This document shows positions 1 through 64,000 of a stretch of DNA of 64,000 nt, piece after piece. How positions within the stretch are numbered: the stretch's first letter is position 1; each line of letters opens with the position of its first letter. The DNA is taken from positions 28,915,319 through 28,979,318 of the forward strand of contig NC_089236.1 in assembly GCF_963924675.1 (NCBI RefSeq). Direction: 5' to 3'. A model generated the notes under the pieces. The model was not told the DNA's origin. It made no database searches and saw nothing but the letters and a program-made list of their open reading frames with translations. Made by a program: the position numbers and the translations under genes. The stretch is from Phocoena phocoena. Taxonomy: Eukaryota; Chordata; Mammalia; Artiodactyla; Phocoenidae.

Positions 1-190
1 TATGCTATTTGTTTTTCTCTTTCTGACTTACTTCACTTTGTATGACAGACTGTAGGTCCATCCACCTCTCTACAAATAACTCAATTTTGTTTCTTTTTAT
101 GGCTGAGTAATATTCCATTGTATATATTTGCCACAACTTCTTTATCCATTCATCTGTCGATGGACACTTAGATTGCTTCCATTGCATGTT
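1..190 (-). mobile_element. L1 LINE, 3' end of ORF2 (truncated by window edge)
   Basis: The reverse strand encodes the usual L1 ORF2 C-terminal tail (IYTMEYYSAIKRNKIELFV, then a WMDLQSVIQSEVSQKEK-like stretch). The same wording recurs in the long L1 at 58171-58455. Similarity stops near 190, so this is either a 5'-truncated copy or one running off the left edge of the window. It has no coding value as it stands. Confidence 0.9.
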
Positions 191-1019
191 TTTTTGAAAT
201 AGACTTGATGCTAGGGATAGTCTCAGGTATATAAATAAATAATAGACACTAAAATATTTATCTTTACTGTTACCCTCTCCAAAAACAAAACAATCAAATA
301 TCATAGTTAGAAAAAAGTACAAATTTTGTATTCAAAAAGATATATCTTTGGCAAATTTAGTCCTTATTTTAGAACAATCTAAAATCTCTGGTAGTTCATG
401 ATCATTTGCCACACAATTATCCACCTTAAATTTTTATGCCTGGAAATGTTTAAGCTACCAAGTTTATAAGACAAATTTTAATATATTTTTCTCTATTAAG
501 AGAGATCTAGAATTTGATATTCACTCTCTGTTCAGTAGATTTGAGGAAGGGTGGCAAAATATGCAGAATTGTCAACACCTCAAAATATTACTTTTGTTAC
601 AAAATTTTCATCTTCATTGTTTCTGGATTGTTTCAATTTTAATCAGCAACCATCACATTTACAGCAACAAAAATTAGTGCTTTATTTCTTAATGTAATAA
701 AGTACCTATGCTATTAAAGGTAATTGTTTGTAGACGATTTAATATTAAATATAACTCCCATATCACACCAAAATAAACAAAAAGTTATTTTCAACATAAT
801 TATTATTTCTCATTAGAATCTTTTTCTGAAATTTTAAATTGAATTTCACATTGTAGTGTAAGGTAATGATTCTTAACAGGTTATTTTATTTTATAATTAA
901 AAAAATAGTTCTGTGAAATGTAATCACCTTCATGTTTTAGTTACATAGACTCTACCCCCCCCACACACATACATACACTCACACACACAAATTGAGTGCA
1001 TGTAAAAACTTGTGAAATA
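191..1019. other. AT-rich non-coding stretch, nothing recognised
   Basis: There is no open frame with gene-like composition and no repeat that I can name. A short CA-rich patch occurs at about 956-990. Confidence 0.5.
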
Positions 1020-1205
1020 TCAGTAATGCCTATCCCCCAGTTAATTGTATTGTGCCCATATGAATTTTCTGGTTTTGGTTCTATACCATAATTAAGTAAG
1101 ATGCTACCTTTAGTGGAAGGTAGATGAAGGTTGCAAGCCACCTCTCTGTACTATTTTTGCAACTTCTTGTGATTCCATAATTATGTCAAAATTAAAAAGT
1201 AAAGT
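1020..1205 (+). mobile_element. Old L1 (L1M-type) 3' UTR fragment
   Basis: The wording 'ctctctgtactatttttgc' followed by an A-rich tail, preceded by 'aattttctggttttggtt', matches the 3' untranslated end of mammal-wide L1M elements, heavily diverged. The A-rich end at about 1185-1205 is the element's tail. The assignment is by recognition of the consensus and not by alignment. Confidence 0.65.
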
Positions 1206-1409
1206 AAAATTACTATAATTTTTGTGGCTATGTGAGTTACAAGAAAAAATGTTTTAAAAAATTCAATGTTCCCTTTAAGGACATACTGATTCACTCATTT
1301 TTTGAGTGTTCATCAATTTTTTTAAAAAATCTTTCTGAACAAGGAAGAATAAATAAATTCCTGGAGCAGGGCACTATTTTTATTCAAAAGCAGCCATATT
1401 GAATTTTTA

Positions 1410-2100
1410 CTCCTTTCAGGTAAAGTTGACTTTGCATCGGTGAGGCCAGCAAATTGAAGCTTTTTAGCAGCAGGAACACTTGAACCTGTTGTAGCAGCTC
1501 ACTTTGACCCCAGTGACTCCGCAGACCAGAGAACAGTCCCTCAGTGGCCTGCAGACTCACCTCGATGAGCTGATGACAAGGCTAGAGTAGCTGCAGAGGG
1601 AGGGCATCTCCAGGAGGACACAATCTGCTTCCTCTCCGGCCCCTTGTGCGTGTCTTAATTTTAAGCAGCAAGGAATGAGAGAGCAGGTGATCTGGTTCTG
1701 CTTGAGTGATCCCGACCCATCAGTTCATGTCAAGGAGAAACCATTCTTCCATGCAGTGACTGTTGTTATTGACTCCTAGGAAACACTTGTGGGCACATTG
1801 TACTGTGGCTTCACCCAGAGTAATGTCCTGTGCAAACGTGTGCCTCCATAAAAGGAGCATCTTCAACAGGAAACTGCCACTTTCATAGGTTGTTAAAATC
1901 AGGCAGGGAGAGCAGTGCCTTGAACCTGGTTACAACCAGGGAAGTGGGTATGTGTCCAGTATTGGGGGCTGCAGGGCACTCTTTAGCCAGCCCTGCCCTG
2001 GGGTGGATGTTCACCTGCACCTGCCTGGTGCCTGGGTTTCTGAACACCTGCCTGTGCCCCGGGGCACTGCACTGCACAGTCATTCTTTTAAGAATAATTT
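1410..2100. other. GC-richer island, possible processed pseudogene or old repeat, unidentified
   Basis: This block is clearly richer in G+C than the AT-rich DNA on both sides and looks like exonic or retrocopy DNA. All frames are broken within about 100 codons. The longest on the plus strand is 103 codons at 1830-2141, with no domain I recognise. No introns, poly-A tail or target duplication could be identified with confidence. It could be a decayed retrocopy of an mRNA or an old LTR. I do not assign a parent gene. Confidence 0.3.
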
Positions 2101-3711
2101 CTCTTGTGAAAATAGAAATAGAAATTGATATCATATTGTAATCATTTTACACGAAAACAACATGATCACATAAAAAAAAAGAATTGAAAATTTAACAGAC
2201 TGGTATGAGAAAATCTTATCAGAACTAATTTTTTAAGGGCAACTTTGTTTGCCCAACTAAATTTAGGAAAAATTTATAGTATAGATGTATATATATAGTA
2301 TATATAGTTCATGATAAGGTAATATAAGTTAAATAATTAAATTTCTTAATGCATTAGGAAATCTAATATTATTTCATAATATATCACATTTCTTTAATTT
2401 TCTGTGTTTTGTAGCTTTAAGCTTTCTATTCTCTTGATTTTATCTTCCAGTTTAACAAAGGAAAAACCTTATTTTGTTTAACAAAGTTATAAATAGAAGA
2501 TATAAAATTAAATATTTCATAATTTTAATTATCCTTGTACTGAAAAGTATTAACCATCTTCTAAAAAGTTATCTGTCTATTGAGAGAGAAATCACTCATT
2601 ATTTTCTGACTTCTGATGATGCACTAGTTTTTGTTTTTCTGAATACCAGTCAGTATTCGTTAACTCTTCCAATGGATCAGTTCCTGAGGAAGTAGATTTG
2701 TCATGATGATTTATAAGATGGGTATCAAAATATACAAGTAAAAAGTAAAATACTATTTTGATTATACTATTTGTATAGTCCATTTCAATTCCTCAGTTCA
2801 ATTTGCATTATAATATTTAATGTGGTGTTAGTATAATTCTTTACCTTACAAAATTATTAGTGTGTTTTGTTTCTAATATTATTAACAATAAGTCTCTCAA
2901 TTCAAATAATCATATAAATTTCAGTGTTTCTGAAATTTATAGTATTCAATTTATCTTATAACGTGGTCCCTATACTTAATTTTAATATTAATTGAGAGTG
3001 AATAATGGAATGTAAATCTCTGTGAATAGTGGCACAAGTTAGTATATACAAGCTACTACATGTTGAAGGGAAAGAGTGTAAACTTGTAATAACTTCTAAT
3101 TTCTTATGAATGATATGAGTTAAACACTTTTACTTCGATCACATAATCTCTATATATTTTCTCACCAAAAATAAAAGTGAGCGAGTAGCACCTGTCTTGT
3201 CTAGATCACAAAGGGTTAAATACGATGACTTCAGAGACAAATTTACAATTACTTTTTTATTTTAATTATATTCATGTGACAGAGTCTGGCTGAGTATGTG
3301 AGAATTAAAAAAAAAAGAAATCACAAGAGTACAAAAAATTGAGCATCTTCTAGATGCAAAGCACTGAGGTAGTAGGCATGATAGGTTTCTGAAAAGCTTG
3401 TACTTTAAAATGAGACATAATGCACAAGTGCAAAAAAGACTACAATGTAATTAGAACTACTTCCTTAAATGCCTTCAATTATAAGGTTTCTTTAATCATT
3501 CTTTCTCTAGTGACTTGATTGCTATTTACATGGCCTATTGATGAATGTATAATGTATTTTTATATGCACATTGTGTATGCAAATATAGATAGATTAGAAC
3601 TCTGCTTTTATTTCTAATTCTCAGCCTCATTTCAAAGCTTTCAATTTGTAACAAGTGAATTTACATAATCTCCCAGTTATTTACAACTCTTAACCCATAA
3701 ACTCCATTAAA
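2101..3711. other. AT-rich non-coding stretch, nothing recognised
   Basis: Only short open frames with low-complexity composition are present. A short TA-rich patch lies at about 2284-2306. No repeat family could be named. Confidence 0.5.
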
Positions 3712-3948
3712 ACATAATTATTTGGGACTTCCCTCGTGGTCCAGTGGCTAATACTCCGCACTCCCAATGCAGGGGGCCTGGGTTCAACCCCTGGTCAGGG
3801 AACTAGATCCCACATGCATGCTGCAACTAGAGATCCCGCTTACCACAACTAAGACCCAGCACAGCCAAATAAATAAATAAATATTGAAAATAAATAAATA
3901 AATAATGTACAATGATCCTGAAAAAAAGTTTAAAAAGACATAATTATT
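3712..3948 (+). mobile_element. CHR-type tRNA-derived SINE with target-site duplication
   Basis: The body (3723-3937) begins GGGACTTCCCTCGTGGTCCAG and contains the internal promoter-like 'gggttcaacccctgg' B-box region. It ends in AAATAAATAAAT-type repeats. It is flanked by the 11-bp direct repeat ACATAATTATT at 3712-3722 and 3938-3948, which marks insertion by target-primed reverse transcription. This family is typical of cetaceans and their close relatives and helps place the host. Confidence 0.93.
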
Positions 3949-4132
3949 GATTTTTCTAATTTTAATATATCAAACTTTAAACCTAAAACTTCTCTAAATA
4001 ATTAGTCTTAGTAAATAAAATTAAAAAATCAAACATCAAGTTGTCAATAAAGTTTACACTAACTAAATCATAAGAACTACCAATAACCAGGAATAATTTC
4101 TATTGATAATTTACTCTAAATGTTTCCATGCA

Positions 4133-4136
<4 letters not shown>

Positions 4137-4169
<33 letters not shown>
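4137..4169. repeat. (TA)n microsatellite
   Basis: Uninterrupted TA dinucleotides, about 16 units. Confidence 0.97.
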
Positions 4170-4172
<3 letters not shown>

Positions 4173-4430
4173 TGTTGGAAATATTTATAACAAAAATCAA
4201 AATCCTGTTTCTAACTTGTGTTTGTGATCGTAAATAATAACTATACATTATGCAGAAATTGTAAGTACAGATGCAAAATTAAGACATGAAAATACTCTTA
4301 CCATCCTGATTAACAATTTTTTATAATGTTTAAATATAGTTATAATTTTCAAAAATATATTTATATTGCAAATATTACCTCCTAGTCTACTTTTAATCAT
4401 AAAGTTATTTGTTAATATTTTCCACAAGCA

Positions 4431-4433
<3 letters not shown>

Positions 4434-4471
<38 letters not shown>
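4434..4471. repeat. (TA)n microsatellite
   Basis: Uninterrupted TA dinucleotides, about 19 units, only 265 bp from the previous TA tract. Confidence 0.97.
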
Positions 4472-4473
<2 letters not shown>

Positions 4474-4947
4474 CTCATAAAATGATTACAATAACCACAT
4501 ACTAATCTGTAGTATTGATATGTCATGTTTATTCAACCAAACATCAAATTAACCAAGTAAAATACTGCTAATAAACATTCGCAAAACTTATTTATCCTAA
4601 TCATAATACAAAGTACAATTAAGACTTCAATTGTTGCTAATATGCTTCTTCTGCCTTTGATAAAGGTGCAATGTTTTTAAGTGAGTCAAATGTCTCCTTT
4701 GTTTAGGTCTTTTATATTTTGATTGGATTTTAGAGATTTGTATATTTAATTTGATTTATCTAATTTCATGGAAATTTAGCAGGTAAACCTTGAAACAATA
4801 TAATAGACAATGATGTATGATAAAATGTATGTATGTAATAATTTCTTCCTGCTTCTCAGTCTATGAAGTGTTTTAATATACATTATGTGATTTCATCACG
4901 TAGTGTTAAAATTTATTGTCATTCCACAAATTGATATGTTTAAAAAG

Positions 4948-4951
4948 ATTA
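4948..4951. repeat. 4-bp target-site duplication, left copy (ATTA)
   Basis: ATTA directly precedes the TGTG start of the 5' LTR and is repeated at 11805-11808 directly after the 3' LTR. Four base pairs is the length expected for gammaretroviral integrase. Confidence 0.93.
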
Positions 4952-5254
4952 TGTGGGGCCTTTAGGGACTTTCCACCCCCTCACTTGTTCCCGTAAACCA
5001 ATTCTTCTCCCTATCGTGCGCCACTCCTTCTCCCTATCGAAACCAATTCTTGGAGTTTTTCAGTTGACAGGGACTTGCCAGACAGCGGGTAATTTTCCAG
5101 TTGCCCGTAACAGGTATACGCCCTAACCGCCACAATGAACAAACAACTATAACGGCCAGAAGGTGGGACAAAAGTTCCTAAGCCAATGAATTCAAAAGTC
5201 ACCACATTTACCCAATCATTGTGAGAATATACCCGCCCTATGAGTAAATAAACC

Positions 5255-5262
5255 TATAAAAA
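5255..5262 (+). promoter_or_regulatory. TATA box of the 5' LTR
   Basis: TATAAAAA lies about 85 bp upstream of AATAAA, in the normal U3 position. The identical copy in the 3' LTR is at 11633-11640. Confidence 0.8.
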
Positions 5263-5338
5263 GTATGTGATTCCGCTTTTAGGGGTTCCCCATCGGCCTC
5301 CTGCGTGAGGTTCAGGGAACCCCGGTGCATCGGCTCCT

Positions 5339-5344
5339 AATAAA
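5339..5344 (+). terminator. AATAAA polyadenylation signal in R of the 5' LTR
   Basis: AATAAA occurs between the TATA box and U5. The functional copy for full-length transcripts would be the one in the 3' LTR at 11717-11722. Confidence 0.8.
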
Positions 5345-5428
5345 CCTCTTGCGTGTTGCAACGGCTCTCGACTCTTGGCGGTTCTTGGGCGAGTTGGAAT
5401 CCCTCGTAGACCGTTTGGGTCTAACATC

Positions 5429-5446
5429 TGGGGGCTCGTCCGGGAT
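5429..5446 (+). promoter_or_regulatory. Primer binding site, tRNA-Pro
   Basis: The 18 bases TGGGGGCTCGTCCGGGAT are the tRNA-Pro-complementary site shared by many gammaretroviruses. They start two bases after the LTR end. Confidence 0.95.
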
Positions 5447-5835
5447 CCCCACTCGCCCCCGGGTCACAAGAACATCGGGAGTCGGAGGTATCAGGTAGGC
5501 TCGAGCCCAATTGTCTGTTTGTTTGTCGTTTGTTTGTTGCTAGCCGCCATTAGGAAAAAGCCGTGCGAACCGGCTTGCTGTGGAATCTGTATTGGACTCC
5601 TGGCTAGGCAGACGTGCCGAAAGCTGGTGTCCACGGGCCCCGGGGGACGCCCTGGTGGTCCATCTGGAAGGAGAAACAAATTTTGTCTCCCCTTCATCTG
5701 GTTCTGGCAGGTTATATAAGCTGCCATCTGAATTTGAGTTGGTTTCGGGTTTAAGTTCGCGGCGGCAATATCAATGTGTGTCTTTTGAAATTTTATTGTT
5801 TTTCTGTACTATTATCTTTCTTTTGACGGACGACA
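5447..5835 (+). other. Proviral 5' leader (packaging region, candidate splice donor)
   Basis: This is the untranslated region between primer site and gag. A CAG|GTAGGC sequence with GT at 5495-5496 is a plausible donor for the spliced env message. The packaging signal would be expected downstream of it. An in-frame TGA at 5824-5826, four codons before the gag ATG, rules out an N-terminally extended glycosylated Gag in this copy. Confidence 0.6.
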
Positions 5836-7371
5836 ATGGGACAAACTATGACGACTCCTCTTTCTCTTACCCTAAGCCACTGGACCGAAGTTAGGGCTAG
5901 GGCCCACAACCTTTCGGTAGAAGTAAGGAAAGGAAAATGGCAAACGCTGTGTACCTCTGAGTGGCCTACATTTCAGACAGGGTGGCCACCCGAGGGATCT
6001 TTTTTGTTAGATAAGGTTGGGCTAGTCAAGTCTAGGGTCTTTAACACAGGACCCCACGGACACCCAGACCAGATACCATATATCCTGGTCTGGGAAGATC
6101 TAGTTCTCTCCCCGCCTCCGTGGGTCCGGCCCTTTGTTTCCTCAACAGGCACGTCTGCATGCGCTCCAGCACAATCGGAGATATTGGCCCTGAAGAAAAC
6201 CCCAGACACGGAAAAGTCATCTGCTGCCCCGGACCCGCCAAAGGCGATATATCCTGACCTGCAGTCTGATTTGCTTCTTCTAGATTCCCCACCTCCTTAT
6301 CCTCCGGCCCTAAATCCCATGTCGCCCCTAGGACCCCCAGCTTCACAACCCTCCGCACCAGTAGGGCCACCTGTTATGGCGGAAAGGGGGGGTCCCTCGG
6401 CGGGCACCAGAAGCCGGAGGGCTGTTTCCCCGGATTCTACTGCTTTACCCCTTAGAGAATATGGCCCCCCCGATAACCACGGGAATAGGCCCCTTCAATA
6501 CTGGCCCTTTTCCTCTGCAGATCTTTATAATTGGAAGATGCATAACCCTACTTTCTCTGAAAACCCACAGGCTCTTACTGCTTTAATAGAGTCTCTTGTC
6601 TTCTCCCACCAACCCACCTGGGATGATTGTCAACAGCTCCTCCAGACTCTCCTCACAACTGAAGAGAGGCAACGGGTTCTCCTGGAGGCTAAAAAGAATG
6701 TGTTAGCCGCCAATGGACAACCTACCCAGTTGCCTAACGAGATTGATGCCAGGTTTCCACTCGTCAGGCCGAATTGGGACTTTAATACCCCGGAAGGTAA
6801 GGAGCACCTGAAAATGTATCGCCAGGCTCTGGTGGCGGGTCTCCATGGAGCGGCCAGGCGCCCCACGAATTTGGCTAAGGTAAGAGAGGTAACTCAGGGG
6901 CCCCAGGAATCGCCAACCGTGTTCCTAGAACGCTTAATGGAGGCTTTTAGACGATTCACTCCTTATGATCCAACCTCTGAGGAACATAAGGCCACCATAG
7001 CAATGGCCTTTATTGACCAGGCGGCCCCTGATATTAGAAAGAAGTTACAAAGGCTGGATGGCCTACAAGGTTTCTCCCTTCAGGACTTAGTAAAAGAGGC
7101 AGATAAGGTATATAATAAGAGGGAGACAGAAGAAGAAAGAGAAGAAAGAAAGCAGAAGGAACAAGAGGCTCGTGAGGTAAGATGAGATAAGAGGCAAGAA
7201 AGACATTTGAGTAAGATACTGGCCACTGTAGTCAGAGGAGGAAACAGTAGAGACAGAAATAGACAGGAAGGGTGAACAACGGATAGAAGGCGGCCATTAG
7301 ACAAGGACCAATGTGCCTACTGTAAAGAAAAAGGTCATTGGGCAAGAGAATGCCCTAAAAAAAGGAACGGG
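5836..7371 (+). pseudogene. gag: gag polyprotein, interrupted by two TGA codons
   Basis: Gag forms the virus particle. The open part is 449 codons (5836-7185). It starts MGQT, giving the N-terminal glycine used for myristoylation. The matrix region is followed by a proline-rich p12-like segment with a PPPY late-budding motif at residues 152-155. Capsid starts near residue 205 (PLREYG). The major homology region is at residues 354-366 (QG-X2-E-X7-R). A charged Glu/Arg-rich segment ends at TGA 7183-7185. The same frame continues through a second TGA at 7273-7275 to a nucleocapsid zinc knuckle of C-X2-C-X4-H-X4-C type (7312-7353). Both TGA codons could derive from CGA by CpG decay. The natural gag stop is lost in the deletion that joins this gene to pol near 7372-7387. 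The matrix and capsid reading frame is otherwise intact. Confidence 0.93.
7183..7275 (+). other. Two in-frame TGA stops between capsid and nucleocapsid
   Basis: TGA at 7183-7185 and TGA at 7273-7275 both lie in the gag frame, 30 codons apart, while the sequence between them still reads as a conserved capsid-nucleocapsid linker. The usual gammaretroviral readthrough stop lies after nucleocapsid, so these are mutations and not the programmed stop. Confidence 0.9.
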
Positions 7372-9447
7372 GGAAGGATCACTAAGCCTTTTCATCTGTA
7401 CGTGGCCGAGAATAAAGGTATTGCAAAGGGAGTACTAACTCAGAAACTGGGCCCCTGGAATCGCCCGGTTGCGTACCTATCAAAGAAATTGGATCCTGTG
7501 GCAGCAGGATGGCCCGCCTGTTTAAAAATAATCGCCGCGGTGGCCGCTTTGGTCAAAGATGCTGACAAACTGACTTTGGGGCAGAACCTAACGATAACAG
7601 CCCCCCATGCATTAGAAAGTGTAATTCGCCAGCCACCCGACAGATGGCTAACAAATGCCAGGATGACTCATTACCAAGCCCTGCTGTTAAACTCAGACCG
7701 TATTAAGTTTACCTCAGCCACAGGACTCAACCCGGCCACCTTGCTACCCGACCCTGACCTGGAAAGCACTACCGTCATCCATGATTGTCAGGAAGTACTG
7801 GCTGCAGCACACGGTAGCAGACCAGACTTGATGGATCAGCCCCTCCCCAACGCCGACGTTACCTGGTTTACTGACGGAAGCAATTTCCTAGAGGAAGGTA
7901 AGCGTCGGGCGGGAGCAGCCGTGGTAGACGGGAAAGAGGTCATCTGGGCAGCCACATTACCGCAAGGGACATCAGCCCAACGGGCTGAACTAATCGCCAT
8001 GACTAGAGCATTGGAACTAGCAGAAAACAAAAAGGTAAACATCTATACGGACAGTAGATACGCATTTGCTACCGCCCAGGTCCATGGGGCCATTTACCAA
8101 CAAAGAGGGTTGCTCACCTCGGCGGGCAAAGAAATTAAAAACAAAGAAGAAATAGTGGCACTGCTAGCTGCCCTCATGCTCCCCACTAAAGTCAGCATCA
8201 TTCATTGCCCCGGACACCAGAAGGACAATACCCCGGTGACAAGAGGCAACAACATGGCAGATAGGGTGGCACGAGAAGTGGCTCTACGGGAAATCATACT
8301 AGAGCTATCAGATGAGAGTCCTGGGAAACCAAATGATAGGGGAACAATTACCCCAGCCATAACTAAAGGAACATTATCTCCTCAACAAGCAAAATCCATG
8401 CTACAACAGATTCACAGATGGACGCACTTGGGAACCAAGAAGATGGTGTCCCTACTACACAAGACAGGTTATGATACCCCTGGACTAACTAAATTAGCTG
8501 AGCAGATTGCACGAGAGTGCATTCCATGCCAACAGGTAAACTCCCATAAAGGAAAACTTGAGGTCGGAAAAAGGCTCAGAGGAGACCGCCCAGGAGCCTA
8601 TTGGGAGGTCGACTTCACTGAAATACGCCCTGGAGGGTACGGGAACAGGTATCTTCTAGTTTTTATAGATACCTTCTCAGGATGGGTAGAAGCTTTCCCG
8701 ACGAAGGAGACAGCTACTGTGGTGGCCAAAAAGATCTTAAAAGAAATTTTCCCCCGGTTCGGGGCACCAAAGGTAATAGGATCAGATAATGGTCCCGCCT
8801 TCGTCGCCCAGGTAAGTCAGGGTGTGGCCAAATACCTGGGGACTGATTGGAAATTACATTGTGCCTATAGACCCCAGAGTTCAGGACAGGTAGAGAGAAT
8901 GAATAGAACTCTAAAAGAGACCCTAACTAAATTGTCCATAGAGACTGGCGGTACAGATTGGACGGTGCTCCTTCCCTTAGCCCTGTTCCGGGCTAGAAAT
9001 ACCCCCTCCCGCTATTATCTTACTCCATTTAAAATACTATACGGGGCCCCACCTCCTCTTTTTACGCTAAGGAAAAAATTAAGTCCTGACTGCCAGAATA
9101 ACACTGACTTATATGCTAGGCTGTTGGGACTCCAGTTGGTCCAAAAGGAGGTGTGGTCCCAGCTGGCAGAGGCTTACCGACCAGGAACACCAGCAGAGGC
9201 TCATCCCTTCCAAGTCGGAGATTCCGTGTACGTCCGTCGGCACCGAACCCAGACTCTAGAGCCTCGGTGGAAAGGACCATACATCGTCCTGCTCACCACC
9301 CCCACGGCTATAAAGGTAGACGGCATCGCTGCGTGGATCCACGCTTCACACGTGAAGGCCGCACCAGCATCTGCAACATCGGAATGGCGAGCCCAAAAGA
9401 CCAGCAACCCGCTCAAGCTCAAGCTTCTGCGATCATCAGATTTATAA
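7372..9447 (+). pseudogene. pol: pol remnant: RT connection, RNase H and integrase; protease and RT core deleted
   Basis: The frame is open from 7276, after the second gag TGA, to 9447, giving 723 codons. It passes directly from the zinc knuckle into the late part of RT (motif near 7384, PFHLYV). Protease and the RT fingers and palm, with the polymerase aspartates, are absent. Numbering from the methionine at 7402, the RNase H residues are D158, E196, D217 and D287. The integrase zinc site is H338, H342, C373 and C376, and the integrase triad is D404, D462 and E498 with the standard 35-residue gap. The C-terminal region ends at 681 and overlaps env by 64 bp, as in intact gammaretroviruses. 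Because pol shares the gag frame, the deletion is in frame. The remnant could encode nuclease and integrase folds but no polymerase. Confidence 0.93.
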
Positions 9448-9994
9448 CTTTAACTTTGTTACCCCTACTGACTGTGAGTAATTTTAGTCCTTACCTGCCC
9501 CAGCGTTTAACCTGGCAGGTAATTTCCCAGACTGGAGATGTAATATGGTCTGTTAGCAATATCGCTCCCCCATGGACCTGGTGGCCAAACCTTTTTCCTG
9601 ATGTTTGTAAACTGGCCATAGGGGCTCCCGGTTGGGATTTAGAAGACTATTATGATCAACATAATGTTCCAAAAATTTTATCAACTAGAGCTGATTCCTC
9701 CGGAAAGGGTTGCAAAAACGGGATTCGGAGGACTGGGCTCAGAGCTCCTGCTTTCTACATATGCCCCGGGTTCCATCGCCACAGGTCCCTTAATTATAAA
9801 TATGGAGGAACTGAAAACTTTTATTGCAAAAGCTGGGGATATGAAACCACAGGAGACACCTATTGGAAGCCCACCTCTGGCTGGGACTTTATTAAGGTGA
9901 CAGCCAATTATACACACCCAACCAACCCCTTAACTTATAGGCCTGAATGTACTAAATGGTGCCATCCCCTTAAGATTTCTTTTAGTGAACCAGG

Positions 9995-10010
9995 AAAAAA
10001 AGATAAAAAA
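9995..10010 (+). other. First env frameshift, in A-runs
   Basis: A seven-A run (9995-10001) and a six-A run (10005-10010) lie where recognisable Env sequence switches from frame 3 to frame 1. An extra base would explain it. An assembly error in a homopolymer is an alternative. Confidence 0.7.
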
Positions 10011-10231
10011 CTGGATAAATGGCCATTCATGGGGAATCAGGTTTTATAAAGAAGGATATGATGATGGATTACTAATGACCATCAAACTAAAAATTGAAAC
10101 CCCTACTCCAGTTCCTATAGGCCCCAACCCTGAGATAGGGCACTCTTTGCTACCTTTGGCCCCTCCCACAGCGTTACCAGAGATAAGAAACCAAACTTTT
10201 GAGCCAAAAGGAATGACAATCAAGCCCAAGA

Positions 10232-10238
10232 CCCCCCC
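10232..10238 (+). other. Second env frameshift, at a C7 run
   Basis: Seven consecutive C residues sit where Env sequence switches from frame 1 to frame 2, just before the conserved segment leading to CWLC. One extra C would explain it. Confidence 0.7.
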
Positions 10239-11310
10239 GGGACCGAATGCTCTCATTGGTCCAGGCGGCTTTTGAGGTTTTAAATGCCACAAACCCGGAG
10301 GCTACCAAATCATGTTGGCTTTGCTATGCTGCTCCTCCCCCTTATTATGATGCTATAGGATATAATTCTAATTATAATAATGTTAACACTCCAGATCAAT
10401 GTCGATGGAAACAAGAAGAAAATAGTAAATTGACCCTGGCCTCAGTATTAGGAAACGGTACATGTGTAGGAACGCCCCCCTCGTCCCACCAACATCTTTG
10501 TGCCAATTTAAGCCTCCCACAGGGCTCAGGGTATCTCCTCCCTCCTCCGGATGGATGGTGGGCATGTAACACAGGATTGACCCCCTGCATTTCTTTAGAG
10601 GTCCTTAAAGCTTCAACCGATTTTTGTGTGTTAGTTCAGCTAGTCCCCAGACTCATTTATCATTCAGATTCATCCTTTCTAGATGAATATGAGGGCAGAA
10701 GAAGGTTTAAGAGGAAACCCATAACACTCACCCTGGCTGTACTCCTAGGACTAGGAATGGCAGCCGGGGTAAGAACAGGTGCAACAGCCCTCATTCAACA
10801 ACCCCACTATTATGATGCCTTAAGACAAGCTGTAGATGTTGACCTCCGGGCGTTAGAAAGTTCCATAATTCAGTTAAAAGAATCCCTCACCTCGCTTTCA
10901 GAGGTGGTAATGCAAAACAGGAGGGGATTAGATCTGCTGTTCCTTAAGGAGGGCGGACTATGTGCTGCACTAAAAGAAGAATGCTGTTTTTATATTGATC
11001 ATTCTGGGGCTATTACCAAAACTATGGACAAACTTAGGGAGCGCCTGGACAAAAGACAACAGAAAAGGGAAAATCAAAAAGGGTGGTTCCAATCATGGTT
11101 TGATAAATCTCCCTGGCTTACTACTTTAGTTTCCACCTTGTTAGGGCCCCTCATTATTTTATTGTTTCTCTTAACTTTTGGACCATACATTCTGAATCGC
11201 CTGATAGCCTTTATTAGAGAACGCATTAGTACGGTACAAGTTTTAATGCTAAGGCAACAATACCAAAACTCACAAAAAGAAACTGAAATTCCATGATTGA
11301 AATTAGTTAC

Positions 11311-11329
11311 AAAAAAAAAGGGGGGGGAA
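11311..11329 (+). promoter_or_regulatory. Polypurine tract
   Basis: Nine A then eight G then AA directly abut the TGTG start of the 3' LTR. This is the plus-strand primer site for reverse transcription. Confidence 0.95.
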
Positions 11330-11804
11330 TGTGGGGCCTTTAGGGACTTTCCACCCCCTCACTTGTTCCCGTAAACCAATTCTTCTCCCTATCGTGCGCC
11401 ACTCCTTCTCCCTATCGAAACCAATTCTTGGAGTTTTTCAGTTGACAGGGACTTGCCAGACAGCGGGTAATTTTCCAGTTGCCCGTAACAGGTATACGCC
11501 CTAACCGCCACAATGAACAAACAACTATAACGGCCAGAAGGTGGGGCAAAAGTTCCTAAGCCAATGAATTCAAAAGTCACCACATTTACCCAATCATTGT
11601 GAGAATATACCCGCCCTATGAGTAAATAAACCTATAAAAAGTATGTGATTCCGCTTTTAGGGGTTCCCCATCGGCCTCCTGCGTGAGGTTCAGGGAACCC
11701 CGGTGCATCGGCTCCTAATAAACCTCTTGCGTGTTGCAACGGCTCTCGACTCTTGGCGGTTCTTGGGCGAGTTGGAATCCCTCGTAGACCGTTTGGGTCT
11801 AACA
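11330..11804 (+). repeat. 3' LTR (475 bp) of the gammaretrovirus
   Basis: It is the same length as the 5' LTR, with a single mismatch (G at 11546 against A at 5168). TATA is at 11633-11640 and AATAAA at 11717-11722. It ends CTAACA followed by the right ATTA duplication. Confidence 0.97.
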
Positions 11805-11808
11805 ATTA
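11805..11808. repeat. 4-bp target-site duplication, right copy (ATTA)
   Basis: Matches 4948-4951 and closes the insertion. Confidence 0.93.
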
Positions 11809-13874
11809 CATGATTTTTACTTTTCAAAATAGGAAATATTTTCTGGGATAATGATTAAAAAAAAACACGCAAAGCACACTCACTGCCTTTTAAATCTGTT
11901 ATTTGCCTCTATACCACACAGGGTTTGCCCAAAGAAGAAACAATACACATTAAAATAAAATGACCTCATCGAGAAAAGTTAAAGGCAATATAGGGTAAAA
12001 AAACATATATTATTTACTTCATTATATACTAAAACCATAAAAATATATGTTTCTATGCTTAAATTCACCTGAACAGGAACAGAAAAAAATTGTTTTGATC
12101 CATATTTTAAAGAGATAAAAGAATTTGGAGATTTTCAGGGAGTGGGAGGTTTGAAGATGGGAATTAACAAAACCAACTTTGGCAAATCTGGGAGAGTCAA
12201 CATTGCATCATAAACTTAATGGGCTAAGATTTGATAGGTAGTCAATAGGAGACAGATGAAGGGGAGTCTGAAAGATTTAATCCTTCCATTTGGTGAAACA
12301 TGACTGGAGATAATTATCCCTGAAAATATAGCATTTTATAAGATGTTAGCAAGAGAAGATATAGATAATAATGCATATTTGTATCTTCAAGGCTTGATCC
12401 ATATTCATATATGTGTGACGGGCTTAGTTACTTCTTCTGTTATTTGTACAGAGTGATTGTAAAGGGATTTATTTTCCTCCTGCATTGAGAAATTCTGGAA
12501 TGATTTCTACAGGAGTAGGAGCATTATCTACCCCCCAGCACTGGAGACTATCATTAGTTTCAATAGTTTCAAAGGACATTTTTTTCCTTCTTTTTACCAT
12601 TTCTACAAATATCAAGTAAAAGATGTTTTAGCTTTTCTCCATCAAGTGAGTACTCAACACATTACCATTACAACTGGTGACACTGTGAATACCTGAAGGA
12701 CAAAGCTGAATACAAATAACATCTAATGATTCACATTTATTAAAATGATTCCATCAGCCTCTTCTTCTTTATTTTACCAGAGAACTCTTTCTGTTGTTCA
12801 TAAAAAAAAAAAAAAAAAAAAATGCTGACAGTGTAGATAATAACAATCCTGTGCCAGTGTTCCAGAAAGTCACTTCTTTCAGCTTCTAAGAGGAAACCTG
12901 CCTTTCTAGAAAACAAACTGCTGTTGGGGTGTGTTCTTTTGTACTACCTTGGAAGATAGGTGTGCTCTTGTGATTTAAACCTCAGGAGTTGAGAATTTAT
13001 CTCAAGAGAAAGAGTTTAGAGGTGTTATGACCAGGTGTGACTGCATCTGTGCATGCTTGCATGTCTTTTTATCTCATTGATTTTTCACAATTAGCCCCAG
13101 GATTAGTTTGACTTGTAAAAGTCCTGAACTAAAAAGTTCCTTTTGAAATAACAATGCCTTTGTGGTTTTTTTCTGTCTTAAAGACTAGATCACTCCCCAC
13201 TACCATTCATTAAAGATTAATGAGCAATAATTAATTATTAATTACTGGGAGGAAAGATTACATGCATTTGCCTTGGGCTTGACAAGCTGTCAAGGATTTT
13301 TGCAAAGACTGCCAGAATCCCGAGTTCCAGAGAAGGTGTGACACTGAACACTAAAACTTAAGTGACATTTCTAAGAACTGGAGAAAAAGCATGTGAACAA
13401 CAACAGAAAATTTCCCTTTGTTTGTCTTTTACATGTGAAAAAGAACAGAAGAATGATGAGGAATTTTTTTTGCACTGTTTAAAAGGGTCATATTAACTGC
13501 ATATCATGTAAAAATTCCTTATAACAGTACCCAAAAGGAAATGATTACTAACAGCAGTAATCAGAAAAAAATCATTAATTACTTATTTTTAAATATTTTC
13601 TAGTAAATAAAAATAAGTGTTCCTGCAAATAATAATAATGCATTTAAAGCTATATTTAGATATGAAAAATCTCAAGCACACTGATGATAATTGTGTCTGA
13701 AACTCAAACAGAACCGAGAATCTAGCACATTAGTCACACTTTAAAATTTAATTTCTGTATTCAAGATCTGCTCAACTGAATAGAAAATGAGATATTTTGC
13801 TATTCTGAGTAGGAGGAGCCCAGCTTAACTAAAAGTTTTTTTTTTTTTTTGTCAAGTTTCCTATGAGATCTTTC
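11809..13874. other. AT-rich non-coding stretch, nothing recognised
   Basis: No gene or named repeat could be seen. A run of about 21 A residues starts near 12801 and a T-run lies at about 13836-13850. Confidence 0.5.
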
Positions 13875-14169
13875 AATTCTTTTTTTTTTTTTAATTTATT
13901 TATTTTTGCTGTGTTGGGTCTTCGTTTCTGTGCGAGGGCTTTCTCTAGTTGTGGCAAGCAGGGGCCACTCTTCATCACGGTGCGCGGGCCTCTCACTATC
14001 GCGGCCTCTCTTGTTGCGGAGCACAGGCTCCAGAAGCGCAGGCTCAGTAGTTGTGGCTCACGAGCCTAGTTGCTCTGCGGCATGTGCGATCCTCCCAGAC
14101 CAGGGCTCGAACCCGTGTCCCCTGCATTAGCAGGCAGATTCCCAACCACTGCACCACCAGGGAAGCCCC
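13875..14169 (-). mobile_element. CHR-type tRNA-derived SINE, reverse orientation
   Basis: The reverse complement starts GGGGCTTCCCTGGTGGTGCAG at about 14168 and proceeds through the B-box region (14108-14118) to a T-rich (A-tail) end at about 13879-13910. The body is longer than that of the 54076 copy, and the tail side carries an extra 'tttttgctgtgttgggtctt' segment typical of an older CHR subtype. No target duplication could be identified with confidence. Confidence 0.92.
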
Positions 14170-15514
14170 CTAAAATATTTTTAATAGTAGCAAAATGTGT
14201 CTCTTTGATTTGAAAAAATGGATTATTTTGAACTATATTTTATATCACTGTGAGGAAATCTGTGCAGATCACAGCAAAACATCCTACTTCACTCTTGTTT
14301 GCATCAATTTAATGTAAAAGGATGCTTTATTATGGATTGCTAATTTTTACCATTTAAAATATTTCATAAATTAATATTTCTAGAATAATTTTATTCCTAT
14401 ATTTACTAAATTCACCATATAGTTGGCATACTATTTTCTTATTCTTAAATAAAGACAGGAACAGATTAACACTTGAACTTCCTTTACACAGGAAATGTAG
14501 CAAAGAATATTTTAACATATTACAAGTGTTAATGTTTTATACTCATGGGCCATTTGTGTTATAAATAATAGGAAATAATGCTAAAAGTCCCAGAAAGATC
14601 AATTATAAACAATTACAAATTTTGTCTAACAAGGTATATGTTATATTTATGTGTTTGTATAGCATCTAACTTTTATCAACATGGGCAAAATAAATGTCAG
14701 CACAATTTTTCAGAAGAAAAATTCAGAAAAACTAGCATAAAAATATTGTGCCAATTTCTTGCCATCTCCATCAATTTCTAGAACAAACTCATCTAAACGT
14801 ATGCTTATCATTGCCTCCTATTAAACCTGCACATTTAAATTATGCTCTTGCAACACTGTAAGTTTTTTGGCCCTTGGAACTATACTGATTTCTTACTATT
14901 CCATTATTTTTATATTTTAAGCCTCCTCTTCTCATGCTCTTATTTTGCTATATCATTACCCTGTATAATAATGAATGTGGCTAAAGCGTACAGTGAATTA
15001 ATATGAAAGATCTCATATTCTGGGATCCTTAGGTGTTGTATCTTATATAGAAGGTAAAAGGCAATCCAGGCCTTCAATAATTTGACTGTAAGTAGTAATG
15101 AGTTAGATGGGCTTACCCAACTGTGATCCACTGAAACAAAGAACAAAGCTTTGAGATCCTTTGGCTTATCCTGAGCCTCCTGTTTCAGAAATGCTATAAC
15201 CAAATGATGAGATTTTTGCAGAGACACAGAAATTTGGGTTCATTTTCAGAATCTCTTGTATCAAAAGCTGACTGTCGGATCTGGTTAAGACCTCTTTGTC
15301 TTTCAAAATCAAGAACTGAGATATCTGTTTCTTACATGTATTCTAGTTGAGAACAGATAAGATCTGGATACTGTCTTTAAGACTGAGAATCTTAGGCACT
15401 GACATTGGTCTTTCAATTACCTATTAGACACCAGATATAAAGTCTTTCAGTGTGAAAAAACAGCTTGCTTTTCTGAATGGCTGTGAAAGTTTAGAAAAGT
15501 TACTTTATGTAGAG
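14170..15514. other. AT-rich non-coding stretch, nothing recognised
   Basis: Only short chance open frames are present. Composition is uniform and no repeat was identified. Confidence 0.5.
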
Positions 15515-15753
15515 CAGGATTTCTTAATCTCAACACTATTGATATTTTGGGCTGGATAATTCTTTGGGAGGCTGTACTGTGCAATGTAGGATATTTAGCA
15601 GAATCTCTGGCCTCTACCTACTAGATGCCAGTAGTAACCTACCTGCTCGCTCCTCAGTTGTGCTAAGTTTTTGCAACTAATACTTCTTCAGACATTGCCA
15701 AATATCCCTGGGAGGAGGATTTTGGGCAAAACAACTCACAGTTGAGAAACACC
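15515..15753 (-). mobile_element. MER20 hAT-type DNA transposon fossil
   Basis: Plus-strand wording such as 'ctattgatattttgggctgg', 'ctctggcctctacc' and 'cagacattgccaaatatccc', bracketed by 'ttcttaatctcaac' and 'gttgagaaacacc', matches the MER20 non-autonomous hAT element. The near-inverted ends (CTCAA / TTGAG) fit. The name is from memory of the consensus. Confidence 0.75.
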
Positions 15754-17264
15754 AAAGTAGCGTAATACACTTGTAGCTTTATCACTGTGTTTACTGTAGC
15801 TTGTTTGAAGAATTCTTCAAATTCCGGGGTCTGAGTACTACAAAGTCCCAGAGAGAATGCAAGATAAAATCTAAGAAATCTACAACCTCTTTCTGACAAA
15901 AGTGACAAATAGAATTCATATAAAAACATTGGGCAACAATTCATTCTTTCTGTTTACAGGTGTTTATTATCTTTTTTCTTACAGGTGTTGTACACATACA
16001 TATTCTGGATGGGTTGAAGTTACTGCCAGTTCTCTGTCTATAAGAAGAAAAACTTTTACCCCTTTCTTAATAAAGCAGAGTAATTAGCCAATTACACTGG
16101 TGTATTTATAATTGCAACCATATGTAACTGTGGACAGATTTGGGGGACATTCTTGGAAATTACTTATTCATTCAAATCTGTCATTCCTGAATACTAAAGA
16201 AAGAAGTTATCTTAAATAGAGAGATTCTTCATCATAAAGAAGAAAAAATATAAATGGGTACCAAGCTAGCAACTAAATGTAATAAAATCGAGCTATGGAC
16301 ATTTCTGTAAAGCATTTTTAATGATTAATAAATGAAGATTTACATCTGTATACAAATTTATATAATAACCTTAAGCCTGGTGAATTATTGGACAAATAAG
16401 ACTCAATTGAAAATTTTGTTTAAAAGTGCACTAAATGTATTTTTCTTCAGAGTTTAAAATATAATGTTATGTAAATTTAATTTTATATAGGCTTTGAGAT
16501 TATTTCCTAATGAAAAACCTAATTGTTCTGAACTTCCTACAGTTTTCTTACATTGAATTAATGGGTCAGAGAAGTTATCAGTGTTTCCACAAGACATTTA
16601 AAGTCATGAGAATGTAAATATATGTGTTCAAATAAATTGACTTACAAATATCAATGTCTATATCAAACTGATTATTTCTGGTTAACTTAACTACTTCAAG
16701 AGCTGTTTATGCAAAATTTGTCATAGCTATTCCTATGACAAATATATAGAAGAATCATGATGCTGTAAAATGTAAACTTAAATAAGATTTCCTAGATCCT
16801 TTAATTGCTTTAAAATCTTGGGTTAGTATTTGAAATGAGTTAATTAACAAATCGTCTTTGGTTTGGTGAAAAACATTTAAAGAAACTTAAAATCATAAAA
16901 AAAAAAAAGAATAATAGATCATGGAGAAGGACCTTTGCTTCCTTTTATACATAGTACATGTATTGAAGTGAATGCCTGTCCTTGTACGATAAGTGTAAGG
17001 TCAATTTGATTTTGAAACTAAGCTTTAAATAACATTGCCTTCTAACTACAAATATTTGTGTGTGTATATGTATGTATTTGTATATGCACTTATATTTGTA
17101 TGCACTTATGTATGTGTATGTTTAAAATACCAATTTAAAAGCTTATTAAAATTAATAATTAAAAAAATTGTATGTATAATAGAAAGAAGAGGATAAGCAG
17201 TTTGAACTTGGCTTTGAATATTTAGTCTACTGCTAATAAATGGTAATAATAAGTATTATTATTG
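15754..17264. other. AT-rich non-coding stretch, nothing recognised
   Basis: No gene or named repeat was recognised. A TG/TA-rich patch lies at about 17057-17120. Confidence 0.5.
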
Positions 17265-17996
17265 TCTCATTGAAATACCACCTCACAACTATTAGGATAG
17301 CCACTATTTAAAAAATGACAGCAAATAACAAGGGTTGGCTAGGATTTGGAGAAATTGGAACACTTATGCTCTGTCGGTGGGAATGGAAAATGGTGCAGCT
17401 GCTATGTAAGACACTATAGTGGTTCCTCAAAAATTAAAAATAGAACTACCATATGATCTAGCAATCCCACTTATGGGTGTACACAAAAAGAATTGAAAGC
17501 AGGGTTTTGAAGAAATATTTGTACACCCATGATCATAGCAGCATTATTCACAATAGCAAAAGTTTAAAGCAACTTAAGTGTTCATCAACAGATGAATGGA
17601 TAAACACAATATAGTATATTCATACGGTGGAATATTATTCAGATTAAAAAGAAAGGAAACTATAACACACATGACAACATATATGACCTTGCAGACATTA
17701 GACTAAGTGAATTAAGCCATTCACAAAAGGAAAAATACTGTATGATTTCACTTATATGAGGTATCTAGAGTGGCCAAATTCAGAGACAAAAGGTTGAATG
17801 GTGATTGCCAGGGGATGGGGGTAGCTGGGAATGGGTAGCTATCATTTAATGAGCATGAGTTTCAGATTTGCAGGATGAAAAAGCTCTGGTGATCTGTTTC
17901 ACAATTATATGAATATACATAACACTACTGAACAATGCACTTAAAAATGGTTAAGGTGGTAAATTTTGTTATGTATATTTTACCACAGTTTTTAAA
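17265..17996 (+). mobile_element. Old L1 (L1M-type) 3' end
   Basis: The segment runs from 'cattgaaataccacctcaca' through 'aatggataaacacaatatag' to 'gtatattttaccacagtttt'. This is the ORF2 C-terminus plus 3' UTR of an ancient L1, with all frames broken. Confidence 0.88.
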
Positions 17997-18522
17997 AAGT
18001 CATTATTTACATTCTGTATAATCTGCCCATTTAGAAGTTTCTTTTCTCATTATAATATCTTATTCCAAAATCCTAATGACTTTAAGTTTATATTTATCAT
18101 GCTTTTAAAGTACTTTTTTGAAAAATATGAACAGAAGCTTCTCATGTCTGCAAGAGCTGATATTATTTTAATGAGGCTACTAATCCAAACCATTCACCTG
18201 CGCTCCACTTTTTATGTTGTTTCTTTTGCCTCACTCTACATTTAGGAAAGCAAAGCTGCTGAGGTGGAGGTGTTTTTAACACTAAAAGTAATCTTTTGTT
18301 CTCCAAAGCGGCCAAAATATGAAATGCTTGTTCTTCAACTTGTAAACCCTAGCTTGGTACACAGAAGCAAGAAGAAAATTAGAAAGATGTAGGTATATTT
18401 TCTAATTCTTATTTAGCCACACTGTTTATTTAAGCCATAATGGAATAAAAGGTGTCAGTAAAAAAAGAGAAACTCATCCTATAAAGCTCATCAATTTTAT
18501 ACCAATAAAAATGATGTTAAGA

Positions 18523-18528
<6 letters not shown>

Positions 18529-18582
<54 letters not shown>
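18529..18582. repeat. (TA)n microsatellite
   Basis: Uninterrupted TA, about 27 units, the longest in the window. Confidence 0.97.
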
Positions 18583-18583
<1 letters not shown>

Positions 18584-18923
18584 CACATATATGTTAGTTT
18601 TAACTAACAGACCCAGGAGATTTGGTAAGGGTCTCACTGTATCTATCTACCAAATAATTTAAAAATTGTTATTTATTATATCAACATGGGAGTCCATTTT
18701 CTCTAAACTGATATTAAGAGTTGATCTGAAAATAATAATAACAACCAGTAACTTTTTCTTTTCTTTCCATAAACAGGTTGTTTCTGTTCTCCTGTCATGT
18801 TGTATCACTTTACCTTCTGAATTGGGGTTTCCACGGGGGGAAATATCAAAAGAGAATTTCAGAGAAAAGTACTATAGCAAGTACCTTTGATTATTAATAT
18901 TGCAAAAACCAGATTTCTGGCAT

Positions 18924-19335
18924 TGTTACCGAACCCATGTTAGGCTGCCTGCCACTCATAAACCAATAATTTGAGAGGCAAGTGTCAGTAGAAAGGAAAA
19001 GTGTTTTAATCAGAAAGCTAGAAATCTGATGAGGTGGTGGACTCATGTCGAGAGAGCAACTACAAAGATTCTGCTCAGCCATGACAGTTTTTAAAAGGAA
19101 AAACTGGTGCGGGGATGAGAATCTTAGTGAATCATTGAGGCAGGAGTTTGGGTTCTGCATCATTCTCCACTGAGTGCAGACTGGCTGACTCTCTTCAGAT
19201 GTTATCTTGCCTACATGACCTGTCTGCAGGATTGCTAAGGGGGTGGTTAGGGGTACAGAACTAGTCATTTTTTAACTGCTTAATTCTTCATTCTTATTTC
19301 TTTTTATCTAGGAAAACAATCAACAGTTTAGACAA
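18924..19335 (-). mobile_element. Solo LTR of an old endogenous retrovirus
   Basis: Read on the minus strand, the block starts TGTCTAAACTG and ends GGTTCGGTAACA. An ATTAAA signal (19005-19010 on plus) lies about 85 bp before the end, the layout of R-U5. The 5-bp sequence GGCAT flanks both sides (18919-18923 and 19336-19340), allowing one base of uncertainty at the right end. No internal proviral sequence adjoins it. The subfamily is not determined. Confidence 0.65.
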
Positions 19336-19340
19336 GGCAT

Positions 19341-19962
19341 GGTGTGCATTCAGGAGAGCATAAGTCAGGAGTTAGTTTCAATTGATTAGTGATCTCATTC
19401 CTATAATTAGGTTCTTTTAAACTTAGAGGGGAACAGAAATGGGAGAACAGAAAAGGGGCAAAAGAGCTTCTCAAGACCTACAGGACTCTTTTCCAAAAGC
19501 AGATGACTTTGTGAAAGCAGAATCAAGATACAAAATCCAGTGAATTTGGATTAATCATATAGGAATGAATGAAACTCCTTAGGGAAATTGTCAGTGATCA
19601 TTTATTTTGAAATGTGGTTCCTTTTTCTGCTATAAAGTATAATTTTCATTATATTTTTTCCCAGAGGGTAGTTTTTATTCAGTCTTTAAGTACTCAACTC
19701 CTTACAAAGGTCTTTGGCAGAAGTTGTGGGGCAGCACCTGAAGGTCTAAGTTGGGGTGAGGTGTTGGTTCCTGACTACCTTGCTGTGAATGAACTCATAT
19801 AGTAATGTAGCATCACAAACAGCTTGGGAAGCACACAGGCATCAGTGATACTCATTTTGGAATATCCCAGATTGCTGTGGCCTCTACTATGTTTCAAATG
19901 ATGAACTTCTTAATGACCTTTCCTTGGGCAGGCAGAGGTGCTTTTTCACATGGCTGTTGTTC

Positions 19963-20000
<38 letters not shown>

Positions 20001-21269
20001 TTTCTGTCATCTTGGAAGCAAAGACCCAAGAAAAGATGAGATAAGTTTTTAATACACTATTTTCTCATGAACATTTGGGGAAAAAAAAATATTTGTTTTC
20101 TATATTTTACCTCAATTTATCAGATAATAGAAACAGAAAACTGGAGTAAAATCTTTTGATAGCATCCCATTTTAACAAATATCTCAGGATTCATGAAATG
20201 TGGCTGTGGGAAACCTTAATGCAGATTATAAGATTAAAAAAAAAAACATTTAGGGACATAAAGAAATGACTCTATAGAATTAATTTACTGGCCTTATCTG
20301 CCAACACCTCAGAATAGTGACCAATAATACACACAAAGCTTTCCCTGAGGCCCTTTATTTTCATGACAATATGGTTATTTACATATGTTTAAAGGCCACA
20401 TCCTCATTTTTACCACCGTGCTCTATTGCTAGTGGAGCCCCAGACTTAGAGTTGGTAAAAATATAAATCACGGCTTTGTAAAGCCACAAGATAGAAGTTA
20501 ACCTTGCATCCTTAATATCCGTTGACTTTATACTTACTGATAATACAAAGCATATTAATTAACACAACTTTTTGCATATATGTAAATGAATTAGTCAGAT
20601 ACAATAGAATAGACACAATATATTGCTTAAATTCACAGACTACTTTAAGTAGACACTGCTGAATTAGTGTAATATTATAAGTTTTTGTAGAATTATTGTT
20701 GGTAATTTTAATTGCACATGTATGATATTAATTGAATCTATGTCTAATTTTCACCACCCATTAAAATGGGGTGAAGAAAAGGTAAAGTCAGAAATATTTT
20801 AAATGATATTAGCACAAGAACACAACAAACCCACTTTATTTGTGATCAGGAATAATGCTTAGGTATTATTAAGATCACAGGTTTCATTGTTGAGGATAAA
20901 CTAAATCTGGGTGGGAAAAAGGCAAATATATTAATGTGTGACCCTTTCATTATTCTTCAGCATTTTCTATTAAGTCCAGCAAAGGGTCACCTGATTCTCA
21001 AGAAATTTAACTTATTTTTTCAATACTTACTATAGGGTATGAGTTTTAAACCATTGAGAGAGAGAAAGGTTAATTTAAGAAGGCTTAATATGTTTACTTT
21101 TTTTTTTCCTGTCTAACATAGAAGATACCAAGACATTAGGTTTCTGTTGTCTGCTGCACATTATCCAGGTTTGTATCTAAATTAGCTTTGGAAGATTATT
21201 ATCCATCTAGTCTTTCCCAACTTCTACACACTTTGAGAGGAAGGCATCCTTTGTGGCAGATTCTTTTTT
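19341..21269. other. Non-coding stretch with a T-rich tract, nothing else recognised
   Basis: A (CTTTT)n/poly-T tract lies at 19963-20003. No gene or named repeat was seen. Confidence 0.5.
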
Positions 21270-22111
21270 CCAGGGAGTTTTATATCACACAGATTGGAAG
21301 ACAGAGATAGTGTCTTTTTCTGGAATAAAGTGAAAGGGATTGTTTATTAACAATTTTGAAAGGTAATGATGGTGTCTCCCTCTGTAGCAAAGAGCAGGCA
21401 TGATTACTGCCCATTATCAAAAGATTGGGGATTTCTATATCAAAATTCTCTGTCATGTAACCCACTGTGTGGATCTAAGACTGCCTTAAGGTGACCCTCA
21501 GCTTGGCTAAACTTTGGACAGTCTTCTTCCAGACTCTAGGCCCTAGATCTCCCTTTTCTTAGAGAATTTACTTTAGAAAACTCATTGTAAATTCTTTCTT
21601 TGCCCCATTGAAATGTAAATCTTCTAGTCTCTTTCCAGGTTTACAACCATCTTTCTCAAGGACCTAGGAGCCATCCTTTTGAAAATGGAATAATCAGAAA
21701 GATAGACCCCCCTATCTCCCCAGTCATTGTGGGAGGGTAGGAGGCTGATTTAGAAAACACCAATTAACAAACAGAGTTGGCCTCATCACATTGCCACCTC
21801 CCAGGTAATGTCCTGAAGTGCTTTTCCACCAACTTACTACAGCACTTAAAAACTCTCATCCCTTTTCTTTCAGTGGAATAGAGTTCAATCTTTCTCCCTT
21901 ATTGCAGTAGACTTGCTATTTTTCCCGACACCTTGTCTTGGGATTGAGCAAAGATGTTATTTTGGCTCCTCAGGAAGGATTGCAAAGAAGAAAACCTCTG
22001 GCTCCCATATGGAGATTGTGCCTGGAATTCATTTTTTCTACCCCTTTTACAATAGTCTGAATAAAGTCTGCCTTGCCTGTTAAACCTACCTAGTGCTATT
22101 TTTCTTTGACA
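21270..22111 (+). mobile_element. Old ERV class I LTR (start uncertain)
   Basis: The right part has LTR architecture: 'ggtttacaaccatctttctc' in U3, a TATA-like 'acttaaaaactctc' near 21845, AATAAA at about 22060-22066 and an end at TTTGACA (22111). The left limit, put here at about 21270, is uncertain and the first 350 bp may be another element. The family was recognised only at the level of class I LTR. Confidence 0.6.
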
Positions 22112-22825
22112 CATCCAACTTTTATGATATTGCCTTGGGTTGGTAATGGAGCTCATAGAATTGTTTCTTAAAAATGCTTTATTCTGATTCCTGATATTTC
22201 TGTGAGTAATTAACTGTCCTCTGTCTTTGACCAGAGAGTCTCATGTGTTCTATAAGTATCCATGAAACTGTAGCAAAGCTAAGTTGTTAGCTTGCAAGTA
22301 AGAAAAAATTATTCGACTCTTCACAGTTCTTGAAACTAGCAATCATATTTCAGCATTTCTCTCCACATTGACTATATAAGTCCTAGTTCCTCATATCCAA
22401 TTTTAATAAGCTATGCCATCCTACTAGTTCCCTCATTAATGAGTTGAATGTGACATTGACACATGCTCATTATCTATTTGTATGACAGTGAGGATTTTAA
22501 CAATTTGAGAACTGTGCTCTTCTTATAGTGTTAATATGCCAATGTGCACCTATCATTTTCAATGACCTAGTTCACACAAGGGATATCTTAAAAAGGTGTA
22601 TAGCTGTTTAGACACCGTAGGATATGGGAGAAATTCAGTTCCATAATTTTCTCAGCCTGTTCACTTGCAGTAGGCAAATTCAAATAAGATATTTCACTAT
22701 GCCTCATCTGTCTGCAAGTAGTAATCTCCTACTGCTTTTATTAAACATTAAAATTCATAAAATTATTCCTTTTGTGCTAAGTGATGTACTTGATTTTTAG
22801 TTCTTAAGACATTTTACTAAATGCC

Positions 22826-22828
<3 letters not shown>

Positions 22829-22856
<28 letters not shown>
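22829..22856. repeat. (GT)n microsatellite
   Basis: Fourteen uninterrupted GT units. Confidence 0.97.
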
Positions 22857-22857
<1 letters not shown>

Positions 22858-23164
22858 CCATGATGAGACAGCAACTAGTTTCTCAGTATCTACTATGCAC
22901 TGAACTACTCATTGAGGATATAGTAATAAACAAGAAAAGCCTATATTAATGGATTTATAAAATATATAGATGTTTTCATTTGGTGAGGAGTCAAAAAATA
23001 TATTTTAAAATGTAAATAATGATGGACAAAACAAAACTAATTTTTCCTTAATATAATCTAGCCATCTGGCAGAGATTCCAGGTGGTAAACACTGCCATAG
23101 AAAGGAGCATACTCAGAACAGAAACATAAATCTTTGTTTTGTTCAAAAGGCATAGATAAATAAA

Positions 23165-24540
23165 TGATACCAATTCCACACAATCTCTTCCAAGTAGAAA
23201 TAGAGGAAATAATTCCTAAATCACTCTATGAGGCCAGCCTTGCCCTACTATCAAAACCAAATAAAGATATTACAAGAAAGAAAAAGTACAAACCAATATC
23301 TCTCATGAACACAGATGAAAAAGAAATAAACAAACAAAAATACAAACAGAAAAAAATAAATGCAAAATGCAATAAGTGAAAAAACAAACACGAACAACAA
23401 CAGAAAAAACATACCTCAACAAAATATTAGGAGAACTGATCTAACAATGTACAAACTTAAATTTATACCATAACAACATGGGATTTATTCCAGGTATTCA
23501 AGTCTGGTCACACATTGAAAAAATGATCCGTGTAATTGGTCTTATCAATGGGATAAAGAAGAGAAATCATATGGTCACAAAAACATTTGACAAAATGCAC
23601 CATCCAATTATAATAAAAATGTTCAGCAAATGATGAATACGGAAGAACATCTTCAACTTTGTGAAGAACATCTACAGAAATCTAACAGCTAACAAAGTTA
23701 ATGGTGAGAAACTAGGGAATATGTTCCCATAAGATCCTGATGTACAGATGAAAAACAAGCATATGCAAAGATGCTCAAACTTATTCACCATTGGGGAATT
23801 GTAACTTAAAGCAGCAATAAAATGCCACTAAACACCCATTACAATGGTTAGATTAAAAAAAACACACAATACTAATTGTTGATGAGAATGTGGAGTGACA
23901 AGAATTTGCATTCATTACTGGTGGAAATATAAAATAATTCCAATTTGGAAGACAGTTTTGGAATTTTTTACAAAGTTAAACTTGTACTTACCATACAAGC
24001 CAGTATTCATACTCCTAGGTATTTACATATCTGACTTGAAATCCTATATAGGAATGTTTACAGCAACTTAATTCATAATTCCAAAACTGAAATTAAGCAA
24101 GATATCCACAATAGCTGAATAAACAAACTGGTACATACAAATTATATAATATTCAGTGATAAAATGAGTGAGCTATCAATTCAAAAAATATATGGAGAAA
24201 TCTTAGAAGCATATTGCTAAGTGAAAAAAGCTAGCATGAAAAGTCTACATGTTGTATGAGTCCAATTATATAATATTTTGGGCAAAGCAAAACTATAGAA
24301 ACAGTAAAAAGACTGAAGGTTTCCAGGGGAATGGAAGGGAAGAGGAAAGAATAAGTGAAGCACAGGAGATTTAGGGTGGTAGAAATAGTCTTTATGATAC
24401 TGTGATGGTGGATACATGATATTATGTATTTTTCAAAATCAATAGGACTTACAGCAGAAAGAGCACCCTATTGTATGCCAGTTTTTTTTTTTTTAATCAT
24501 TTATGAGGGAGGGGAATCTCAGGAAGTAATGCAAACTATG
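23165..24540 (+). mobile_element. Old L1: RT-region fragment joined to 3' end by internal deletion
   Basis: The first part translates as a decayed L1 ORF2 segment (IPKSLYEASLALLSKPNKD, then ISLMNTD). After about 23740 the text jumps to the ORF2 C-terminal/3' region ('acaatggttag', 'gaatgtggagtgac', 'ggtggatacatgatattatg'). The intervening part of ORF2 is missing. No open frame longer than 71 codons survives. Confidence 0.85.
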
Positions 24541-24770
24541 TTGAGAGAATTTAACTGTATTGCAAATGCATGAAAACCACCACAATAAGGTCATTGTGGG
24601 GAAAAAGGTGGTCATCTAAGTAATTTTGGAAATGAGTGGAGCCTATAAGACTGAAGGTAGAAGGAAACATACATATGCATTGTAAACTAGTTTATAAAGT
24701 TGCTTTCTCTAGGAGTGTGGGTAACAATTCTGATAGTGCTATATATGTGTCAACTTTAATAATATAATAG

Positions 24771-25200
24771 CCAGTTATTTTACCAGCAAAAGAGGGTTTA
24801 GGCCAGAATAGCCAGAAGAATTGCAATTCAGGAAATGCAAGCTAAGGCAGACCACTGGCAAATACTGAGAACAAAGAAGGGGGATTTGCCTTTATAGGGA
24901 AAAGGGTAAGAGTTAGGCAGAGCGGTGACAACCAAGCAGTCTATTGGAGGAAACTGGGAGTCCAAAGTATGGAGGTTTCTGGTTGGTTTGGCTGTTACAG
25001 TCTCTGATTGGCTAGGCTCTCCTTGGGCTGAGAGAAGTAATTTTCTTCCTGCTGGATAGTAAAGTAGAGGCACCTTCCTGTTGGAGATATAGATGTATAT
25101 CTCTTCCTATTTGGATCAATTTATGATGATGACAGGGTATGAGAGCTCCCCTTACAGGTCTGTCCTAAGTCCAGTTTTAGCTGAGGTTTCTTTAAATAAT
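24771..25200 (-). mobile_element. Probable ERV class I LTR, reverse orientation
   Basis: The minus strand shows a promoter-like 'ccctataaaggcaaatcccc' (plus about 24880-24900), an upstream 'gccaatcagagactgtaaca' CCAAT-type element and a pyrimidine-rich downstream part, the usual order in an LTR. Ends and target duplication were not resolved and the subfamily is unknown. Confidence 0.5.
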
Positions 25201-25599
25201 CGCACACATGTATACTGGAATTAAACAATTATATGGATACCAGATAGTAGGAATACCCTTTCTCACTTTGGGAGTGGAAACTTACAGATCCTCAAGGGAA
25301 GGAGGCTAAAATGATCCATTTTTAAAAAATGGATTAAATGTGAAAACATCAGTGAAACAAAGTTTTTCCTTAATTACACATGATTGTATACAGAAAAGTT
25401 ACACATATTTGTTTATATACAGTTTAGTATATACATATATGTATTTCTCTTTTTGTTAGATGAGGTTGCCTAAAATGAGCCATCAGTAGCAATGATCACA
25501 TCTAGAATCTAGATGTTGATTTCTAATACCATTCTCCAATAAAAGGAACCAGAGTTCCTAAGAGAAATCACTGGTTCTATGACTGAGGCAAGGAATATA

Positions 25600-26545
25600 C
25601 AAGATGAGTCTGGAACATCTTGCAGCACTAGGAAGTTAATAAAAGTAAAACAAGAGAACAAACATAAACCTATATTGAGGGGAGCATGTCAAAAGGATAA
25701 ATCAGCCAAATAAAATATTTCCAACAGCCATGTACAGAACCATTTGAGAAATAAAATAAATAAAAGAGTATTGCATTATAACCCAAAGTATAAATTAAAT
25801 ATCCCCTCATAAAATAAATGATTGAATAAATAACTGTGGAAGAAGAGACAAATCTCATGCAAAATAATTTCAAATATACTTTATGTAGTCTACCCTTAAT
25901 GAGAGGTAACAAACAGCCCATTCATTAAGAGTGAGCTATTCACAGGGACTTTCCAAACAGTACAGTATGCAAGGAAGGAATAAAAGGGAAAATTCCACTG
26001 AAAAATAGTACCTCAACCAAGTAATCAAGGTTTACGTAACAGTAGTAAGTCATATTGATAGTATGTGTCCTACACATGTTATGATAAGAATGCACTTTCC
26101 ACTAGGGTCTTCCTCCCAAAAATATACTAACCCAGACCAATATCAAGAAAGACACCAGACAAACATTAATAGAGGGACACTCTACAAAATATATGACCAA
26201 TACTCTTCAGAACTCTCAAACTCATCAAAAACAAGGGAAGTCTGAGAAACTCTCACAACCACGAGGAGCCTAAGGATACATAAAAGCTAAATGGAACATG
26301 GTATCCTGAATGGAACTCTTTAGAAAAAAAAGCATTATGGAAAAACTGAGGAAATATGAATAGAGTTGCTATGAACTTTAATTAATGTAATATATACATA
26401 TTGGTCTATTAATAATAAAAATGTACCATACTAATATAAGATGTCAATAATTGGGGAAACAATTGGGCATGAGAAAATTCTTGGAACTGTTTTCTATATT
26501 TATTTCCTGTAAATCTAAAACATTTATAAAAAATAAAGCTTATCA
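25600..26545 (+). mobile_element. Old L1 (L1M-type) 3' UTR
   Basis: The sequence includes 'gagaaactctcacaaccacg', 'tgaatggaactctttag' and 'aaatgtaccatactaatata', ending 'cctgtaaatctaaaac' plus an A-rich tail. This is the long 3' UTR of mammal-wide L1M elements. The left boundary is approximate. Confidence 0.75.
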
Positions 26546-26762
26546 AATTTTTAAAGTATATGCATCAGAAGGTAGCATGGTTCAAAGGAGTATAAGAAAA
26601 AGTTAATGAGGAAATATGGATATGGAAAATTTATTTTAAGACTAGAAAAAGTTTCTTTTTTGCATAGGGTGGGGGACTAGATGGGTAGAATTGTGCACAT
26701 GACCTTCTCTCTGTGTGTGGATCTGTTTTGTGAGTCTGTGTGTGCGTGTGTGTGTGCCTGTG

Positions 26763-26765
<3 letters not shown>

Positions 26766-26796
<31 letters not shown>
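26766..26796. repeat. (GA)n microsatellite, preceded by GT-rich tract
   Basis: GA dinucleotides follow a TGTGTGCG-type tract at about 26735-26760. Confidence 0.95.
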
Positions 26797-26799
<3 letters not shown>

Positions 26800-27399
26800 T
26801 GTATTTCTAAAAACTCTAAGTTATGAAACTGAAATTATAAGTCATGATAAAGGGGGCTGGCTAAATCTGATTATAGTAGAGTATTTGACTTTTTCCTTTA
26901 AATTATCCTCATGTTCATAAATAAAATATTAATATTTTGCTGAGTTTACAAGTTTCCCCAGAAATTTTTTCTAGCTGTATTAAAGTTAGATATTTCATGC
27001 TTTATGTCTATTCAATTTGAAATTTTAAACCTCAATTGCTTTTCAATATCATATGTCTATATGTTTTATTCTAATATCATTATATATTTACAATTAGAAT
27101 TATTTTACATTTTAATATTTTTCTCAATTTTTAGCTATATTCAAATTTTCAAAAGTATTTGTTACTAGTCAATATAAATTATGATCATTCTGTTCTTTAA
27201 TTATAACCATCACAAAAATACTGAAAAAAAAGGGATTACCATAGGGAAAAAATTATAAAAATAATATATTAGCCAGTAAACCCAGCAATATATAAAAGGT
27301 AATAGATCATTAATATTAAAATTAAAAATTTATGTTACATTTTATGATATTATTAAATTTAACAAATAATTGTGAAAATAATTAATAAAAATGTCTAGG

Positions 27400-28700
27400 A
27401 CTTTGTCACAGAAAACTACAAAACATCTTTAACATATATTAATAAAGACCTAAGAATGGTCAGAGCAATTGTGAAGATGAATAGAAGCTGGACTATCAGA
27501 TATCAGTATCTGCCATCAAACTATATTAATTAAAAGAATATGATATTGTTGTAAGTTTAGCCAAACTGACAAATGTAATAGTAGACAGATTACAGAAACA
27601 CAATTGCTTATAAATGGCCACCTGATTAGGGCAAATGTAATACCATTAAAGAGACAATAATGCTCTTCCCATAATGGTAGCAAATCAGTTGTATATTTAT
27701 ATGAAAAAAAAATCTTAGCCCTTACTTTATACCATATGCACAACAACAATTTCAGTTGACTTCCAGTTGAAAAGGAAAAACAAACAAACAAACCTCAGAA
27801 TACATAGAACATCTTGATGACATTAGCACATACAAAAATTTCTTGAATAGGACCGAAAAATGTACTACCCATAAAACAATAAAAACTATAAATTGAACCA
27901 TATTAAAATTAAGAACTTCAGTTCACAAATGATACCAATAAAAAAGTGAAAAAGCTATTGACATAATGGAAAGACTTACTGGCAATACATATATCTGACA
28001 AATGACTAATATCCACAGATATAAAGAACCTTTACTAATCAATAAGAAAATTGAGACAATAAAATAGAAACACTTTAAAAGTTGTGAATGTTTTCCAAAA
28101 TTACATCTCAAAATGATAATAGCACATCAAAAATGCTGAAAATGTTATAAATAAATGAAAAATGTAACCATAACGAGTAGTACTATAGATCCACCAGCAT
28201 GTCTAAAACTAAAAGATGGAAATATGTGTGACAGGAATGTACAACAACCAAGATTTTCATACACTGTTTGGTAGAAGAGCAAATTGTTATAGTCACTTTG
28301 AAAAATGTTTCTGGATTCATCTACCAAAATAAGACATAGATATACTCTATACTGAAACTGTTATGCTTCTAGATTTATATTCATATAATCACCGAAAGCT
28401 AGGTTCTAGAATCATTCAAATACGACAATTTATAATGAAAAATAACTTATGCCTACCAATAGTAGAATGGACAAATAATTAGTGGCATATTCACACCCTG
28501 GAATAGTATAGAGCAACAGGAATCAGAGAATTAGCACAAAGATGAATGAATTTCACAAGGTCAATAGTGAACAAAAGAAGCCAGACATAAAAGAACATGC
28601 ATTGTGTGATTCCACTTGTAGCAAATATTTTTGAAAATTCATGAAACTCTTCTATTCTGGTTACCCTTTTTGAGAGGAAATGGTGTTCTGCTTAGGAATA
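27400..28700 (+). mobile_element. Old L1 ORF2 C-terminal region and 3' end, strongly diverged
   Basis: Order and wording follow the last third of L1 ORF2: the 'aatggtcagagcaat...' segment, 'ttaatatccacagatataaag', 'ggatgaatgaattt'-like and 'gattccacttgtag' near the end. All frames are broken and the limits are approximate. Confidence 0.7.
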
Positions 28701-28732
28701 TTAAGTGAATGTTAATGACTTGATATCATTTC

Positions 28733-28776
28733 TGTCTATCTGTCTATCTATCTATCTATCTATCCATCTATCCATA
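28733..28776. repeat. (TCTA)n tetranucleotide repeat
   Basis: TCTA/TCTG/TCCA units, with about five perfect in the middle. Confidence 0.93.
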
Positions 28777-30124
28777 TATTTGGATAAACCTCAGCAAGAA
28801 GTTAACACACTTCTTGTTATATAAATATAGGCTGTTACAACTATGTTCTAGATGTGGTCATCTCCAAGTAATCCTCCTGGTTGGCCTAGCTCAGCACGGA
28901 TTAACAGACTAAAGGCAGCACCTGCCTTTTGTGTGGGAGAAATGAGCATGCACAGCTTTGCTATATCTTTATTTTTAATTTCTCATTGGCAGAGCCACCT
29001 GTAGTAAAGTAGGGAAAATTATATTTTAGATTGCAACCTCATTTCTCAGTCTAGTATTATTGAGCACAGTTACTTTAAGAATTTTCAATCAAATTTTTCA
29101 AAATGTTTGAAATAAATGTCAGATTTGTGTTCAACTTACTGACACAGTAATGATATTCATGAAATAATTAATCTGTAGTCATTTAAAATTATTTTACATA
29201 ATTGTGGTTATCATTTTAACTACACTTTAACCTTTGGTTTCATTTTTCCCCACAGAAAATGAGCCAGAGCACTAATGTGAACTAGGAACTTCCATGAATA
29301 GCCTGTATTAATATATTTTAATTTATAAACTGTTGCTTCATTTAATTTTATGGGTATTGAAGCTGACAGAAAGATTAGCTTTTCTTTAAAAATATAGAAA
29401 ATACTGACAAAAATCTGTCATCATAATGCTGAAGAAATCTACATACATGTTAATACTAGGAGAGAAAGTTTTGGTGAATATAATGTCATAAAGACAAAAG
29501 TCATAGAAATGTGACAGATATGTCATATCTAAAATTTTATATGTATTATTTAAAGTTTATAAAAGTTTTTGTTTACATTGAACATTTTTTAATTTTCAGT
29601 TTTCTGCCATTTTAAATAATCCAATAATAAGTTTTAATTTTAATAGGAAACTAGGAATCCTCTAGAAAATAATGATAAAAAACAGGAAATTTTAAGTTAT
29701 TAAATTGAGTTATAGCTTTAATATATGTATTACATACCACTCATATATTAAAATATTTGACTTTACAATCAAAGTAAGTCTTCAAATGATCCACCAAATC
29801 ATTAACCAAAGATGAATGGTTCTTCTAGCCAGGGACCAAGTCTTGTATTTAGTTTTATGTCTTCTTGAGAATTGTAGTCAATGAAAAATATTTGTTTATT
29901 AAAAACTTTTTAGAAATGAACTAATGACAGGGGCAAAATACATGAGAGATTTCTGGTTAAAATATATAACAAATGATAAACAAGTTAAATGAAAAAACCA
30001 CCATCTTCTTTTAATTAGAGTGCTGCAAGAGACTACTAAATTTCGTCCATGGTTCACGTCACTTCATACATGGCAGGGCACATATCAGGTTCAATAAATT
30101 ATAGAACATAAATCATGTTATCTC
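28777..30124. other. AT-rich non-coding stretch, nothing recognised
   Basis: No gene or named repeat was recognised. Confidence 0.5.
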
Positions 30125-30430
30125 TCTTCTGCCTGTTTAAAACTCACCAGTGACTTCACAACACATTTCAAATACATTCAAATATCTTAGTATAGGCTTC
30201 AAGGCCCAGTGTTATCTGGCCCTTGATAATCTGTCCATTTTTATATTGTTTATGCTTTGCTTTTTGCATGACTCCCTATGAATATTGGATTTCTCTTATT
30301 CACTTTAGCTTAAGAAAATTGTTCCCACTCTTCCTTCAACTTAACTGTCATTCTTCAAAAAGGTATTTTTGACCCTGACAAAGATATGTAAATTCTTACT
30401 CCTATTTTCTATCAGAAGCCTGCCATTTTC
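30125..30430 (+). mobile_element. L2 LINE fragment
   Basis: Wording such as 'gcctgtttaaaactcaccag' and 'cttcaaggcccagtgttatc' followed by 'tggcccttgataatctg' is that of the mammal-wide L2 ORF/3' region, strongly decayed. Confidence 0.7.
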
Positions 30431-30730
30431 CTCAGTAATAGATATCATTTGATACATAACTGCAGAATTTAATATATAATATTCCATGAAAATAATAGAA
30501 AAGAATAAAACATTGTGTAATAAACCCTACACTTGATACAACAAACTTGCAACTTTTGCCATAATTGCTTTAGCTATTTTCCTTTTTAAATGTTTTATTG
30601 TAATCTACTACACATAGAAAAGAAATTTCAACAAAACCATATCATTATTATTATGGTTATTGTTAGACTGTGGACACATTAAAATGTGTAAACTTTCTGT
30701 ATGTTTCCTGCTGCCACTCTGCACATTATC

Positions 30731-30805
30731 AGATAATTGGCACCTTGAAACAACAAAGTATTATTCTCTTACAGTTCTGGAGGTCAGACATCTAAAATGA
30801 AGGCA
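30731..30805 (-). mobile_element. MaLR (MLT1-type) LTR, right-hand piece of a split copy
   Basis: 'ttgaaacaacaaagtattat' and 'cttacagttctggaggtcag' are the reverse complement of the 3' end of MLT1-type LTRs. The rest of the same LTR resumes at about 31511. Confidence 0.75.
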
Positions 30806-31044
30806 GTATCAAAATCGCATTCTTTCTTTTATTTTTAGTTAATATAACTTTATCTGATAAAATTAAATATTTAAATTTTATATAAATAACAAAATGCCAT
30901 GGTAGCCAGACTTGTAGAAAATGCCAAAAAATGTATATAAGTTTTAAATGAAAAGAGCCAAAAAACAGATACAAGGAAAAACAGAATTCAGATGTCTTCT
31001 TGGAACTATGGTATTTTGCTAATTTTCTAATATTCATTCTAGTT

Positions 31045-31510
31045 TTACTAACTTTTTAAAATTCAAGTATACTTGATTTACAATGTTGTGTTAGATTCTG
31101 GTATATGGCAAAGTGATTCATTTCTTTCTATCTATCTATCTATAAATATATATGTTCTTTGGCATCTTTTTCACTAAAGGTTATTACAAGATATTGAATA
31201 TAGGTCCCTGTGCTCTTCAGTATGACCTTATCATTAATCTATTTTATATATAGTAGTTTGTATCTGCTAATCCCAAACTCCTTATTTATCCCTCTCCCAA
31301 CCCTTTTCCTCTTTGGTAACCACAAATTTGTTTTCTATGTCTGTGAGTCAGTTTCTAGTTAGTAAGTAAGTCCATTTGTATAATATTTTAGATTCCACAT
31401 ATAAATGCTATCATATGGTATTTGTCTTTGATGTACTTCACTTATGATAATCTCTATGTCCATCCATGTTGCTGCAAATGACATTATTTCATTTTTTCTG
31501 AAGGTTTCAA
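31045..31510 (-). mobile_element. L1 3' end inserted into the MaLR LTR
   Basis: The plus strand shows 'caagtatacttgatttacaa', 'ggtccctgtgctcttcagta' and 'tgtccatccatgttgctgca', the reverse complement of L1 3' UTR and ORF2 C-terminus. The block 30806-31044 between it and the LTR piece is AT-rich and unassigned. Confidence 0.85.
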
Positions 31511-31823
31511 GGAATAAGGCTTTCTAGTTTTATCCTTTTCCAGTTTCTAGTGGACATCTGAATCTGGTCTTTTCCTTATATCTCTTCTACCTCTTGCTTC
31601 CATCATCACATCACTTACTACTCACTCTAATTTCCTGTCTCCCTCTTATAAAGATCTTTGTGATTATATCAAATCCACCTGGAAAACCCAGAAAATCTCC
31701 TTATCTCAATACCTTTAAATTACTTGTATCTGCAAAGTTCCTTTTGACATATAAGTTAACATTCACAAGTTCCAATAATTAGAACATTGTCATCTTGGGT
31801 AGAGCATTATTCAGCCTACCACA
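31511..31823 (-). mobile_element. MaLR (MLT1-type) LTR, remaining piece of the split copy
   Basis: It runs from 'ttatccttttccagtttcta' through 'cctccctcttataaagatc'-like wording to 'attattcagcctaccaca'. The last part is the reverse complement of the TGTGGTAGGCTGAATAAT start of MLT1 LTRs. Confidence 0.8.
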
Positions 31824-31844
31824 CTTTACAAGCATTTGAATAAA

Positions 31845-31985
31845 TCTCTTTCTTCGCAATAGCCGAGATAATGGAAATAACCTAAGAGCCCATCAATGGA
31901 TGGACAGATGAAGAGATGTAGTGTATACATGCAATGGAATGTTATTCAGCCACAAACAAGGAAATCTCTGGGTACAGAACTTTTT
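31845..31985 (+). mobile_element. Short L1 ORF2 C-terminal fragment
   Basis: 'cgcaatagccgagataatgg', 'ccatcaatggatggacagat' and 'gaatgttattcagccacaaa' are standard L1 wording in plus orientation. Confidence 0.85.
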
Positions 31986-32980
31986 CCATGATTTCCCTTT
32001 TCCATTAAGTTCCTTTCACTCTACAAACCTAGACACATCCTGAAACCTGGATTACTCCACTGCTCCAGTGTCATTCTGAATACATTGTCTGAGTAGTGGG
32101 GATTACTGTTTCCCATTATCTTCCATTGAGAAATCAGCATAAATCTTCTCATTCTAAAATTTATCAATACTAGCTGAGAAGCTAGGCAGAAGGCATTATG
32201 ACTGTAAAATGCAAATGCTCAAGATGTCGTTTCATGTATGATTATAGTTTGTTTCAATAATCGATTATAGTAAAGTTATTTTTTCCTCTATTGCATTCTT
32301 GCTATATGAAAACTTACCTCTGCAACATTGAATACTGAGCTAAAGAGAGGAAAGGAACAGTTAGAGAAATGGTAGAAGTAACTTGATTATTATCACAAAT
32401 ATTCATTATCTACCTTTAATCCTTTCTTAATACACCAGGAAATAGGTAAAATTATACTTACTTTTCATTTTGAAGGTTAGAAAATTGATAAATGGGTTTT
32501 GTGTAACTCACCCAAAAATGTTACAATAGTGTGTGTGAATCTTAGATTTCTGTCTTAGATTTGTCTTAGAATATCTATACAAACTTTTTCTGGCAATGAT
32601 ATTCCTATGGTAAGAAATCAGATGGAAAATATTACTAATTTCAATGTAACTTGATTGAAATTGATACATCATGTAAAGATAAAAATGTATTGTCAGTTTA
32701 TGTTTCATAGAAACAAAAAGAATTTCTACTAATCTGTATTGATGATATTGTAGATACTTGCTGAATATATTAAGAATGCTGTATATTATATAATTATCTA
32801 AGTATTTTATAAAATTGTGAATTATAAATCATCTATTGAATAAAAGGAGTATAGATATAACTATACAAATAAATATAAGTATATAATCACATGTAATCAT
32901 CTCAAGTTCTAATCTATTTTAATTCTGTTGATTACATTATTTCATGATAAAATGCATATATATTTATTTGATGGCTAATA
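31986..32980. other. AT-rich non-coding stretch, nothing recognised
   Basis: No gene was recognised. Possibly a weak MIR lies near 32390-32510, not strong enough to call. Confidence 0.45.
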
Positions 32981-33330
32981 TATTAGTTTGTGCTGCCATA
33001 ACAAAATACTACAGAGTTGGTGGTTTAAATAACAGAAACATTTTTCTCACAGTTGTGGAGAATAGAAATTTGAGACGTGAGTGCTTCATGGCTGGGTCTG
33101 GTGAGGCTCTTTTGCTGGCTTGCAGATAGCCATATATCCACATGGCAAGGAAAGAACAATCCATCTTCCAGTTCTCATAAGGGTACTGATCCAATCACAA
33201 AGGTCACTCTCACGACTTAATCTAACTCTGATTATATCCCACAAAGCCCCATCTCCAAATATCATTGTTAGGGCTTAACGCTTCAACATATGAATGGGGT
33301 GGGGGACAAAAACATTTAGTTCATAATAGG
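32981..33330 (-). mobile_element. MaLR LTR (MST/MLT1-type)
   Basis: It starts 'tattagtttgtgctgccata' and contains 'tttctcacagttgtggag', 'tctcataagggtactgatcc' and 'cttcaacatatgaatggggt'. This is the reverse complement of a MaLR LTR of about 350 bp. It is a solo LTR, and no internal sequence adjoins. Confidence 0.9.
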
Positions 33331-34384
33331 GGAATTTTTTTTTTTTTTTTACTTAGTTGGCATTTATAGAACACTACATCCAACAAGAACATAATATATA
33401 CATTCTTTTCAAGTGCACTTGGTTAATTCACCATGGTAGACCAACTGTTGGGCAATAAAAGAGTCTCAATAAATTTAAGAGGATTTAAATAATTCAAAGT
33501 GTGTTATTTGAACACAACAGAACTAAATGAGTTAGAACACAGGGCAATTCTTTTCCAAATCCAGATATTTTAAATTTTTTCAAAGCAAGTCAGAGAAAAA
33601 TTGAACAGGGTTCAATTTTAGGGTTTTAAAGTTCTAACTTATGATTTAAATATATTAATTAAAGTTACAATGTCCTTGCTTTTCCTGTCTTTATGTAACT
33701 TCTATTTTAGCAGGGTCTTTCAAATATATATTTTATTAGCTCACAGCTATGGTTCAAAATTCATATGTCATACTTTCAAATGATCAGAAATAATCTCAGA
33801 GGATATATTTTTTTGGGGACATATGTTTCATTTCATTGACTTTCAATGTGTTTGGTACATTTCTTGTCATTTTGACATCAGCCGTTTCCATCTCATAATG
33901 TCTGCACACTAAGAGAGATCCCAGGTCCTAAATTCTTCACTATCTGGGGTGCTGCTCTTGACACTAAATAATTTTCTAGGAAATGGTGTGTCCTAGAAAT
34001 TGATCCAGAAACATTTAATAAAAGACGTTAATGAATTTCACTATATTTTAAGACAAAATTGAAGGGAAATAATAACAGAATTGATAACTTAGTGGCATGT
34101 GGAATATACCAGATCCATGTTATTCTATGTAACCATTATGGAGAAAATAATTAACTACTTTTATACGGAATATTTGATATGTATGTTTGACTTAGAAATG
34201 AAGACAGAGGAGAACTGAGGACATGTATGAAATAAGGTATATTTAAAGCATATTTATGGTTTCTTGAGGTTTTAAAGTAAGATAAACTGTCATGTGCTGT
34301 GTTGATCTCTTCTGTAATAGATAAAATTTACTTGTGCTCAGTAGTGTAGCTGTTATAGGTAAAACTTCTGGTGCAATCTACATA
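33331..34384. other. AT-rich non-coding stretch, nothing recognised
   Basis: A T-run lies at about 33337-33350. No gene or named repeat was recognised. Confidence 0.5.
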
Positions 34385-34507
34385 TTTTAAAATTTGAATT
34401 TCACCAATTACTGAGTGACCTTCCATGAATTATGCACCTTAACTTCTTCATTTGTAAAATATAGATGAGAGTAAATGCTTCACAGAGTTTTTGTGAAGAT
34501 TTAATTA

Positions 34508-34551
<44 letters not shown>

Positions 34552-34612
34552 CTTAGAATAGCATTTGGCACCTATAGTAAATATTAAATATGTGTTGTTA
34601 TTATTGTTGAAA
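34385..34612 (+). mobile_element. MIR SINE split by a TA microsatellite
   Basis: 'caattactgagtgaccttcc', 'ttcttcatttgtaaaatata', 'gagtttttgtgaagatttaa' and, after the TA tract, 'gcttagaatagcatttggca' follow the order of the MIR consensus. The TA tract at 34509-34550 lies where MIR has a short TA-rich site. Confidence 0.85.
34509..34550. repeat. (TA)n microsatellite inside MIR
   Basis: Twenty-one uninterrupted TA units. Confidence 0.97.
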
Positions 34613-34623
34613 CATAACTGATT

Positions 34624-34846
34624 GGGCTTCCCTGGTGGCGCAGTTGTTGAGAGTCCACCTGCCGACGCAGGGGACATGGGTTCGTGCCGCAGTCCAGGAA
34701 GATCCCACATGCCGTGGAGCAGCTAGGTCCGTGAGCCATGGCCGCTGAGCCTGCGCATCTGGAGCCTGTGGTCCGCAATGGGAGAGGCCACAACAGTGAG
34801 AGGTCCGTGTACCGCAAAAACAAACAAACAAACAAACAAACAAAAC
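34624..34846 (+). mobile_element. CHR-type SINE, cetacean subtype
   Basis: It starts GGGCTTCCCTGGTGGCGCAG. Downstream are 'gaagatcccacatgccgtgg' and 'gagaggccacaacagtgaga', ending in a (CAAA)n tail. AACTGAT occurs just before (34616-34622) and just after (34847-34853), a probable core of the target duplication. Confidence 0.95.
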
Positions 34847-35013
34847 AACTGATCAAGCAGAAGCAAGGAAATGAATAGTTTACCATGGTTGGTTAAGAAC
34901 TAAGGCAGTTCACATTAATAAAAACAAATAATCATGAGTGGCTTGTTAGTGGAGTATAGGAAAGAGTTTGCTATAACGTAGGACACCTCTGTATATTAGA
35001 GAAATGACTAGTT

Positions 35014-35034
<21 letters not shown>
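35014..35034. repeat. (GA)n microsatellite
   Basis: About ten GA units. Confidence 0.93.
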
Positions 35035-35039
<5 letters not shown>

Positions 35040-35045
<6 letters not shown>

Positions 35046-35868
35046 ACATGATCTCTCATCTGTCTGAAGAAGTTGATGCATAGGATTACACAGATGATGA
35101 CATTGTTGACTCTCAAGTAAGCTTACACATATGACTTTCATTTTTCTTGGTGAATTTTTAAAGGAATCCTAAGATTTGTTTCAATCACAGCTGAGATCAT
35201 TATATTTCCAAAGCCAATTCTCCCTTTTTTAGGACACAAAATGTGTATATTTGTGTGTGTGTGTGTATTTTCAAACTTGAGTTTGTTTGTCAGTAAAGGA
35301 CAAGGAAACTAGGTGACTTTTGCTAAAATGCTCCCAAAACTACAGCATCCTTTGCCTCATAAATGATTAGCTGAACTGTTTGTACCTACATAGCAATCTG
35401 GACAAAGTATCTGACTTAGAACTGTCATTAAGCTTCTTCCCTCCCCACGTCCCAGAATTTTGGCCTATCCTTGAGCAATAGAAGATATAACAGCTTCCAC
35501 TTAAAGGCCCTCCTGAAAGTCAGCTGATCTCAGGAAAAGATATTTCCTGATCAACTGTCCAATAACACCAGCTATTTCACAACACCTGGTTCTTTCTAGC
35601 CTTGTTTGCTTGTCCCAAAAAAGAAAAGCCCTTTTCTACCTGCCCTTTGAGACATTTGCAGATCTTATGGTTCGGACATTCACCCTACTGCAATGGCCTC
35701 CTCATCGCCCCTTATGACAATGATGCTTTTGACTAAAGTTTTTCCTTATCTAAGTCTGGGTTTGTTTTATTTGATGTGCCACAAATGAGATCTATCACAG
35801 TCTCTCATATTTGTCAGTTTATAAATATGGTACATCCTTAATGTGCCAATTATCTAAGCAAATATGAC
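35040..35868. other. Non-coding stretch, possibly with an old LTR-like part
   Basis: No gene was seen. The block 35430-35790 is pyrimidine-rich with 'cttttgactaaagtttttcc' near its end, reminiscent of an LTR R-U5 region, but no ends were found, so no call is made. A (GT)n tract of about 10 units lies near 35252-35268. Confidence 0.4.
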
Positions 35869-35869
35869 A

Positions 35870-36325
35870 CAGGCATACCTCACAGATACTACAGGTTCAG
35901 TTCCAGACCATCCCAATAAAGTGAATAGAATAATAAAGTGAGTCACACAAATATTTTTCGGTTTCCCAGTGCATGTAAACATTATGTATATACTATACTA
36001 CAGTCTATTAAGTGTACAATAGCATTATGTCTAAAAAAAGTACATAACAATTTAAAAATTTTTATTGTTGAAAAATCCTAAGCCTTCACCAAGTTATAGT
36101 AGTAACATCTAAGCCTTCACCAAGTTATAGTAGTAACATCAAAGATCACTGTTCACAGATCACCACAGAGAATTACCAAAATATGACACAGACACACAAA
36201 GTGAGCAGATGCAATCGCAAAAATGTCACCCATAGATTCACTCTTGCAGGGTTGCCATAAACATTCAATTCATAAAAAAAAGAAACCTCAATATCTGCAA
36301 AGAGTAATTAAACCAGGTATGCCTG
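35870..36325. mobile_element. Tigger-type (mariner superfamily) MITE
   Basis: Terminal inverted repeats CAGGCATACCTC (35870) and CAGGTATGCCTG (36314-36325) bracket 456 bp whose wording ('ggttcagttccagaccatcc', 'gtttcccagtgcatgtaaac', 'catcaaagatcactgttcac') is that of Tigger1 ends with the transposase gene deleted. The right flank is TA, as expected; the left flank is CA, one change from TA. It carries an internal 31-bp tandem duplication. Confidence 0.92.
36079..36140. repeat. 31-bp perfect tandem duplication inside the Tigger MITE
   Basis: The unit at 36079-36109 (starting TAAGCCTTCACC, ending GTAACATC) is repeated without mismatch at 36110-36140. Confidence 0.95.
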
Positions 36326-37529
36326 TATTTGTTATCATCCTGCTTATGATTTCCTGGTTTACCAGGTACAAGTTAATAGCAGCAGTGATGTTATTTTAGG
36401 TTTTAACATGTTAAATCATATTTTTCCAATATATCTTCCACTCTTTTCACTGTCACTGACAGGTGGTAAAATAATACACCTGCTTTTCAGACACATTGGT
36501 TTGAGTTCGTATTTATTAAAACAGTTGTACTTCATTAATATATATCATGCAATTTTTATTAAAATAATTAAAGAAATATTTATATACTTGGATAAATTTG
36601 TACCTTGAACACCAGATTAAGGATTTCATATATATATGAATACACACACATACACACACACACACACACACACCCTTATTCTCAGCATTTTCTTATCCAC
36701 AAATGTTTTAGATTATGTTCTACATGAGGCCCACTCTTAGAATTTAGGCAAAACCTACAGAAACTAATGGCTAAAGGCTTTTTTAACAAGTCTTCTAGTA
36801 TCTGAGACAATAGTCCTTCATTTACTGATGAATTAAATGAATATATGACAAGGACCACTAGTCTTACATTCTTCATATACTTAAGGATGATCCTCATTTG
36901 TGCATCAGCCCCCTCTCAAGAAAGTGATATTGATTATTGCTTTACCACCTTGGCTTTCATGAGAGGGACATTTTAAGAGGCTTGTATTTGGCTTTCCTCA
37001 GTATGGTAGCCCTTACCAGATAAACCAAGGACCCAATGGGGGTGTGACATCAACTACCAGTACCTCTATCCCAATTATACATTCAGGAACTAAAAAGTAA
37101 CCATTGGTCAAGCACGCTCAGAGTCCAGTCCCACATGGATACAAATTCAATAGATATGAGTCACCCTGGAAGGATGCACCTTGGATCAGATAATGCTTTT
37201 CAACCAAGTCAAACACTGAGAGGATATATAGCTGTTGAAGTTTATCTGCTGAGAGTACTCCCAGAAACTAGGACAATAAATCTGCATCAAACTGTTCAAC
37301 ACATAAGAAAATATGCACTAGTTACTTTAATGACATTTTAGAAACTTTACTTCATTCCCAAGATATTAAAAGTATTTGTTGTGGCAAATGTTATCTTCTC
37401 TTTGTGCTCCCATCTACTCTTTAGGTGGTGTCTGAATTCTCAATGGCCAACATTTTAATTTATTCTCACTTTAAGTATTATCTTATAATTATTTAAAGGA
37501 ATTTAGTTTCCACTGTTTGTCTAAATTAA
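36326..37529. other. Non-coding stretch with a (CA)n tract
   Basis: (CA)n lies at about 36643-36673. The block 36900-37340 is somewhat richer in G+C and contains a 68-codon open frame without recognisable features. It could be old retroviral sequence but is not assigned. Confidence 0.4.
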
Positions 37530-38515
37530 ACAAATTAAAAGAATGGACCAGAGACCGTAACAGACTCCTCTCCAAAGAAGATATACAGTTGGCAAATAGC
37601 ATATGAAATGGTTCTCCCCATCATATGTCATCAGGGAAATGCAAATTAAAACAATAAGATACTACTACACAACTATTAGAATGGGTAAAATCCAGAACAC
37701 TGACAATATCAAATTCTGATAAGGATGTAGAGCAACAGAAACTCTCATTCAATGTTTGTAGGAATACAAAATGGCACAGGCACTTTGGAAAACATTTGGC
37801 AATTTCTTACAAAACAAAACATCTTCCTACCATATGATCCAGGCATTGAGCACCTTGGCATTTACCCAAAGGAAATGAAAACTTATGTTCACACAAAAAC
37901 CTACATGTAGATGTTTATAGCATCTTTATTCATAATTACCAAAACTTGGAAGTAACCAAGAGGCTCTTCGGTAGGTGGATGGATGAATAAACTATGATAC
38001 ATCTAGACATTGGAATATTATTCAGCACTAAAAAGAAATAAGCTCTTAAGCCTTGAAAACATGTGAGAAAACCTAAATACATTTTACTAAGTGAAAGAAG
38101 CCAATCTGAAAAGATTACATAGTGTATGTTTCCAACTATATGACATTCTGAAAAGGCAACACTGATCAGTGGTTGACAAGGGTTGTGGGGAAGGGAGGAA
38201 TAAATAGGCAGAGCATAGAGAATTCTTAGGGCAGAAAAACACACTATATGATACTAAAATGATAGATACATGTCATTATACATTTGTTCAAAGCCACAGA
38301 GTGTGTAACACCAAGAGGGAGCCCTAGTGTAAACTATGGATTGTGGGTGATTAATGTGTCTGTGTAGGTTCATCAATATTAACAAAGGTACCACTCTAGT
38401 GGGGGATGTTGATAGTGAGCAAGGCTATGCATGTATGGTAAATTTCTGTACCTTCTTCCCAAGTTGGCTGTGAACCTAAAACTGCTGTAAAAAAATTGAC
38501 TTTTTTAAAAATAAA
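37530..38515 (+). mobile_element. Old L1 (L1M-type) 3' end
   Basis: 'ctcctctccaaagaagatat', 'cagggaaatgcaaattaaaa', 'gatgaataaactatgataca' and 'aaaactgctgtaaaaaaatt' give the normal order of ORF2 C-terminus and 3' UTR with an A-rich tail. It is not open in any frame. Confidence 0.88.
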
Positions 38516-38928
38516 AAGAATATTCTTCTACAAAATCTATTACAAAATATGTGTTTAGTTTATTTCTTGTGAAGGTGATTATTGTACAGAATCAATTTAC
38601 AAGTTTGATCAATAAATAGTGAGATGAGAATTATCTTCTCCCTTCTTTATTATAGATTTATTAGAAATGTGTTTCATTATTTTTTATTTAGTACTATCTA
38701 AAATTGACTAGACTATGACTATCATAAATTAAGGGATTATAAAATAATATGCTGTTTTTATTTTTTAAATGCAATTGGTCTAATAAAAAATTGAGGCTCT
38801 AGTAAAATATTCACACATGCACATGTACTCTTTAGCATTCTATTATTTAGTTTTGATGTGAGCATTTATAGTGAAAAGTATTGTGCACGTGAATGTTAGG
38901 AAAATTAAATTACAATTTCTGTCATTGG

Positions 38929-38931
<3 letters not shown>

Positions 38932-38979
<48 letters not shown>
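38932..38979. repeat. (TA)n microsatellite
   Basis: About 24 uninterrupted TA units. Confidence 0.97.
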
Positions 38980-38985
<6 letters not shown>

Positions 38986-39489
38986 GTGTTTGTATCTGAC
39001 ATGATTATCTTAAAATTCATTTTACATATTTTATAGTTCTATATTCTGAATTTGAAAAAGTTTTACTTACCAGTATTCCTCTCATGTATTTTATTCAACA
39101 ATTAGAAGAAAGAACTGATCAGCTATCATTAGAACAATTACTTTCCCAATAGTTTTAATCCTCTGAAGTCCACCAAGTTAAGCAGAATCTCTTGGCCTAC
39201 CTCTTTTATAATCAATTATATACAGGTATTTGTATATTCTTTGCCCTTAAAAAGAAAATTTTTTCTGTGTAAACCTTCATCATCCACATAAGGAATTAAA
39301 CTGAAAACGTTATCTCAATATTATTCAGCTTTATAAAAGAACAAACCTTCAGGTTGATTGTAATACATAAATGTGTATAATTTAGGAAACAATTTCATTG
39401 TTATAGAAATTCACTCACATCAAAATGTAAAATTATAAAATTAAAATAATATAAACTTAAATGACATAAAATTTTAACCATAAAAAGAA

Positions 39490-39557
39490 GTAAATACACA
39501 CACACGTAAATACATACATACATGTATGTATGTGCATGTGGTTACGTGTGTATTTAC
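39490..39557. repeat. Imperfect 68-bp palindrome of CA/TG and TACA/TGTA repeats
   Basis: GTAAATACACAC...CGTAA on the left is answered by TTACGTGTGTATTTAC on the right. The inner part (ACATACATACATGTATGTATGT) is itself self-complementary. Confidence 0.85.
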
Positions 39558-41815
39558 TACTGGTCCTGGTATTTTCTTATTGTAAATATTAACTAGAACT
39601 TAAAAATGTCTTCATATTATAGAAGCTTGAAAATGAATTTAATGTGCGTTTTTATGAGTTTTTTAAAATGTGCCTGATTTCTAGAAATTTGAAATATGTA
39701 ATCTGTATGAGGACAAGATTTTATGTTTTCACAGTTTTATAATATCATCAGTACTTAGAAGAGTGTTTGGCATATAATTCATTCTTAATAAAATTATATT
39801 TGCAATAAACTAAACAATAAATAAAGTGTGCTTCATGCACATAATAACTAGAATTTATATATTGATGTAAATTAACCTTTTGCTTTTCAATATCTACATC
39901 TCTTATAACTGAATGATTTCCTTAGCAATGATTTAGATTTTGGACTATGTTGAACTGTCACTTTCATAAAAAGTGTTCATCACAGATTTGGGGTTCTCAC
40001 CTACTCTCTGAGGGAGAAAATTACCTATTATTATCCTATTAGGCTCAAATTATACTTCATAAATTTAGCTTTATTATATAAGCATTAGATAATTATTAAT
40101 GTTTATTTTCAAAGTAAAATAGCATATTAAAATTGTTAGTTTATTTAGTGGCATGAGAACTGTTCAAGAAGCATTAAAAAGAAAAAAAACAATGAAATAA
40201 TTTGTTGACTGCTTAAAGAAGAAATTAAAAGCAGTGGAGGATTTAACTCTATGATGTTTCAAGATCCTACGATACCCTTAGGGAGATTTTGCACAGCTGT
40301 TAACAGAATATTAAAAGAGACAGAGATGTGGGCTTGGGATGAAAATTTTAACTTAGATTTCATATGCTTTTGACTTGAGAATAAAATATTCAAATAGAAG
40401 TGTCCTGCAAGAGATAGGAAACTTCAGGTCATGGTAATAGCCATGTATGAGGGTATAAATGAGGGTTTCAATCTTATAGATATAGTAATTAAAACTCTGA
40501 AAATGTGTGATATCTTCCAGAGGGATAATATATGAAGTGGAACAACCTTGCATGAGGAACGGCAAATGTTTTTAAGTGTTTAGAGAATAGTTCATCCAAA
40601 AGAAGCTCCTAGCAAGAGTAACAAAGGAACAAGAGAAATCTGATAAAGTAATGGAAGTCAAAGAAAAATACACTCTCAAATGTGAGATAATTAACTGATG
40701 GAAACAATGCCTTCTTTACCAATCCCTACTTTATGTTCCTTGATGTCTTTCGGGGGTATACAAAAACATTTCAGGGCTGATAGTTTTATGTAGGTCAATG
40801 GGATAATTTTGTCAATAGTTCAAAATTTATATTTATATATATGATATTGGCTTAAAGACTGTGTCAAGCTGACATATCTTAATAATGTCAATTTGAAAAG
40901 TTTGATTACAAATATGCAACACAGAATCTGTAATTCAGAAGCTTTTCCAAGTTTCAAAATTTCATAGGAATCTTGTGATATGAAATATTAAAGCATTTCT
41001 ACTATAATACATTCATGTGAAAAAATTCAGTTCCAAATATTATTTCCTAATAGCTCCATTAAGATGTTTTCTTTGAATTATTCATTGGTGTAATTTTTAC
41101 TTACTATGAGTAAACTTACTCAAAATAGAAAATATTTCTAGAATAATAAAATTTATAGCCTTATGAAACTATAATATCATATATGTGAATATAAAAGACA
41201 TAAGGTAAGCATTTATTGCTGTAAATACTTAAAATAGGAGGCATTATTGTATTCAAAACATTAAAATACTATATCATTATCATGTTACTTAGAATGTTTT
41301 TGTTCACTATTGCAAATTTAAGCAGATTTTAAAATTTGTTTACCTAAACTGAGTTTTTATTTTTGAGTAAAATGAAAAGAAAATAGAGTTCTTTTGCATA
41401 TTTCAAATAGAAATAATTTTTGTAATAATTTTCCCTTCAGTCTTATGATATGCCCAATATAAATCAATGACTAAAAAAGTTATATCATTATAGTTCTATA
41501 ATTTCTGATGAATAATAAAAAGGATCACATATATATGTATATATATACACATATATATGTTTTCAAACAAAGTGAAAATAAAGCACTCTTGTTTTTATGA
41601 CTGGTGAATATATAATTATACCACAAGATTCATATTTTAACATTACTACATATTATTAAGTTTATGTATGGAATGGTTAAAAATTAACAAAACCATATAA
41701 TTGTTCCAAATAATGTTGTTTCAAATACCTAGAAATTTGCAGGAAAAAGAGTTATGTCAAATTTTAAATACCTGGGTAGATTTTAAATTTTATTGTCATT
41801 AAGAACACTGCTATA

Positions 41816-42158
41816 TGAATGTTTGTGTCTCCTCAAAATTCATACGTTGAGATAATAATTTCTAAGGTGATGGTAGGGCTTTTGGGAGATGATTAGGTCA
41901 TGAGGTTGGAGGCTTCATGAATGGAATTAGTACCCTTATAAAAGAGACCCCAGAGACCTCCCTTACCCCTTCTACCATATAAGAACATAGTAAGAAGACA
42001 GCATCTATGAACTAGTAAGCAGACTCTCATTATACACAGAATCTGCTGGTGCCTTGTCTTGACTTCTCAGCCTCCAGAACTGTGAGAAATAAATGTTTGC
42101 TGTTTAAGTCATACTGTCTATGTAATTTTGTTATAGCAGCCTGAAGGGATGAAGACAA
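41816..42158 (+). mobile_element. MaLR LTR (MST/MLT1-type)
   Basis: 'cctcaaaattcatacgttga', 'gagatgattaggtcatgagg', 'cccttataaaagagacccca', 'ccagaactgtgagaaataaa' and 'ttgttatagcagcctgaagg' give the complete LTR in plus orientation, with its TATA-like TATAAAAGA and AATAAA. It is a solo LTR. Confidence 0.93.
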
Positions 42159-42169
42159 ACGCTTAAAAT

Positions 42170-42305
42170 TCTGTTGAGAGGGCAGATCTCATGTTAAGCA
42201 CACAACACAATATTGTTAACAATAGGCACTGTGTTATACAACAGCTCTCTAGATCTTATTCATTTTGTATAACTGAAATTTTATACCCATTGTTTGACTT
42301 ATTTA
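42170..42305 (+). mobile_element. L1 3' UTR fragment
   Basis: 'gggcagatctcatgttaagc', 'aatattgttaacaataggca' and 'tctctagatcttattcattt' match an old L1 3' UTR. It starts about 12 bp after the LTR, which suggests the LTR landed within or next to this L1. Confidence 0.65.
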
Positions 42306-44581
42306 GCTCTCCTTTAGCTCTCATATTTTAGTGTTGGTACTATTGTATCCTTTGAATTAAATGAAAAGCCAGGCTAACAATAAATATAAGTAAAAAATTA
42401 GTTTACATTTTTGCCATGAAGACATACTAAATCACTACATAAATTCTTACCCCACATCCAAAAATTAATAAATAATGCGATGGCATAAGCAATTACAGAT
42501 CTAATGACATTTATAGTCCATACTGCCCAGTATTCTCCCTTACTCTCAGAGCAAGAGACATTTGGTTGATTGGTTGATGTCCACCTTGAAATGCTCACAA
42601 GGTAGTGTGTGTGTGTGTGTATGTGTGTCTGTGTGTGCACGCATGTGTGCGTGCACATGTATGATGTAGCACCCTTTCATAATTATCTATTAACTTATTA
42701 AATAAATTTTATTGTTTTAAATTCCACATCTCTTAAATACATATTTCTGTATTTACTACCTGCTGAGGGATGTCATACTTTTCAGGTTCCAGAATTTTCT
42801 GTTCTGGTGGCTGTTTCTTTTACCAGTCCCTGTGAATTACCTGTGTCCCTTAAGGTTTTATAAAGCTTTCCCATTCTGTCCATTATTATCCATCTAAAGT
42901 AATAACCTATACTATGATGAATCTTCCCTATTACTGCTGTCATTTCATCACAACCTAAATTTAATTCCCCAAATTAACGTTTTCACCAGTTAAGTCTTTC
43001 TTGAAATATATGACCAAAAAGGTATACCATAAACAGATGCAATGCTGCCAAGATGTTTAAATCCAAGTAGTGTGTTTTCATAATTTCTAAAGATTGGTTA
43101 CTAACCATAGACACTAAAGACTAGATCTGATTTTTGCAATAGGCATCCTTTCCACCCCCAACTACAGCATCTTTCAAAGGATAACAGAACTTGGTAAGAG
43201 TGTGTTTTAGTTATATTAGAGTTTCTATATATGAATGACAATTATGGTCTTTGAATTTGTTGTACCCAGATGATATTTTACCTTTAATAGAACTAGGACT
43301 TTATCAAACAATGGCTCAAAAATGTTTATTGACTGACAGTTATGCCTAGGCATTCTCATTATTGAAAACAGGAAGATAGTTTTTATAAAATGATTTTTCT
43401 AAAGTTCTTATAATCTAAGAAGACATAATAAGTAGATAAATAAATAAGTTCATATATATATTAGTGTTGTGATAAAGGTATACTCAGGGGTCAATAGCAA
43501 CATAGCAAAGGATACTAGCTCTTCCTATATGCTTAAGCAAAACTTCTAGTAGGAGAGCACATAGAGATGAGATACAAAAGTTAAGATGATAAAAGCCTAA
43601 GAAAAAGTATAGAACAAGTGATGATAACCTGAATACAGACAAATGGAAAAGGATACTACAAACAATTTAATACTATGATAGAATAAAATTCAAGGAAGAG
43701 AATGTCAGGAAATTACTGAATATATACTGTAACGCAGTCCCTTGAAAGCATAATGAGTTCTTAATGTGTAATTTCAGTTTTACCTAGGGTAGAAAATGAA
43801 TGAGCATTGAAAGCTTTCCAAAGCAACATCCTGATTACAAAACTTGCCCAATAATAGATGGCTGAGGCTTCTAGAATGCTTCAGATATGTGTGTTCAGAA
43901 ACAGTGAATAGAAAAACATTATTTTAAGGGCCAGGTGAATGATTTCTTACCGCCTAAACTCGTGGGCTCTCAGGGTGGTCATTCCTTCTCTGGGTGCTTG
44001 CAATAAGTTCTAATATTTTGGCCCAGCTCTGGTATGTAAAGGCAAACTTTCCACACAAGCACATGAAATTTGAGACTGTCAATCTTTTTCACTGTTGTAT
44101 TTTGATTTACAAACACATCCTGATACATAAGAGGATCTCAATAAGATATTGATGAATACTGAATGAATGAATGAGAAGATTAAAGTCATCTAAAGAGGAA
44201 TCACTGAGAATTGACTTGATTTGATTAAAGGTATTTTTCAACCAAATACATCAGAATTAGTGTTAAAAAATCGACTTGTTTATGCAAGTTAAATTGCAAT
44301 GGATGGATTATCAAGCATTGCTACTTTCTGCCATATTGAGAGGAAGTTAATATTATCAGCAATGGCATTCAGAGGATGTCTCATGTGCTTAAATATTGGT
44401 AGTATATATAGCTGTAAATAATTTTTAATAACCGGAGCCATATTTTTCAGTTTGAAACATATCCCTGTAAAATTAGGGGGAGGGTGGAATTTCCTAATAA
44501 AATTCCCAATTATTGTGAAAACAATGACATATTTGTTTTTATCCCTATAGAATAAAAAGCTTCATATAAAAAGAGAGTTGA
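42306..44581. other. Non-coding stretch with (GT)n, nothing else firm
   Basis: An interrupted (GT)n tract lies at 42602-42660. The 3' end of an L2 may lie at about 44090-44175 ('aggatctcaataagatattg', 'gaatgaatgaatgag'). No gene was recognised. Confidence 0.5.
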
Positions 44582-44718
44582 GGGAATTCCCTGGTGGTCC
44601 AGTAGTTAGGACTTGGTGCTTTCACTGCTATGGGCCAGGGTTGGATTCCTGGTTAAGAAACTAAGATCCTGCAAGCCTCTCAGCACGGCCAAAAAAATAA
44701 AAATAAAATAGAGAGAGA
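44582..44718 (+). mobile_element. Short tRNA-derived SINE of the CHR/Bov-tA type
   Basis: The body starts GGGAATTCCCTGGTGGTCCAG, contains a degenerate B box ('gggttggattcctgg') and ends in an A-rich tail near 44710. AGAGTTGA flanks it at 44574-44581 and 44719-44726. At about 137 bp it is shorter than the other SINEs here and is probably an older cetartiodactyl subtype. Confidence 0.88.
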
Positions 44719-44726
44719 AGAGTTGA

Positions 44727-45100
44727 TAGGTAGTTTATCAGTCAGAATAGATAGGGTATGTTGCAGAAACACATATACAAAAGTCCAAAAATTTAGCCGT
44801 ATTTTTTAAAAAAATGTTTATCTCTTGGTGGCTTAAAGTCTGTTGTGGACTTGGAAAATGTCCAGGGCAACAGCTTTCTCAGCAATGAGTCAGTGATCCA
44901 GGCTGATGGAGTCTCCAACATACTGTAACTAAATTGACTGTAATGTATGACCTTTCCAGTTGAAGTATCAGGGAAAGGAAGGTGAAAAAAATCAAGTATC
45001 AGAAATTAAATGCTTCCTCTCAGAGGGGCCACACATGATTGGTAAATACACGGATTTTGGAAAATCATCCTGAATCTATCTCAATTTCAAGTGAGAAATT
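44727..45100. other. Possible old interspersed repeat, unassigned
   Basis: 'tatcagtcagaatagatagg' followed by 'ggtatgttgcagaaacacat', 'ctcttggtggcttaaagtc' and later 'aattaaatgcttcctctcag' resembles the left half of an old LTR or hAT repeat, but the family was not fixed. Confidence 0.4.
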
Positions 45101-48100
45101 CCAACACTTCATTATGAATTATTTAGTCTGTGCAAGAAAGTAATAAAAAACTGGGAGAACTATGTAGCATATTCAAGGCAAAACCTTTCTATCTAACTGC
45201 AGTCAATATTCTCTCTCTGTGATAAGCTGAAAGAAGAAGTCATAACACTTATCATCCCAAGCTTTATTTCCAATTAGTTGACAAAATTATCCATAGACAA
45301 AATTATTTTGTCACAGCCAGAATTGACAAAATGTATACTTTAGTGAAAATTAAGAGTTCATGATTTCCCTCAAGTTCTCAGCTATGTTAATTATTGCATA
45401 TTCATATTCAAAATGATATATATTTGGTAAAAAAAGGTTTAACAATTCTAGAATGAAGAATTCCTTTGATCAGATATAAGCCAATCTTTCTTAACTAATC
45501 AGTGTTAGGCTCTCTCTGTTAAAATTTATACCTGATAACTGTTCTGAAGTTGATCAACTTTTTATTTCTCATTTAGACTACCCCAATTAGCCATAAAACA
45601 CTTAATGAAATGCTTTAGAGAACATAAAAAATCTGCCATATTTTCCAAAATTGGTGTATTGTGAGAAAGAGTTGAACAAATGTTTTGAAAATTCAGTGGT
45701 TTCAGTAGCTTTCTAGTCTTAAACTCAAATGTATTATCCTATATTTGCATTTGTTGACAAGTAGGAATTAAATAACAATGAAAAGGCCCTAATTAACATT
45801 CCTCTAGGGGTCAACAAGCATCATCTTGTTATTTTCTTTTAAGGACAATGGAAAAAGTAAAATGAGTGCCTTTAAAAATCTGGGAGGAAAAACCGTCTTA
45901 AAAAGAAAAGGATGCATTCATTTAAGGAAAAGTAGCAGAAGAAATCCTCAAGGCTAATTGTCCTGAGTAAGTATGTGAATGATTTTAGCTGCCAGGAAAT
46001 TCAATGGCTGAATGCTTCATTGGCTCTGCCACCCAGTGGGCAGGGTAGAGTGTGTAACTCAGACTATTACCTAAGGGCTGATAGTGCTGCACGTGTGTTC
46101 ATATCGTATCCTTTCCCGCTGATAAGTGACTAACCCCATGTATTAGGTTTATTCAGCAAGACTCAAGTGGTTAAACAAATTAAATTGGTGGTGCCCAACA
46201 TTAGTTGCTACATGAATTCAAGCTGCATTTCTCCTTAAGAGGGTAGAGACTTCAGAGCCAAAAGGATGCCTGCTGAACTTCATAAGGAAAGAACAAATGT
46301 TGCCTGCAGTTCAAAGCCCCCTCTGAAGTTATTTATACTAGTCATTTCAGAATCTTGTTTATTAAAATGATGGTAAAACTATGAAATTTAGTCGTATTGG
46401 CTCAAGTCCTTATAAAAACGCATATAGAGCTTATCTACTCAAGGGGTTAACTTCTGACTTAGCAATTTTATGATGAACATCATAGGTCTGGATGTAGTCA
46501 TTCAAGAATTAATTTAATCATTCATTCATTCATTCTCTCATTGCTTTACCTCATTACATTACCTACAGGTATTATTTACCTTTAGAAAACAGGCAAGTAG
46601 AACATAAACAATTGAACCAAATGGAAAAATCCCATAGCATTAAAGAAAACCCAGGGTGTGTGATAGTAAAATTTTAGAAGAAGAAAATATACCAGAATAA
46701 AATGAAGAAAAATATATGATATAGTATAAACTATTAATAAGTAACTATCTAAAAAATGAAAGAAAATTCTGACAATTGCTAAGTGATTTGGTGCCACACA
46801 CATCAATGGGATAACCAAATATTATGCAAAACATTTTTTAGATACAGGTACTTTCTTCCCAGTAATTTATTTTTTTCTACTTTTGAGTAAGAAATTTTGT
46901 CTAGGGCAGCAATGTGTCAAGTTTAAGTAACAAAAAATGGAGCAATTTCACTAATTCAAATAAACATACAGATTTAAATACAGCATTTGCTCTCGATAAT
47001 GTGTGTCAGTGAGCTTAGTCACTGACAGTTGGGAAGGACTAGACTGTATTCCAAAATGAGCATACAAATTCATAGCACCTATCAAGAGATTCAGCAGCCT
47101 ATCAACAAGAATAATGCACCTACCATCCCAACACTGCATGAAGCGAGAGGACAGGAGACAAGGGCATTCTTAAGCAACAAATTCTGAAGACAGACCAAAG
47201 TGTTATGCATATCAAGCAAGTTGTGAGATCAACATACAGAAAATATCACAACATAAGTTAATGCCAGCAAATGACACCCTGAAAACACCTTTTCATAGTA
47301 GCCCTGACAACTCGAGCATCTGCAGACATTACCTCCAAGTGGAAAGTCACTTGGTGCAGCAGAAGGGGCCTATGGTTAAAGGAACACATTTGACAGGTAT
47401 ACAACATAAATGTGAATTATAAAAAAGAAAATAATCTATGTCTGTCTGTGTTAATAGGAAACTGGATTTCTAGAAGATAATTTTAAACTTTAGATATGAA
47501 TGATATTAATAGATTTTACTTTTAAGATAATACAATGATTTTTAACCTTCTGTACTTTTCTGCTATCAAAATATTTTATTGAGAAACTTAGAGGGCTGAA
47601 TACTAAGAAAAAGCTATGTCTTTATTTAGAACTAGTAAGAGTTGAATATTTATATTTGTGTTCTTTCTCCCATTTTCTTTGACTTTCCCCTGCTTTTATA
47701 CTTCCCTCCTCTTGTCTAGCCATTATGCGCTCCTCATGATTTGCCTCATATTCTTAAGCACTTTTACTTAGCCATTTAATTAGATTTATCCTCAATTACA
47801 ATGCCTTTCTTTGTATTCTGAGTGTTTTTACCTCTCTAACTTTCAATGTTTTGGCATTTTATAACTTATTCATTGGGGTTGCTCAGCTATTACATGAAAG
47901 GGATAAACATTAAAATATATTCCACATCCGTTATGAATCGAGTGACAAGATAAATTTATTATCTACTATATCATACATTTTTATAATATTTCATAACAAT
48001 AACCTAGATATTAATGTTCTCATTTTACAGATGAGTTAACCTAAGACCAGAGAGGTAGCTCATTTCTTTAAATGTAACAGCATAGCTTGGGAGTTTTAAC

Positions 48101-49919
48101 TGATAAAAGGAGGAATCTGGGTTTATTCTATGAGGTCTTTGTCCAGAACTTCTTTGAGTGGAACTGGTATTTTACCCATAGCACTTCCCAGTTTAGATTA
48201 GCTATTTTTATTCTAGCCTCAGGAATATCTTCTCTAGCCTTTCAAAGAGTATTACAGCATTATTCTCATATATAGAAAATTTAGAGATCTAAAGGGAAAC
48301 TTTAAAATCCTTGATCATGATTTTGAACTATTAAATAAGTCCTAATTCCTATTAATAAAAATGTTTCCCAAGCAAAGGCAACAGCAACAATACCCAACAT
48401 ATTGCCAATGTTGTTATTTTCAATTATAGATCATCTCAGAAAAATCAGTAGGTAAGAAAAATTTTTTGAAAAAGGGAAAAGCCTTTCTACTTTCATTTTT
48501 GCTGTTCAGAGTCAGGACCCATGGGCTTAAAACTTACCTGAGAAGGATTTCCCATCAGAAGGTTTATTGTCACACCATCATTCCCTTAACCTGAGGGAAA
48601 TAATTTTGTCTACATCTGTCGCTGCTAGTAATAAGTATCTGTATAACAAATGAAAAATTATTGTCCAAACTGACAGGGCCAACTGTGGGCACAGAGGAGG
48701 GATTTGCATCTGAGGTAAACCAAAAGAAGACAAAACCTAAACAGTCGTGTTGATCCAAAGGGCTTGAGACAAACAGGAAAATCCAGATAGGGAACACAGA
48801 ACCAACCTTGAGTAAGTGAAATGAAAGCAAAGGGAGCATGGGAGGCCGAGGCCAGAAAACGAGCATCTGGAACATAGCCACAGGATGAGCTTGCAACCTC
48901 AATTGTAGGCAGGGTTAAAACTCTAATGTATAACAAGCCAACTTGGACAGATGTTCAGAAACAACACTGATTAAAAGATAGTTGTTTAGCTGAAAAGTTA
49001 ATTCAGATAGATGAGTATTTCACTGCAAATGAAAATTTCATTTTGCTCTATATTAACACCTTCCATAGATAATTTGAAGCTAAATTTGAGGTTATATTTT
49101 CTGGAATATTTTCAGCATTTCAGGAAGCAATTTTAATTTTAAATGCTATTTTCATTGAAGAGCAAAGAGAAAATTAATAAGTATACTTTTCTGTATTTTA
49201 GAACAATTAAACAATTGTGATTCATCTCTTTAAATTTTATGTTCTACTTCTTCAGGAAACATGCAATGCAAACACAAGTGTATATAAATACACAGCAGTC
49301 TAATGTCTGCTGCAATCTGCAGAATGATCCAATGCTCAGGATATCCAACATTTTATTTTCCTTTTGTTAAATATCTGAATTCTGATGTGCAAATACAAAG
49401 TAGCATTTGGATCATATTTTCACCATAAATTAGCATCTAGAAGTCATTAACATAATTATCAACCTTAAAGATATTTTAAATTGCATTTTTATCATTGAAA
49501 AAGATAGTTATTGGTACCAACAGATAGAAGCTCCAATAAATGAATAACTTTATATGAGTCAGATAAAAGCAAAATAAAAACGTAATAAAGAATAACTATG
49601 TAAAGGTATAATAGGGGACAGAGTTGTGTTAATACTAAAATCAAAGTTATATTCACATAATTTTTTCTAATTTTCATGAAAACATAAATATACATTTGTA
49701 GTTTTAGATGAGTTGTATTTTTAATTGTTGTCACCTAACATTTTCCCCAAAAACGTGGTAACAAGTAGTTCAACAACACATTTATCAGTGAAGATACTTC
49801 TCTCTCATGAAAACCTCAAAATCAATAGGAATTCAGATTGAATCTAGTTTTGCCATTTACTAACCTGACGTCACAATTTGCAAGTATTCAGTTTTCCATT
49901 TTCCTTTCTCTTTTTTTTC
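45101..49919. other. Long AT-rich stretch, essentially nothing recognised
   Basis: A MIR-like piece on the minus strand lies at about 47940-48070 ('ctcattttacagatgagtta' followed by 'gaccagagaggtagctcat'). The 110-codon open frame on the minus strand at 48570-48902 has no domain I recognise and overlaps a second unrelated frame, so it is treated as chance. No gene was called. Confidence 0.5.
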
Positions 49920-52830
49920 ATCACACCCGGAAGGATTGGTAGGGAATTACCCAGTGAAATAAGCTGAACCGGATGCTATGCTGCCCCACCGAGATTTCCC
50001 TTCTGGAGAAAGAATTTATTCCCTCAGCTGTTGGACATTCTGCCAGCCCATGGCCCCCAGCTGTCAGGCTTTTCCAGGGATAGCTTAGCCTAGCCCAATT
50101 CGTACCCCCTTCCCAGGGCAGCCTCACACTCAATGACTCACCAAGAGAGGGTCAGATATAACGGCCTGCCCCTCCCCCCACCTCTAGATAATATTGAGGG
50201 TTCATACAGCTGTACATTTGTACAGCATTTGGTAGACCTACACTGCAGCCAAGCTTCTCTTTTTGTCCAATCCTGTTTCATTCCCCTCACTTCGACAGGT
50301 TTTGACCCCTAGGGATGAAATGTTGTGCACTCTCATCTCATTCTCAGAGTTGGCTTCCCAAAGAATCTAACCCGTGATATCAGAAATTCCTTATAAATAC
50401 AGTACACTTTATCATATAACTAAACATATACACAGAACTGACCAAAAGTCTAATCCCATCATAGCTTTAAGCCTTTTTTATTCCAGTCATCATAAGAAAC
50501 CCAAGAATTCCAAAAAATTCCCCTTCATCATAAGGTTTGTGCATTCCCTGCAACTCCCATATCACTCACCATCTCAACTCCTCAAAGTCTTCCCCTGAAT
50601 CGTTTGTAATTTATGGACCACCGAAAGCAAAATTCTCTATATTCTCAAATCCTTTCTGAACAGTTTCTTCAATATCTTTTTCTGAGTAAAAATCTTCTTT
50701 TCCCTTAGAGCATTCTTTTCTCTAGAGTCCTTTCCAATGGTATCTGTTTTCTCTGCAGCCTTCCTTATATCATAGATGATCTCCCTGCTAGTCTTTGCCA
50801 TTTCTAAATGATTTTCTATACTCAATCCTCACTCACCGAATTGAAACAATGTTATTAGATTCTAACCCTTGTCATCCTTCTTTGCTGTAGTCATAAAAAG
50901 AAATACTAGATCATTCCTTCTAATTATTGTAAAATATGGTTCATTATTACTCTTAAAAAAGCTGTTATCAAATTGTCAGTGACTTCAATACCTTTGTAAC
51001 CGATCCTTACTATAACCTAACCTCTGTCAAAAATCCAGAAATAACAAAATTAAAACCATCAAATCAATAAATAATATTTAGTAAGAGTTTCTTGTGCATA
51101 TAACAAGTTCACGAACTGGGAGCTTTCACATTCAAAACTGATATGAGACTCAGGGACCTGACATTACAGGATGGCTTATAAAGTGAAAATGAGGAAGTTG
51201 TTTAACCTTTACAGTGATTGGTTATTACAATGGAGGTTTCCAGATGGCAGGGGATTGTTTAAAAGTAACTATTTTACACCATTTTAGGAAGATGACTTAA
51301 ATTTCTTTTATGGCATTTATAAGAAATAACCTAAGATTCACTTATGTTCATGAAATAAGCTAGATTTAGTTTTGTTTACATGGCTTAAATGGCTTTATCT
51401 GCTCATGGAATTTTCACATCCAGTTTCCATTTTGTATTAATACCTCTCCATTCTTGAACTTTTCACATCCAATAGTCTCTTTCCCCTCTTTGCCATCTGA
51501 TGCTATTGTTATATTGTAGAACTTTCATTACCAGTGAATGTGCCCCTTCAGTTTCAAACATTGTCTTCCTCTCTTCCTCCAAAGACACTTGTCTTTCTAA
51601 CCATCCCCTCTCATTCCTCAATTCCAAAATTATTTGACCACATAAGAAACTCCAACACATTGAACCAGCCAGCTTTTATTGTTCTGTTCCTCAAGCCCAT
51701 CCCCTAGGTTATGAAAGATTAACATAATCTCAAATAACTATGTGAAATGTGGTTTATTTGACAGCAAGGGATATACAAATATTAAAGAAATTCCAGATAG
51801 CAGTGATGCTGGGTATCTGCATTTTAGAGCTGTTCCATTTTTTTTCTTAGCAGTAAATTAACTCCTATATGTCTGGAGCAGACCAGGTTGGGATATTTGG
51901 TAGTGGTGGTTAAAAACCACCTGTGGGGGCTCTGGTTGTTTTTCCTAATAACATGCCCATGTGCAGTATTATAAATTATGCAATATTATTATAAAGCCCT
52001 ACCCAAAATGCTTCAACTCTGAATAACACTGAAGATATTTACTATATATTTGTTACTGAACTCCTATGTACCTGCACAGTAACAAAAATATGATTTACTA
52101 AGAGTACAGAGGTCTCATTATATTTTGTTATTATGCCTCTCTTTTAAGTTGCTTAGAATTCCAACTTGTATTCCAATACAAAAACTGTTCTGAATATGGA
52201 TGTAATTTCAGACCCTCCTATCACCCCTCAATGTGTTCCTGGTTAAATCCAGCTCTCTCTGAATCTACACCTAGGCAGCTAAACAAGATTGTAGAAAAAT
52301 GACAAAGCCATGCTGATTGGAACTTAAATTTGTGTCACCAAATAAAGAGTTGTATGGCAGACAATTGCATCTCATTTCCTTAGATTATTCTTATTCTAGG
52401 TGAGATTTTACACCTCCTCCCTCTTCAAACCTCCAATGCTCTGCCACATTTTAACTTTCTGATAATAATATCTACATGTTCTCACCCCTATATCTACACA
52501 CATATTTGAACTTTTTAGCCATATATCCTACTTTCTAACCCTATATCTCCCTGAATCCTGTCTCCCTCATATAAAACATATCCAATCCAAAAGTTATGTC
52601 TTCTCTCACCTAAGTTATCAAATAGTCCCTCTTTAAGGAATCATTCTGTTTATCATACAACACTCCGTAATGTCACAGTATTGTAAAGTTCTCCTGACTC
52701 TGTGTACCCTCTAGCGACTCCCCTACCTCCGTTCCCTTTTACCACAAAAACATTTAAAAGTTTATTATTATTTATTATTATTATTAATTATTATTAGTGT
52801 TTTTAAAACACTAATTTAAAAAGATGCATG
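49920..52830. other. Non-coding stretch, GC-richer first 400 bp, then AT-rich
   Basis: The block 49925-50340 is richer in G+C and looks like an old repeat with a pyrimidine-rich end, but no family could be fixed. An (ATT)n tract lies at about 52764-52796, followed by a short hairpin with arms ATTAGTGTTTT/AAAACACTAAT. No gene was seen. Confidence 0.45.
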
Positions 52831-53037
52831 GGGCTTCCCTGGTGGCGCAGTGGTTAAGAGTCTGCCTGCCGATGCAGGGGGACACGGGTTCATGCCCTAG
52901 TCCGGGAAGATCCCACATGCCGTGGAGTGGCTGGACCCGTGAACCATGGCCACTGAGCCTGCGTGTCCGGAGCCTGTGCTCCGCAACGGGAGAGGCCACA
53001 ACAGTGAGAGGCCCACGTACCGAAAAAAAAAAAAAAA
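52831..53037 (+). mobile_element. CHR-type SINE, cetacean subtype
   Basis: It starts GGGCTTCCCTGGTGGCGCAG, has the same body as the 34624 copy and ends in 15 A residues. An L1 3' end in the same orientation follows immediately. No convincing target duplication was found. Confidence 0.95.
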
Positions 53038-53605
53038 TTCATTTACCCCAATGTTCATAAAAGTATTATTTACAATAGCCAAGATATGTAAGCTACCTAA
53101 ATGCCTATCAACAGATGAATGGATAAAGATGTGGTATATATACCCAATGGAAAACTACTCAGCCATAAAAAAGAATGAAATAATGTCATTTGCAGTAACA
53201 CGGATAGACTTGGAGAGCATTATGCTAAGTGAAATAAGTCAGACAAAGAAAGACAAATACTGTATAATATCACTTTTTTGTGGAATCTGAAAAATACAAC
53301 AAACTACTGAATATAACAAAAAGGAAGCAGACTCACAGATATAGAGAACAAACTGGTGGTTACCTGTGGGGAGAGGGAAGAGGGGAGGGGTAGAATAGGA
53401 GTAGAGGACTAAGAGGTTCAAACTATTATGTATAAGATAAGCTACAAGGATATATTGTACAGCACAGGGAATATAGCCTATAGTTTATAATAACTGTAAA
53501 AGGAGTATAACCTTTAAAAATTGTGAATCACTATATTATACACCTGTAACTTATATAATATTTACAGCAACTATACTTCAATAAATAAATAATTAAATAT
53601 GCAAT
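53038..53605 (+). mobile_element. Cetartiodactyl-type L1 3' end
   Basis: ORF2 C-terminal wording (residues read MENYSAIKKNEIMSF, then SEISQTKKDKY) is followed by the 3' UTR ('tactgaatataacaaaaagg', 'caggatatattgtacagcac'-like) and an AATAAATAAATAATT tail. It is 5'-truncated at the SINE boundary. Confidence 0.92.
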
Positions 53606-54059
53606 CAGTCTTTAAAAAAATGTAGTATAACTGCTCTCTGTACTTCCATTCCTCAAATTCTATCTTAAAACCCAAAATTTGATCATTTCTTCCTCCACCT
53701 TTTATCAGACAACACAAATTCTCACAATAATTTATAATGAAAATATATTTTCAGAGAGTCAAACTTTCTCACCTCTTTGATTCCCTTTCCTAGTGCCTCC
53801 TCACATCCTGATGGGCATATCCTAGAGGGTCCCCAGGCCAGACTTCTCTCATCTATCCAGGCTCAGTCAGGCTGGAGGCCTCAGATGTTCTCTATGTGCT
53901 GATGACTTGCAAATCTACTTAGCCCTGCTCTGCCCTGGATTCCAGAGCTACGTATCTTACTACCTACTCTGCTTATTCAGTTGGGTAACTTAAAAAATCA
54001 ATGTATCCAAAACCAAAGTCCTGATTTCTACTCTTCTGTAAGCAACAGACCTGCTCCTT

Positions 54060-54075
54060 TTCTTACTTAATTCTT
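54060..54075. repeat. 16-bp target-site duplication, left copy
   Basis: TTCTTACTTAATTCTT, repeated without mismatch at 54283-54298. Confidence 0.97.
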
Positions 54076-54282
54076 TTTTTTTTTTTTTTTCTGTATGCGG
54101 GCCTCTCACTGTCGTGGCCTCTGCCGTCGCAGAGCACAGACTGCGGATGCACAGGCTCAGCGGCCATGGCACACAGGCCCAGCCGCTCTGAAGCATGTGG
54201 GATCTTCCCGGACCGGGACACGAACCCGCATCCCCTGCATCGGCAGGCGGACTCTCAACCACTGTGCCACCAGGGAAGCCCC
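54076..54282 (-). mobile_element. CHR-type SINE, cetacean subtype, reverse orientation, young
   Basis: The reverse complement starts GGGGCTTCCCTGGTGGCACAG and runs to a pure A tail (T-run at 54076-54090). The body is close to the other cetacean-type copies and it is bounded by perfect 16-bp duplications. Confidence 0.97.
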
Positions 54283-54298
54283 TTCTTACTTAATTCTT
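54283..54298. repeat. 16-bp target-site duplication, right copy
   Basis: Identical to 54060-54075. Confidence 0.97.
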
Positions 54299-55464
54299 AA
54301 AATAACAAATTCTGTTCCTTATTTGTTCAGTCTAAATTTAAACAAGTAAATTATTTGAGTTTTATTTTCGAAAATGTTTACAAGGTTTGATTGCTCCTCC
54401 CCTCCTTCATCATTGTCTGACACCTGTATTATTGGGGTTGACTCATAAATGGTCCCTGTGCTAGAACTTTCACTTCTGTAATTATTCACCACAGGGCAGC
54501 TGAGGCATTCAGTTAAAGAAAATCGAGTAAACAATTTCACTCTTCCATTTACTATCTTCCAGTGGCTTTCTATTGTTTTCAAAATTATATCTAATCATCA
54601 ACAGTAAGAAATAACTATCACTAATAGCTAATTGTCATCAGTTTTATCAAAGGCTCTCCTACCTCATATCTGATCACTCTCCTCCCATTTCCATGAGCTC
54701 TAGGGCACTGGCCTTTTTACCAGTTATAGAAAATACCACACATTGTCCATCTCTAGGCCCTGGTCTTGCCTCTTGTCTCTTCCTGGGATGGCACTCTCTA
54801 AATGCTTGCAGAGTTACTTATTTACTCCAGGCCTCTGCCAACTATCATCTTGAGTATCCTCCAAACATTGTACCTTTGTATAGCACATAGACCCTGACAT
54901 ATTAAATCTGTTTATTTAATTGTTGTCTGCTTTCTTCCTCTGAAATATAAATTCTGGAAGACAGGGATTGTTTTGCGTTTGGCTTTTTATTTCCTTGCAG
55001 TTTCCAGTGCCTAAGGCAATGCCTGAGTATTGAGTATCCACTCAATGATTATCTGTTGAATAAACAGATATACTTTCATTTTTATTCTACCTGAGTGAAA
55101 TATTCTTGAGACAAACTTCTTCCAATGATATCATTCTGAAATATGATTGTAGCTGATGAAGTTGTAGAATTGTTTCCATTGCCTCTCTGAAAGGAGAACT
55201 ATTCTTCTTTTTGTTGTATGTCTTATATCATTATATTCTGCCTCCACAAGAAGCAGAGATATATTTATTAATGGGTGGAAACAGTTAACTTTTGGCCACA
55301 GAGTTGAAAGCTTCTGTGGATCACATGCATCAGTAATATCTCAAGACTTACTTAAGTTTTAGCTAAGTTACACCTAGCTTACACAAGTAATTTTGCTATC
55401 AGTTTCCAATCCATAAGGGTCATTGACACTACTGCAAGGGACGAATTTGAAACAATGAATCAGC

Positions 55465-55640
55465 ATTTGTTGAGCATCTACAATATGACAGGCATGATAT
55501 TTGGTACTTAAAAAATGTGTGCCTCATAATTCCTACAATAATTCTGCAAAGCTGGGTATTTATCCCATTTACAGAGGAAGATGATGCTTTGTAAAGGTAA
55601 GTAGACTTCCATATCGAAATACAACTCTCTTAATTCAAAG
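55465..55640 (-). mobile_element. MIR SINE, diverged
   Basis: 'attcctacaataattctgca', 'tatttatcccatttacagag' and 'gaagatgatgctttgtaaag' read as the reverse complement of the MIR core and tRNA-related half. Confidence 0.65.
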
Positions 55641-56235
55641 TGTTTAATCTTTCTAGAATACCTCATTGAATTATACAACTTTAGTTGCTAAGAACTCTAT
55701 TCTGGCAAATTTAAATATTAGGATCCTTATCAAGTCAACTTACTGATGTGGATACCAAACCACTCACTTATGGAAATATACTTACTTTGCCACTTCAAAT
55801 CACATTGTAATGACTATATTAAACTGAATCGTGTAATCTACTTTTTCCCAATTCATTGTTTTCAATCATGCAGACGTAAATCCCATAAAACTTCAGCACT
55901 TCAGCATCATTGTTACTATTAAACTCACTTTAGTTATACTGTTTTCTTTAGTCTAATGTCGAAATTTGCAGGCCAACCTTGCATTAAAAAAAAAAAAAGC
56001 ATTACACATTTTAGACTATTTGCACTCTAAAAAATGTGCAAATTCTATTTACTGTATAGGGTAGTTCGTTTGTAAAATTCTCTTATATTTACATTTTGTT
56101 CCCACCATTTTGGATGCAAACATTATTCAGTGACTTTTCCCCTCAAACTTTTTTGGTAATTCAATTTCTAACAAATTAAACATACAATTTATTTTTTTTC
56201 TTCTTAATAAGTCTAACCTCTCTAACTTCCCTTTT

Positions 56236-56590
56236 AAAATAATTTTTCTATGTTAATTGGTGTTGACAAAACTTCCAATTTGATATCAGCTACATATTTC
56301 ATTAACATACTGTTTTCTCCATCTTCCAGATCATTAATTAAGCTGTTAAATAAGATCAGCCCTCACACTGATCCCTGTGGCACTCCATTAAATACATTGA
56401 CATTTGGTTTGTTATACTTCAGTCAGTTTTATATTCACAAGGCTCTGCTTTTATCCAAGTCAATTTGAATTTTTTATTACTATTCCATGACACTTTACAA
56501 AATATTTTATTTGCTATTCTTAAGTGGATATATTCCATATCTTTGACATCATTGGCTACTCTGTAATCATTCTGTAGTTGAAGTAGCCTG
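56236..56590. mobile_element. Probable CR1/L3-type LINE relic
   Basis: The segment 'ttaaataagatcagccctca', 'cactgatccctgtggcactc' and later 'ttgaattttttattac...' followed by 'ctttgacatcattggct' follows the order of the conserved part of CR1/L3 LINEs (the 'ACTGAxCCCTGxGGxACxCC' wording). It contains a 72-codon open frame that is probably incidental. These elements died before the placental radiation, so it is very old. Confidence 0.55.
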
Positions 56591-57715
56591 GAGTTATTTA
56601 AAAATTCTGAAGTTTTGAAGTATGATTACTTTAATAGAAAAATCCCCATTTTTATCTTACAATCTTTTTCTTTAATTATAGTAGTGTAATTATTTTACTC
56701 AACTCTACCTTTTCTGAGACAACCTCCATTTTTTTTTTTTTTTACAATATAGATTTATCTCTAATTCTATGTCTCTTTAAAAAAATAATTTTTTGATTGA
56801 TAATTTTCTTCATACTAAAACATTCATGATATCTAGATTCATTAAAGCAAGATTCATCATATACTTTTGTGCTAATTTATTGTTGTTTTCCATAATTCCT
56901 TTATTATTTATTTTTCAAGTCTAATATCTGTTAATTTACCAGCAAACATGGCTTTCATTATTTTTTTTTTTTTTCACTTTTCAGAGGAACATCAATTGTC
57001 TATCAACAACATATAAAACAAAAAAATGTGTTTTGGTTTTTGTATACACATATTTATAATTCAAATTACAGAGCTAAATTTTGACCACTGTAGTGATAAT
57101 AAAGAATTTATATGTTCTAAACATGGAAAAGAAAATACAAGAATCTAATAAAGTTTATTATAAGTGTGGATGGTTACTTTGTTGAGAATAAGTTGAAATT
57201 AGAAGCAAATAAAATCAAATTCAGAACAAGACAATGTATGCAAAATTACTTGAAACAGTTAAAAGCCTTCACAGACATGAATTAAATGTCTTAAATCTTG
57301 CTGAGGTATGAACAGGCACATATGAATAGACAAAACAATATATTTGAAGAACTGTCATTACTTTTATTTCACAAATTCAATCAGATTCGTCCTTCAATGA
57401 TCATTCTGCGAAGATGTGAGGTAGAACACAAATTTCTCTAGCAACTGAAGTAATAAAAAGAGCAATTCAAAAGTTTTTCTTATGTGCTGTCATTGAGATA
57501 ATTTGAAGGGAAAGTACAAGCTAAAAGGACTTGAGATGGGATTCTCCCAGCAAAATGCAGAAATGGAGGTGGCAGATTGCAGAAAACCTGGAGTAATGGA
57601 AAAAGTAGAAGCTCTGGCTTGTGTCAGACCTTTTTAAATCCACCTCCCCATATACATGCCATGATTTTGGGTAACTTTTAATTTCTTACAGCCTCAGTTT
57701 CTTTCCTTCTTTTGT
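56591..57715. other. AT-rich non-coding stretch, nothing recognised
   Basis: T-runs lie at about 56729-56743 and 56960-56974. No gene or named repeat was recognised. Confidence 0.5.
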
Positions 57716-57797
57716 TTTTAATATTTATTTATTTATCTATCTATCAAACTATCTATTTATTTTGGCTGCAATGGGTCTTGGTTGCGGCATGTGTTTT
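57716..57797 (-). mobile_element. CHR-type SINE fragment, tail side only
   Basis: 'atttattttggctgcaatgg' followed by 'gtcttggttgcggcatgtg' is the tail-proximal segment also seen at 13897-13930. It is cut off where the long L1 begins at about 57798. Confidence 0.8.
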
Positions 57798-58189
57798 TGT
57801 TTTTTCCTAGCAGCTCTTACTTTATTTATTTTATTATTTTATTTTTTAAAAATCTTTATTGGAGTATAATTGCTTTACAGTGGTGTGTTAGTTTCTGCTT
57901 TATAACAAAGTGAATCAGTTTTATATATACATATGTTCCCATATCTCTTCCCTCTTGCATCTCCCTCCCTCCCACCCTTGCTATCCCACTCCTCCACACA
58001 GTCACAAAGCACCAAGCTGATCTCCCTGTGCTATGCAGCTGCTTCCCACTAGCTATCTACCTTACGTTTGGTAGTGGATATATGTCCATGCCTCTCTCTC
58101 GCTTTGTCACAGCTTACCCTTCCCCCTCCCCATATCCTCAAGTCCATTCTCTAGTAGGTCTGTGTCTTATTCATGTCTTACCCCTAGGT

Positions 58190-61100
58190 TCTTCATGACA
58201 TTTTTTTTTCTTAAATTCCCTATATATATGTGTTAGCATACGGTATTTGTCTTTCTCTTTCTGACTTACTTCACTCTGTATGACAGACTCTAGGTCTATC
58301 CACCTCATTACAAATAGCTCAATTTCGTTTATTTTTATGGCTGAGTAATATTCCATTGTATATATGTGCCACATCTTATTTATCCATTCATCCGAAGATG
58401 GACACGTAGGTTGTTTCCATCTCCAGGCTATTGTAAATAGAACTACAATGAACATTTTTGTACATGACTCTTTTTGAATTATGGTTTTCTCAGGGTATAT
58501 GCCCAGTAGTGGGATTACTGGGTAATATGGTAGTTCTATTTGTAGTTTTTCAAGGAACCTCCATACTGTTCTCCACAGTGGCTATATCAATTTACATTCC
58601 CACCAACAGTGCAAGAGGGTTCCCTTTTCTCCACACCCTCTCCAGCATTTATGGTTTGTAGATTTTTTGATGATGACCATTCTGACTGGTGTGAGATGAT
58701 ATCTAATTTTAGTTTTAATTTGCATTTCTCTAATGATTAATGATGTTGAGCATTCTTTCATGTGTTTGTTGGCAGTCTGTATATGTACTTTGGAGAAATG
58801 TCTATTTAGGTCTTCTGCTTATTTTTGGATTGGGTTGTTTGTTTTCTTTGTTATTGAGCTGCATAAGCTGCTTATGAATTTTGGAGATTAATCCTTTGTC
58901 AGTTGCTTCATTTGCAAATATTTTCTCCAATTCTGAAGGTTGTCTTTTGGTCTTGCTTATGGTTTCCTTTGCTGTGCCAAAGCTTTGAAGTCTCATTAGG
59001 TCCCATTTGTTTATTTTCGTTTTTATTTCCATTTCTCTAGGAGGTGGGTCAAAAAGGATCTTGCTGTGATTTATGTCATAGAGTGTTCTACCTATGTTAT
59101 ACTCTAAGAGTTTGATAGTTTCTAGACTTACATTTAGGTCTTTAATCCATTTTGACCTTATTTTTGTGTATGGTGTTAGGGAGTTATCTAATATCATACT
59201 TTTACATGTACCTGTCCAGTTTTCCCAGCACCACTTATTGAAGAGGCTGTCCTTTCTCCACTGTACATTCCTGCCTCCTTTATCAAAGATAAGGTGACCA
59301 TATGTGTATGGGTTTATCTCTGGGCTTTCTATCCTGTTGCATTCATCTATCTTTCTGTTTTGGTGCTGGTACTATACTGTCTTGTTTACTGTAGCTTTGT
59401 AGTATATTCTGATGTCACATAGCCTGATTCCCCCAGCTCCGTTTTTCATTCTCAAGATTGCTTTCGCTATTTGGGGTCTTCTGTGTTTCCATACAAATTG
59501 TGAAATGTTTTGTTCTAGTTCTGTGAAAAATGCCAGTACTAGTTTGATAGGGATTGCATTGAATGTGTAGATTGCTTTGGGTAGTAGATTCACAATGTTG
59601 ATTCTTCCAATCCAAGAACATGATATATCTCTTCGTCCATTTGTATCATCATTAATTTCGTTCATCAGTGTCTTATAATTTTCTGCATACAGGCCTTTTG
59701 TCTCCTTAGGTAGGTTTATTCCTAGATCTTTTATTCTTTTTGTTGCAATGGTAAATGGGAATGTTTTCTTGATTTCACTTTCAGATTTTTCATCATTAGA
59801 GTATAGGAATGCCAGAGATTTCTATGCATTAGTTTTGTATCCTGCTACTTTACCAAATTCATTGTTTAACTCTAGTAGTTTTCTGGTAGCATCTTTAGGA
59901 TTCTCTATGTACAGTATCATGTCATCTGCAAACAGTGACAGCTTTACTTCTTCTTTTCCGATTTGGATTCCTTTTATTTCCTTTTCTTCTCTGATTGCTG
60001 TGGCTAAAACTTCCAAAACTATGTTGAATAAGAGTGGTGAGAGTGGGCAACCTTGTCTTGTACCTGATCTTATGGAAATGCTTTCAGTTTTTCACAATTG
60101 AGGACGATGCTGACTGTGTGTTTGTCATATATGGCCTTTATTATGTTGAGGAAAGTTCCCTCTATGCCTACTTTCTGTAGGGTTTTTATCATAAAGCTTT
60201 GTCAAAAGCTTTCTCTGCATCTATTGAGATGATCATATGCTCTTACTACTTCAATTTGTTAATATGGTGTATCACATTGATTGATTTGCGTATATTGAAG
60301 AATCCTTGCATTCCCTGAATAAACCCCAATTGATCATGGTGTATGATCCATTTAATGTGCTGTTGGATTCTGTTTGCTACTATTTTGTTGAGGATTTTTG
60401 CATCTTTGTTCATCAGTGATATTTGCCTGTAGTTTTTTCTTTTTGAAATCCTTTTCTGGTTTTGGTATCAGGGTGATGGTAGCCTCGTAGAATGAGTTTG
60501 GGAGTATTCCTCCCTCTGCTATATTTTGGACAAGTTTGAAAAGGATAGGTGTTAGCTCTCCTCTAAATGTTTGATACAATTCACCTGTGAAGCTATCTGG
60601 TCCTGGGCTTTTGTTTGTTGGAAGATTTTTAATCACAATTTCCATTTCAGTGCTTGTGATTTGTCTGTTCATATTTTCTATTTCTTTCTGATTCATACTT
60701 GGCAGGTTGTGCATTTCTAAGAATTTGTCCATTTCTTCCTGGTTGTCCATTTTATTGGCATAGTGTTGCTTGTAGTAATTTCTCATGATCGTTTGTATTT
60801 CTGTGGTGTCAGTTGCTACTTCTGCTTTTTCGTTTCTAATTCTATTGATTTGAGTCTTCCCCGTTTTTTCTTGATGAGTCTGGATAATGGTTTATCAATT
60901 TTGTTTATCTTCTCAAAGAACCAGTTTTTAGTTTAATTCATCTTTTCTATCATATCCTTCATTTCTTTTTCATTTATTTCTGACCTGATTCTCATGATGT
61001 CTTTCCTTTGGCTAACTTTGGAGGATTTTTGTTCTTCTTTCTCTAATTGCTTTAGGTACAATGTTAGGTTGTTTATTCGAGATGTTTCCTGTTTCTTAAG

Positions 61101-62000
61101 GTTGGATTGTATTGCTATAAACTTTCCTCTTAGAATGGCTTTTGCTGCATCCCATAGATTTTGGGTCATCGTGTCTCCACTGTCATTTGTTTCTAGGTAC
61201 TTTTTGATTTCTTCTTTGATTTCTTCAGTGATGACTTCGTTATTAAGTAGTGTATTGTTTAGCCTCCATGTGTTTGTGTTTTTTACAGATCTTTTCCTGT
61301 AATTGATATCTAGTCTCATAGCATTGTGGTCAGAAAAGATACTTGATACAATTTCAATTTTCTTAAATTTACCAAGGCTTGATATGTGACACAAGATATG
61401 ATCTATCCTGGAGAATGTTCCATGAGCACTTGAGAAAATGTGTTTTCTGTTGTTTATTGCTGGAATGCCCTATCAATATCAATTAAGTCCATCTTGTTTA
61501 ATGTATCATTTAAAGCTTCTGTTTCCTTATTTATTTTCATTTTGGATGATCTGTCCATTGGTGAAAGTGGATTGTTTAAGTCCCCTACTATGATTGTGTT
61601 ACTGTCGATTTCCCCTTTTATGGCTGTGAGTATTTGCCTTATGTATTGAGGTGCTCCTATGTTGAGTGCATAAATGTTTACAATTGTTATATCTTCCTCT
61701 TGGATCAATCCCTTGATCATTATGTAGTGTCCTTCTTTGTCTATTCTAATAGTCTTTATTTTAAAGTCTATTTTCTCTCATATGAGAATAGTTACTCCAG
61801 CTTTCTTTTGGTTTCCATTTGCATGAAATATATTTTTCCATCCCCTTACTTTCAGTCTGTACGTGTCTCTAGGTATGAAGTGGGTCTCTTGTAGACAGCA
61901 CATATATGGTCTTATTTTTGTATCCATTCAGCCAATCTGTGTTTTTTGTTTGGAGCATTTAGTCCATTTACATTGAAGGTAATTATTGATATGTATGTTT
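58190..62000 (-). pseudogene. L1 ORF2 (endonuclease and reverse transcriptase), broken
   Basis: The endonuclease part is at about 62000-61450 (NVNGLNAPNKKHRLAEW-like wording, then IVGDLNNPLSPMDRS at 61454-61720). The reverse transcriptase part includes TSTEMEIVIKNLPTNKSPGPD (60352-60786), a palm segment with [12 protein letters not shown] (59822-60016, which keeps the catalytic FADD) and the thumb and C-terminal parts (59372-59665, 58802-59197, 58171-58455). Each is in a separate frame or bounded by stops, so several frameshifts and stops separate them. The order is intact with no large deletion evident. Confidence 0.92.
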
Positions 62001-62149
62001 CTATTCACATTTTCTAAATTGTTTTGGGTTCATTACTGTAGGTCTTTTCCTTCTCTTGTGTTTCTTGCCTAGAGCAGTTCCTTTAGCATTTGTTGTGAAG
62101 CTGGTTTTGTTGTGCTGAACTCTCCCAACTTTTGCTTGTCTCTAAATCT

Positions 62150-62963
62150 TTCAATTTCTCCATCAAATCTGAACGAGATTCTTGCTGGGTAGAGTAATCT
62201 TGGTTGCAGGTGTTTCTCCTTCATCACTTTAAATATGTCCTACCAGTCCCTCCCGGCTTGCAGAGTTTCTGCTGAAAGATCAGCTGTTAACCTCATGAGG
62301 ATTCTCTTGTGTGTCATTTTTTGTTTTTCCATTGCTGCTTTTAGTATGTTTTCTTTGTATTTAATTTTTGACAGTTTGATTAATATGTGTCTTGGCATAT
62401 TTATCCTTGGATGTATCCTGTATTGGACTCTCTGTGCTTCCTGGACTTGATTAACTATTTCCTTTCCCATATTAGGGAAGTTTTCAACTATAATTTCTTC
62501 AAATATTTTCTCAGTCCCTTTCTTTTTTCTCTTCTTCTTCTGGAACCCCTATAATTCGAATGCTGGTGCATTTAATGTTGTCCCAGAAGTCTCTGAGACT
62601 GTCCTCAGTTCTTTTCATTCTGTTTCCTTTTTTCTGCTCTGCAGTAATTATTTCCACTATTTTATCTTCCACGTCACTTATCCGTTTTTCTGCCACAGTT
62701 ATTCTGCTATTGATCCCATCTAGAGTAGTTTTAATTTCATTTATTGTGTTGTTCATTGTTATTTGTTTCATCTTTAGTTCTTCCAGGTCCTTGTTAAATG
62801 TTTCTTGCATTTTATCTATTCTATTTCCAAGATTTTAGATCATCTTTACTATCATTATTCTGAATTCTTTTTCTTGTAGACTGCCTATTTCCTCTTCATT
62901 TCTTAGGTCTGGTGGGTTTTTATCTTGCTCTTTCATCTGCTGTGTGTTTTTCTGTCTTCTCAT
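62150..62963 (-). pseudogene. L1 ORF1 (RNA-binding protein), broken
   Basis: ORF1p is the trimeric RNA chaperone of L1. The start is the methionine at 62961-62963 (MRRQKNTQQMKEQDK). A stop at 62835-62837 ends the first segment after IVKMI, and reading on in the same frame resumes the coiled-coil part (NKDLEELKMKQ, then VAEKRISDVEDK) and the RRM-like start (IRIIGVPEEEE). The frame is then lost near 62511, and the C-terminal domain continues in another frame (VQEAQRVQYRIHPR). One stop and one frameshift are therefore visible in this ORF1. Confidence 0.9.
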
Positions 62964-63800
62964 TTTGCTTATCTTACTGTGTTTGAGGTCTCCTTTTTCC
63001 AGGCTGCAGATTCGTAGTTCCCATTGCTTTTGGTATCTGTCCCCAGTGGCTAAGGTTGGTTCAGTGGGTTGTGTAGGCTTCCTGGTGGAGGGGAATAGTG
63101 TCTGTGTTCTCATGGATGAGGGTTGATCTTTTCTTTCTGGTGAGCATTTCCACAGCTTGTCGTGTGTTTTGAGGTGTCTGTGTACTTATTATGATATTAG
63201 GCAACCTCTCTGCTAATGGGTGGGTTTGTTTTCATCTTTTGCTAGTTGTTTGGCATAGGATGTCCAGCACTGTAGCTTGCTGGTCGTTGAGTGAAGCTGG
63301 GTGCTAGTATTGAGATGGAGATCTCTGGGAGATTTTTGCCATTTGATATTATGTGGAGCTGGGAGTTCTCTTGTGGACCAGTGTCCTGAAGTTGACTCTC
63401 CCACCTCAGAGACAAAGCACTGACTCCTGGCTGCAGCACCAAGAAATTTTCATCCACATGGCTGTTATGATGTCACTGTCCATGGATGTCCTCATATTCC
63501 AGTCCGAGAGGCTTGTCTGCACACCTGCCAGGGCTTGTGGGGCTCGGAGCTGAGTCTTGGGCTTCAGAGATCGGATCACAGGGAGAGGACTTGTGGCATG
63601 AACACAGCCTGTAGGGGTTTAGTACACCACAGCTAGCCAGGTGCGAGTCTGGAGAAAAGTCTGGACCTGCCAGACAGGCACGAGACTTTTTCTTCCCTCT
63701 TTGTTTCCGGGTGCATGAAGAGAGGGGATTAAGAGTGCCACTTGAAGAAGCTCCAGTGACGGGCGCAAGCTGCGACTAACAGCCGGAGCCCCAGAGATGG

Positions 63801-64000
63801 GCATGAGATACTATGCAGCTTTCATTATTGATCATAATTAATTTGTATTCATTTAAAAAATATTTTTGTGTAGATTTAACCATATCATTTAAGACGATTG
63901 AATTTCACTCAGATTTTATCCTATTCACAGTGGTTGTTTATTTGGAAATTGAATTTATACTTGCATAATGATACAGCCTCCTATCATTTCCCAAATTTGA
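63801..64000. other. AT-rich flank, nothing recognised
   Basis: Composition returns to AT-rich directly after the L1 5' end. Confidence 0.5.

What the first reader, a model, noticed from the sequence alone, without database searches (positions are those of the whole stretch)
4952..11804. Very young endogenous gammaretrovirus, probably lineage-restricted or still polymorphic
The 475-bp LTRs differ at one position (5168 A, 11546 G) and the 4-bp duplication ATTA is perfect. LTRs are identical at integration, so about 0.2% divergence implies recent insertion. With an assumed neutral rate near 1e-9 per site per year this is of the order of one million years, with a very wide error because it rests on one change. 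Such an insertion is likely to be absent in sister species and may segregate within the host species.
Basis: partly seen in the sequence, partly recalled or inferred. Interest (0 to 1): 0.75.

Follow-up and report, generated by a model that had tools for sequence, protein, structure and literature searches.

The report
Young, defective whale endogenous retrovirus
This is a recently inserted but crippled retrovirus copy in what looks like a toothed-whale genome; it lacks its own protease and most of its reverse transcriptase, yet the same crippled form sits at more than a hundred places in that genome, so it was probably copied with the help of another retrovirus.

Summary
In detail: 475-bp LTRs differ at one site, with perfect ATTA target duplications. 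It is 6,853 bp long; nucleocapsid runs in frame into the RT tail, RNase H and integrase, so protease and the RT polymerase core are gone. The exact junction occurs 107 times in the window's own 2.51-Gb assembly, the window's copy included. Of 36 other family pairs dated, LTRs differ by 0-5 bases and 31 have perfect 4-bp duplications. One deletion was thus copied to many loci; without protease and polymerase the element must have been moved by a helper (inferred). Full-length relatives with similarly young LTRs exist in the genome. The deletion and two of four other lesions are shared with other copies and so mostly predate integration. Recent changes in the remaining pol fit neutrality. Age: about 1 My, range 0.03-6 My; this insertion is ordinary within a recent burst. 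Polymorphism, the empty site and host species were not tested. Helper-dependent ERV families are known; no report of this one appeared in the searches made.

The parts
4948..4951 (.). target-site duplication ATTA, 5' copy
4952..5426 (+). 5' LTR, 475 bp, TG...CA
5429..5446 (+). primer-binding site; tRNA-Pro type is recalled, not from a call
5827..7185 (+). gag part (stop to stop): matrix and capsid; ends at an in-frame stop in the capsid-nucleocapsid linker
7276..9447 (+). open frame: nucleocapsid zinc knuckle fused in frame to RT tail, RNase H and integrase
7377..7381 (+). deletion junction: left block ends 7377, three filler bases 7378-7380, right block from 7381; protease and RT core absent
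9120..10049 (+). frame holding the N-terminal part of env (surface subunit)
9934..10275 (+). frame holding a middle piece of env after a frame break
10217..11296 (+). frame holding C-terminal surface subunit and transmembrane subunit after a second frame break
11311..11329 (+). polypurine tract
11330..11804 (+). 3' LTR; TATA box at 11633, polyadenylation signal at 11717
11805..11808 (.). target-site duplication ATTA, 3' copy

Best explanation
The provirus is one copy of a young, non-autonomous gammaretroviral subfamily. Shown: one deletion (about 1.45 kb, three filler bases) removed protease and the RT polymerase core and fused nucleocapsid in frame to RT tail, RNase H and integrase; that exact junction is present 107 times in the assembly; the copies checked sit at separate loci with unrelated flanks, complete LTRs, mostly perfect 4-bp duplications and near-identical LTR pairs. 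Inferred: LTR-driven RNA keeping primer site and polypurine tract was packaged and reverse-transcribed by proteins from full-length relatives or an exogenous virus, and integrated anew many times within the last few million years. This insertion happened about 1 My ago (0.03-6 My), and much of its coding damage was inherited from its template.
For: LTR pair, TSD, PBS, PPT. Pfam: MA, CA, then zinc knuckle, RT_RNaseH, RNase H, IN, Env; no protease and no RVT_1 in the 8 frames scanned; residue 35 of the frame aligns to residue 456 of a Delphinus Pol that has both. Of 22 LTR copies tested for a partner, 20 had a complete one: 16 short and 4 full (inner part 5,527-6,108 bp in the 14 short ones measured, 7,345-7,404 in the full); 18 of 20 with perfect TSD. 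The junction is spanned by alignment in 13 of the first 14 short copies; the 14th carries the exact 33-mer between its LTRs; 3 further copies span it; 0 of 5 full-length units do. No bases shared by both sides of the junction in 5 of 5 full units. 40 of 40 scored hits are 100% over 161 bp; 107 exact 33-mers, 0 in the reversed control. LTR differences in 16 junction copies: 9 pairs with 0, mean 0.81, about 0.87 My; 13 of 16 perfect TSD. Host flanks of 20 junction copies and the window (150-400 bases): 1 similar pair of 210. Gag stop at 7183 shared by 11 of 16 short copies; first env break by 7 of 13. Singletons in short-form pol: 16 synonymous, 29 missense, 4 nonsense; neutral expectation 29/67/4%. 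Two sites separate all short from all full copies in pol.
Against: No mobilisation was observed; the helper is inferred. The relation of short and full copies in pol is unresolved: the best tree mixes them with low support and 13 of 39 variants shared among short copies have both states among full ones, but separate groups are not rejected (AU p = 0.27). Sampling is biased: the 40 LTRs most like this one, and 20 of 40 perfect junction matches. 4 of 20 junction copies had no complete 3' LTR in the stretch fetched; L026 had no partner and L044 only a partial one. The pol frame is uninterrupted over the stretch compared in 8 of 16 short copies, and none of 39 shared variants is a stop (about 1.5 expected), so selection on it is not excluded. 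The ratio of short to full copies is unknown (search not answered).
Confidence: 0.87

Rival explanations
1. Autonomous provirus that inserted about 1 My ago and decayed afterwards, the deletion included.
For: One LTR difference; two stops, two frame breaks and a deletion could each arise in place; the second env break (shared by 0 of 16 copies assessable) and the stop at 7273 (1 of 16 short, 0 of 5 full) do look recent.
Against: The deletion, one stop and one frame break are shared with other loci. Under the LTR clock, two stops plus two frame breaks have a chance of only 0.9-4%.
Confidence: 0.03
2. The deletion arose in one copy and spread through already integrated full-length proviruses by gene conversion.
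For: Different TSDs would be kept under conversion; the variable LTR site 217 could be a conversion trace.
Against: Over 100 loci on contigs C1 to C22 would need converting; 9 of 16 junction copies have identical LTR pairs, as expected of fresh insertions.
Confidence: 0.05
3. Copies are segmental duplications or LINE-1 processed copies.
For: LINE-1 is present in the window.
Against: Complete LTRs on both ends with 4-bp duplications that differ between loci; flanks unrelated in 209 of 210 pairs.
Confidence: 0.02
4. Part of the pattern (second env frame break, some stops) is sequencing or assembly error.
For: Both env breaks lie near short homopolymers; the second is shared by 0 of 11 short and 0 of 5 full copies assessable.
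Against: Does not touch the deletion, the LTRs or the shared lesions.
Confidence: 0.2

Closest known systems
Killer whale endogenous retrovirus (KWERV, GQ222416)
   Same: A cetacean gammaretrovirus; a passage of PMC4664997 gives an estimated entry into delphinoid genomes within the past 12 My.
   Different: The original paper is not held and the record could not be compared; recalled as nearly intact, unlike the short form here.
Odontocete class I lineages 118-123 of Zheng et al. 2021 (PMC8297934)
   Same: Toothed-whale-only gammaretroviral lineages, generally high copy number, LTR distances peaking at 0 in some.
   Different: Mined by RT protein with a 150-residue cut-off, so copies without the RT core would be missed by that step (inference); the sections read describe loss of env in lineage 307, not loss of protease and RT.
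Mouse IAP type I-delta-1, ETn/MusD, human HERV-H deleted form, HML-2 type 1 (all recalled)
   Same: Deletion derivatives of a retrovirus amplified with proteins supplied in trans, some with an in-frame Gag-Pol fusion.
   Different: Other groups and hosts; different deletions.
Cetacean Pol/Env proteins P0122 Delphinus (87%), P0175 Kogia (92%), P0001 vaquita Env (95%), and unnamed P0121 (98%)
   Same: Same gammaretroviral group.
   Different: Among the 120 proteins listed of 135 found with the junction query, by the coverage column only one (P0299) covers both sides, and its alignment has no nucleocapsid; P0241 holds the two sides about 500 residues apart.

Membership tests
Gammaretrovirus (endogenous, class I) | MLV-type matrix and capsid | tested here: met
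   Gag_MA 1.7e-46, Gag_p30 6.8e-100; a Moloney MLV capsid chain among 9 PDB matches
Gammaretrovirus (endogenous, class I) | single zinc knuckle, MLV-type integrase C-terminus, TLV_coat Env | tested here: met
Gammaretrovirus (endogenous, class I) | Pol close to PERV/MLV-type viruses | tested here: met
   63% to PERV-B (78% of query), 59% to Rauscher MLV, 64% to 'Gammaretrovirus sp.' records, after the cetacean hits; no tree of the genus was built
Gammaretrovirus (endogenous, class I) | gag stop read through into protease-pol | not testable with these tools
   the segment is deleted here
Gammaretrovirus (endogenous, class I) | 4-bp target duplication, TG...CA LTR | tested here: met
   31 of 36 other pairs
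Non-autonomous, trans-mobilised ERV subfamily | loss of an enzyme needed for replication | tested here: met
   no protease, no RVT_1
Non-autonomous, trans-mobilised ERV subfamily | same derivative junction at many independent insertions | tested here: met
Non-autonomous, trans-mobilised ERV subfamily | cis signals kept (LTR, PBS, PPT) | tested here: met
   the packaging signal was not tested
Non-autonomous, trans-mobilised ERV subfamily | related full-length partner in the same genome | tested here: met
   4 of 20 pairs and one further unit are full length; no copy was assessed as a working helper
Non-autonomous, trans-mobilised ERV subfamily | mobilisation in trans observed | not testable with these tools
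   needs experiment
KWERV | near identity to GQ222416 | not testable with these tools
   paper not held; the record was not available for comparison
Segregating (polymorphic) insertion | empty or solo-LTR allele in some individuals | not tested
   one assembly only; flank searches not answered

The most novel reading that the evidence does not exclude
A protease- and RT-less parasite of a whale gammaretrovirus has out-copied or rivalled its helper, is still inserting, and many of its 100-plus copies are insertion polymorphisms in the living species; the nucleocapsid-RNase H-integrase fusion may interfere with the helper.
Probability: 0.3. Interest if true: 0.7.

Novelty: new member of a known kind. 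Interest (0 to 1): 0.5.

Why it matters
It gives a datable natural case of what looks like a helper-dependent gammaretrovirus expanding in a long-lived marine mammal. A survey that mines ERVs by RT would miss such copies, so recent retroviral activity in whales may be underestimated. The junction is a clean marker for presence/absence typing across individuals and species.

Tried and rejected
The LTR in the phage collection, an Env piece and an LTR 36-mer in IMG/VR, and the Pol frame in the GTDB contigs gave no relative. Rfam at gathering thresholds gave nothing. Two ARAGORN tRNA calls coincide with SINE heads and were dropped. A strict SINE core pattern gave no match; the longer consensus did. 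The excess of damage over the LTR age was first read as a possible sign of LTR conversion; it was dropped once the deletion and two of four other lesions proved shared. Recombination between short and full copies was considered (13 of 39 variants), but the AU test does not need it (p = 0.27). Rows dropped: L033 (474 bp) from the site-217 and distance counts; L026 (no partner, no junction match); L044 (partial partner); 4 of 20 junction copies without a complete 3' LTR; the C15 pair (4 differences, no matching duplication) because its first LTR seems shared with a short provirus.

Full report
What was checked. The LTR pair, its single difference and the ATTA duplication are as described. The primer-binding site starts two bases after the 5' LTR, the polypurine tract precedes the 3' LTR, and the 3' LTR has a TATA box at 11633 and a polyadenylation signal at 11717. 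Pfam finds gammaretroviral matrix and capsid, a zinc knuckle, RNase H, integrase and Env; Gag matches 9 solved sequences, capsid, matrix and Gag chains, one named as Moloney MLV capsid.

The frame 7276-9447 starts in nucleocapsid and continues at residue 35 with what is residue 456 of a Delphinus Pol and residue 240 of a 98% identical unnamed Pol. Protease and the RT polymerase core are missing; no other frame scanned holds them (8 scanned). Gag has in-frame stops at 7183-7185 and 7273-7275; Env lies in three frames. The provirus cannot replicate alone (inference from these losses).

Host. Seven alignments to a recalled CHR-type SINE consensus lie at six places in the window, and the best named protein relatives are vaquita, Delphinus, Lagenorhynchus and Kogia. 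The assembly has 2.51 Gb in 439 contigs; the window is C18:28915319-28979318. This points to a toothed whale; the species, and 'delphinid', are not shown.

Copies of the LTR. The own genome gave 544 candidates, of which 40 were scored, all 475-base matches but one of 474. Of 38 others fetched, a simple rule called 13 solo LTRs with matching 4-base flanks, 12 5' LTRs, 9 3' LTRs and 4 unclassified; 37 of 475 bases differ from the window's 3' LTR by 2-5 bases. The window's one LTR difference is at a variable site: A in 31, G in 6 of these 37.

Pairs. For 22 proviral LTRs I looked for the partner at the full-length and short spacing. 20 had a complete one; 16 short, 4 full; 18 of 20 perfect duplications. 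LTR differences: short 0,1,0,0,2,1,2,1,0,1,1,4,5,1 and 4,1; full 1,4,0,1. In 13 of the 20 one LTR has 475 and the other 520 bases, through a 45-base tandem duplication; among 16 junction copies only 1 shows this mix.

The junction. In 13 short copies and 3 further ones the window's 7150-7650 aligns through the junction (two of the 16 with one or two single-base gaps, two cut by the end of the fetched stretch); in 5 of 5 full units the left block ends at 7377 and the right block starts at 7381, with no bases shared by both sides. For one short copy the stretch missed the junction, but the exact 33-mer lies between its LTRs. A 161-base search returned 40 of 40 scored places at 100% (220 candidates). 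The 33-mer occurs 107 times, 58 forward and 49 reverse, 0 in the control; mutated junctions are not counted; contigs C1 to C22 each hold at least one. Flanks of 150-400 bases upstream of 20 junction copies and the window are unrelated in 209 of 210 pairs; the one similar pair shares 112 bases at 93%. An identical junction with three filler bases means one deletion event; distinct flanks and target duplications mean repeated integration. Since the copies lack protease and polymerase, these were supplied in trans; that step is inferred.

Damage was partly inherited. The stop at 7183 is in 11 of 16 short and 1 of 5 full copies; the stop at 7273 in 1 of 16 and 0 of 5. The first env break is shared with 7 of 13 short and 0 of 5 full copies; the second with 0 of 11 and 0 of 5 assessable. 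Within 7150-7650 the window has no base that is absent from all 16 short copies; within 7381-9444 it has 6 bases of 2,064 not seen in the 20 copies compared. So the mismatch between heavy damage and a young LTR pair (0.9-4% under a simple model) is eased: the deletion, one stop and one env break came with the template.

Age. One difference in 950 sites gives 1.16 My, 95% range 0.03-6.4 My, at 9.1e-10 per site per year; the rate is 2.34e-8 per generation (passage of PMC4895049) divided by about 25.7 years, implied by the paper's 4,900-8,800 generations for 126-227 thousand years. Sixteen junction copies give a mean of 0.81 differences, 0.87 My. CpG observed/expected is 0.78 in the LTR, 0.32-0.87 in inner parts and 0.12-0.20 in flanks. 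Short copies differ from each other by 1.0% in pol on average, and from full copies by 1.3%, so the subfamily is older than its youngest insertions: several rounds of copying. Age under 0.25 My for this copy has a probability of 0.02-0.07 depending on the prior.

Selection. In 16 short copies plus the window, single-copy changes in pol are 16 synonymous, 29 missense, 4 nonsense, against 29/67/4% expected without selection; shared changes are 14, 25, 0. In 4 full copies single-copy changes are 13, 14, 1, too few to conclude. The frame is uninterrupted over the compared stretch in 8 of 16 short and 2 of 4 full copies. The short form's RNase H-integrase frame shows no clear sign of selection, though the lack of stops among shared changes leaves it open.

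Short and full forms. Two synonymous differences separate all short from all full copies; 13 of 39 variants shared among short copies have both states among full ones; the best tree mixes the forms with low support, and separate groups are not rejected (AU p = 0.27). Whether the forms recombine is open.

Literature. PMC8297934: abstract and sections 9, 10, 11, 13 read, passages for the rest. PMC4664997, PMC4895049, PMC3758190, PMC9825726, PMC4333357, PMC3756080: passages only. LaMere 2009 and Wang 2013: not seen, recalled. No report of this deletion subfamily appeared in the titles and abstract starts listed; most subscription papers are not held.

Verdict. The insertion is real and young. What is more interesting is that it is one of over a hundred copies of a deletion form that must have depended on a helper. 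That kind of element is known from mice and primates (recalled); this one did not appear in what I could search.

Noticed in passing
G000 C15:8761255-8773584: Probably a tandem array: a short-form junction lies 3,966 bases upstream of an LTR (the same distance as in the window) that is also the 5' LTR of a full-length unit, so a short and a full provirus seem to share an LTR.
   Followed up: partly
LTR U3; L013/L069 and others: A 45-base tandem duplication is present in one LTR and absent from the other in 13 of 20 pairs found through the 475-base LTR form, but in 1 of 16 pairs found through the junction.
   Followed up: partly
5168 / 11546: The only LTR difference is at a site that is variable across the family (G in 6 of 37 other copies; both LTRs of copy L040 carry G).
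   Followed up: partly
3724-3883, 13916-14169, 34624-34756, 44582-44677, 52830-52963, 54193-54282: tRNA-derived SINEs similar to the recalled CHR consensus; two of them coincide with the ARAGORN tRNA calls.
   Followed up: partly
58001-64000: Probably a decayed LINE-1 on the minus strand (L1 RNA-binding domain at 62243-62548, minus strand A-rich); no other domain found in the seven other frames scanned there.
   Followed up: no
G000 C22 (130 Mb): At least 9 of the listed junction copies lie on C22, which is about 5% of the assembly; a possible excess, listing truncated.
   Followed up: no
G000 C7:97140912 and 97149435: A 5' LTR (L026) without partner at either spacing has a short-form junction about 8 kb downstream: perhaps a nested or tandem unit.
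   Followed up: no
felid proteins P0254, P0255, P0264: Predicted felid proteins combine Gag and RT-tail domains without RVT_1; possibly parallel deletion forms or gene-model joins.
   Followed up: no
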